Positions 1 through 36,194 of a stretch of 36,194 nt of DNA are shown in pieces. The position numbers were made by a program, and so were the translations under genes. Every line of letters begins with the position of its first letter. The first letter of the stretch is position 1. Source of the stretch: a virus. The DNA lies in IMG/VR virus record IMGVR_UViG_3300046000_000043, positions 1 through 36,194 of that record, one strand, 5' to 3'. Under the pieces are notes generated by a model. It worked only from the letters and a program-made list of their open reading frames with translations, was not told where the DNA came from and did no database searches.

Positions 1-2203
1 GTGCCATTCCTTGAAAGGTTGATGGGGGCATCATCTCAGGCGCTGGTGGCTGCGGCTGGGACACAAACTGTGCCGCCTGCTGCTGGGCCAACAATGCCTG
101 CTGACGCATTGCTTCACGATCAATATTTTGCGCAGCGTCAATTTCCGCTGTGCTGATCTGTGATTTGTACTTTAACTCAATTTCATACTTTTTGAGATAC
201 AAATCTTGAGCCATTTTGTCGCGAGTCAGATCGTCATCCATGATCATCTGCTGGCGCTTTAGCTCAAGCTCTGCCGCTTTCTTTTGGATGTCGGCCTTGA
301 TACTTTCAGCCTGCACTTGAGCCAGCACCTCTTCGGGGCTTGGCTTTTGTGGTGGCGTGGGTGGCACATAGTCGGCAGGGATATTCTGAAAAAAGCTGGT
401 TGAATCTTTAAATCCAGATAACTCTACGATTTTTCGCAGGGTATTACTAAATTGCTGTGGCGTGACCAGGGGATTCGTTGGGCCAAGTGTTTGCAGAATT
501 TGCTCTTGCTTGGACATGATCATCATCAGCGCTTGCAGTTTCTCGTTTGTGTCGCCATTGCCCAAGGCAATATTGATGTTGGCATCCATGCTGGTGTCCC
601 AGAATCTTGGATCGATCTGCACCCACTCATTGCGCATTCGCACCATTCGGGCTTTGTCCTGGTGCGTTGTGGCCAAGAACAAAATGCCTTTGAATAGCTT
701 TTTCATGCCTTCGGCCAAGATTCGGGCTGTCAGCTCAATCCGGCCTTGGCTGGCATTGATCGTTGCGTTTACAGCTGCTTTAGTGCTTGACTGCAATGCA
801 TCAGCGTTCAGACCCATGGCGGCCTTGCTCATGCCGGTGCGATCTTCTTTGATCTGGTCCATGTATTCCATCATCGGGAATGCAGCCTGACCCACAAATG
901 GAGTCGTCAAAGGCTGGACCATGCCAGGCGCTCTCATGCGAATGATCGCGCCCGTCTCGTTGTTCAAGACATCATCAATGTTGACTTGGCCTTCGACCAC
1001 CGCTGTGCGCGGGTGAATGCTCTGGGCCAGACTGTCCAATGTGTTGCGGAGTATTTCCGACTTGATTTCTTGCAAGTCGCGGGTAATGTCAAAAATCGAC
1101 ATGGCCTCAAGTGGGCTTGTGTGTGGCTCTGGATCGCAGGGAAAATCAGCAAAGGGAATGTAGCTTGCTGGCAGATTACGCACCACCTTATAGCCACCGC
1201 CCATGCAGCAGACCTTGCGCAGCTCTGCAATGCCATCGCCATCGTAGTCCACACGGGAATACGCTTCAATGTAAAGCACTCTGCGCATCATTGGATTGGC
1301 AGCGTCATTTGTGCCAAATGTCGTGGACAGTGGCTGACGCGCTAAATATTCGTCATTGCTGTCCAAGTCAGTCGTTGACATATTCTCTTCAATTTCATCC
1401 TGGTCATAACCCATGGCCAACAAATCAGCCATGGTGGCCATTTGCCGGTGGGCAATGATGGTTGAATCATCAAACGATCTGGCGCGTCTGTCCAGTAGCA
1501 GCTCTTCGGGTGGCACGGCCATGATCCTGATCCGGCCATCCTTTGTGATGCGCTTGATCTGCACATCATGGACCATGGCTGGGGGCGCCATAACTGGCTG
1601 GCCAGTCATTGGGTCCACAGTGCTGATCTGCAATTCGTCAATGCTTGGGTCAGGGTAAGACACCACAATCTTGACTTCAGCACCAGGCTCTTGCATAAGC
1701 ATTTCTAGGGTCTGGTCATCAAGGCCGGTGTACTCTTCAATCCGGACCTTCTCTTCGTCTTCCCACCAGAATTTGGCAATGCCACATTTCCTGACCAGTG
1801 CATCTTTGAAAATGGCATAACTGGTCAGAAACCCGTTATTGTCATTCTGGAAAACATAGTTGGCATAGTCGGTCGCCTGCTGGGCCATCTTCACATCTTC
1901 TGGGCCACGGGGTGCAAACTCGACCACATTCTCAGAACTAAAGAAAACGCGCATCAGGCTTGGCAGCATGGCCGAGACAGTGTCTCGCACCTCCATGGCC
2001 ACCACCTTGCTGTTGCCTTCGACCTCATTGCCAAATAAATCACCGCGATAGTATTCAGTCCCTTTGGCGCGTGTGGGTGACAGATCACTGTCAACATAGC
2101 TCACCGCATCGGTCAGGTCTTGCGTGACAATGGCTTGCAGCTCTGCATCATCCATTGGCTCTTTGGCTGCAATGTCGGTGGATAAGTTTTCAATATCGTT
2201 CAT
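1..2203 (-). CDS. Portal protein (P22-like podovirus portal), 3' end cut by the window
   Basis: The frame is open from an ATG at 2203 to base 1 and continues outside the window; about 734 residues are visible. The portal is the dodecameric ring at one capsid vertex through which DNA is packaged and ejected. Composition and layout fit the large P22-type portals of podoviruses: an acidic N-terminus with an RAKGTEYYRGDLFG segment, an aspartate-rich middle containing DYDGDGIAELRKV, a PFADFPCDPEPHTSPLEAMS stretch, and a C-terminal helical coil (about 640-690) rich in Glu, Lys and Gln that ends in a Gln/Pro/Met-rich tail. The start overlaps the stop of the upstream methyltransferase gene by four bases (ATGA), indicating translational coupling. 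Most of the expected family length is present, so the missing part is probably short. Confidence is high from length, content and position downstream of TerL. Confidence 0.9.
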   Translation of the reverse strand, partial: MNDIENLSTDIAAKEPMDDAELQAIVTQDLTDAVSYVDSDLSPTRAKGTEYYRGDLFGNEVEGNSKVVAMEVRDTVSAMLPSLMRVFFSSENVVEFAPRGPEDVKMAQQATDYANYVFQNDNNGFLTSYAIFKDALVRKCGIAKFWWEDEEKVRIEEYTGLDDQTLEMLMQEPGAEVKIVVSYPDPSIDELQISTVDPMTGQPVMAPPAMVHDVQIKRITKDGRIRIMAVPPEELLLDRRARSFDDSTIIAHRQMATMADLLAMGYDQDEIEENMSTTDLDSNDEYLARQPLSTTFGTNDAANPMMRRVLYIEAYSRVDYDGDGIAELRKVCCMGGGYKVVRNLPASYIPFADFPCDPEPHTSPLEAMSIFDITRDLQEIKSEILRNTLDSLAQSIHPRTAVVEGQVNIDDVLNNETGAIIRMRAPGMVQPLTTPFVGQAAFPMMEYMDQIKEDRTGMSKAAMGLNADALQSSTKAAVNATINASQGRIELTARILAEGMKKLFKGILFLATTHQDKARMVRMRNEWVQIDPRFWDTSMDANINIALGNGDTNEKLQALMMIMSKQEQILQTLGPTNPLVTPQQFSNTLRKIVELSGFKDSTSFFQNIPADYVPPTPPQKPSPEEVLAQVQAESIKADIQKKAAELELKRQQMIMDDDLTRDKMAQDLYLKKYEIELKYKSQISTAEIDAAQNIDREAMRQQALLAQQQAAQFVSQPQPPAPEMMPPSTFQGMA

Positions 2204-2715
2204 TTCAATCCCCAAAAATATAGGTCTTTTGCACTAAGGCACTGGCCAAATTTGTATTGTTTGAAGAGAGGCTTGAAGTCATTGAAATCTTCCTCCCTCA
2301 AATTTTGGTAGTAATCGTTTGTAAATGGCGCGTCTACCGGTGATGCCCGACTCGTGCCATGCTCTGGTCTGCCTATTGTGGCACAGGAGAAAATCACCAG
2401 ACCACCATCCCGCGCCAAGTCAATCATCTTTTGAAACGTCTTTTCCCAGTGCTTGTCATGCTCAAAGCACTCACATGAGATCACCACATCAAACATCCCG
2501 TCTGGGTATGGCAGCTCATGGCCGGTGTAGACAATGTCCACCCCTGGGCCTTCGCCCAAGTCACAGCCAATGTATTTGTCTGGATTCTCAAAAAACTGCC
2601 TGACGCTGCCGTTGATGTTCAAAGAGCCAACTTCCAAGACCTTGGTCTGGCTGAAGTATTCTGGGAATTGGTCTTTGACACTGGCCACAAAACTAAGTTG
2701 CTGCTGGTGACTCAT
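2200..2715 (-). CDS. Class I SAM-dependent methyltransferase
   Basis: 171 residues. A Rossmann-type methyltransferase core is visible: motif I as VLEVGSLNINGSV (about 26-38), an acidic residue after beta-2 in YIGCDLGEGPG (about 48-58), and the post-motif segment FDVVISCECFEHDKHW (about 74-89), typical of Methyltransf_11-like enzymes. The substrate cannot be read from sequence. Its neighbours are two glycosyltransferases upstream and the portal downstream, so a role in modifying a sugar, a nucleoside or a surface molecule is plausible but inferred. The first glycine of motif I is followed by Ser-Leu-Asn rather than the usual Gly-x-Gly, a common variant in small phage methyltransferases. It lies 32 bases after the glycosyltransferase stop and overlaps the portal start. 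Confidence 0.75.
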   Translation of the reverse strand: MSHQQQLSFVASVKDQFPEYFSQTKVLEVGSLNINGSVRQFFENPDKYIGCDLGEGPGVDIVYTGHELPYPDGMFDVVISCECFEHDKHWEKTFQKMIDLARDGGLVIFSCATIGRPEHGTSRASPVDAPFTNDYYQNLREEDFNDFKPLFKQYKFGQCLSAKDLYFWGLK

Positions 2716-2747
2716 GCAAAAATCCTTATATATGGCTCAAATCAATT

Positions 2748-3356
2748 TTAATTGTGAACAAACAAAATATGCGGTAGTTTTACCACCAAAATATTTTGAT
2801 CATCTAGCAAGATATCTTCAAAATAGCTTGCATCTCCAGCATAGCCTTTGTCTCGAAATCCAACTTTTTTAGCTCTGTCTGTCTTCACAATTGCTGCACT
2901 TATATCAATTGAATTGCGCCTATAACTTGTTTCAAAGTAAGAATAAGGCGGCAAATCTCTACCGCCAGGCCGGTTGTGGGAATGCACCATGTCAAACAAA
3001 ATGACATCAGGCTGCCCAGTGGCCACGTTCAAAATCTCTACCGCCCTGGGGATAAAGTAATTATCCGCATTGGTCAGCAGCAAATAATCGCCCGTGGCCT
3101 GCTCAATCCCAATCTGCCTCAAAGAATGCCCGTAGTCGTTGAATCTAGACTCTGTGCAAAAATACTTGATTTTCTCTGGCATCTGCTTGGCCAGTGGCCG
3201 CATTGCCTGCTCAAACTCGGTGCTTGGCCCATCGTGAATGACTGTAAGTCGCCAGTTGTCTGCGCTCTGATTTATCCAAGACTGGACAAACACCCGCATT
3301 TCATTGGTGCGCTCATAGGCCACCGCGAATACATCAATCAAACCATGCCTTCGCAT
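2748..3356 (-). CDS. Family 2-like glycosyltransferase (GT-A fold)
   Basis: 202 residues from the chosen ATG at 3356. The open frame extends 39 codons further upstream, but that part lies inside the preceding gene and has no family features. The N-terminus IDVFAVAYERTNEMRVFVQS is the first strand and helix of a GT2 enzyme, followed by LTVIHDGPS (about 36-44). The donor-binding region reads GDYLLLTNADNYFIPRAV, with NAD-N in place of a canonical DxD. A possible acidic catalytic segment is FEDILLDDQN near the C-terminus. It probably transfers a sugar from a nucleotide donor; acceptor unknown. It overlaps the upstream glycosyltransferase by 23 bases, so the two are coupled and may act in sequence. 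Confidence 0.72.
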   Translation of the reverse strand: MRRHGLIDVFAVAYERTNEMRVFVQSWINQSADNWRLTVIHDGPSTEFEQAMRPLAKQMPEKIKYFCTESRFNDYGHSLRQIGIEQATGDYLLLTNADNYFIPRAVEILNVATGQPDVILFDMVHSHNRPGGRDLPPYSYFETSYRRNSIDISAAIVKTDRAKKVGFRDKGYAGDASYFEDILLDDQNILVVKLPHILFVHN

Positions 3357-4026
3357 ATTCTGGTCGATTCTCTTTGAGCCATGGCATTGCATCTTCATGT
3401 AGTTTTTGGAATTCCATGCCAATGGTATTGCTGCCAATGTGGTGGACATAACTGGCTGACACAAAATGTGCATAGCCTTTTTTTATCAAATCCATACAAT
3501 GCACATCATCTGAGTACCAATTCAGAGGGGGAAACTTTTCCTCCGAAAAAGCATCACTTGATATCCATGCAAATATTGGGCTGACCACTTGGCTCATTCT
3601 GATGTAGTTTTCAGACGGGAATTTATAGCCACTGAGCTTCTCACCCTCTTTGCTAATTCGCACATTCTGGATAGGCCGTGCCGCATCGCACCTTGCCGCC
3701 ACCCAGCCAGGCTTGACACTGTTCATGCTTTTTACGATCTGCACATCCTCCATCAGCACCTTCACGCTGGTAGGTGTCAGCACTACATCGTCATTGGCCA
3801 CAATGCAAGATGACCAGTCTTTCATGGCCGCTTCGATCACCTCGTTATAGTCTTCGCCAAAGCTCCTTGGCTGGCCAAAGATTTTGTAATCGGCATCAAA
3901 ATGCTCAATGACAGACTCAGGTCCGCGCAGATAGACCGGACACTCTGGCGCGTATTGCCTGATTGACTCTAGCAATACGGCCAGACCATGGCCCTTGACA
4001 GTGGCAATGACAATCGGACAAATCAT
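3334..4026 (-). CDS. Glycosyltransferase-like protein (GT-A fold)
   Basis: 230 residues. The protein starts MICPIVIATVKGHGLAVLLE, the first beta strand and helix of a GT-A glycosyltransferase. It has a metal/donor-binding region CIVANDDVVLTP (about 74-85) and a later segment NWYSDDVHCMDLIKKGY (about 169-185) that resembles the acidic acceptor-side motif, followed by a conserved-looking VHHIGSNT. These are the expected pieces of a nucleotide-sugar-dependent transferase, although the family cannot be fixed. The gene overlaps the upstream small basic protein by four bases and the next glycosyltransferase by 23 bases. It stands among the genes between TerL and portal, where phages often keep accessory modification genes. 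Confidence 0.68.
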   Translation of the reverse strand: MICPIVIATVKGHGLAVLLESIRQYAPECPVYLRGPESVIEHFDADYKIFGQPRSFGEDYNEVIEAAMKDWSSCIVANDDVVLTPTSVKVLMEDVQIVKSMNSVKPGWVAARCDAARPIQNVRISKEGEKLSGYKFPSENYIRMSQVVSPIFAWISSDAFSEEKFPPLNWYSDDVHCMDLIKKGYAHFVSASYVHHIGSNTIGMEFQKLHEDAMPWLKENRPEYAKAWFD

Positions 4027-4319
4027 TTCTTTGCCTTATTTCTTGCAGATATTGCAGCCGCCTTGGCCTTGGCATCGGCCTTGGAGCTTGCACCCCATGC
4101 CTTCAATGACAGCAGCAGCCTGGTCGGCTCACCAGCCTTCATCTCAGGCCCAGGCATATTGCCCATCCGCGCCAAGAATGATGCGCGCCTTGGATTGTCG
4201 CCAGACTTGACTGGCGCTTTCAAGTTCATGCCCTCGGCCTTCGCACTGGCACGACCCTTGGCATTTAAGCCGCCAGTCGGGCTTTTGCCCTCTTTGCGCT
4301 GCCAGGCTGGGGTCTTCAT
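4023..4319 (-). CDS. Small basic phage protein (DUF6321-like)
   Basis: 98 residues, strongly basic, with lysine and alanine clusters at the C-terminus. The N-terminus KTPAWQRKEGKSPTGGLNAK and the following GRAS, LKAPV and SFLARM motifs match my recollection of the DUF6321 family, a phage protein of unknown function usually found near terminase and portal genes. The charge suggests nucleic-acid or capsid association, which is inference only. It is joined to its neighbours by ATGA overlaps at both ends, so it belongs to the packaging-region operon. The family name is recalled, not searched. Confidence 0.6.
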   Translation of the reverse strand: MKTPAWQRKEGKSPTGGLNAKGRASAKAEGMNLKAPVKSGDNPRRASFLARMGNMPGPEMKAGEPTRLLLSLKAWGASSKADAKAKAAAISARNKAKK

Positions 4320-4468
4320 TTCTTTGGCTTCTTTGCAGTCTTGGCCGCAGCTTTGAAGTCAGCAGCTGATGGCGCGCCTTTAGCACCAGGCTTGCGCATC
4401 TTTTCACCAGAGCCGGACTTGATACGCTCTCTCTTGGCTGCAATGTTGGAATACAAACCTTGTTTCAT
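4316..4468 (-). CDS. 50-residue basic phage protein
   Basis: A short gene of 50 residues starting MKQGLYSNIAAKRERIKSGS, followed by GEKMRKPGAKGAPSAADFK and a Lys/Ala-rich end. I recall close relatives of this 'GLY-N-I-AKR-RI--GSGEKMRKPG-KGAP' pattern as tiny proteins in many podoviruses; their function is unknown. Both ends use four-base ATGA overlaps, with the Cys-rich gene upstream and the DUF6321-like gene downstream, which strongly supports translation. The basic, glycine-rich composition suggests RNA, DNA or capsid binding, but nothing more can be said. Confidence 0.7.
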   Translation of the reverse strand: MKQGLYSNIAAKRERIKSGSGEKMRKPGAKGAPSAADFKAAAKTAKKPKK

Positions 4469-4944
4469 TCCTCTTCTCCCTCTTCATAGTCTTCAGATTC
4501 TTCGCCCTCTTGCTCACCCGTGTTCGGACCACCGACCACCCATGCATCGCACGTTCTGCTTGCCGCGCACTTGAAATCAAAGATTTCGCAGTAACCCAGA
4601 TCGGCCAACTTGATCGTTCCCCATGGGTCTGCTTCCATGCCAATGCCTTGGGCAATGCATTCTTTGATGTTGTCAGACACATTGAATGCCGCGCAGTTAC
4701 CGCATAGGCTTTTCTTTGAGTCTTCAATGCTCACATCCCACTGGTCCGACTTCTTACGCCAAAAAGCCTCATTAGGCAGCTTGGGATTCTCAGGACCATA
4801 GGCCGCGCTGGTAATTGCCTTGGCGCGGTTTTTCAGATTGAGGGTAATAAGTTGCGTCGGCATGGGGCAGCTCTCGCCTGCGCCCATGTCTTCGCCCTCT
4901 TCTTTGTCCATGACCTGGCTCATGGTGCGCTGCATAGTAGCCAT
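4465..4944 (-). CDS. Cys-rich, putative iron-sulfur or zinc protein
   Basis: 159 residues. A central domain carries six cysteines: CGNC (81, 84), C96, GYC (119), C126 and C132, in the pattern CxxC-x11-C-x22-C-x6-C-x5-C with aromatic residues around them (GYCEIFDFKCAASRTCDAW). The spacing and the 'GYC-F' and 'C-AW' turns recall high-potential iron-sulfur proteins, and I recall phage proteins annotated in this way. Zinc binding is the main alternative. The N-terminus (about 14-26) and the C-terminal 20 residues are very acidic. No signal peptide is visible, so it should be cytoplasmic or packaged. It starts one base inside the stop of the upstream gene (TAATG). Confidence 0.65.
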   Translation of the reverse strand: MATMQRTMSQVMDKEEGEDMGAGESCPMPTQLITLNLKNRAKAITSAAYGPENPKLPNEAFWRKKSDQWDVSIEDSKKSLCGNCAAFNVSDNIKECIAQGIGMEADPWGTIKLADLGYCEIFDFKCAASRTCDAWVVGGPNTGEQEGEESEDYEEGEEE

Positions 4945-5132
4945 TATTTTTTCGCCTTGTTCTTTGCTGTGCGCTGACCGCGCATAGGCATCTTTGCTTC
5001 AGACATTGCAATGGCAATGGCTTGTTTAGGATTCTTAACAATTTTGCCAGTGCCACCACTGTGGAGCTTGCCAGCTTTGTACTCACCCATTACCTTGCCA
5101 ACCTTCTTTTGCGCTTTACTCATTGCCTTCAT
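4944..5132 (-). CDS. Small basic phage protein (DUF6496-like)
   Basis: 62 residues from the ATG at 5132. A longer frame to 5207 exists, but the extra 25 codons run into the end of TerL and are not similar in character; a purine-rich GGGGGAAA precedes the chosen ATG. The core KVGKVMGEYKAGKLHSGGTG followed by KQAIAIAMSEA matches the short DUF6496-type proteins common in phage and bacterial genomes, as I recall them. The protein is very lysine-rich at its end and likely binds nucleic acid, though its function is unknown. It sits between TerL and the Cys-rich gene in the packaging operon. Confidence 0.65.
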   Translation of the reverse strand: MKAMSKAQKKVGKVMGEYKAGKLHSGGTGKIVKNPKQAIAIAMSEAKMPMRGQRTAKNKAKK

Positions 5133-5164
5133 AGGTTTCCCCCATTGGTTTGTCAATACCCGAA

Positions 5165-6571
5165 TTATGCAACCCGCACAAGGTTTCTGCGCAGGGGCTG
5201 AGACCACTTTCCTGATCCACTTGACCCGTACATCCCTGCAATCGCATCAGACGCAAATGTCAGGACAAAGGCATCGGCCTTGTCAGGGCTTGGCAATCCT
5301 CTGCGCTTGATCTCGTCTTTACCCTCGATGGCGATCTTGCCGTTTGAAGTGAATGAGTACCGCACTGTGGCCAGTTCAGCGATCAAGACCTCATCCTTTG
5401 GCATCTTGCAGTCCCGCGCCTCAAGCCACGCCCGTGCTTTGTACCAAAGTTCAGCTTTGAGATTCCTGTAAGTCCCACCCATCGCTGGGCTTTCTGAGAC
5501 ATTGATCCCTCTGGCCGGCAGGCCCAGCTCTCGCAGCCGGTCCACCACCCCAGCCCCAAGGCCAATGCTATCCACCAGTATTTCCTTTGGCTGCTGGCTG
5601 GGTGGCAGCGCCTGATACTCAGCCACCACCGCACCAGTCAATTGCATCAGGTCCAGATTTTTCCATGTCCTGATCGCCTCAGTCACCGCATTGCCCTGGC
5701 GCTTGCACAGAGCTGACCTGTCACTACCAAACCGCGCCACATCCAAGCCCCAGATCATGGGCGCATAGTCACTTGGCGCGACATCCCGATTCAAAGCGCT
5801 TTCCAGCAAATCCATGGCAATGACAGTGTCATCATCCCCCTTGGGGAATTCACCAATCACCCTGATCCGGTAGACGTTGCTTTCCTCGCCATAGCGCATG
5901 GCCATTTCTTTGACGTACTCATCACTCACCCTGGGCGAGTCGGTGCAGGCCACTTGGAATGTGGTCCACTCATCGGCCAGGCGCGTGTGGGTGTCGTAGA
6001 AAAACCCACTGGACCTGACCGGATTGCCCAGTAACAATGTCACCGCGTTATGCCCCGACATACTTCCAGCCGCGGCCTCGAACACTTGCTCTGGCACACC
6101 ACTAGCCTCATCGGCCACCAGCATTACATTCTCTGAGTGAATCCCCTGCAAAGCCTCCGGCTGCTCGGCCCTCGATGTCCTGGCCGAAATAAACATCTCA
6201 GTCGGTGCAGCATTAAATTCAATCCTCTCTTGCTTGACAGTGAGTAACTGCTGCAAAGGCAAAGGCATCGCATTGATCCACCTCTTCAGCTCGGCAAACA
6301 TCGCGTCATAAAGCTGAGAGCTTGTCGGTGCAGTCACCACCACCTTGACTGGAGACCGCGTCATAAAGTACCAGAGCATGGCCCAGCTGCTTGCCGTACT
6401 CTTGCCCACCCCGTGGCCAGACCGGACAGATATCTTTCGATCACCCCGTGCAATAGCCTTCAAAAATTCAATCTGCCATGGATCAGGGTCAACCCCCAAA
6501 ACCTCCTGCACAAACAAGACGGGGTCAGGCTGATATCGGTCCACCCACTGGGCAAAGACATTTTCTTTCAC
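5165..6571 (-). CDS. terL: Terminase large subunit (packaging ATPase and nuclease)
   Basis: 468 residues. This motor pumps DNA into the prohead through the portal and cuts the concatemer. The ATPase half has Walker A GHGVGKST (52-59), Walker B VMLVADEA (149-156; catalytic Asp154-Glu155) and a coupling-region LLLGNPV (180-186). The RNase H-like nuclease half has its acidic residues in GLDVAR (Asp277), ILVDSIGLG (Asp334) and PDKADAF (Asp430/Asp433). The length is normal for the family. The start is GTG at 6571, preceded by a strong GAGGGG ribosome-binding site, and overlaps the upstream 65-codon gene by four bases. The small subunit gene is not adjacent but lies about 820 bases upstream across an origin-like region. 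Confidence 0.96.
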   Translation of the reverse strand: MKENVFAQWVDRYQPDPVLFVQEVLGVDPDPWQIEFLKAIARGDRKISVRSGHGVGKSTASSWAMLWYFMTRSPVKVVVTAPTSSQLYDAMFAELKRWINAMPLPLQQLLTVKQERIEFNAAPTEMFISARTSRAEQPEALQGIHSENVMLVADEASGVPEQVFEAAAGSMSGHNAVTLLLGNPVRSSGFFYDTHTRLADEWTTFQVACTDSPRVSDEYVKEMAMRYGEESNVYRIRVIGEFPKGDDDTVIAMDLLESALNRDVAPSDYAPMIWGLDVARFGSDRSALCKRQGNAVTEAIRTWKNLDLMQLTGAVVAEYQALPPSQQPKEILVDSIGLGAGVVDRLRELGLPARGINVSESPAMGGTYRNLKAELWYKARAWLEARDCKMPKDEVLIAELATVRYSFTSNGKIAIEGKDEIKRRGLPSPDKADAFVLTFASDAIAGMYGSSGSGKWSQPLRRNLVRVA

Positions 6572-6765
6572 AAACCCCTCACTTGCTTTAAGTTCCGACC
6601 CGTGATCCTATCGGTCCAGCATGATGCACACAACCACCTGGTCGCACTCATCTCAACCCCACCCTCTGGCGGCTTTTTCATGGCGCACTTATTACAAATC
6701 TGTAATTTGTGGCCATGCACGTTTCCATTCAATCTGACTGGGTTATTTACAAAATTACTTTTCAC
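6568..6765 (-). CDS. 65-residue putative zinc-ribbon protein
   Basis: A short frame starting at GTG (6765), overlapping its neighbours by four bases on each side. It contains two CxxC knuckles, CNKC (24-27) and CASC (46-49), separated by 18 residues with a basic and glycine-rich linker, the layout of a small zinc ribbon. Such proteins usually bind nucleic acid or a protein partner. I do not recognise a named family. The overlaps on both sides argue that it is translated, although the ribosome-binding site is weak (GAAG about 14 bases upstream). Confidence 0.5.
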   Translation of the reverse strand: MKSNFVNNPVRLNGNVHGHKLQICNKCAMKKPPEGGVEMSATRWLCASCWTDRITGRNLKQVRGL

Positions 6766-6923
6766 TGGATTTTCTGCACTTCATTATTTTTATGGATTAA
6801 CCATTTATCACCCAATATTCTTAATGCCTTGACATATTGCAATTGATTATGTCTGTTTGTACTACGCGGCACATAATCCACATTGAATAACTGGCGTACC
6901 TTAATAAGCATTTGTGTATTCAT
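6762..6923 (-). CDS. 53-residue hypothetical phage protein
   Basis: Starts MNTQMLIKVRQLFNVDYV from the ATG at 6923, which overlaps the preceding stop as ATGA; a GTGGGA sequence sits about eight bases upstream. The reading frame is open further upstream to 6956, but the overlap start is preferred. The protein is basic, with a likely helix and a RHNQLQYVKALRILGDKW stretch. No family is recognised. It belongs to the chain of small genes between the origin-like region and TerL. Confidence 0.5.
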   Translation of the reverse strand: MNTQMLIKVRQLFNVDYVPRSTNRHNQLQYVKALRILGDKWLIHKNNEVQKIQ

Positions 6924-7084
6924 ATTATTCCCACTATATCGTTGACATTGACCCATGCGTGTAAAACAGTTGTGCCATCTGGACTCATTAAGGTGCAGAA
7001 GACCTTCCCGTCTTTTTCCTCATCAGTGTCGATCACGATCCACTCCTGACCTTTGAGGATCACTGTCGCTAGCTTAGATTTCAT
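6920..7084 (-). CDS. 54-residue hypothetical phage protein
   Basis: From the ATG at 7084, which has a good GGAG ribosome-binding site seven bases upstream. The longer frame to 7123 lacks one. The sequence has alternating hydrophobic residues (LATVILKGQEWIVIDTDEE, then GKVFCTLMSPDG), suggesting a small beta-barrel or SH3-like fold of the kind that wraps text such as 'plasmid stabilisation' or 'host takeover' proteins; function unknown. It is the first gene downstream of the non-coding origin-like region on this strand and probably the first of the short operon leading to TerL. Confidence 0.55.
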   Translation of the reverse strand: MKSKLATVILKGQEWIVIDTDEEKDGKVFCTLMSPDGTTVLHAWVNVNDIVGII

Positions 7085-7394
7085 TCGTTTACTCCGTTGT
7101 TTATGGAGTTGACATTTTTGCACAATTTGACTTGTTTGTTAAATTATTTTTTATTTTTTTAAATTTTTTTTTTGTAGGTGTTTAGTGCCGCCACAGTCGC
7201 CCCCGCCAAAGCGGCCATGGGGGGGGTCACGGCCACCGACCGCCAGCTAGCCACCACCGACTTGTCCCCAGATTTTGGCCAACTTTATCCACAGATTCCT
7301 GTGCATAACTGGTCATGTAATACTTTGATGCACTTAATTCTGTGGATAACGACTTATCCACTTAACATAATGGTCGTTGTATAAAGTGACTGAA
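7085..7394. other. Non-coding region, candidate replication origin
   Basis: About 310 bases without a credible gene lie between TerS (ending at 7395) and the 54-residue gene. Three parts can be seen. A pure A/T stretch of 35 bases (7139-7173) resembles a DNA-unwinding element. A GC-rich block (about 7186-7265) contains a G8 run at 7216-7223 and repeated ACCGAC words. A stretch holds four DnaA-box-like nonamers (7285-7362). The A/T tract beside clustered DnaA boxes is the layout of a bacterial-type origin. It could also include the promoter of the small-gene/TerL operon, but no convincing -10/-35 pair was found. Confidence 0.55.
7285..7362. promoter_or_regulatory. Cluster of four DnaA-box-like sites
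   Basis: Nonamers matching TTATNCACA: TTATCCACA at 7285-7293 (plus), TTATGCACA at 7300-7308 (minus), TTATCCACA at 7341-7349 (minus), and TTATCCACT with one mismatch at 7354-7362 (plus). The first pair and the last pair each face inward towards each other with short gaps (6 and 4 bases). This arrangement would allow host DnaA to bind and open the neighbouring A/T tract. Sites were found by reading; occupancy is inferred. Confidence 0.6.
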
Positions 7395-7913
7395 TCATTT
7401 GGTATTCATATCTTCAATTGTCATGCTGCGCTTGCGCAATGCATCAAGGGCCATGCTCCCCAGGTCGATGTTGACAAGTGGCTGCTGCTTGTCACCATAC
7501 TCATCTGGCGCTTGCTTAGAAGCCAGCCAGCGCCTTGTGTCCACTCTCAGCTTGGCCACTTGCGCCTCTTGAGGCGTGGCAGAGTCTGCAATTTCCAGCG
7601 TCTGCTCTGCTAAACTTCTCCCACCTCGCGTGCGTGCGCGTGCGAGGAGTTCTCCCCGCTTGGCATCTCTTTCGACCCATTTGTAGAAACCGCCAATGCT
7701 TATCTCCAAAGACTTAATCACTGAATCGATGGTCTTCCCCTGTGAGATGTGGTCAAAGACCATGGCTTCACCACCAAAGGCATGAATTTTCTTATTGATG
7801 CTGCTCATCTCTTTGCGCTCGATTGCAGCCTGGTCACGCAATGTGAGCTGACGCTCGACAATGTTGTCAGCAAGCTCACTCAATGTTGCTGCACTCTTTT
7901 TTGGCTTGGCCAT
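7395..7913 (-). CDS. terS: Terminase small subunit (Sf6-like), DNA recognition for packaging
   Basis: 172 residues. It recognises viral DNA and feeds it to TerL. An N-terminal helix-turn-helix is visible in ISQGKTIDSVIKSLEISIGG (about 57-76), followed by FYKWVERD. The C-terminal half has the very typical pattern AKLRVDTRRWLASKQAPDEY followed by GDK (about 119-141) seen in Sf6-type small terminases. An AAAGGT ribosome-binding site precedes the ATG. It overlaps the end of the VRR-NUC gene by 38 bases and is the last gene before the origin-like region. Its separation from TerL by that region and by three tiny genes is less common than a direct neighbour arrangement. Confidence 0.82.
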   Translation of the reverse strand: MAKPKKSAATLSELADNIVERQLTLRDQAAIERKEMSSINKKIHAFGGEAMVFDHISQGKTIDSVIKSLEISIGGFYKWVERDAKRGELLARARTRGGRSLAEQTLEIADSATPQEAQVAKLRVDTRRWLASKQAPDEYGDKQQPLVNIDLGSMALDALRKRSMTIEDMNTK

Positions 7914-8274
7914 TCAAATACCTTTCAATGATTTTGATTGCATCTGGCGCTGATCTTGAGACCAGGCACAGATATCCTTTTGCGTTTAACTGCAAACCCA
8001 CAGCGCTTTGTTTGTCTGATACCACTCCGGCCTTGGTCTTCATCTCAATGAAAAGCCCGTGAAAGCCATTTTTAGGCTCTAAGACGCAAAGGTCAGGCAT
8101 CCCTGCTAAAACCCCTTCAGAATGCAATCTGACGCGCTCTGAAGCGCTTCTATCGCCTCCATTGGGTATTGCTGCAATGATGATCTCCGGATAGAACGCA
8201 CGAATGTGTTGCACCACCTTGACCTGGTCAATGTGTTCGATGCTTTTGCGCTTGCGCTTTATGTCAACCACCAT
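7876..8274 (-). CDS. VRR-NUC domain nuclease
   Basis: 132 residues from the ATG at 8274. The frame is open to 8397, but the domain begins just after the chosen start. VRR-NUC proteins are small PD-(D/E)xK nucleases used by phages in recombination, repair or branched-DNA resolution. Visible elements are the N-terminal IEHIDQVKVVQHIRAFYP helix, the GMPDLCVLEP segment with the first catalytic Asp, the second-strand FIEMKT motif (Glu-x-Lys), and the following SDKQ helix with its Gln. The length is normal for a stand-alone domain. It overlaps the upstream Cys gene by 16 bases and TerS by 38. Its position beside the primase-helicase fits a replication role. Confidence 0.85.
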   Translation of the reverse strand: MVVDIKRKRKSIEHIDQVKVVQHIRAFYPEIIIAAIPNGGDRSASERVRLHSEGVLAGMPDLCVLEPKNGFHGLFIEMKTKAGVVSDKQSAVGLQLNAKGYLCLVSRSAPDAIKIIERYLNGQAKKECSNIE

Positions 8275-8603
8275 GATTCGGATTCTACTGCCGTGGCCTT
8301 GGCTTGAAACAAGTGGCATCGGTGTTTGACATTGGTCGGGAATGCAGCCAGTCCGGTTTGGCTGCACTGATGTTCGGGCCATGTGATGGTTGCCCATCCA
8401 TTCCTAATCTTTGCTTCGTCAAACATCCACTGCAATGGCTTTGAGTTGACCTTCCTGTGCCTTTCCATCTGCTCGGCTGGCATGGACTGCTTCATGTCCA
8501 CTTCTACCGCCTTACTGCACTGGTGGCAGAAAACCCTCTCATCTTCGACCCATTTGTCAGATTGTGGATAACCTGTGGATAACTGCTCAACTTGTTGGAC
8601 CAT
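8259..8603 (-). CDS. 114-residue hypothetical protein with a CxxC knuckle
   Basis: Starts at the ATG at 8603 with an excellent GGAGG six bases upstream. A single CHQC motif lies near residue 26, and a helical, charged middle (about 38-58) follows. A tail ends in Trp-Trp-Leu-Thr. Two more cysteines are present in the C-terminal third, so a zinc site is possible. No family is recognised. It lies between the iteron-like repeat region and the VRR-NUC gene. The first codons contain two exact DnaA boxes (8563-8582), so the coding sequence and a possible control element share the same bases. Confidence 0.6.
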   Translation of the reverse strand: MVQQVEQLSTGYPQSDKWVEDERVFCHQCSKAVEVDMKQSMPAEQMERHRKVNSKPLQWMFDEAKIRNGWATITWPEHQCSQTGLAAFPTNVKHRCHLFQAKATAVESESWWLT

Positions 8604-8714
8604 TTAAAACCTCCAAAAATCGTTAAAAGTAAAGCGGTATGGACAAAGGAAATCTACCGCTTTACCGCTTTACTTTTCACCATCCCAAAACTGACCAGAT
8701 TGGCCTGTGGATAA
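8563..8714. promoter_or_regulatory. Second cluster of three exact DnaA boxes
   Basis: TTATCCACA occurs on the minus strand at 8563-8571, 8574-8582 and 8706-8714. The first two are spaced exactly 11 bases apart, one helical turn, inside the start of the 114-residue gene. The third abuts a 9-base inverted repeat. Combined with the neighbouring iteron-like repeats, this looks like a replication or transcription control region answering to DnaA. Confidence 0.5.
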
Positions 8715-8810
8715 GTGGGTCTACGACCCCCACTTATACCAACAGACCCGCCTTTATCTAAACAGGTATACCGCTTTACTACCTGTTTACTACCTGTTTA
8801 CCGCTTTACT
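8625..8810. repeat. Iteron-like direct and inverted repeats downstream of the primase gene
   Basis: The non-coding stretch between 8604 and the primase stop carries dense repeats. TACCGCTTTA recurs at 8655, 8663, 8769 and 8799. An 11-base unit TTTACTACCTG is repeated in tandem at 8775-8785 and 8786-8796. A 15-base perfect inverted repeat has arms 8625-8639 and 8663-8677. A 9-base inverted repeat has arms 8711-8719 and 8729-8737. A GGTATACC palindrome lies at 8765-8772. The pattern resembles plasmid iterons that bind a Rep-type initiator. It could also form a transcription terminator or stabilise the primase mRNA end, but the U-run expected of a terminator is lacking. Confidence 0.55.
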
Positions 8811-10977
8811 TTATTTGCACCCACCCAGTGCCTGCTTGGTCCATTGCAAAGCGCTGGAATATGGCCGCGCCAACTGCCCGTCTAGCATAGCTTTGGTCGG
8901 CCATTGGCACGGCCTGATAGATGTCAGCCCACTCCAGCTGGTGCATTGATTGCAGTTCTTTTGGGACACTTGGCCTGCCAGAGCCTCTGCGCATGATCAC
9001 CGCGCCTTTAGCATTGATGATTGACTGGACAAAGTTGCAGGCAGCGTCTGCGGCATCTTGGACTTGCTGCTGTCTTTTATCGCTCTGCCTGTCGTTGGCT
9101 GCCTGTTTTCGGTCTTCTTCCGAGGACATGGCTGGCACGACCAGCAGCACCATTTGCTCTTGGATATCCCCGTCTTCATCCAAGACAGTGTCGGCAAATA
9201 CATCTGAGTTGAATTTGATTTCTCTGAAGTTGGGCTGGTAACGGGTCTTGACCAGGCGCATATATCGGGTCTTGGTCTCATCTTCAAACAAGACTCCGGT
9301 CAGGGTTGCATCGCCTGTGAATGCTGATGCACCACGGGCCGTGGCATCTGAGTCTGACTTTGATATGGTCTTGTTGGTGTGGGTAATGATGCAGACTGGC
9401 GTGTCCAGTTGGATATAAATGGTCTGCTTTAGTGCGGCAATATATGCACCAACTTCTGAGTTGTCATTCTCATTATCAATATCCATTGTGGCATTAGCCG
9501 TGTCCAAAACTAATAATGGCCGTACATTATCAATCGTGTGATTTATTACATTATGTGCAAGCATGAGTAAATCTTTCACATTGGACCTTTTGGCATCGAT
9601 GATGACAAACCAGTCTGATAATGCTTGCGCGTTTATCCCGTAATGCCTGGCATAGCCTGTGAGAGTTCTCTCGACTTGGTCCGAGTCTTCAGTCACTATG
9701 ATTGTTTTGCGTTTTTTGGTGGCTGTCAGTTCGCAGTCTTTGGCCTGTAAGCCTGCCATGACCATGCACAGACTGATCACTGCTGTGGTCTTGCCAATGC
9801 CAGGTTGGCCAGCAAGCACCATGAAGCTATGTGCCCAGAATCCCTTGACCATGTAGCGGATAGGTTTGATCTGGCCAATGGATAGAGTGCGCTCTGGCCA
9901 GCCTTTAGACTCTTTTTGCGCTTCAGTTTGCGCTTCAGCTTGGCCAATCACTGCTGCAAAGTCTTCCACCGCTGATTTGCGCTCGGCCTGCTTGGTTGGA
10001 GCTTCCCACCCAGCATCTTTGGCGTGTTTGTACAGAGTGCCAAGACCCACACCTTTGCCCTGGTGAAAGCTCTTCCAGTGGACTTCAATGTCTTTTGTGC
10101 CTGCAAACTTGTTGCCTGCCATAGACCATGTCATCCATGGGCCGAGACCAGCCTCACCGAATTCAGTGTGCAGCGCTTGGCCAAGTTCAATCCACTGGTC
10201 ATAGTCACAGTCTGGGGAAATATGGTGCAAAGCCTTGATGGCACGATCAAGATCGCTGTCATCCAGTCTTGACCCTAATTGGGTGAAATCAAATGATTGG
10301 CTTGGTGGTGCAGGCTTTGGCTCTTGCAGCTGGTGCTGCTCGATGATGCCCCAGTCCATTAACAATTCATGCAAATTGACTGCTTCTTGGAATTCACCGA
10401 CCACCGCATTGCCACTGAGTAGCACTGACTTTCCGGCACTGTTTGGCAGGCCGAATACTTCTAATTCTTGGCCACCACCCAGCTTGTATTTCGGCAGCAC
10501 CAGGTCAGATTCTTTGGGTGGTTGCACCCATAAGAAGACATGACGGCCACGGCCTGAGACAGAAACCTCGGTCAGCATCTTCTTTTGCTTGACATACTTG
10601 GCCATGCGCTGGATGGCCACATTGGTTGGTCCTGATGCGTGTTTCATGTCCACATCGAGGCAAACCAGATAGTTCCCTGATGCGCTGATGATGGGGCGCT
10701 GCTGGACTAAGCCAAGATATTGGCCATGAGGCGCTTGCTCCATAGTCCAGACATCTTCTGAGTTGTAGAGATCGCTTGGGTCTGTATCCCGTGCCACACC
10801 TTGGCCAGATCGCTTGTAAGGGATTTTCTTATTGCCTTGCAGGGCAAAGGTGCAAAACACTGCATCTGGGGCGACAGCGCCTATTTTGCAGGCGACAGAT
10901 TGGGACTGAGAGAACGTGTCGTTTTGGGGTGTTTCAGTTATGATTGGCACTGAAATTCCTTTAGTTGGGGGTTTCAT
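8806..10977 (-). CDS. Primase-helicase: prim-pol, PriCT-2 and RepA-like AAA ATPase
   Basis: 723 residues. The protein should prime and unwind phage DNA. The N-terminal archaeo-eukaryotic primase domain shows CLDVDMKH (catalytic Asp108 and Asp110), SVSGRGRHVFLW (about 139-150) and ELEVFG (about 171-176). A PriCT-2-type region follows, containing ISPDCDYDQWIELGQALH (about 253-270). The C-terminal RecA/RepA-like ATPase carries Walker A GQPGIGKTT (390-398), Walker B LLVLDTANA (488-496) and a sensor-like CIITHTNK (about 525). The stop codon lies inside the iteron-like repeats, and an 80-base gap with a 10-base-pair hairpin precedes its start. It is the likely initiator candidate for those repeats. 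Confidence 0.9.
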   Translation of the reverse strand: MKPPTKGISVPIITETPQNDTFSQSQSVACKIGAVAPDAVFCTFALQGNKKIPYKRSGQGVARDTDPSDLYNSEDVWTMEQAPHGQYLGLVQQRPIISASGNYLVCLDVDMKHASGPTNVAIQRMAKYVKQKKMLTEVSVSGRGRHVFLWVQPPKESDLVLPKYKLGGGQELEVFGLPNSAGKSVLLSGNAVVGEFQEAVNLHELLMDWGIIEQHQLQEPKPAPPSQSFDFTQLGSRLDDSDLDRAIKALHHISPDCDYDQWIELGQALHTEFGEAGLGPWMTWSMAGNKFAGTKDIEVHWKSFHQGKGVGLGTLYKHAKDAGWEAPTKQAERKSAVEDFAAVIGQAEAQTEAQKESKGWPERTLSIGQIKPIRYMVKGFWAHSFMVLAGQPGIGKTTAVISLCMVMAGLQAKDCELTATKKRKTIIVTEDSDQVERTLTGYARHYGINAQALSDWFVIIDAKRSNVKDLLMLAHNVINHTIDNVRPLLVLDTANATMDIDNENDNSEVGAYIAALKQTIYIQLDTPVCIITHTNKTISKSDSDATARGASAFTGDATLTGVLFEDETKTRYMRLVKTRYQPNFREIKFNSDVFADTVLDEDGDIQEQMVLLVVPAMSSEEDRKQAANDRQSDKRQQQVQDAADAACNFVQSIINAKGAVIMRRGSGRPSVPKELQSMHQLEWADIYQAVPMADQSYARRAVGAAIFQRFAMDQAGTGWVQIK

Positions 10978-11005
10978 TTGTTAGTTGCCATGAGAGTTGA
11001 CCTTT

Positions 11006-11035
11006 GACCTGGCAGTGTTAACGCGCTGTCAGGTC
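11006..11035. promoter_or_regulatory. 10-base-pair hairpin between nuclease and primase genes
   Basis: Arms 11006-11015 (GACCTGGCAG) and 11026-11035 (CTGTCAGGTC) pair over ten positions with one G-T wobble, and the 10-base loop contains GTTAAC. On the plus strand it is followed by TTTTCTTT and would look like an intrinsic terminator, but no plus-strand gene runs into it. On the minus strand, where the genes are, no U-run follows. It may be an operator or an mRNA processing element before the primase start at 10977. Confidence 0.4.
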
Positions 11036-11059
11036 TTTTCTTTGGCAGGGGATGTGATT

Positions 11060-12067
11060 CTATTCCTTCGCCTTGACAAGACTTGGCGCAGCCACCTTCT
11101 CACCGACTAGGTCTTCGGACACTTCGACACCGAGTTTTAAGACGGCACTGGGGCTTTTGAGTTCCCAGGCAGTTGGCATATCTTTGAATGCTTCCATGAC
11201 CAGCGCCTCATCTTTCCAGAATTTGGTCTTGCGGCCTGCGCGCATGGCCCAGCCAGTGATTGCTTGGCCATTGATCAATTGATCTTTGGCAGCAGACTGC
11301 ACAGCATCGGCCCATGCGGCCACCAGAGCAGCGTTATCCAGCATCTCTGGGGTAACAGTCATGTCAGGCTTGAAATCGTTCCTAGCGACCTCTTGGACCT
11401 TCTCGCGCATGGATGGGCAAATGGTCTTGGCCTTGCAGTATCGGCAGGCATCGGGGCTTGGGTTTGTAGGTGCATCGCCTGTGAGCGCCAGCTCGGCTGC
11501 CGACTTGAGTCTTTCGCCATGCAGATTTAAATAATTGCCAGACACTGTCCACTTGCTGTGGCCGACCCGCGGTTGGAATATGTGCATGGTGCATTCGATG
11601 GTGCTTGGCGCTTTGAGCTGGCGCATTGCTCCAAGGGCATAGGTTAAGAGCTGCTTGTTGTCTTGGGCATCCACGGCCACTCGGCCAGTCTTCAGATCGA
11701 TAACATGAAGATGATTGCCATCGACCAGAATGGCATCGGCAGTGCCACCCAGTGCTGGATGCAGAGACTTCAGACCCTCATCTAGATTGACTTCGATGAG
11801 CTTTTTGCGCGGATTCTCGACCAGAGTGTTGACAAAGTTGGCATAACCTTGGGCCATTGACAAATGGTCAGGATCAGTTCCGGTTGGAATCTCACCATTG
11901 CGCAGAATGATCTCAGAGAGTTCATGGATCGCTGTACCAATGGCAGCGGCTTCGCCTGCTGGCTCGTAAGGCATGAGGGATTCAAGCCTGTATGAGCCAG
12001 GGCAAGACATGAAGCGGTCTGTTCTGGATGCTGAGAGTCGGGCGTGTTTACGAGTTTCATGTTGCAT
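11060..12067 (-). CDS. Cas4/RecB-like PD-(D/E)xK nuclease (DUF2800 family)
   Basis: 335 residues. DUF2800 proteins are phage nucleases related to Cas4 and the AddB/RecB nuclease domain and probably process DNA ends. Visible pieces are an N-terminal cysteine in RFMSCPGSYR (Cys22), GTAIHELSE (His48), GGTADAILV (Asp111), the catalytic VIDLKTG (Asp124 and Lys126) and the NKQLLTYA helix (Gln139, Tyr143). A C-terminal cysteine set CRYCKAKTICP (208, 211, 217) together with Cys22 would hold a 4Fe-4S cluster as in Cas4. GGAG precedes the ATG by five bases. It lies directly downstream of the SNF2-like helicase gene, and a helicase-nuclease pair could work on the same DNA structures. Confidence 0.85.
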   Translation of the reverse strand: MQHETRKHARLSASRTDRFMSCPGSYRLESLMPYEPAGEAAAIGTAIHELSEIILRNGEIPTGTDPDHLSMAQGYANFVNTLVENPRKKLIEVNLDEGLKSLHPALGGTADAILVDGNHLHVIDLKTGRVAVDAQDNKQLLTYALGAMRQLKAPSTIECTMHIFQPRVGHSKWTVSGNYLNLHGERLKSAAELALTGDAPTNPSPDACRYCKAKTICPSMREKVQEVARNDFKPDMTVTPEMLDNAALVAAWADAVQSAAKDQLINGQAITGWAMRAGRKTKFWKDEALVMEAFKDMPTAWELKSPSAVLKLGVEVSEDLVGEKVAAPSLVKAKE

Positions 12068-12081
12068 GGTTTCTCCAAGGG

Positions 12082-13308
12082 TTAAATGATTTGGTTGACG
12101 ATATTGAGCTTCTTTAAGACCTTGGCCAAGACTGTATGGTCCAAGCTGGCCTTGATGGTCAGAATGTAGATGACGGGTAGAATGCCTGACTTGTTGATGT
12201 TTTCAACGCGACTGCTGGCCTGCTCCAGCGCTGACGTGGACCAAGTGCATTCGACAAAGACAATCGTGTCGGCAGCGGATAGGTCTACACCTTCAGACAT
12301 GGCGGCAATGTTGCCGATGATGCATTTGGTCTGGCCAGACTGAAAGTCTTTGAGCGCCTTGTCGCGCTTGGACCTTGTAGTGTCACCCACTACTATCACG
12401 GGTTTGTGGGTTTTGAGTTCATCTTGCAGGGCTTGAACCACATCCTTGTGGTGCGCAAATACCACCACTGGCTCATCGGCCTGGAGCAAGTCATCGATGA
12501 ATTCACTGGCAGCCTTGACCTTGCGCATTCCGGCCTCGCGCATCACCTCGGCCAGACCCTCAAAGGCCAGCAAGGCATTAGGGTTTGCCATCAAGGCATC
12601 AGCATCAAAACTTTGCTCGCGCTTGTCATTGGGTAGATCAAAGGTGATCAGGCTGACTTGTGGCTCTTTGTAATCTTTGAAAATGGCTTCTTTCTTTCTG
12701 CGCATGACATGGGGTTTCATCATGTCTTTGAGTTCAACCAGATTAGATGCGCCACTGGTATCCAAGCCCCATGGCGCGACCCACATCTTTGCGTATCGGC
12801 CTGCAAAGTCGTACCAGCCGCCCCGATAAATGCCAAGTCCGTGCAGGATGGGCCACAGTTCAATGGGCCTGTTTGGGATGGGTGTGCCAGACAATGCATA
12901 AACAAAGGAAATCTTCTTCATGGCCAGCATGGCCGCCTTGGTCCTTTGGGCTTTTGGATTCTTAATCCTGTGGCACTCATCCAAAACTAGAGTGTTATAT
13001 CTGTCCAAATCTGTTTGTGCATATTGCAAAACATCGTAATTGATGATGGTGATATCTGCGCTATTTACCTCTGAAGCCTCGCGTTTTCCATTGACCACAT
13101 GGACCGATACATTGGGCGCGAGCTTGGCAAATGCAGACTCCCATACTGTTTTGGCAATGGCAGGGCAGACGATCAGTGCGGGTAGGTTTTCAAGTGCAGC
13201 AGCTGCTGTGGGTAGCGTCTTGCCAACCCGTGGCTGGTCGGCCAGTATGGCCCTGCGCCTAGACAGCAAGAAGAGCTTGGCCTCTTGCTGATGGGGGAAT
13301 AGTTGCAT
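12082..13308 (-). CDS. SNF2-family superfamily 2 helicase/translocase
   Basis: 408 residues, near the minimum for a two-domain SF2 enzyme and without additional domains. Motif I is ADQPRVGKT (23-31), motif Ia region IVCPAIAKTVW, motif II DECH (110-113) and motif III ALSGTPIPNRP (about 138-148). In the second domain VVVFAHHKDV (motif IV), IIGNIAAMSEGVDL (motif V) and EQASSRVENIN (motif VI position) are seen. Motifs I and VI differ from the usual DE-GLGKT and QA-DR-HRIGQ, which suggests a divergent phage lineage. The start has GAGGAAA seven bases upstream. It is the first gene of the leftward replication operon. Confidence 0.88.
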   Translation of the reverse strand: MQLFPHQQEAKLFLLSRRRAILADQPRVGKTLPTAAAALENLPALIVCPAIAKTVWESAFAKLAPNVSVHVVNGKREASEVNSADITIINYDVLQYAQTDLDRYNTLVLDECHRIKNPKAQRTKAAMLAMKKISFVYALSGTPIPNRPIELWPILHGLGIYRGGWYDFAGRYAKMWVAPWGLDTSGASNLVELKDMMKPHVMRRKKEAIFKDYKEPQVSLITFDLPNDKREQSFDADALMANPNALLAFEGLAEVMREAGMRKVKAASEFIDDLLQADEPVVVFAHHKDVVQALQDELKTHKPVIVVGDTTRSKRDKALKDFQSGQTKCIIGNIAAMSEGVDLSAADTIVFVECTWSTSALEQASSRVENINKSGILPVIYILTIKASLDHTVLAKVLKKLNIVNQII

Positions 13309-13427
13309 TTCGGTTTCCTCGTTTTAAGTTGTTGCGATCATATCTGCATTTGTGCTAAAGTGCAATTTCTGCAAACGCAGAAAACGATAAATCGTTAAAC
13401 CTCGTAAACCCTTAAAAGGAAAAAACC
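13309..13427. promoter_or_regulatory. Divergent promoter region with two operator-like dyads
   Basis: For the minus strand: -35 TTGCAC (13365-13360), 17-base spacer, -10 TATGAT (13342-13337), placing transcription start about 20 bases before the helicase ATG. For the plus strand a weaker pair overlaps it: TTGCGA (13332-13337), 18 bases, TAAAGT (13356-13361). Two perfect dyads lie next to these: TTTCTGC-aaac-GCAGAAA (13366-13383) and AACGAT-aa-ATCGTT (13383-13396). Both are downstream of the plus promoter and just upstream of the minus -35 box, suitable as operators. The SSB start has AAAAGGA seven bases upstream. Confidence 0.55.
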
Positions 13428-13994
13428 ATGTCCACCAGAGTCGTAACCGGAAAAGTTCGTTTCTCATACTTCAGCGCTTTGACTGCGCGTAAGAATGAAA
13501 TGAACGGGAAAGAAGAGTTCTCAACGCAAGTGCTTGTCCCAAAAACAGACACCGAGACAGTGAGCCAATTGAAAGCGGCAGCCAAGGCCGCATTGACAGC
13601 CAAGTTCGGAGACAAGATTCCGAAAACAGTGCGCAATCCCTTGCGTGATGGTGATACAGAAGTCAAATCTGATGGCGGCCCACTTGGCCCAGAGTACGCT
13701 GGCCATTATTTCTTTAACACCAAAAGCACAAACAAGCCTGGTGCAGTAGATGCCCATGGCCATGACATTCTTGGATCACAAGACATTGTGTCTGGCGACT
13801 ATGGCCGCGTGTCTTTAAATGCCTATGCTTATGACCAGGCTGGCAACAAGGGCGTGTCGTATGGACTCAACAACATCATGCTTTTGTCTAAGGGTGACTC
13901 GCTGGGTGGTGCAAAGCCAACGGCTGCAAGTGACTTTGGCGTGGTGGCCAGCAAGGCCGCGCCAGCTGCCGAGTCAGTCGATAACGACTGGTGA
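13428..13994 (+). CDS. DUF2815 family single-stranded-DNA-binding protein
   Basis: 188 residues. DUF2815 proteins are phage-type OB-fold proteins that act as SSB in replication and recombination. The N-terminal VVTGKVRFSYFSALTARKN and the following STQVLVPKTD segment, the NPLRDGD region, the YFFNTKSTNKPG segment and GDYGRVSLNAYAYDQAGNKG (about 123-142) are the typical blocks. The C-terminus ends SVDNDW, the short acidic-aromatic tail that SSBs use to recruit partners. It is transcribed away from the helicase gene from a shared control region. Its last 21 bases overlap the end of the minus-strand repressor gene. Confidence 0.85.
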   Translation: MSTRVVTGKVRFSYFSALTARKNEMNGKEEFSTQVLVPKTDTETVSQLKAAAKAALTAKFGDKIPKTVRNPLRDGDTEVKSDGGPLGPEYAGHYFFNTKSTNKPGAVDAHGHDILGSQDIVSGDYGRVSLNAYAYDQAGNKGVSYGLNNIMLLSKGDSLGGAKPTAASDFGVVASKAAPAAESVDNDW

Positions 13995-14174
13995 TCTGTC
14001 GATCAGTTTATTAAGCGCCAAGTGCAATTGATTGACTGATGTCCATAACGGCTCAACAGTCCCAGACAGCCATCGGCTTACCTGGGACTGTTGGATGCCA
14101 GCCTCATTGCACACCGCGGCCATGGTTATCTTATGAGCCTTGGCCTTTGCCTTGATATCGTAAATTGATTGCAT
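13974..14174 (-). CDS. XRE-like helix-turn-helix repressor, 66 residues
   Basis: A short Cro/C1-type DNA-binding protein with a five-helix layout: IYDIKAKAKAHKI (helix 1), TMAAVCNEAGIQQSQVSRWL (turn and recognition helix, about 17-36), then SGTVEPLWTSVNQLHLAL. It has no C-terminal dimerisation or cleavage domain, so it is probably a Cro-like regulator. It is divergent from the methyltransferase operon and convergent with the SSB gene. A good -35 (TTGACA) lies upstream, but no clear ribosome-binding site does. A 12-base perfect inverted repeat lies inside the HTH coding region. Confidence 0.75.
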   Translation of the reverse strand: MQSIYDIKAKAKAHKITMAAVCNEAGIQQSQVSRWLSGTVEPLWTSVNQLHLALNKLIDRSPVVID

Positions 14175-14193
14175 GACCGCATTCTAATTGCGC

Positions 14194-14251
14194 TTTATGT
14201 ATAAAAACAACACATAAAAATAATTCTTGCAAGATAAATCAATTCTGTCAA
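14194..14251 (-). promoter_or_regulatory. Repressor promoter with an operator-like dyad
   Basis: On the minus strand a consensus -35 TTGACA (14251-14246) is followed after 17 bases by AAGAAT (14228-14223). A dyad TTTATGT (14194-14200) / ACATAAA (14212-14218) lies over the predicted transcription start region. The position suits autoregulation by the HTH protein and, because the region is divergent, control of the plus-strand operon beginning at 14287. Confidence 0.45.
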
Positions 14252-14286
14252 AATTCGTTACTCCTATTACTTAACGAAAGAAACCG

Positions 14287-14379
14287 ATGAAACAGAAAAT
14301 CATTACCACCCTGATCGAATGGACCTTGGCCATCATTATTTTTGGTGGCATTGGCGTGATGCTGGCTTGGAGGGGTTAA
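14287..14379 (+). CDS. 30-residue single-pass membrane peptide
   Basis: A tiny frame with a hydrophobic core LAIIIFGGIGVMLAW flanked by basic residues and ending RG, a plausible single transmembrane segment. Its stop lies three bases before the next start, and the AGGGG inside its last codons serves as the ribosome-binding site of that gene, so the two are translationally linked. Its own ribosome-binding site is weak. Function unknown; a small toxin or membrane anchor is possible. Confidence 0.5.
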   Translation: MKQKIITTLIEWTLAIIIFGGIGVMLAWRG

Positions 14380-14382
14380 ACC

Positions 14383-14658
14383 ATGACCACAACACCTATT
14401 TACCCAGAGGGCCTTTATCGTTTCGACTGCACCATTGAGGGTGTTGACCTTATATGTTTTCTGGAATACAGCCCAGAAGAGAAAGGCTCGACCGATTCTT
14501 ATGGCGCACCCTATGAGCCTGATATTGAAGAGGGAATGATGCTCAATAACGCATACATTGCTGGCACTGTGGTGGACATTGCGCACATGATCTTGCAGGG
14601 CTTGGTGGACCACATTGAAGTCTCTGCTTTGGACAAATATAAGGATGGTGATGAATGA
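14383..14658 (+). CDS. 91-residue acidic hypothetical phage protein
   Basis: Starts at ATG 14383 with AGGGG eight bases upstream. The protein is acidic and begins MTTTPIYPEGLYRFDCTIEG followed by VDLICFLEYSPEE, alternating strands that suggest a small beta-rich fold. A helical C-terminal third follows (IAGTVVDIAHMILQGLVDHI). I do not recognise a family. It is cotranscribed with and overlaps the methyltransferase by eight bases. Being small, acidic and next to a DNA methyltransferase, it could be an anti-restriction or DNA-mimic type protein; this is speculation. Confidence 0.6.
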   Translation: MTTTPIYPEGLYRFDCTIEGVDLICFLEYSPEEKGSTDSYGAPYEPDIEEGMMLNNAYIAGTVVDIAHMILQGLVDHIEVSALDKYKDGDE

Positions 14659-15382
14659 GCTGGCTCTTTTCGCAGGCGCTGGTGGAGGAATACTCGGAGG
14701 CAAGCTCCTTGGATGGCGCACAGTCTGCGCAGTCGAATGGGAAGCCTATCCAGCAAGCGTATTGTGCGCCCGACAAAATGACGGACTTCTCGAAACTTTC
14801 CCGATTTGGGATGACGTACAAACCTTTGACGGAAAGCCGTGGAGAGGAATTGTTGACGTTGTATCGGGAGGCTTTCCATGCCAAGACATCTCCGCAGCGG
14901 GGGGGGGGGGAGGGATTGATGGCGAAAGATCAGGAATGTGGCGAGAAATGGCGCGCATCATTCACGAAGTACAGCCTGGATTCGTTTTCGTGGAAAACTC
15001 ACCAATGCTCACTTCTAGGGGACTTGGAAGAGTTCTTGGAGACTTGGCCAAAATGGGGTTTGATGCGAAATGGGGAGTGTTGGGAGGCGAAGATGTTGGG
15101 GCCGTTCATAGAAGAGACAGAATTTGGATTGTCGCTTCCAACGATAGTCAAATCAGACTCAAATGCGACATCAAAAAACAGATTCCTAAATTCACGCCAT
15201 TTCCGTGGGGCAAAGATGTCAGAGGGATTGAGGATTTGCGAAACAGACCCGACCTCAGTCCATCCATCATTTGGCGAAAAGACTATGGGGTGGCCGACTA
15301 TGTGGACAGGGTTAGCGCCATTGGCAATGGACAAATTCCAAGAGTGGCAGCAACAGCATGGAGGCTTTTAAATGACAAATGA
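14651..15382 (+). CDS. C5 cytosine DNA methyltransferase
   Basis: 243 residues from the ATG at 14651, preceded by AAGG six bases upstream. It transfers a methyl group from SAM to C5 of cytosine in a short DNA target, probably protecting the phage from host restriction. Motifs in order: I LFAGAGGG (6-13), IV SGGFPCQDIS (72-81, catalytic Cys77), VI FVENSPML (113-120), VIII HRRDRIWIVA (153-162) and X RVSAIGNGQIP (about 221-231). The target-recognition stretch between VIII and X is only about 60 residues, making this one of the short members of the family. The gene shares nearly all its bases with another reading frame (14655-15371) and contains a G12 tract at residues 84-88. Confidence 0.93.
   Translation: MNELALFAGAGGGILGGKLLGWRTVCAVEWEAYPASVLCARQNDGLLETFPIWDDVQTFDGKPWRGIVDVVSGGFPCQDISAAGGGGGIDGERSGMWREMARIIHEVQPGFVFVENSPMLTSRGLGRVLGDLAKMGFDAKWGVLGGEDVGAVHRRDRIWIVASNDSQIRLKCDIKKQIPKFTPFPWGKDVRGIEDLRNRPDLSPSIIWRKDYGVADYVDRVSAIGNGQIPRVAATAWRLLNDK
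14655..15371 (+). CDS. Second protein encoded in the +1 frame of the methyltransferase gene
   Basis: 238 residues, open over the full length of the methyltransferase, starting four bases after its ATG. The sequence is not random-looking: it has MSWLFSQALVEEYSEA at the N-terminus, a KPLTESRGEELLTLYREAF block (about 56-74), a Cys/Trp-rich block around CGEKWRASF, SWKTHQCSLL and LMRNGECWE (about 95-145), and the C-terminal MGWPTMWTGLAPL (about 211-223). I recall phage proteins with the same blocks, usually at or overlapping C5 methyltransferase genes, and the WLMGWP-GWT-type signature in particular. Function is unknown; a partner or specificity factor of the methyltransferase is one possibility. 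Translation in parallel is inferred from the conserved-looking sequence. Confidence 0.7.
   Translation: MSWLFSQALVEEYSEASSLDGAQSAQSNGKPIQQAYCAPDKMTDFSKLSRFGMTYKPLTESRGEELLTLYREAFHAKTSPQRGGGEGLMAKDQECGEKWRASFTKYSLDSFSWKTHQCSLLGDLEEFLETWPKWGLMRNGECWEAKMLGPFIEETEFGLSLPTIVKSDSNATSKNRFLNSRHFRGAKMSEGLRICETDPTSVHPSFGEKTMGWPTMWTGLAPLAMDKFQEWQQQHGGF
14899..14910 (+). repeat. G12 homopolymer inside the two-frame methyltransferase locus
   Basis: Twelve consecutive G encode Gly residues just after SAA of the methyltransferase motif IV region. The spacing from SAA to IDGERSG is what related enzymes have, so the tract length keeps the normal frame. Loss of one G would join the methyltransferase N-terminus to the C-terminal part of the second frame; gain of one would do the converse. 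It could be a phase-variable or slippage-prone site, or a place of sequencing uncertainty. Confidence 0.8.
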
Positions 15383-15551
15383 CCTACCACCGGCCATCGA
15401 TGCCTGCCTTGACCTGGTCAATGACTTACTGCACCCAGAAGTCTTTGGCCATGCAATCCCCAATGAAGTCAAAACCCGTGCATTCGTTGTCAAAACAATG
15501 CTGGAGCGCTTGAAAGCCCGAATGGAGACCAGCACATGGCCAGAGGCTTGA
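15372..15551 (+). CDS. 59-residue hypothetical protein of the methyltransferase operon
   Basis: The frame begins at ATG 15372, overlapping the methyltransferase end by 11 bases and the second-frame gene's stop by none. The protein is amphipathic and helical, beginning LPPAIDACLDLVNDLLHPEV and ending in a basic helix (AFVVKTMLERLKARME) and TWPEA. No family is recognised. It overlaps the next gene by 16 bases, consistent with an operon of coupled genes. Confidence 0.6.
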   Translation: MTNDLPPAIDACLDLVNDLLHPEVFGHAIPNEVKTRAFVVKTMLERLKARMETSTWPEA

Positions 15552-15922
15552 AACCCCGTGTAAGCCCTGCCATTGAGGCAGCGCTCCAAAAAAAAAGCAA
15601 TCTGTCAGACCTTGATCTGGCCAAGTTGTGCTTTTGTGCCAGACGCAGTGCTGCGAGGATTCTGTTTGATTTGCACCGCCATGAATTGGTATATATCAGT
15701 GGATATACCAGAGTGAGCGCCAATGGTCAGTGGCGGCCTCTGTGGTCATGGGGTGATGGCATTGACGCTGAAGCGCCTGGGCCAGTGCCAGGCTCAGACC
15801 GAATCAGGAAATACAGAGAGAAAATGTCAGCAGACGACAAAGACTTTGACGCTGCCAGACGCAGGCAGAAAAGACGGGTTGTGAAACGCGACCCACTTGT
15901 GGCCGCGTTTTTTGGGTCTTAG
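15536..15922 (+). CDS. Putative winged-helix-like hypothetical protein
   Basis: 128 residues. The N-terminal half, LSDLDLAKLCFCARRSAARI followed by LFDLHRHELVYISGYTRV, has the helix-helix-strand pattern of a winged helix DNA-binding domain: a short helix, a basic recognition-like helix with Arg-Arg, then two strands. The C-terminal half is highly charged (DKDFDAARRRQKRRVVKR), a likely nucleic-acid-binding tail. GGAG lies eight bases upstream. It is the last gene of the plus-strand operon. Its stop codon is directly adjacent to the stop of the opposing ejection-protein gene, with no terminator visible between them. Confidence 0.55.
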   Translation: MARGLKPRVSPAIEAALQKKSNLSDLDLAKLCFCARRSAARILFDLHRHELVYISGYTRVSANGQWRPLWSWGDGIDAEAPGPVPGSDRIRKYREKMSADDKDFDAARRRQKRRVVKRDPLVAAFFGS

Positions 15923-17779
15923 TTATTCTTGCGCACCAATGGCCGCGCCAAATCCCATTTGTTCAGCCTTTTTGCGCAGTGACTGGGCCAATGGCTCGAC
16001 TTTCATAATGTTGGCCTTGCCCATCATTGTTGCTGCCAACTTGGGATCAAGCATAGCCTCAACAAGCAATTGCTGAATCTGCTGATCAGGCAATTTATAA
16101 AGAAAGTCCAGCGGCCTTGTCATGGTGCGCAGTGTGGTGTTGTCAGCCATTGACTCACTAAACACACGGCCAATCAGGTTGCCCATGCTCATATTTTGGA
16201 ATGTGTTTGAACCAGGGGCTTTCACGCCTGGTGCAGTTGCAGCCTGACCACGATTGATCTCGTTGATGATGTTGTCCAAACGAGTCTGAGCCGCTGGCGA
16301 CAATTGAGTGCCAATTTCCTCTGCCTTGGCGGCCACTTGCCTGCGCAATGCTGACGCTGCCAAGACTGGCTCACCCGTCATCAGGTTAGGCTGACCAGTT
16401 GTGACTTTGGCCTCGATGCCCTGCAACAAGCGCATCTGGTCAATGGCACTCGATGACTTGCCATATTTCTCCATGTAGTTCTTAAAGCCTGGAGCGCCAG
16501 ATTCAATGGCGTTGTCAATGACTGGCAATAGATCAGCCAGCTGGCCCTTTGCCAAACGCAAATTGGCTTGTTCGCCTGCCAACTTGCCAGCCATGGCATC
16601 TGTAATGTCTTTTCTGACACTATACAAAGCCATTGGGTCAATTGTCCCAGTTTCTGGATCGACACGCCTAGCTAATAGATTGTTGACATAGCCCATCGCT
16701 TCATCGACTGATTTGCGCTGGGTTGCAGGGTTGGCCATGATGCCGCTGATGGCGCTTGTGATTGGCTCGACACTTACGGGCTGTTTGTTGGCAAACGCTG
16801 ATTCACGCATTGGGGCTGTGATGCTGGTGCGTTTGGCTTCAGCGTATGGAATAGAGCCAGGCTGAGTTACATCGCCACCACGGCCACCAAGCCTTCTGAA
16901 TGATTCAAGCAAAGCCTGCTGATTTGCAGACAATACGCTTGGGAATGCACCAGACTGGTCCAATGCGCGAATGGCAGTTTCAGCCGCAGCCAAGCCAGGA
17001 TCACGCGCACCAGCTGCTGTCGTGACCCTCACACCTGGGACAAGTGGCTGGGCCTGCTGCAAATTAAGCGCTGCTTGCTCTGGGTTTGTGGCCAGTCGAT
17101 TCAAGACATTGCCAACAATAACCTCACGGCCTGTCTGCGTAAATGGCTTAACCATTGCACCAGGCGCTTCTAAGATTCTTTGTGTAGGTGAGAGCTTTGG
17201 ACCGCCTGGGGCGACCATGCCAGCCAACATTGCACCGCCAACTTGGAGAGCTGGAGGCGCACCACCTTCACGCAACATACCGCCAGCGCCTGATGCTGTC
17301 AATGCAGCCGCTGTCTGAGCCTTGGGGCTTTGCGCAAAGAATTGGGCCAAGTCTCTAGCCACGCCAGGCAGTCTTGGCGCGACTTCACCCGCAATACGGG
17401 CAACACCACCAGTGCCATAACCCGCAGTGGCCACATCTTGCATGATTCGCTCTTGGGGTGTTCTAGCCTCTGGGAATCCAATGCCTGTCAATGTTCTTTC
17501 AACGGCTTGGCTTTGCGTTGGGATTCTTGTCCCAGCAGCCAAGTTAAAAAAGTTGACCATGGGATCGACCACCATAGGCAGCAGGCCACCAGCAGTCAAT
17601 GCCGCTTGAGCCATGGGTCGAGCAGCCATTCCAACTTGACGGCCCAGTGTGTCTGGCGCTTGAGCTGGTGCAGCCACTGGAGGCGGCATTGTCTTTAATA
17701 TTTCGGTGATCTGCTCTTTGGTCATGTCGTCAGGAAACCCGACTGGACCAACACCAATGACATTCACATATTGGGTCAT
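15923..17779 (-). CDS. Large putative internal virion / ejection protein
   Basis: 618 residues, rich in Ala, Gly, Gln and Pro with no enzymatic motif. The N-terminus holds GVGPVGFPDDMTKEQITEIL (about 9-28), a short motif that phages and cell proteins use for small EF-like or helical capping domains. Several hydrophobic Gly/Ala helices follow (about 50-75 and 160-215), then a long helical C-terminal half. This is the composition of podovirus ejection proteins, which are injected with the genome to form a channel across the periplasm. It is the last of four such genes read from 21347 to 15923 and has AAGG before the start. The role is inferred from composition and place. Confidence 0.6.
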   Translation of the reverse strand: MTQYVNVIGVGPVGFPDDMTKEQITEILKTMPPPVAAPAQAPDTLGRQVGMAARPMAQAALTAGGLLPMVVDPMVNFFNLAAGTRIPTQSQAVERTLTGIGFPEARTPQERIMQDVATAGYGTGGVARIAGEVAPRLPGVARDLAQFFAQSPKAQTAAALTASGAGGMLREGGAPPALQVGGAMLAGMVAPGGPKLSPTQRILEAPGAMVKPFTQTGREVIVGNVLNRLATNPEQAALNLQQAQPLVPGVRVTTAAGARDPGLAAAETAIRALDQSGAFPSVLSANQQALLESFRRLGGRGGDVTQPGSIPYAEAKRTSITAPMRESAFANKQPVSVEPITSAISGIMANPATQRKSVDEAMGYVNNLLARRVDPETGTIDPMALYSVRKDITDAMAGKLAGEQANLRLAKGQLADLLPVIDNAIESGAPGFKNYMEKYGKSSSAIDQMRLLQGIEAKVTTGQPNLMTGEPVLAASALRRQVAAKAEEIGTQLSPAAQTRLDNIINEINRGQAATAPGVKAPGSNTFQNMSMGNLIGRVFSESMADNTTLRTMTRPLDFLYKLPDQQIQQLLVEAMLDPKLAATMMGKANIMKVEPLAQSLRKKAEQMGFGAAIGAQE

Positions 17780-17788
17780 AACTTCACC

Positions 17789-19252
17789 TTACTGGTAAAC
17801 ATATTGTTTTTTGACTGGGTCCCATGTTGGGACACCAGACATCATTGGCTGTGCAGCTGGGACAGCAGTCGGTGCTGGTGTTAATGGTGTGTAAGGCTCA
17901 TAAGCCTTGCCAGCGGCCTTTTGCATTCCCAATGTAACCACGCGCCTAGCTTCTGCTTTTTGCGCAATCTTTTCTGCTGTATCGCCCACCATGGGGAAAT
18001 AGGTCGCATATTCTTGTCGCGCCTCATCCACGCCAATGGCAGCGCCAGACTCTTTGCGCAGCTTGGCGCGAATCCAGTCTTGTGCGGCTTGGTCGAACCT
18101 TTGGGTGTCAGCACTTTGGCCGCTTCGAGCCGCTACACCACCTAAAAACGGGATGGCCTCAAGGGTGCGAGTCATTGCTCCTGGTTGTGAGCCAGCAGGC
18201 AAACTGCCAATGATGCTTTGAGCCAATTCCATGCGCTGGGCAAAGCCAGCAGCATTTGTTTCACCCTCTGTCGGCTTACCGCCAGAGACGCCTTTGAGTT
18301 GTTGGCCACCAGCGCCCATGACTGGCATGGCAGCACCGCCTGGTGCTTTTGGCACATAGGCAAAGCCTTCTGGGGTTTCTCTGATCTCTGTCGCACCACG
18401 CAAAAATTCTTGCTGACGCAAACCAAGACCGCCTTGGGCCACGGCCAAGTTGCCTTGAGCCACTTTCAAGTTGGCAATCTCGCTTGGAGTCATTGTCTGG
18501 GCAAATGTTTCGCCACCTTTCAATGATGACTTGTTAACAGCCACAGTCGTGCCACCAAGGTTTTGCAAGACGACATCACGCTTTGGACCAAAGCCTTGCA
18601 TGGTCTTGATATCACCAGACTCAAACTGCTGGACCATGATTGGCTTGCCAGTAGTGTCAGTCACTTCAAATGGCTGGCCAACAACTTTAGCCCGTGGGTT
18701 TAAGTCTCTGGCCATGTCTTGATAGCGTTTTGCCTCTTCGCCTCTGCCTCTTGATGCCAAAAGGTCTGCTGCCCGTTGATACTGAGCCGCTTTAATCTCG
18801 GCATCGCTTGGCGGCTGAATGTTTGCAGCCAGTTCAGCACGGGCCATGGTTGGGCCTGCTTGCATTCCAGGCATGGCCAAAGCCTGCTGCTCTGGACTCA
18901 ATGCAGTTGTTGGTTTGGTAAAAATACTGCCCAATTGGGTTTGCAATTCTTGGGCAGTTTTTGCCTCTTGCAGTTTTTGACCCAAAAGCAAATCTTGCAA
19001 AGAGCTGACACGGGCTTGTTGATAACCTTGCTGACCAGCCTGCAAAGCTGATCCAAGTGCTTGGCCCAAACTGATTGGCGTTGTGCTTCGGCCACTTGCT
19101 TGCAATAGTGCAGCAGCTGCTGAAAGTGTCGCATTACGGCCAAGCAATTTGCGCTGGTCTTCTGTCAGTAATGCGTCAAGTCCTGATGGAGTGCCACCAA
19201 GACCGCCACCACCAAATAAATTGCCTAAATTTGCAAAATCAAAATCAGCCAT
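17789..19252 (-). CDS. Putative internal virion / ejection protein
   Basis: 487 residues, starting with a Gly-rich N-terminus (LFGGGGLGG) and continuing with Gln/Ala-rich helices (about 45-120). A small domain around VGQPFEVTDTTGKPIMVQQF is repeated in many phage virion proteins. A more conserved-looking C-terminal part follows (GFAQRMELAQSIIGSL; a YATYFPMVGDTAEKIAQKAE segment). I recall phage proteins with the same C-terminal region in podovirus tail/ejection clusters, unnamed. It has GGGG before the ATG. Position between two similar proteins supports a virion-internal role. Confidence 0.58.
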   Translation of the reverse strand: MADFDFANLGNLFGGGGLGGTPSGLDALLTEDQRKLLGRNATLSAAAALLQASGRSTTPISLGQALGSALQAGQQGYQQARVSSLQDLLLGQKLQEAKTAQELQTQLGSIFTKPTTALSPEQQALAMPGMQAGPTMARAELAANIQPPSDAEIKAAQYQRAADLLASRGRGEEAKRYQDMARDLNPRAKVVGQPFEVTDTTGKPIMVQQFESGDIKTMQGFGPKRDVVLQNLGGTTVAVNKSSLKGGETFAQTMTPSEIANLKVAQGNLAVAQGGLGLRQQEFLRGATEIRETPEGFAYVPKAPGGAAMPVMGAGGQQLKGVSGGKPTEGETNAAGFAQRMELAQSIIGSLPAGSQPGAMTRTLEAIPFLGGVAARSGQSADTQRFDQAAQDWIRAKLRKESGAAIGVDEARQEYATYFPMVGDTAEKIAQKAEARRVVTLGMQKAAGKAYEPYTPLTPAPTAVPAAQPMMSGVPTWDPVKKQYVYQ

Positions 19253-19262
19253 TTTTTACCCC

Positions 19263-20201
19263 TTAACCAAGTGCGCCAAGAATTCCACCAGCAATTGCGC
19301 CATAAGGGCCGCCTATTTGCGCCCCAGCCGCCGCACCACCAAGAATACCCGCACCCACATTTCTTGTGTATGGAGTCGTTGCCACCATGCCAAGGTTGGC
19401 AGGCTGCGCACCGAGTGAAGACTGGACCACGCCAAGACGCTGGAGGCCAATGTTGCGAATGGCATCCATCTGCTGCTGGTCCAAAGCCTGACGCGCACCG
19501 CCAGCGGCCATGACTGCTTGAGCGCCACCAAGACGCAATGCTTGTTGTTGAGCCGCCAAATTACCTAGCTGGCTTGCACCGCCTAGTCTTAATTGCGCAC
19601 CTTGCAAGCCTGCTTGCTGATTGGCAATATCGGCTGCTGATCTGCGACCAATGTCAGCCTGCTGCATGGCCATTGCCTGGTTAAATGCCTGCTCGTTCAA
19701 AGTTGTGCCTAATGTGGCGGCCTGCTTGGCAAACCCTTGGTTTGTCAAAGCCTCGGCCACACCTTGGCGTGATCCACCAAATGCACGGGCTTGCGTAGCA
19801 CGTTCACCAGTCTGCTGAATGGCAGCGCGTCTTGCAGATTCCAAGTCAGCCAATGCGTTCTCACGCACCATGCTTGTGTATGGGTTCATGTAAGAGCCAA
19901 TTGAGCCTGGGCCTTGACCCATGCTTAAATTAGTCTGCTGCGCTGAAATCTGTGCAGGCTGATAGACACCGCCATAAGCGGCCATTTGGGCTGCCAAGTC
20001 TGTGCCAGATATGCCTGGGCCAGCAAGGCCCGTGTTGACCAGAGCTTCCTCGCCTGCCTGATACATTGGGTTGTAGCCAGCAAATTGCTGGACTGGCAAA
20101 GCACCAGCGACCCCTTGGGCCTGCTGAAAGTTGGCCAAGAATGCTTCTTTGATCTGTGGATCAATGGAGCTTGTTGACGTTGTTGTTCCACCTTTTGACA
20201 T
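19263..20201 (-). CDS. Putative virion protein with C-terminal glycine zipper
   Basis: 312 residues, low complexity in Gln, Ala and Gly with long helical repeats. The central segment SYMNPYTSMVRENALADLES and the ATQARAFGGSRQGVAEAL block (about 134-151) recur in uncultured phage genomes as I recall them. The C-terminus GILGGAAAGAQIGGPYGAIA is a glycine-zipper membrane-inserting sequence. Such a tail would fit a protein that enters or crosses the cell envelope during DNA ejection. AAGGTGG precedes the start. Confidence 0.6.
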   Translation of the reverse strand: MSKGGTTTSTSSIDPQIKEAFLANFQQAQGVAGALPVQQFAGYNPMYQAGEEALVNTGLAGPGISGTDLAAQMAAYGGVYQPAQISAQQTNLSMGQGPGSIGSYMNPYTSMVRENALADLESARRAAIQQTGERATQARAFGGSRQGVAEALTNQGFAKQAATLGTTLNEQAFNQAMAMQQADIGRRSAADIANQQAGLQGAQLRLGGASQLGNLAAQQQALRLGGAQAVMAAGGARQALDQQQMDAIRNIGLQRLGVVQSSLGAQPANLGMVATTPYTRNVGAGILGGAAAGAQIGGPYGAIAGGILGALG

Positions 20202-20210
20202 ATTGCCACC

Positions 20211-21347
20211 TTATCCCAGTAAAGATTTCATTTTCTTGGCAGGCACTTTGCCTTCGTTGATCATGTCCAGAAGACCGCGGCCATACTTATCGACTGAAGA
20301 CTTCTTGATCACATACTCGCCAATATCAAGATTGACAGCGCCATCATCTGGACCAGGTGGGTTTGCGCCAAACATCAAACCGCCATGGACATAGCCGCCT
20401 TTGGCCATTGCGTTACCAGTTCCAGCGCCAGCGCCAGTTCCTCCACCGCCACCGCCACCGCCACCGCCATCACCGCCATCACCGCCAACATCATAGTAGT
20501 CAGCCAATGTCGTTCCAGCGTTTGCCGCAGCGGCTCTGGCCACATTAGCCGCAGCAATCTGGTCATACAAAGCAGGGTTATAGCCACCCATTGCTTGGCC
20601 TGCCACCACATTGGCGTATGGATTGCCGACTGGGCGCATCTGGCCCATGATCTGCGAATATGGTGAGCCAGCCCCACCAACTACATTGGGGTTGTACTGA
20701 GCGCCAATGGGAATGGATGTGTAATTTCTAAAGTTCTGCTCAAAGCCTTGAGTGGCATTTGCAAATGGAGTCGTGCCAGTCACACTGGTTGAACCAGTTG
20801 GGGCAAGTAAACCAGGCGTTGTTACTGGCGTTGTTACTGGCGTTGTTACACCAGTTCTTTGCAATGCAGCCAAACGCGCTGCTTCAGCAGCTGCCACCGC
20901 ATTGCGTTGTTGCAATGCTAAAGCCGCCTCATTTTGTCTAGTCACCAAGTCGGCTTGGGTTTGTCCCACCGCTGCTTGTTGTGTTGTATTTAAAAGACCA
21001 GCAGAAGTTCTAGCCGCCAAGTTTCTGGCATCAATTAAAGCCTGACTGGCCGTTGTGTCTCTTGCTGTACGCGCTGCAAGTTCTGCATCAGCTGCGGCAT
21101 CTGCAATCAATTCAGCCTGAGTCTTTGGCACTGCTGTCGCATATTGAGACGCGACACTCTGGGTCGTCACACCAGTCGCACGGGCCACATCTTCTGGGCT
21201 AATGCCAAGTCGATCCATTTCAATGCGCAACATGGCATTGCTGGTATTGTTTTTCTGTGCATCAAGCACAGCATTAAAAATGTTCCGATCGAATTCGGCC
21301 TGCGTCATGCCGTTGGCCAATGCCCAATTGAGTGCTTCTGATGCCAT
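20211..21347 (-). CDS. Putative virion protein with poly-Gly linker and conserved C-terminal domain
   Basis: 378 residues. It opens with a short helical domain (residues 1-60), followed by Ala-rich helices with a TTPVTTPVTTPG repeat at about 167-178, and a Gly tract of ten near residue 292-301. The last 60 residues form a separate domain (GGYVHGGLMFGANPPGP, DDGAVNLDIGEYVIKKSSVD, KYGRGLLDMINEG). That C-terminal domain occurs at the end of many phage structural proteins as I recall. The gene is first of the four Ala/Gly-rich genes and starts 10 bases after the GNAT-like gene's stop. The role is inferred. Confidence 0.58.
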   Translation of the reverse strand: MASEALNWALANGMTQAEFDRNIFNAVLDAQKNNTSNAMLRIEMDRLGISPEDVARATGVTTQSVASQYATAVPKTQAELIADAAADAELAARTARDTTASQALIDARNLAARTSAGLLNTTQQAAVGQTQADLVTRQNEAALALQQRNAVAAAEAARLAALQRTGVTTPVTTPVTTPGLLAPTGSTSVTGTTPFANATQGFEQNFRNYTSIPIGAQYNPNVVGGAGSPYSQIMGQMRPVGNPYANVVAGQAMGGYNPALYDQIAAANVARAAAANAGTTLADYYDVGGDGGDGGGGGGGGGGTGAGAGTGNAMAKGGYVHGGLMFGANPPGPDDGAVNLDIGEYVIKKSSVDKYGRGLLDMINEGKVPAKKMKSLLG

Positions 21348-21356
21348 ATTTATCCC

Positions 21357-21725
21357 CTAAAGTTCCTTTGCCATTACAGACCATTGTGGACTGTAACCTT
21401 CGTCTTTCAAAAATGTCTTTGCCCAGCCTCTTCGGCCTGCCAAAGTCACCCTGGTGCAACCAACTGATTTGCCCCAGGATTCGATCAATGGTCTCATCCT
21501 TGAGAGTTCATCTAGGTCGCCACCAGCCAGAAAATAATGCAAATTCTTTAGCCTGGGATAGACAATGATCTCTGTCAATACCACCGAGTCCTTGGCTGGC
21601 CACAGCTGTAATCTGTGATCCTCAACCATCTCAGCGACATCGTCAAAATTATGTGTGCCTCCAGAGTATTCTAATGCCGCCTCCACATGATGGCGCAACC
21701 TCTCCAGTTGTTCTTTGTCGCTCAT
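21357..21725 (-). CDS. GNAT-like phage protein between hub and ejection genes
   Basis: 122 residues. The sequence has the strand and helix order of a small N-acetyltransferase: LWPAKDSVVLTEIIVYPRLK (strand region), FLAGGDLDEL, then a GCTRVTLAGRRGWAKTFL segment (about 89-106) at the acetyl-CoA binding position. I recall this family as a widely distributed phage protein next to tail hub genes, unnamed. It is tightly coupled to the hub gene (ATGA overlap). Enzymatic activity is not proven; it may be a structural GNAT fold. Confidence 0.62.
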   Translation of the reverse strand: MSDKEQLERLRHHVEAALEYSGGTHNFDDVAEMVEDHRLQLWPAKDSVVLTEIIVYPRLKNLHYFLAGGDLDELSRMRPLIESWGKSVGCTRVTLAGRRGWAKTFLKDEGYSPQWSVMAKEL

Positions 21726-23200
21726 CGCTTACCAGCTGGCACAGCGTCAAGTCTCATCACGCCAATGCGCCAGTCGGCCAAAGTGTTGCCAGTCACCTTC
21801 ATGTTGACTTGACGGCCAGAAAACCGGACAGAAGTCGGGTTGGCTGCCGTGTATGGTCCAAATGACGATTGTGTGCCTGTCGGGTAATTGCGGGTTTTGA
21901 ATGAAACCACCGCCTCACCCAGCGTCTGCTCGTCTGGGACAACTTGGCGCACAGACATGATATTGTCGCCATTGCCCAATTGGACTGGTCCGGACTCAGC
22001 GTAAAGGCTGGCGCTGTCATAGTTAAAGCCAACCTCATGCTCGTAAATGTAGCCAGTGCTTGAGACCATTAAAGGGTATGTGTAAACACCAGCGTCAACC
22101 CCAGCAGTTCGCCCCAATGTGCCAATGTTCCAGTGGTTTTCGCGGTAGTTAAAAGTGACATAAGAGTCATTCTCATTGCTGCCACTTGATGGATAGAACC
22201 ACCAGATTTCACCAAACTTGCTGACATGGACCGCATAAATCTTAGATGCCTGGGCAAAGTTGATATTGGCAAAAATGTAATCTGACACATCACTTGGCAG
22301 TGGTTTGACATAGCCGTCATATATCCAAAAGCCAGAATTGCTCATCCAAATGGCTGCCGTGTCAATGGCCGCCACAGCCTGGGCCGAAATGAGGCCGCAG
22401 CCGCTTGCAGCCTTCTCAAAGCCATAAACAAATGGAGCGCCAACATACTGGGCCGTGTGGACATCCACATCTGTAAACAGTAGGTTGACACCCTTGACCC
22501 GCTTGCCAGCGATCAGTGTGCCAGGGCTTGCCAAGTCATAGTCGCCTGCCAGATTGTCGCCTGCTGGTGTCCACTGGGTATTGTTCTCTTGGTCGCACCA
22601 CTGCACTTTGCGTGGGTTTCCACCAGCGCCAAGGGCAAAGATAATGCGCTCTTGGGTGACTAAAACCGCCTTGTTGTTGACTGGTGCATTGGTAATTGCC
22701 GCTGCCAGCGTAGGCGTGGCAAAGCCCAATTGCCACTCGTAAATCTTGCCATCGGTGCTGGAGCAAGCAATCAAATACTCGCCCCATGTATCAAGTGACC
22801 AAGTGGTGGCTGCAATGGGTGTTCCAGTGTCTGGCCGTGCCACGCCATAGGCCAATGTGCCATAAGTGCTGTAACCATAGCCTGTCAGCACTGTGGAGCT
22901 GGCATAGCCACTTGTGAAGCCTGTGGGCGTGATGTCTTTGAGTGTTCCAGCCTCATTCATGGCGTAGAGCTTGGAATGCGTTCCAGCGCCAATGTATCGG
23001 TTGCCACTGTTATCGCGCCAAGTAATGATGCCTCGGCATGAGCCTGTCATCTGTGAGCTTGACCTGGTGCGCCATCCATTGATGGGGCGCAGTGTCCCTT
23101 CATACCAGCGAACTAGGTTTGCGTCATACCAGCGGCCTGCTGCCTGGTATTCAGTACCATTTCGGAAAACACCTGGGGGTAGCTTTAAAGGTATGTACAT
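21722..23200 (-). CDS. Tail hub / packaged-DNA stabilisation protein (P22 gp10-like)
   Basis: 492 residues. P22 gp10 and relatives sit below the portal-adaptor ring, seal the packaged DNA and carry the tail needle and spikes. The N-terminus MYIPLKLPPGVFRNGTEYQA followed by GRWYDANLVRWYEG is typical of this protein group, and the remainder reads as many short beta strands with Trp, Gly and Asn turns (QWCDQENNTQWTP, GFWIYDGYVKPLP, FGEIWWFYPSSG) fitting a beta-propeller-like body. The length fits the family. It lies between a beta-rich fibre-like protein and the ejection genes, as expected in the P22-type layout. Confidence 0.75.
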   Translation of the reverse strand: MYIPLKLPPGVFRNGTEYQAAGRWYDANLVRWYEGTLRPINGWRTRSSSQMTGSCRGIITWRDNSGNRYIGAGTHSKLYAMNEAGTLKDITPTGFTSGYASSTVLTGYGYSTYGTLAYGVARPDTGTPIAATTWSLDTWGEYLIACSSTDGKIYEWQLGFATPTLAAAITNAPVNNKAVLVTQERIIFALGAGGNPRKVQWCDQENNTQWTPAGDNLAGDYDLASPGTLIAGKRVKGVNLLFTDVDVHTAQYVGAPFVYGFEKAASGCGLISAQAVAAIDTAAIWMSNSGFWIYDGYVKPLPSDVSDYIFANINFAQASKIYAVHVSKFGEIWWFYPSSGSNENDSYVTFNYRENHWNIGTLGRTAGVDAGVYTYPLMVSSTGYIYEHEVGFNYDSASLYAESGPVQLGNGDNIMSVRQVVPDEQTLGEAVVSFKTRNYPTGTQSSFGPYTAANPTSVRFSGRQVNMKVTGNTLADWRIGVMRLDAVPAGKR

Positions 23201-23208
23201 GGCAGTAT

Positions 23209-23859
23209 TTAGGTAATGTTTGAGACAAAGCTCATTGTGACAATGGCTGATGGGACTGCTGGCCGTGTTGGGCTGGCGCTTGTCCCAAAAGCCTCTATGC
23301 TTACGCCAGTATTTTCAGTTCTCCACATAATTTCAATGTAATCGTTTGAATTCATGCTTACAAAAAAGTTCAATGCAGCAATGATATGACTTGGGTCACC
23401 AGCACTTTTCCTCGGAGGAGGGTGAAATCTACTGTTTGAATTGGCAATATTTGTCCCATTTTTGCGAAACCAAATATCCACATCTTGACCATCGTTTGTG
23501 GTGTTTTTTAGTTGAATGGAAAACTGCAAGTTCCAGATTCCGGCATCGGCCACAGTGATTCTTGACCCGCTGGCCATTGTCACACCATTAGCAAAGTCTG
23601 TGGTGTTGAATGTGACCGCATAGGCCGTGGTGGTGTTGGCAGCCACTTGGTCGGTCGAATCTTGAAAAGCCCCATGGGGGTTATTCATAAACCGACCGCC
23701 TCTTGGTCCAAACAAAGACCCCAGCACAAATGACAGTTTCTTAAAGTAAACAGTCAATGCGCCATTGTTTTCGTTGAAATGCCTGCGCTCATAGGTCTCG
23801 GTCGGATAACCGAGTCCTGGTGGAGCTGGATTCTCAAGTTGTTGTGTTTGGCTGGCCAT
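23209..23859 (-). CDS. Head fibre or tail protein with jelly-roll C-terminal domain
   Basis: 216 residues. The N-terminal 60 residues hold a short anchor region (PPGLGYPTETYERRHF). From about residue 80 the protein is a C1q/TNF-like jelly roll: TTTAYAVTFNTTDFANGV, VADAGIWNLQFSIQLKNTTN, VDIWFRKNGTNIANSNSRF and IIAALNFFVSMNSNDYIEI. I recall this domain as common in environmental phages, where it serves as a trimeric fibre head. It probably binds the cell surface or decorates the virion. It starts 9 bases upstream of the hub gene stop. Confidence 0.68.
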   Translation of the reverse strand: MASQTQQLENPAPPGLGYPTETYERRHFNENNGALTVYFKKLSFVLGSLFGPRGGRFMNNPHGAFQDSTDQVAANTTTAYAVTFNTTDFANGVTMASGSRITVADAGIWNLQFSIQLKNTTNDGQDVDIWFRKNGTNIANSNSRFHPPPRKSAGDPSHIIAALNFFVSMNSNDYIEIMWRTENTGVSIEAFGTSASPTRPAVPSAIVTMSFVSNIT

Positions 23860-23884
23860 GGTCTAATTTTGCCCTAAATGGGGC

Positions 23885-24028
23885 TTACTTGGCCATCAAG
23901 TACAGCCCCACATTTGAAAATGCATAGCCCGCATAGACCACTGCCATGTACGGGTTGCCTTTAAAGAGCTGCTCCCCAGCAATGTAGGCATAGATCGCAC
24001 CAGTCAGAATGATCAGCCAAGCGCTCAA
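23885..24028 (-). CDS. 47-residue membrane peptide with TTG start
   Basis: A hydrophobic peptide with two possible transmembrane stretches (WLIILTGAIYAYIAG and MAVVYAGYAFSNVGLYLMA) joined by EQLFKGNPY. The start is TTG at 24028, which overlaps the stop of the metallophosphoesterase gene by four bases (TTGA). I recall similar 'EQ--KGNP-MA---GY-F-N-GL--MAK' peptides in podoviruses. The function is unknown; a holin-like or envelope role is possible. A small inverted repeat in the following 20 bases does not look like a terminator. Confidence 0.6.
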   Translation of the reverse strand: MSAWLIILTGAIYAYIAGEQLFKGNPYMAVVYAGYAFSNVGLYLMAK

Positions 24029-25011
24029 AATGCACCTACATCGATGACCTCACCCCTAAATTCAATCTGATCTTCATCAAACTTGTGAACCAGCTCTGGC
24101 CACAAAAGTGTCCCATTAAAGAAGTTCAGCACCGCAAAGCCTGATCGATGATTGGCTGGATTGATTTCGGCATAGGTAAATTGCGGACCATCAGTCTCTG
24201 CCAATGTTCCTGTATCGACCCCAAATCTGTTCCCGTTATAGTCAGCAAATGGCGTGACTTTGAGTGAATGCAAATGGCCAGTCACTATCGAGACCCCAGC
24301 ATTCACAGTGTTGTTGTGGGTGGCATGAACTCCCCCTTTGTATCGGTGCTTGATGATGCACTGCTCAGTGGGCCATACCGCCCAGCAGAAGTCCCAATCT
24401 AGGAAATGGTCTGTCAGCTTAAACCCTAATACTTCCTTAAATTGTGGTGCGTGTTGGGCTAAACGATTGCCAAATCTAACGTCATGGTTTCCCCATATCC
24501 ACAGTAGCTTTACATTGTGCCTAGCTGCCTTGGCCACTTCCTCGATTTCACCCAATGCACCCTGACAAGCCTTTAGTTCTTGAATAACAGTAGTCGCTGG
24601 TTGTTCAGTTACATCATGGCGGCTTATTGAAGCCCCGTCAAACGCGTCTCCATTGCAAATCACAACCTGGGGGGAAAATTCTTGAATGGCCCACAGTAAA
24701 CCCTTAAAGGCCGTGGACCTTTGACCAGGTATGAAATGGGCGTCTGAGAAAACAATCACAGTGCCATCTAGCATTCCAAGTTCAACTTGCTTGAGTGGAC
24801 TGAATGACTTAGGTTTGTTTTTATCGTATTGCATACCACGCAAGTCACTTGCGTTAAGTACCATGTTGTATTGCTTTTCAATCCATCGTCTGCGTAAATG
24901 AGCCGCCCTATTGTTTATTCCCAAATGTTTGGCTATTTTTGTGGCAGATTGAAGTTGACCCCACAGTTGGATAAACTCCATATCACTGCAAGTTTCGTTA
25001 TGAGCGCCCAT
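24025..25011 (-). CDS. Metallophosphoesterase with N-terminal helix-turn-helix
   Basis: 328 residues. The calcineurin-like catalytic core is complete: SDAHF (Asp90, His92), NGDAFD (Asp122), GNHD (174-177; Asn175, His176), GGVHATH (His229) and GHLH (245-248; His246, His248), which together bind two metal ions. Before it lies a helix-turn-helix (residues 11-48, with the SATKIAKHLGINNRAAHLRR segment) that should contact DNA. Phosphodiester cleavage of nucleic acid or a nucleotide signal is likely; the target is unknown. It overlaps the upstream SprT-like gene by 14 bases. The start has AAGGA, and the domain pair is unusual. Confidence 0.83.
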   Translation of the reverse strand: MGAHNETCSDMEFIQLWGQLQSATKIAKHLGINNRAAHLRRRWIEKQYNMVLNASDLRGMQYDKNKPKSFSPLKQVELGMLDGTVIVFSDAHFIPGQRSTAFKGLLWAIQEFSPQVVICNGDAFDGASISRHDVTEQPATTVIQELKACQGALGEIEEVAKAARHNVKLLWIWGNHDVRFGNRLAQHAPQFKEVLGFKLTDHFLDWDFCWAVWPTEQCIIKHRYKGGVHATHNNTVNAGVSIVTGHLHSLKVTPFADYNGNRFGVDTGTLAETDGPQFTYAEINPANHRSGFAVLNFFNGTLLWPELVHKFDEDQIEFRGEVIDVGAF

Positions 25012-25372
25012 GAGAGTCCTTAGAGAGTAATTTTTCTAGCAGATTGACCACCCTATGCTCTTGTGTCTCAATCTCATCTTGAGATGACTTAGGGTCTTGG
25101 GCCACTGTCATAAGATCATGCAAAAAGACATGAAGCAATTCATGCAGGGCCGTCTGGTCTAAAGATTCTGGGGTGATCTTTTCAGCACCAAAGTCACCCA
25201 AACGATATGTGGCCAGCCTGGCCGCTTCATTGAATTCCACTGAAGCCATGGCATTCTTTGCAGGCTTCAAACCCTTCTCAATGCGCCAGTCGCCAAGATT
25301 AAGCACTTGCTGCCATTTCCGCACACTTTGTGCAAAGAGCGCGGAGTCTTCTGGTGTAGGAATGTTTGACAT
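24998..25372 (-). CDS. SprT-like putative zinc metalloprotein
   Basis: 124 residues. A zinc-binding helix ALHELLHVFLHDLM with the HExxH motif HELLH (about 77-81) is present, followed by a helix that could supply the third ligand (SSQDEIETQEHRVVNLLEKL). Such small phage proteins are related to SprT-like peptidases. An N-terminal strand-helix (WQQVLNLGDWRIEKGL) matches the start of that fold. AAGG is seven bases before the ATG. Its tight coupling to the metallophosphoesterase suggests the two act together, for example on host protein-DNA complexes, but this is inference. Confidence 0.65.
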   Translation of the reverse strand: MSNIPTPEDSALFAQSVRKWQQVLNLGDWRIEKGLKPAKNAMASVEFNEAARLATYRLGDFGAEKITPESLDQTALHELLHVFLHDLMTVAQDPKSSQDEIETQEHRVVNLLEKLLSKDSHGRS

Positions 25373-25407
25373 ATCAACACCTTATATGACTTATATGTCA
25401 ATTTAAT

Positions 25408-26001
25408 TTAAGTAAGCACTGAAAGTGCTTCATTTATATGCTTAATCCTATCATCTAAGCCAATAAAACCGCCATTGATCTTCTTGGTTAAGGTTTTGTA
25501 ATCTTGGCTATCCGCATATTGGTTGAGCTTGTGAGTGTTCCAAAACCATCCGGCAGTGAGCGCTGCATACTGGGGCGTGGCCACCAGCTCTGGCTGCATG
25601 ATCAAGTCCACGCCAAGCGCTTGGCCAGCGTGGTGGTAGTTGGCAGAGCCTGTCAATTGAATGCAACCACGGCCTCGGAAACGATATCCATCCCCACTGG
25701 CCTCATCTCGATTGCCCATTCGGTTGCTGTAAACAGTGTTTGCAATGAGCTTTGGGTTTCTGGCGCAGGCTTGGGCCTTGGCCGCGTCAAAGCGCTTGGG
25801 CCAGAGCTTTTGCAAAGCCTCTGCCCTGTAATTCAAGTTCTCTTCCAAGATTCTGAAATTGCCACACTCATGGCTGCACTGGCCGATGAATGCAGCCTGG
25901 CGCAATGGCGTTGAAATGTCAAAGCGCTGGAAAGTCTCATTAAGCGCATCGACCCACTCTGGACCAATGTGCAGTTGTTGGAGCTGCTGACTATTGACCA
26001 T
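25408..26001 (-). CDS. Endolysin, GH19 chitinase-like peptidoglycan hydrolase
   Basis: 197 residues. The GH19 fold is recognised from FIGQCSHECGNFRILEENLNY, which contains the catalytic Glu pair region (Glu45 and the Glu of LEENLNY at about 53-54), and from GDGYRFRGRGCIQLTG (about 104-119). The Trp-rich AGWFWNTHKLNQYAD segment near residue 149 also fits. There is no signal peptide, so it depends on a holin for release. It cleaves peptidoglycan glycan strands at the end of infection. The start overlaps the end of Rz by 11 bases. The length is normal for a stand-alone phage GH19 endolysin. Confidence 0.9.
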   Translation of the reverse strand: MVNSQQLQQLHIGPEWVDALNETFQRFDISTPLRQAAFIGQCSHECGNFRILEENLNYRAEALQKLWPKRFDAAKAQACARNPKLIANTVYSNRMGNRDEASGDGYRFRGRGCIQLTGSANYHHAGQALGVDLIMQPELVATPQYAALTAGWFWNTHKLNQYADSQDYKTLTKKINGGFIGLDDRIKHINEALSVLT

Positions 26002-26458
26002 TGACTAAAACCCTCACTTCGTTATAGGCGTTGATGCAGGCGTTGAGCTTGACAATGGCTTTGTCTCCATCGGCTGCGATGTCGATAAGAGCTGCAATAG
26101 TCTGTCGCTCAGATTCGCTTGCATCGGTGTTGCTATTTCCTGTGGCAATGGTGGCACTTGTGCCGTCTTGTGGACAACTTGGGGCTGGGAGGCGCATCCG
26201 ACCAGTGCGAGCAAGCTCATGCATAGCAGACTGTTTTTTCTTGACATCATCTTGGGCCTTTCTCAATTTCGTTTCTTGGTCTGACAGTTTAGAAGTCATG
26301 TTTTTTTCAAGTTCACGGGCTTCATCATTCTTTTGGGCAATGGCCAGTTTCATGTCATTGTCCCTGTCTTCCCAGCCAAAGTGATAGCCACCTCGGTAAG
26401 AGCCAAACAAAGCAATGCAGATTGCCAATATCAAATATGGTATGGGTATGCCAAACAT
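25991..26458 (-). CDS. Inner-membrane spanin subunit (Rz-like)
   Basis: 155 residues. An N-terminal membrane anchor (PIPYLILAICIALFGSY) is followed by a long charged helix (about 33-85; DNDMKLAIAQKNDEARELEK) that would form the coiled coil crossing the periplasm. A proline-rich bend then precedes a short helix. This is the arrangement of Rz i-spanins, which fuse inner and outer membranes together with Rz1. A separate lipoprotein gene is nested in its +1 frame (26014-26250), which makes the assignment firm. The start overlaps the holin-candidate stop as TAATG. Confidence 0.85.
   Translation of the reverse strand: MFGIPIPYLILAICIALFGSYRGGYHFGWEDRDNDMKLAIAQKNDEARELEKNMTSKLSDQETKLRKAQDDVKKKQSAMHELARTGRMRLPAPSCPQDGTSATIATGNSNTDASESERQTIAALIDIAADGDKAIVKLNACINAYNEVRVLVNGQ
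26014..26250 (-). CDS. Outer-membrane spanin lipoprotein (Rz1-like), nested in Rz
   Basis: 78 residues in an alternative frame, wholly inside the Rz gene. A lipoprotein signal is clear: basic start MMSRKNS, hydrophobic stretch LLCMSLLALVG, and a lipobox LVGC (Cys19) for lipid attachment, then a Pro/Gln/Ser-rich mature part typical of o-spanins. AAGG stands six bases before the first ATG. Nested Rz1 genes are known from lambda, so this complete overlap is expected for the pair. Confidence 0.85.
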   Translation of the reverse strand: MMSRKNSLLCMSLLALVGCASQPQVVHKTAQVPPLPQEIATPMQANLSDRLLQLLSTSQPMETKPLSSSTPASTPITK

Positions 26459-26958
26459 TATTCTGACTCCTGTCTGGCCTGCGCCAGCTGTTCGCGCTCA
26501 TGGTCATCTTCAAGATGGTCCGGTGGCGTGTCTGGTGGTGGACCAGGTGTCCAAGACTCATCAAGTTCTGGATTGGTCCACTTGGGCATTGCACCAAATG
26601 GCTGGTTTGGGATGCCATTGGTGGTGGCATTAAACCCGTGATTGTTGCTGTATCCATATTGGCCATAGCCTTGCATGGGCTGGCACATCGGCTGCTGGCC
26701 CATGGGTGGCTGCCTAGAAGTCATTGCCCGTTTACCGATAACACCACCAATGCCGCCCACAATCAATAGAACGATATCGTTCAGCATCTTTGTATATGCC
26801 TGGTCAATGGGGGCCATTGATTTGATTGGCTGGGTGACAAAAGTCACTGAGTACAAAAGAGAAATCACGATAAAGAAAAGAATCAGGGTGACAGCAAGCA
26901 CCACAATGCTCCAGACCCTGACTTCAATTTCTTCAGTTGTTAGGTTTAACTTCTTCAA
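26458..26958 (-). CDS. Two-segment membrane protein, holin candidate
   Basis: 166 residues, starting with TTG at 26958 after a GGAG seven bases upstream. Two transmembrane segments are predicted: WSIVVLAVTLILFFIVISLL (about 16-35) and IVLLIVGGIGGVIG (about 62-75) with a short linker. A Pro/Gln-rich, acidic cytoplasmic tail follows. I recall the N-terminal block (IEVRVWSIVVLA, VTFVTQPIKSMAPIDQAYTK) as widespread in podoviruses. Position directly upstream of Rz and the endolysin argues for a holin or pinholin, but the long tail is unusual for one. Confidence 0.62.
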   Translation of the reverse strand: MKKLNLTTEEIEVRVWSIVVLAVTLILFFIVISLLYSVTFVTQPIKSMAPIDQAYTKMLNDIVLLIVGGIGGVIGKRAMTSRQPPMGQQPMCQPMQGYGQYGYSNNHGFNATTNGIPNQPFGAMPKWTNPELDESWTPGPPPDTPPDHLEDDHEREQLAQARQESE

Positions 26959-27124
26959 CTTTTTTCTCCAAGATTGGTGCGACTAAATACTCTGGACAAG
27001 TCTGAGTAAATAGGCATCTAGGTTTCTGACAATCTGTCGCATGAAAATTATCGGGATTTTGGCACTTATAGCGATACTTTTCTTCGCAGCCAGTCAGCAA
27101 TAAAAGAAGCAGTAAATATCTCAT
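26933..27124 (-). CDS. 63-residue Cys-rich lipoprotein
   Basis: A short signal MRYLLLLLLLTGC with a lipobox TGC gives a lipidated cysteine at position 13. The mature part has four more cysteines (KCQNPDNFHATDC, PRCLFTQTC) likely forming disulfides in the periplasm. It overlaps the upstream small membrane gene as ATGA and the holin candidate by 26 bases. A second o-spanin-like or superinfection-exclusion lipoprotein is possible; no named family recognised. Confidence 0.6.
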   Translation of the reverse strand: MRYLLLLLLLTGCEEKYRYKCQNPDNFHATDCQKPRCLFTQTCPEYLVAPILEKKVEEVKPNN

Positions 27125-27276
27125 TTGCCCAATCCTATTTTGCCAAGCATTAAATTGACAATTCTGTCAGACAGATCATCAGGTAAGAATTTCATAAAAC
27201 CCAAGAAATAAAGCGCCACACACCCGTAAACGAATATCTTGAGGCAAAGGTCAAAGGTCTTCTGATACTCATTCAC
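27121..27276 (-). CDS. 51-residue membrane protein of the lysis block
   Basis: Starts with GTG at 27276, where a GTGA overlap joins it to the upstream gene's stop; a longer frame begins with TTG at 27303 but lacks a better start signal. One transmembrane segment (FVYGCVALYFLGFMKFL, about 13-29) lies before an amphipathic helix ending LGKIGLGK. It could be a small holin or an antiholin-like peptide; no family recognised. Confidence 0.5.
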   Translation of the reverse strand: MNEYQKTFDLCLKIFVYGCVALYFLGFMKFLPDDLSDRIVNLMLGKIGLGK

Positions 27277-27770
27277 CGACCACACCTTCTGGTAGCTGCG
27301 CAAAATTCCATCAATTCATTTACACCGACAAACACCAGAAACAAGACAAAGCAGACTCCACCAATTGCCAGGCCAATCTCTAGTTGTTCTTGCTCTTTAG
27401 CTTTGGCTTTCTTTGCTTCTGCCTTTAATGCACTTATCTCTTTAGCATCTGCTAAGTCCATCTCTGCTTGACGGGCTTTAATCTTGTTCCAGACATCGAT
27501 CTTGCCTGTCTGCATGAAAAGCATTTTCAGCTCTTCCTCAAATGCTCTGGCCTGCTCCAAGGCCATCTCGATCTGGAGAGCCGTTCCCATGTTGCTGCCT
27601 TTGCCAGACTGCTTGGCTTGCAGCATGGCCTTGGTGGCAGTTGACTTGGCATCGAAAAGTTTGCCAATCATGGGCGCAAGTGAGCCTAAGTCATTGGCAA
27701 CATTTGCTGCCTTCTTGACCATGCTAATGGCGCTTTGTATCCCTGCTAGGGCCGTGATTGGATCGATCAT
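27273..27770 (-). CDS. 165-residue phage protein with C-terminal membrane helix
   Basis: From ATG 27770 (MIDPITALAGIQSAISMVKK), overlapping the previous stop as ATGA. The open frame reaches 27794, but the overlap start matches the family start as I recall it. Long helical region with KSTATKAMLQAKQSG, an EQARAFEEELKMLFMQTGKI segment (about 70-90), then a charged coil (about 100-128) and a C-terminal transmembrane helix (LAIGGVCFVLFLVFVGV). This is a common unnamed podovirus/myovirus protein near lysis genes. It may be a membrane-anchored structural or lysis accessory protein. Confidence 0.62.
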   Translation of the reverse strand: MIDPITALAGIQSAISMVKKAANVANDLGSLAPMIGKLFDAKSTATKAMLQAKQSGKGSNMGTALQIEMALEQARAFEEELKMLFMQTGKIDVWNKIKARQAEMDLADAKEISALKAEAKKAKAKEQEQLEIGLAIGGVCFVLFLVFVGVNELMEFCAATRRCGR

Positions 27771-27886
27771 TTTCTCTTCTCCCACTTGAGACAAACAACC
27801 TTCCGATTGTAGACATCACCAGTCCATGTCCACCTGGTGCATCGATATTCTGTGGTTGCTGCTAGTAAGACCAGAGCATAGATCAT
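27767..27886 (-). CDS. 39-residue phage peptide
   Basis: A very short frame, MIYALVLLAATTEYRC followed by TRWTWTGDVYNRKVVC, with an N-terminal hydrophobic stretch that may be a signal or anchor and two cysteines in a basic tail. ATGA overlaps at both ends (27767-27770 and 27883-27886) tie it to its neighbours. I recall the same motif pattern in other phages of this type. The function is unknown; the ribosome-binding site is weak, so coupling with the preceding gene is likely. Confidence 0.55.
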   Translation of the reverse strand: MIYALVLLAATTEYRCTRWTWTGDVYNRKVVCLKWEKRK

Positions 27887-27975
27887 GGCCACATCAAAAC
27901 GATGACAAAACTGCACCAAATTACAAATGCAGTGATGCAGACCGCAGCAATGATTGCCACGGCCCAATCTTTCAT
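27883..27975 (-). CDS. 30-residue single-pass membrane peptide
   Basis: MKDWAVAIIAAVCITAFVIW continuing to LMWP, almost entirely one transmembrane helix with a charged start. ATGA overlaps with both neighbours. It is too short to assign, but its position in the lysis block suggests a holin-related function. Small membrane peptides of this size are frequently missed in phage annotation. Confidence 0.55.
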   Translation of the reverse strand: MKDWAVAIIAAVCITAFVIWCSFVIVLMWP

Positions 27976-28196
27976 TTTTTAATCCAAGTCTGCCAAATAG
28001 CACCCGCAGCCATGATCAATCCACCCACCCACAGAATAGGCTTGGCAGCAGAGGCAATCCATCCAAGCACTTTAAAAGCCCCGTCAAGAGCCTTTAAAGC
28101 CTCTACAAGGCCGCTTGTATTCTTATCAATGGAATCCACCTTGGTTTCAACTGCAAGCAGTCTCTCGTAGATTTGTTCGTGGGTAACTTCTTGCAT
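27972..28196 (-). CDS. 74-residue holin candidate
   Basis: An N-terminal charged helix (HEQIYERLLAVETKVDSIDK, about 6-25) precedes a C-terminal hydrophobic helix (AAKPILWVGGLIMAAGAIWQ) and a basic end WIKK. This layout, a cytoplasmic coil and a single or re-entrant membrane helix with a basic C-terminus, is that of several phage holins; I recall close relatives so labelled. It is the first gene of the lysis block, 1 base after the kinase-nucleotidyltransferase stop, and stands before the small membrane peptides, Rz/Rz1 and endolysin. Confidence 0.65.
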   Translation of the reverse strand: MQEVTHEQIYERLLAVETKVDSIDKNTSGLVEALKALDGAFKVLGWIASAAKPILWVGGLIMAAGAIWQTWIKK

Positions 28197-28982
28197 TTAA
28201 ACACCCATTTGTTTTCTTATCTTGGTTGCTGAAATGGCGTGTGTAGCATCATCAAAAGACTCTTGTTCAATCTTGTATCCAACATCACGCCCATAGGTGA
28301 TGTTAACAATATTTGGGACAAGTTGTATTTCATACTGACCTTGATACAAAGGGTCTAAATCACGCTTGATAAAGTCTTTGACTTGATTGGCCGCAAACGG
28401 GTTTGAGCCGTTCCAGCCCTGGCAGTCTCTGATCTGGATGACCACCTGACCCGTCTTGGCCAATGCCCTCTCAAACAGTTTTCGATGGCCTTCATGCCAA
28501 GGTTGCCATCTGCCAAGCATTTGCACAGTCTCTTTCTGCCAATCAAAAACGGGGCGCTGGCGGTCATCCAAGATGTGAGCTGCAATGAATTCGCCCCACT
28601 TCTCAGCCTTTTGCTCAGTAATCCTAAAGTCATACTGCTCTGGGGCTACAAACACCTTGTTGGTGTCTTCAAAGCGGCCTTGGTTGATGGTATCAACCCA
28701 GACAGTCCAATCTGCTTTAAAGTTGTTTCGCATCTCAACCAAAGGGGCAACAAAGTCGCAGATCACATAATCCACATCGTAGCTGTCAGCAAGATCACGC
28801 ATCCGCAAACTTTGGCGAATACGACCTTCATGCGAGAAATCCCAATCGTTATATTTCTTACGCACATCATCAGCGTTCAGCCACATAACTGTTTTATGGT
28901 TGTTTTGCAGATGCTCAAGAACGTGCTGTGCAAGGTAAGTTTTACCAGCACCAGGCAAGCCCATGATTAAGATTCTTTTCAT
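28197..28982 (-). CDS. Bifunctional kinase (APS-kinase-like) and nucleotidyltransferase fusion
   Basis: 261 residues from ATG 28982; the open frame extends to 29099 but overlaps the upstream gene and has no RBS there. N-terminal P-loop domain: GLPGAGKT (8-15), WLNADDVRKKYND (about 34-46) and ICDFVAPLVEMRN (about 74-86), the order seen in adenylylsulfate kinases. C-terminal domain: GRWQPWHEGH (157-166; HxGH catalytic motif), then YGRDVGY (230-236) and ISATKIR (250-256), the ISxTxxR motif of cytidylyltransferase-like nucleotidyltransferases. If truly like PAPS synthase it would make PAPS for the neighbouring sulfotransferase, but NadR-like (NMN) activity is the alternative. Overlaps the sulfotransferase as ATGA. 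Confidence 0.75.
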   Translation of the reverse strand: MKRILIMGLPGAGKTYLAQHVLEHLQNNHKTVMWLNADDVRKKYNDWDFSHEGRIRQSLRMRDLADSYDVDYVICDFVAPLVEMRNNFKADWTVWVDTINQGRFEDTNKVFVAPEQYDFRITEQKAEKWGEFIAAHILDDRQRPVFDWQKETVQMLGRWQPWHEGHRKLFERALAKTGQVVIQIRDCQGWNGSNPFAANQVKDFIKRDLDPLYQGQYEIQLVPNIVNITYGRDVGYKIEQESFDDATHAISATKIRKQMGV

Positions 28983-29800
28983 CCCTTGACCTTGTAAAGT
29001 TGTTTGATTGCAAACTCTGGTGCGGGTGTGCGCCAAAACTCTTTGCCAGAATACTTCTCCCAAACTGATTTGGGCAAGATTGATGGACGTTCTTGCCATG
29101 TTACTTCTTTGCGTACTGTATGAAGACTCTTCATGTTTAAGGCTTTGTCATAGACTTCGTTCTCATACTCAACATTCTTGAAGTCATGGTCAAAATAAGG
29201 CTTGCCAATAAAGCCATAAATCTCACGCATTACGCTCTCAGGTTGTTTGCATAGAGATTCATATTCCACCAACATAATCATGTCGGGGTTTAACAGTAAA
29301 CCTTCTTCTAAGAAGTAATAAGGCTTGACTACTTGGCCTTCCTTCTTCACATCCATTAGGGCATCGCACCTTGTGGTGACTGTTTGCCTAGCTTCATCGT
29401 CTGTTAGTGCCGCACCATACAAAGAGTTCTTGGCAGCAATACGCTCAAAGCTATCAAGTATCCAAGGCAAATCACGCACACAGCAAATGATTTTGGTCTG
29501 TGGGTAAAGCTCTTTCAATAGAGATGTTTTAGAAGTCCAACGTCTGCTAGTGTCAAATACTGTATTTGGCTTAACTTCTTTGTAGTAAGCATTAAATAAA
29601 TCTTTAAGTATTTGCTTGCGTCTGTCTTCATCAATCAAATGGTTATTTTCGTTTTCTGTAATCACATTGATGGTTGAGATCACCAAACTTTGCATGGGCG
29701 AAGATATATCCGCATGGAACTCAGGGTTCTGACGCAAGATGGCCGAGAGCAGGGTTGAACCTGACCTTGGCAAACCTGAGATAAAGAAAAACTCTTTCAT
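28979..29800 (-). CDS. Sulfotransferase
   Basis: 273 residues. PAPS-dependent sulfotransferase fold: the 5'-phosphosulfate loop FISGLPRSGSTLLSAIL (about 6-22) and the 3'-phosphate-binding region CCVRDLPWILDSFERI (about 106-121) are visible. Its C-terminal half contains a long helical region ending QLYKVKG. This enzyme should transfer sulfate from PAPS to a sugar, lipid or protein acceptor; the acceptor is unknown. It is coupled (ATGA) to the downstream kinase-nucleotidyltransferase and to the upstream fibre-associated protein. Sulfotransferases are uncommon in phages apart from environmental ones and here could modify the virion or a host surface component. Confidence 0.82.
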   Translation of the reverse strand: MKEFFFISGLPRSGSTLLSAILRQNPEFHADISSPMQSLVISTINVITENENNHLIDEDRRKQILKDLFNAYYKEVKPNTVFDTSRRWTSKTSLLKELYPQTKIICCVRDLPWILDSFERIAAKNSLYGAALTDDEARQTVTTRCDALMDVKKEGQVVKPYYFLEEGLLLNPDMIMLVEYESLCKQPESVMREIYGFIGKPYFDHDFKNVEYENEVYDKALNMKSLHTVRKEVTWQERPSILPKSVWEKYSGKEFWRTPAPEFAIKQLYKVKG

Positions 29801-30222
29801 GCCATTGGAATCCAGTTGACTGTGGCTTCATCCCATTGATAACGCACATTTCCACCATTCATAATGGCATCAGCGGGTCTTGGTACAGGTGCGGCCCATG
29901 TCATTGTGTCAGAGTAGCCAATCCAAGATGGATAAGGTTTACGGGCTTCATGTTCAGCAGCTCTCGCAGCGTTGTATTCTTCTTCAGTCAGAACTTGCAG
30001 AACACCCGCAATGCTTGTGTCGGCATCATCATCGCAAGTTCCATAGTATTTAGGCGCACTTAAATATGTTCCATTAGATGATGTTTGCACAGGCCAAGTA
30101 GAACTGTCATGCCATAAATGAGTCCAACCCTTAACCGCAGGCATTGATGGGCCTGTGCGTTGTGGCTCAACTGTGCAAGGTATTTTTGTAACTGCATCTA
30201 CTTCGGTAATACAAATGTACAT
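29797..30222 (-). CDS. Fibre-associated protein
   Basis: 141 residues, rich in Tyr, Trp, Pro and Asp. Conserved-looking segments are MYICITEVDAVTKIPC at the N-terminus, KYYGTCDDDADTSIAGVLQV (about 59-78) and the LTEEEYNAARAAEHEAR helix (about 78-94). I recall relatives next to fibre genes in environmental phages, likely tail-fibre chaperones or adaptor pieces. AAGGA precedes the ATG. It stands between the Fn3 fibre and the sulfotransferase, so it may also contact modified fibres. Confidence 0.58.
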   Translation of the reverse strand: MYICITEVDAVTKIPCTVEPQRTGPSMPAVKGWTHLWHDSSTWPVQTSSNGTYLSAPKYYGTCDDDADTSIAGVLQVLTEEEYNAARAAEHEARKPYPSWIGYSDTMTWAAPVPRPADAIMNGGNVRYQWDEATVNWIPMA

Positions 30223-30237
30223 TGTGATATTCCTTTA

Positions 30238-31164
30238 TTAAACAGGAATTCTGCGGATGGCACGAACAGGGTTTTCATAACTCTTAGGGTAGCTGTTCTG
30301 TGAGCCATCCGAGAAAGAAACTGTTCTTGCGTTCGTAGCAGAAACCTCAGTGCTAGACCAATAATGGGTTGTTGAAAAAAGTTCTGCACCTCCACTACGA
30401 AAAGCTGTAACTGACGTTTGTGCTGGTGTTCCAGTTGTGTAATTAGAAGTTCTTTCGGGAACTGAATTTGGATTTGTGCCTACTGATGTAACATTTGATG
30501 TAGTTGTAGGTTTCAAATTGTAATAACAGACTTCCAACTCGTTTTTGGCGGGCATATACCAGTCAGAAAAACCACCAATTACCAAATCATTACAGAAGTG
30601 TGCACAAGGGTAAACTGTTGAGCTGCCATCAGCTACCATGTCTGCCGTGTTTTGTGGGCCGTCTATAACACTATCTGCACCCGCAGTAGCTGTGGTTGCA
30701 TTTTTATATTTTCTATCATTACTTTGGGCAGAAGCCACAGGCCCAATAATTAAGTAATGTGTTGCCGTACCGCTTACACCAATCTGACCAGCGTAAAAAC
30801 CGCCACCAAATGCCTCACCTATTGTTGTGGGGGCAATTGGCGTTACGCTGTTACTTGCTGCGCTTGCTGGGCCTGTTCCAACTGCATTGGTTGCAGTAAC
30901 TGTAAATGTATAGCTTGTATTTGTTGTTAAACCCGTAACAGTAATTGTTCCTGAACCTGCTTGGCTTAATGTGCCTGTGCCGCCAGCGGGTGAAGATGTG
31001 GCCGTATAAGACGTAATAGCAGTTCCACCATCACTTGCTGGTGCTGTGTAAACCACAGTAGCCGTTGTTGGGCCTGTTTGAGTTGCTGTACCAATGGTAG
31101 GCGCACCTGGAACAGTAATAAAACTTCTTTGGTTCTGAAAAACTACTTGTAGTGCGCCACTCAT
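30238..31164 (-). CDS. Tail fibre / receptor-binding protein: Fn3 and DUF1566-type lectin-like domain
   Basis: 308 residues from ATG 31164 ([15 protein letters not shown]), overlapping the upstream stop as ATGA. A fibronectin type III domain lies at about 20-110 ([30 protein letters not shown]). A C-terminal DUF1566 (Lcl C-type lectin-like) domain begins near 150 with [12 protein letters not shown] (about 205-216), contains [18 protein letters not shown] (about 266-283) and ends [14 protein letters not shown]. Such domains form tip modules that contact host sugars or proteins. The fold is related to that of Mtd-type receptor-binding proteins. No reverse transcriptase is present in this window. 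Confidence 0.75.
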
Positions 31165-31850
31165 GTTAAGCCACTCCCTGAGATAAGCCAAGTTGTTGAA
31201 GTCATCTTGATTGCTGTTGCAGAACCATACTGAGCCAAAGTTCTTGATCCAGTAGTGCCAGCGGCAGATAAATACATTGTGTCTGAAGTAATCGCAATAG
31301 TTACAGCTTCAGCAGTCATATTTATAAATGTGATTGCTGTTCCCAATGGATAGGCAACATTAGCATTTGAATCAATAGTAAAAGTTCTTGCATTTGCATC
31401 AGTTGACGGGTGAAAAATCACCTTGCCTGAGTCTGCTAATACTGTCGTGTAAGCAGCAGAATTACTGTTAATAGGAATATTCCTAAAGCCAACTGCATTT
31501 GTGCCATCAACTGTGCAAGATGATAATGTTCCAGATGAAGGAGTACCCAATACTGGTGTTGTTAGTGTTGGACTTGTAAGTGTCTTGTTTGTAAGTGTCT
31601 CTGTACCTGTTGCAGTTACATAGTCAGTCCCCGCAGTAGCCGCAGTAAATGCTGATGTACCATTACCCTTTATAAGTCCAGTAAGGGTTGCAGCACCAGT
31701 ACCACCTTTTGATACTTTCAATACTGGGCCTGCATCAAACAATGCGTCAATGCTGTCTAGGTCAGAATTGATCTTCGTTCCCCAGGTGTCGGTGGATGCA
31801 CCGACTTCGGGTTTGGTCAGCAATAGATTCGTGGTGGTTGTATCAGCCAT
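31161..31850 (-). CDS. Tail fibre protein
   Basis: 229 residues, low complexity in Thr, Ser, Gly and Asn. The N-terminus has [20 protein letters not shown] followed by [17 protein letters not shown], the conserved fibre anchor segment of many tail fibres. The repeat-rich centre ([18 protein letters not shown]) is typical of triple-stranded fibre shafts; the C-terminal part reads as beta strands ([25 protein letters not shown]). It is the shaft to which the following Fn3/DUF1566 protein is coupled by an ATGA overlap. The start is preceded by GAGGTG. Confidence 0.8.
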
Positions 31851-31858
31851 TTTTCACC

Positions 31859-32671
31859 TCATGCGGCAATTTGCCATGTTTCACTATTATCAGCAATTGC
31901 AGTCCAAGTTTCACTTGAATCACTAATTGCATTCCATGTTTCTGACTGGTCAGAGATCGGTGTCCAAGTTTCTGAATTATCAGATATCCCAGACCAGCTC
32001 TCTGACGTGTCACTTTCTGCTTCCCATTTTAGTCTTGCATTGACCGCCATGGATGATGTTTCTGTGAATGCAATTGCACCAGGCTGCCTGCGCTGCGCAT
32101 TTACCACCATGACGCTTGTGCCAGTCACAGCAAAGCCAGAATTGCCAATGATGCTGGTGGACACTGTCAGTGTCGATGTGTCAGTGATGGTGGCCGCGCC
32201 AATGGCGTATCTTAGACCAGCCACCGCCATGGTGCTAGTGTCGCTGATGGCGGCTGCGCCCACTGCATAGCGCACCCCTGCCACGGCCATGGTGCTGGTG
32301 TCGCTGATTGTGGCTGATGCAGTTGTGAGCCTATTGGCCGCCACGGCCATGGTGCTTGTGCCGGTAATGGCCACCGCGCCATCAAAGATTTCATTGGCCT
32401 GCACAGACATTGTGCTGGTGGATGTGATTGCTATGGCAGCAGACACATATCTGATGGCAGCCACCGCCATGGTGGACTGGTCAAAAATCTCAAATTGCGC
32501 GTTGGAAACAGTTGAACCAGCCACCACCATGGTGCTGGTGTCTGTAATGATTACTTGAGGCTCAAACGTGCCTCTGGAGTAGTTGCCCTTGCCGTAGGAG
32601 CCGTAGCCGTAGCCTACCCTCGGATCAGAGTATTGGCCAACACCAAAATTCCCCGATCCATAGGCTGCCAT
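31859..32671 (-). CDS. Repeat protein with 21-residue and 10-residue repeats, putative fibre
   Basis: 270 residues. The N-terminus is Gly/Tyr-rich (GSGNFGVGQYSDPRVGYGYG). From about 44 to 230 a 21-residue unit recurs nine times around the core (S/D)TSTMAVA, suitable for a beta-helix or beta-solenoid shaft. The last 50 residues hold five units of 10 residues built on ISD-SETW with a Trp in each. The DNA carries matching 63-base repeats (about 32040-32540). Position among fibre genes suggests a virion fibre or tape-like protein; no enzyme motif. The two repeats may be separate structural modules. Confidence 0.7.
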   Translation of the reverse strand: MAAYGSGNFGVGQYSDPRVGYGYGSYGKGNYSRGTFEPQVIITDTSTMVVAGSTVSNAQFEIFDQSTMAVAAIRYVSAAIAITSTSTMSVQANEIFDGAVAITGTSTMAVAANRLTTASATISDTSTMAVAGVRYAVGAAAISDTSTMAVAGLRYAIGAATITDTSTLTVSTSIIGNSGFAVTGTSVMVVNAQRRQPGAIAFTETSSMAVNARLKWEAESDTSESWSGISDNSETWTPISDQSETWNAISDSSETWTAIADNSETWQIAA

Positions 32672-32672
32672 A

Positions 32673-33068
32673 TCAGGCCAATGTGATGCTCAAAGATGCG
32701 GCTGGAATGCGCAAGACATCACCATCATTGATGGTGCGCGCTGTGGTGAGTGGAGCCCAGGCTAATAGATTGCCAGATGTACTTGCATCAAAAATGCCAG
32801 CCCAGCCTACTGATCCCCAGTTACCGCCAGAAGCAGCTGCAAACTCGATGGCCGCTGCATTGGTGAATGTCGTGGCCGTGCCAGAGCCTGAGATCGTGCC
32901 AGTGACCACCCGTGCGTAGCCGCTGCCAGACACCTCAGTGCCGCCACCCGTGTCGCTTGGGGCAGCCGTGAAAAGGCCAACATACCAGGCAGTGGGGCGC
33001 GTTGCCGTGTTCGTTGTAAATAGAAAATTTAAAACTAAGTTTTCGGTGTAGTCGGTGAAAGATGACAT
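32673..33068 (-). CDS. Phage tail/fibre protein with FTDYTENL N-terminus
   Basis: 131 residues. The N-terminus SSFTDYTENLVLNFLFTTNT and the following PTAWYVGLFTAAPSDTGGGT are the signature of a widely distributed small phage fibre/tail protein. The remainder reads as beta strands (ATTFTNAAAIEFAAASGGNW, GWAGIFDASTSGNLLAWAPL, LRIPAASLSITLA). It is probably a trimeric jelly-roll-like structural module. It starts within the fibre block, just downstream of the adaptor, and has GGAC upstream of ATG. Confidence 0.7.
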   Translation of the reverse strand: MSSFTDYTENLVLNFLFTTNTATRPTAWYVGLFTAAPSDTGGGTEVSGSGYARVVTGTISGSGTATTFTNAAAIEFAAASGGNWGSVGWAGIFDASTSGNLLAWAPLTTARTINDGDVLRIPAASLSITLA

Positions 33069-33078
33069 GGTCTAGTCC

Positions 33079-33702
33079 TTATCCAAAAGTCTTTGCACGG
33101 GTCAACAATGCACCACCAGAAGATGCACCGCGATCATCGGCAGTTTGCGCGTCATTTAAGGCTCGCTCATAGAGTGTTGCCCATGTCTGGATTCTCGCAT
33201 CATCTTGCAAGTATGGCGCAGCCTGGAGCAATGCGCCATACAGATAAATGTCGGGGCTTGAGGCTAAAAGCCAATTGCTTGTATTGGCATTTGATAACTT
33301 TGCCAACTTTGCGTAATAGGTCAGCTCAGTTGTGTAATTTGCGTCTGGTGTTGGGACAATGCGAAACTGGCCACCAACAATGCCAAAAAATTTGGGTTTG
33401 CCGCTGGCCGTGTACTTGGTCATCTCATTGTCCAAGGCATCAATGCTCAAGAATGATAATGGTGTCTGGGGGTTTGTGCTTGTGAGTTTGAGGGATTTAA
33501 CCTCCAAAAAGTCACTTGGCACTGCGCCATATTGCGCATCAAAAGACGCATTGGCCCTGACGATCATCTGCCTGGTGCGCAGTGTTCGCTCCACTTGTGC
33601 CTCGGCCAGAGAGATAAAGTCAGGAATGACAGAAGTCAGGTCCGACCGATTCAGCCAGTCACCAATAGATGTCTTTAGTTCCGCGTATGTAGTCAGTGCC
33701 AT
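33079..33702 (-). CDS. Head-tail adaptor / neck protein (P22 gp4-like)
   Basis: 207 residues from ATG 33702, TAATG-coupled to the upstream glycosyltransferase stop. The extension to 33741 lies in that gene. The N-terminus ALTTYAELKTSIGDWLNRSD, then LAEAQVERTLRTRQMIVRAN, match the gp4/adaptor-type head-to-tail proteins of podoviruses as I recall them: a helical N-terminal half with later beta strands (QFRIVPTPDANYTTELTYYA, about 125-144). This protein would form the ring between portal and tail hub. Placement near fibre genes fits a P22-like genome. Confidence 0.75.
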   Translation of the reverse strand: MALTTYAELKTSIGDWLNRSDLTSVIPDFISLAEAQVERTLRTRQMIVRANASFDAQYGAVPSDFLEVKSLKLTSTNPQTPLSFLSIDALDNEMTKYTASGKPKFFGIVGGQFRIVPTPDANYTTELTYYAKLAKLSNANTSNWLLASSPDIYLYGALLQAAPYLQDDARIQTWATLYERALNDAQTADDRGASSGGALLTRAKTFG

Positions 33703-34352
33703 TATTGGGCCTCTTTTTCCATCTCTTCTTTCACAATCCAAGTGTGTTCATGGCGAAACTCAAATGTGCCAATGTGGCCAATTTCCTTTGAGACATCATG
33801 GTCGATGTAGACCTTGTAACCTAGCTCTTGCGCTTTCTTACAAAAGAACACATCTTCACCCATGTAGCCTCTGGTGGTCTGCCATGGCATATCAAACCAT
33901 GGCTCACTCATGCCCTCAAACACCTCGCGCTTGATCAGCATTATGCCCGTTCCAATGCTTCCCACCTCTTCAATTCCAGTCGATTCTGGCATGGTGTAGA
34001 CCGCCTGGCGCTTGCCGTTCTCGTCATAGTTCTGGGCAGTTGGTCCAGTGGGCATTCTGCGCCTGGCACAGTTGGCAGCCACAATTTCTTTGTCGTGCTT
34101 CAAGAGCCGCTGGACCATGTCTTGTGGAAAGGTCATGTCCGAGTCAATGAAAAGGATATGGGTGCAGCCTTCGGCCATGGCATCCAAGCAAAGATCAGCT
34201 CTTTGGTTTTGAATGATTGTGCCTTGCATCAATTTCAAACTGATAGCGTCTTCAGTGTTGAGTGTGTGAAAGGCAACCATATTCACCATGCAATAGGTGT
34301 AATTTGTGTGGACCTGATCACGGGCCGGTGTGCAGACTGCAATGTAATTCAT
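33702..34352 (-). CDS. Family 2-like glycosyltransferase
   Basis: 216 residues. The N-terminus MNYIAVCTPARDQVHTNYTY is a GT-A first strand and helix; the donor-binding DxD is in FIDSDMTFPQDMV (about 68-80, Asp70-Ser-Asp72). Later elements are GSIGTGIMLIKREVFEGMSE and YMGEDVFFCKKAQELGYKVY, where GED-F contains a likely catalytic acid. This is the third glycosyltransferase of the genome. It is coupled to the neck-like gene (ATGA) and to the adaptor (TAATG). It may modify a virion protein or a host sugar; the acceptor is unknown. Confidence 0.78.
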   Translation of the reverse strand: MNYIAVCTPARDQVHTNYTYCMVNMVAFHTLNTEDAISLKLMQGTIIQNQRADLCLDAMAEGCTHILFIDSDMTFPQDMVQRLLKHDKEIVAANCARRRMPTGPTAQNYDENGKRQAVYTMPESTGIEEVGSIGTGIMLIKREVFEGMSEPWFDMPWQTTRGYMGEDVFFCKKAQELGYKVYIDHDVSKEIGHIGTFEFRHEHTWIVKEEMEKEAQ

Positions 34353-34666
34353 ACTTTCCCAGGTCGTGTTCTAAAAAATTGATTGTCGGAGTCGTTGAGC
34401 CATTTTTTCATGTACTCCTGGTCATCGATCTTGCCCTCGGCCTTCATCTTGTAATAAAGGGATTCTGGGATGGATGCCACCAAGTGCCACTCACCAGTCC
34501 AGTTGGCTTTCTCATCTGTAGCGTTATAGATGGCCTTGTTGGCCTCAATAACAGCAGTCACATCTTGTTGGGTCTCAATGGTCACATCGCCAGTTTCAGC
34601 ATTCTCATGCCAAATGCGTTTGATGCCTTGATCTTTGTTTTCGCTAAATAGTCTTTTGTGAATCAT
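34349..34666 (-). CDS. 105-residue conserved phage protein of the head-neck region
   Basis: Starts MIHKRLFSENKDQGIKRIWH with the next block IETQQDVTAVIEANKAIYNA (about 30-49) and a C-terminal WLNDSDNQFFRTRPGKV. I recall this WLND--N-FFRTRPG end from many podovirus and siphovirus proteins next to capsid genes, unnamed; a head completion or assembly role is likely. The ATG is immediately after the capsid terminator, whose U-tract touches it, and no good ribosome-binding site is visible. The start might therefore be internal, or translation could occur on read-through transcripts. Confidence 0.65.
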   Translation of the reverse strand: MIHKRLFSENKDQGIKRIWHENAETGDVTIETQQDVTAVIEANKAIYNATDEKANWTGEWHLVASIPESLYYKMKAEGKIDDQEYMKKWLNDSDNQFFRTRPGKV

Positions 34667-34669
34667 TTT

Positions 34670-34696
34670 AAAAAAAGGGCCAAGTTTCCTCGGCCC
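34670..34696 (-). terminator. Intrinsic terminator after the capsid gene
   Basis: Minus-strand hairpin with an 8-base-pair stem (arms 34689-34696 and 34677-34684; GGGCCGAG and CTTGGCCC, one wobble pair), a GAAA-type tetraloop at 34685-34688, and a T tract of seven (34676-34670). Such a strong terminator between the capsid gene and the rest of the late operon would raise capsid output relative to downstream genes, with partial read-through. Confidence 0.85.
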
Positions 34697-34714
34697 TTTC
34701 AGTTTACCTTCCGA

Positions 34715-35677
34715 TTAGGAAGTAATCAGGTCTGCTGCCAAACCATGGGCATTTTCAGCCAATACTTTGTGACCCCATTCCACGATCAGCATACGCTTTT
34801 CAGCATCGCCAGTCTTGGCCAATTCGACTTGCTGGTAAGGGCGCAGCACAGTCATCTTGGCGTAGTCAGGATCGATCACCCATGCATCACGCTCACGCTG
34901 GAAGCGGTTAGCGATAACTTGGACATTACCAAAGTCAGAGACATAAATGTCAACTGCACCAACCAATGTGGCAGGCTTTGCACCGCCATCAATGTTGAAA
35001 CGGCTAGAGGCAATACCAGTGAAAGATGACACGCGCTGTTTGTTAACAGGACCGCACATCAAAATCTTAGGTGTACCGCCTTGTGTCCACACCTTCTGAA
35101 TCACATTCTTAAGAATGGTTTCAGTAAATGTGCGCACTGTGCCATCTGTACGGGCGCTGTTTGGCAGCGTTGTGTAAGATGGATCAGCACCGCTAGAACC
35201 TTTGTCGGTGTTTGTCTTAACAAACGCGCCCAAAGAAGCAGTCACACGGGCAGTTGTAGAGTCACCAGCAACAGCAACACCACCATTCAACATCACGAAT
35301 TCTTGGTCGCGACGTAATTCCGCGCCACGCTTCGCGATTTGGTAGGCCAATTCTGAGCGCCTGCCTGCCTTGTTCACCACTTCTTCAGTAGCTGACAAGA
35401 TGATTGTCTTGCGTGAAATCTGTGCGTAGTTTTGCAAACGTACAGTAGCAGTCACAGAGTCAAACGATGCAACATCGTCACCCTCTAACTGGGCATTGGC
35501 AGCAGCTGCGGCCAATGTATCGGTCTGATATTCAAACAATGCGTTGGACACGTTTTCACGGCCAATGTTTGACATATAAGGTGTTTCTTCGGGTGCAATA
35601 TTTGTGATGATATTGCTCAAGTCTTCGCGGATGCCCTTGGCCGAATAGGTCAAGAACGTGTTACTTACGATAGCCAT
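34715..35677 (-). CDS. Major capsid protein (HK97 fold, DUF5309-type)
   Basis: 320 residues. The N-terminus AIVSNTFLTYSAKGIREDLS followed by PEETPYMSNIGRENVSNALF, the QISRKTIILSATEEVVNKAG block (about 86-105) and the C-terminal EKRMLIVEWGHKVLAENAHG are typical of the DUF5309 capsid family in podoviruses. GAGGAAA stands seven bases before the ATG. The gene follows the scaffold and ends with a strong intrinsic terminator, consistent with the most abundant structural protein. Confidence 0.9.
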   Translation of the reverse strand: MAIVSNTFLTYSAKGIREDLSNIITNIAPEETPYMSNIGRENVSNALFEYQTDTLAAAAANAQLEGDDVASFDSVTATVRLQNYAQISRKTIILSATEEVVNKAGRRSELAYQIAKRGAELRRDQEFVMLNGGVAVAGDSTTARVTASLGAFVKTNTDKGSSGADPSYTTLPNSARTDGTVRTFTETILKNVIQKVWTQGGTPKILMCGPVNKQRVSSFTGIASSRFNIDGGAKPATLVGAVDIYVSDFGNVQVIANRFQRERDAWVIDPDYAKMTVLRPYQQVELAKTGDAEKRMLIVEWGHKVLAENAHGLAADLITS

Positions 35678-35684
35678 AATTTCC

Positions 35685-36194
35685 TCATTTCAATAAATGT
35701 TCAATTGCAGAAGCCGCATCATCGATGCGACCAGTTTTTGCAAGACGCTGCTTTGCTCGCACACTCTCAGTTGTTGTCGAAACCCGACCAGCTGCACCAG
35801 GCTTGGCTGTTCGTGGGCCATTGTTCACCACAGGCTTAATGCCTTGGCGCTTACTTACCATCTGGTCAAACAGTGCCGCTTTACGCAGCAGTAAAACCAG
35901 TCGGTGGTCGTAAACGCTCTTCAAGTCTTCATCGGTAAAGCCTGCTGCCTTCGCAGACTCAATCACCAGCGCCTTTTCGGCCTTTGCCTTCTTGGGGTCT
36001 TTCCAATCAGGTAAAGCTGCCAAGAGAGCTTCTTGCTGGCTGGCAAGTTGGGCTTCCATGGCGCGCTGCTGTTCATACTGGGACACTTGAGATAGTCGTT
36101 GCTGTTCGGACTGAATAGCACCAAGTTTCTCTTGTCTCTCCCGCATGACTTCCTTTTGCCTCACCCACTCGATAGGGTCCTCATGGTAGAGGCT
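35685..36194 (-). CDS. Scaffold protein, N-terminal part outside the window
   Basis: The frame continues unbroken to the window end, so only about 169 C-terminal residues are seen. Internal GTG/ATG codons at 36164 and 36146 are not the start. It begins SLYHEDPIEWVRQKEV, and then has a long helical coiled coil rich in Glu, Gln and Arg (about 12-50), an LLAALPDWKDPKKAKAEKAL segment and a short basic C-terminus. Charge and coiled-coil content, plus position directly upstream of the capsid gene, fit a podovirus scaffold. The portal on the other window edge would be its upstream neighbour in a circular genome. Confidence 0.75.
   Translation of the reverse strand, partial: SLYHEDPIEWVRQKEVMRERQEKLGAIQSEQQRLSQVSQYEQQRAMEAQLASQQEALLAALPDWKDPKKAKAEKALVIESAKAAGFTDEDLKSVYDHRLVLLLRKAALFDQMVSKRQGIKPVVNNGPRTAKPGAAGRVSTTTESVRAKQRLAKTGRIDDAASAIEHLLK

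Follow-up and report, generated by a model that had tools for sequence, protein, structure and literature searches.

Among the tail genes of one uncultured virus lies a small protein built from two different kinds of repeat, which raises the question of what each kind does and what, if anything, it binds. The window analysed here is the whole virus record of 36,194 bases (IMG/VR record IMGVR_UViG_3300046000_000043), and the protein in question is P0001. A sequence-only reading had described it as a fibre whose repeat arrays might change in copy number, thereby tuning its length or valency, and whose Trp-containing decamers might form a tip for a host ligand. The repeats are real and were slightly misdescribed. 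The best-supported reading of their function, to which we give about even odds (roughly 0.5), is that the C-terminal row of tryptophans would serve as a docking strip for the phage’s own fibre, acting much like the fibre dock of phage SU10; we infer the docking from sequence patterns and from this analogy.

P0001 occupies positions 31859–32671, as had been stated, on the minus strand. It encodes 270 amino acids, has relatives at 81 loci and shows a pN/pS of 0.34 (46 relatives). Three parts can be told apart in it. Residues 1–38 (32558–32671, minus strand) form a Gly/Tyr module, overlooked in the sequence-only reading, that may be the virion-side anchor. Residues 42–215 (32027–32548, minus strand) make up nine units of the (S/D)TSTM type, a putative beta-solenoid arm. 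Residues 216–270 (31862–32026, minus strand) carry a ladder of tryptophans at positions 216, 226, 236, 246, 256 and 266.

The earlier count of nine arm units stands, whereas their period is 20 residues and 60 bp rather than 21 residues and 63 bases. Each of the eight intervals between units measures exactly 20 residues. Self-identity of the protein drops from 0.45 at a lag of 20 to 0.10 at a lag of 21, that of the DNA is 0.51 for a 60-nt shift and 0.30 for a 63-nt shift, and the direct repeats found under the arm by a separate search also lie 60 nt apart. The five SETW/SESW decamers had been counted correctly and follow an exact 10-residue spacing; one further tryptophan (LKW, residue 216) lies 10 residues upstream of the first decamer Trp, making a ladder of six. 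Neither periodicity, of 20 or of 10 residues, was matched in 2000 composition shuffles. These periodicities, together with the family matches of the neighbourhood, support the view that two distinct repeat modules share one tail protein. At the DNA level, the 60-nt units are 38–77% identical to each other and are therefore old. Tandem Repeats Finder (score 40) picked up the 30-nt decamer stretch alone, since the 60-nt units are too diverged for it to see.

Repeat number is nearly constant among close relatives. An IMG/VR scan gave 193 relatives, of which the best 80 were used, and 72 of these are complete homologues with the same N-terminal type as P0001. Within this set, 62 proteins have 270 residues and six Trp, eight have 253 residues and six Trp (with an N-terminus 17 residues shorter), and two whole-unit variants, L034 and L068, have four Trp, one of them with 250 residues and the other with 233. 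In all 72, the stretch ahead of the first Trp is as long as nine 20-mers require, and serine occupies nine of nine expected arm places in 61 and eight of nine in 11. Mean identity to P0001 (66 relatives, again from the best 80 of 193) is 0.967 for residues 1–38, 0.755 for the arm and 0.878 for the ladder, with pN/pS values (46 relatives) of 0.05, 0.39 and 0.28; conserved ends flanking a less conserved arm are a pattern that we count in favour of docking. Units resemble each other more at the same position than at different positions, both for the 20-mers (0.58 vs 0.39) and for the decamers (0.83 vs 0.59). In 64 of 272 unit comparisons the clearly better match lies at another position, and some exchange between units may occur.

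Among distant relatives, repeat number varies. Two DNA-pattern scans address this range. The first, for at least four [ST]W at 30-nt spacing (at least 120 rows), gave a C-terminal ladder in 47 frames among the matches listed, with six Trp in each. The second required at least three [ST]W followed by four residues and a stop; among the matches listed, 215 ladders remained after filtering, with six aromatic rungs in 170, four in 39, five in none and another number in six, and 190 of the 215 end four residues past the last Trp. Both scans are blind to ladders of two or three Trp. A strict rule of even rung numbers (four or six), drawn from them, was dropped because a fetch based on fibre anchors (best 80 of 598 and best 80 of 577, described below) gave 15 three-Trp ladders. 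Across phages, the matches listed contain ladders of 2, 3, 4 or 6 rungs; no five-rung ladder occurs among those listed from the DNA scans or the anchor fetch when a first-place Tyr is counted as a rung, as in L228 and L237 (five Trp plus Tyr). Some individual scores differ from the ladders themselves: L464, L466 and L474 were scored as two Trp and are actually Trp-Tyr-Trp-Trp, while L084, L166 and L178 scored 8, 7 and 7 rungs because a chance aromatic lengthens a ladder of six or nearly six Trp. L082 carries three Trp, and the ladder calls in L204 and L236 are spurious. In L544 and L546 the ladder is split, with four Trp, an insert of 26–28 residues and then two Trp. Doubtful public names are attached to the ladder proteins of L083 (4681–6207), L084 (5398–6174) and L403 (7767–8483), namely ‘ribonuclease E’, ‘serine-rich adhesin’ and ‘putative E3 ubiquitin-protein ligase HERC6’. 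A DNA-pattern scan of bacterial genome contigs was discarded; its pattern was too loose, and the listed matches looked low-complexity or like chance frames.

The N-terminus and overall length of ladder-bearing proteins vary widely among the matches listed. The best periodicity lag of the arm is 20 in 121 of 172 and 40 in 47 of 172 (among the matches listed), the length before the first Trp steps by about 20 residues inside each N-terminal type, and L186 and L196 encode 73-residue proteins with a ladder and without an arm. From the length steps and the armless proteins, it follows that the arm is adjustable and dispensable, and that the ladder is the constant part. The proposed change in copy number thus holds over long evolutionary distances, with roughly 0–12 arm units as judged by length and with the range of rung numbers given above; the rapid tuning that went with the proposal is not seen in the close homologues.

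Structure prediction covered the whole protein and the ladder alone. The AlphaFold2 model of P0001 (52 sequences) has a mean pLDDT of 56, with strands over residues 39–211 in a 20-residue rhythm. At that pLDDT, the model compares with right-handed beta-helices in the PDB, namely 3lyc (Z 17.9), 9rkv (Z 14.2), HxuA (Z 13.8) and FHA (Z 12.4), and left-handed beta-helices give an rmsd near 11; given the confidence of the model, a right-handed beta-helix arm is a lead only. A fold search with the same model gave six hits to viral proteins at E ≤0.001, every one of them an unnamed or uncharacterised phage protein. Modelled alone as a monomer (47 sequences), the ladder is predicted to be an extended chain without secondary structure (pLDDT 71, pTM 0.17). 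A peptide that takes shape on a partner would look like this, and so would any chain whose folding depends on oligomerisation. Of the two findings that were to tell jointly against the sequence-only reading, constant repeat number in all relatives and predicted disorder, about half is borne out: the number is nearly constant among close relatives and varies among distant ones, and the ladder is predicted as an extended chain whereas the arm is predicted, at low confidence, as beta structure. The ladder has no significant match in Pfam, PHROGs, NCBIfam or the PDB (best over the P0001 ladder: Pfam DUF7495, E 0.41; PDB, E 0.19). Where PHROG matches were placed, in 20 of 55 relatives (those of the other 35 being unplaced), they fall on the arm or the N-terminal part and outside the ladder. 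P0001 is not among the matches to Pfam Bflower_3 (PF21786), for which the relative L159 scores 41 against a cut-off of 34, within its arm; nor does Pfam Fil_haemagg match P0001, with five of 55 relatives reaching E ≤0.1.

The gene neighbourhood gives the repeats a context. On the minus strand, P0001 is preceded, in order, by genes for an SU10-type major capsid protein, a small phrog_3982 protein, a glycosyltransferase-like protein, an SU10-type adaptor (33079–33741; PF24175, E 5.1e-41) and P0003 (32673–33068), a homologue of podophage GP4 fiber I gp80 (PF23140, E 2.9e-39; PDB 8jou) that also matches phrog_240 ‘head protein’. PF23140 does not match P0001. The next gene, P0002 (31161–31850, minus strand), encodes a fibre with a 28-residue N-terminal anchor of what we call class a, and is the proposed docking partner. 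A virion structural protein that is probably the nozzle (21722–23200, minus strand; phrog_3287) is encoded about 9 kb from P0001. Other genes nearby deserve mention in their own right. P0004 (30238–31191), after the fibre gene, has fn3 and Lcl_C domains. The glycosyltransferase-like gene (33702–34352; Anp1, E 1.6e-9) sits between the capsid and adaptor genes. Just past the fibre genes, 28197–29099 and 28979–29800 encode an APS-kinase-like protein (PF01583, E 2.4e-9; its C-terminus weakly resembles a cytidylyltransferase) and an adjoining sulfotransferase (PF13469, E 2.2e-19), a possible pair for sulfate activation and transfer in the tail module. A simple scan of the window found no YxDD reverse-transcriptase motif that would hint at a diversity-generating element for P0004.

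Ladders and fibres keep company well beyond this window. Two classes of fibre anchor were distinguished: class a, as in P0002, and class b (INIAEGCxPxNxNNAIR). Among the matches listed, the gene after the ladder (196 cases) has a class-a anchor in 111, a class-b anchor in 20 and a nozzle-type start in 43; a further 19 have no motif and three meet the contig edge. By eye, the 19 motif-less cases are divergent class-a anchors or nozzle-like starts, in the first or second gene. The 43 contigs with a nozzle-followed ladder, among the matches listed, hold one class-b fibre elsewhere in 19 cases and a class-a fibre in none, and those of at least 28 kb have a class-b fibre in seven of seven. We also examined 24 records. 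Exactly one ladder is present in 23 of them (23–41 kb), accompanied by one class-a anchor in 15, one class-b anchor in seven, both in none and neither in one (G014, from L207); SU10 has no ladder and neither anchor.

The association also appears when the fibres are the starting point. Anchor profiles built from ladder loci were used to fetch the best 80 of 598 class-a and the best 80 of 577 class-b fibres; chosen in this way, they do not sample these fibres at random. A ladder protein ends ≤60 nt upstream in 69 of the 77 assessable class-a fibres (best 80 of 598), the other eight having a ladder about 520 nt upstream (four), none (three) or a spurious one (L480). For class b (best 80 of 577), a ladder protein ends at that distance or nearer in 58 of 74 assessable cases and is absent from that place in 16. 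The 19 anchor contigs without an adjacent ladder carry one elsewhere in five cases and nowhere in 14, which are fragments of 4.6–22 kb. In L411, L504 and L533 the adaptor is the gene directly before the fibre, and in most of the remaining contigs the protein upstream of it is of an internal virion type or otherwise unrelated. The 14 contigs without any ladder, the three with the adaptor in that place and record G014 weigh against docking. On one contig, L037, there are two ladder genes (2364–3173 and 6585–7052), and a separate class-a fibre gene comes after each of them.

The subtype of a ladder goes with the class of its fibre, also when the two genes are not neighbours or the N-terminus is of a different type. 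Among the matches listed, the residue two ahead of Trp in class-a ladders is E in 92%, and the end is AA in 65 of 70 distinct cases. In class-b ladders, that position is N in 52%, D in 23% and E in 22%, with an AA end in 0 of 19; in nozzle-adjacent ladders it is N in 81% and E in 4%, with an AA end in one of 41. Natural chimeras behave likewise: proteins with an MFGF-type N-terminus have a G-type ladder in 16 of 16 class-b cases (among the matches listed) and a K/E-type ladder in three of three class-a cases (L037, L107 and L169, the L107 and L169 proteins being the same). Nine class-a ladders that are G-type ahead of the first Trp count against the docking reading. Moreover, because the samples overlap in ancestry, the co-occurrence is open to another reading, in that it may stem from shared inheritance of the tail module.

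The fibre-class co-occurrence, the upstream adjacency and the subtype matching lead us to interpret the ladder as a dock for the fibre, not as a receptor tip. In the mechanism that we propose, the Gly/Tyr N-terminus probably holds P0001 to the tail, and the nine 20-residue beta coils would form an arm, or spacer, whose length evolution could alter coil by coil. The six-Trp ladder would then be the strip on which the P0002 fibre docks with its N-terminal anchor. The free ladder would be an extended peptide that takes its shape upon meeting its partner, and ladder and fibre anchor would be retained as a matched pair.

Other explanations need to be weighed against this one. The ladder could be an assembly, trimerisation or capping element of P0001 itself, which travels with the fibre genes through joint tail-module inheritance. 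Its fixed C-terminal place (190 of the 215 ladders listed share the same short ending) would suit such a role, as would the resemblance of the modelled arm to fibre and adhesin solenoids, e.g. the phage 7-7-1 tail fibre (Z 14.2). Still, we hold this to be rather unlikely, since ladder subtype tracks fibre class and not N-terminal type, also with the genes apart, and the monomer prediction shows no self-fold of the ladder. The host-ligand tip of the sequence-only reading draws on the facts that exposed Trp repeats are able to bind glycans and that P0001 sits among tail genes. Receptor-binding tips, however, usually vary, whereas here it is the arm that varies and the ladder that stays conserved in very different phages. 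P0004, with its fn3 and Lcl_C domains, appears a better candidate for receptor binding, and the co-occurrence and subtype matching point to the phage’s own fibre as the ligand; a host-ligand tip is thus improbable. Docking is preferred over both self-assembly and a receptor tip, chiefly because ladder subtype and fibre class are paired.

Fast recombinational copy-number change at a contingency locus, tuning length or valency, would leave whole-unit differences such as those of L034 and L068 or of arms about 20 residues apart, and would agree with the 64 unit comparisons that match better at another position. Yet among the close homologues (best 80 of 193), all 72 complete ones have nine 20-mers, as length and register indicate, and 70 have six Trp, and an identity of 38–77% between units is low for frequent slippage, which makes this explanation very unlikely. 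That P0001 decorates the head rather than the tail is suggested by the ‘head protein’ match of the preceding gene; the same gene matches Pfam GP4 fiber I gp80, however, and the neighbours are adaptor, fibre and often nozzle, so that a head location is very unlikely.

Docking, if it is the right reading, may have a wider reach. We propose, tentatively and with a confidence somewhat short of even, that the Trp ladder couples fibres in small podophages of freshwater and the sea, as a widespread module that has so far gone undescribed. It would be an interchangeable plug, with ladder subtypes (K/E, G/N) and anchor classes forming a matched code, on a beta-solenoid arm adjustable by coils. As far as titles and abstract openings in the open-licence PMC literature show, neither the Trp decamer ladder nor its association with a fibre has been described. 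If true, this would name an attachment partner and a rule for the fibres of many uncultured podophages, and the fibre of a metagenomic phage could be predicted from its ladder. It would also separate two roles that had been merged, an adjustable spacer (the 20-mers) and a conserved coupler (the Trp ladder). A concrete ladder/fibre pair in a cultured phage is Venkman gp51 with gp50; another is gp11 with gp12 of Octadecabacter DB virus 2.

How does this compare with known systems? Podophage GP4 fiber I gp80 (PF23140, 8jou) corresponds to the adjoining gene P0003, which is distinct from P0001. The FHA secretion domain (1rwr), HxuA (4i84) and the phage 7-7-1 fibre (9rkv) resemble the predicted 20-mer coil, a likeness that depends on a low-confidence model. 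One parallel to the proposed docking is the fibre dock of SU10. In that phage (PMC9509320), a loop of the nozzle protein gp17 holds the trimeric short tail fibre through Trp839, Trp847 and Trp857, one per fibre subunit. Both systems thus place a row of Trp on a tail protein, with spacings of 8 and 10 in SU10 versus 10 in P0001. However, SU10 has three Trp whereas ladders have 2, 3, 4 or 6, and its loop lies inside the nozzle protein whereas the ladder is the C-terminus of a separate small ORF. Rung numbers are not always multiples of three, so the SU10 geometry is not directly transferable. No sequence homology was seen between dock and ladder, and a profile comparison of class-b anchors with the SU10 fibre N-terminus gave nothing significant (hhalign probability 0.1, against a single gp16 sequence). 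SU10 gp16 and class-b anchors share Ile24, Glu26 and Gly27, a by-eye coincidence of numbering. We do not class the ladder as an SU10 dock, because the number of Trp and the carrier protein differ and homology of the fibre N-terminus was not found. A second parallel is phage JBD30, where the C-terminus of the hub docks in the centre of the receptor-binding-protein trimer (PMC11445458). There the carrier is the hub protein of a long-tailed phage, and what it shares with the proposed docking of P0001 is that one tail protein inserts its C-terminal end into a fibre trimer, at the N-terminal side of the trimer.
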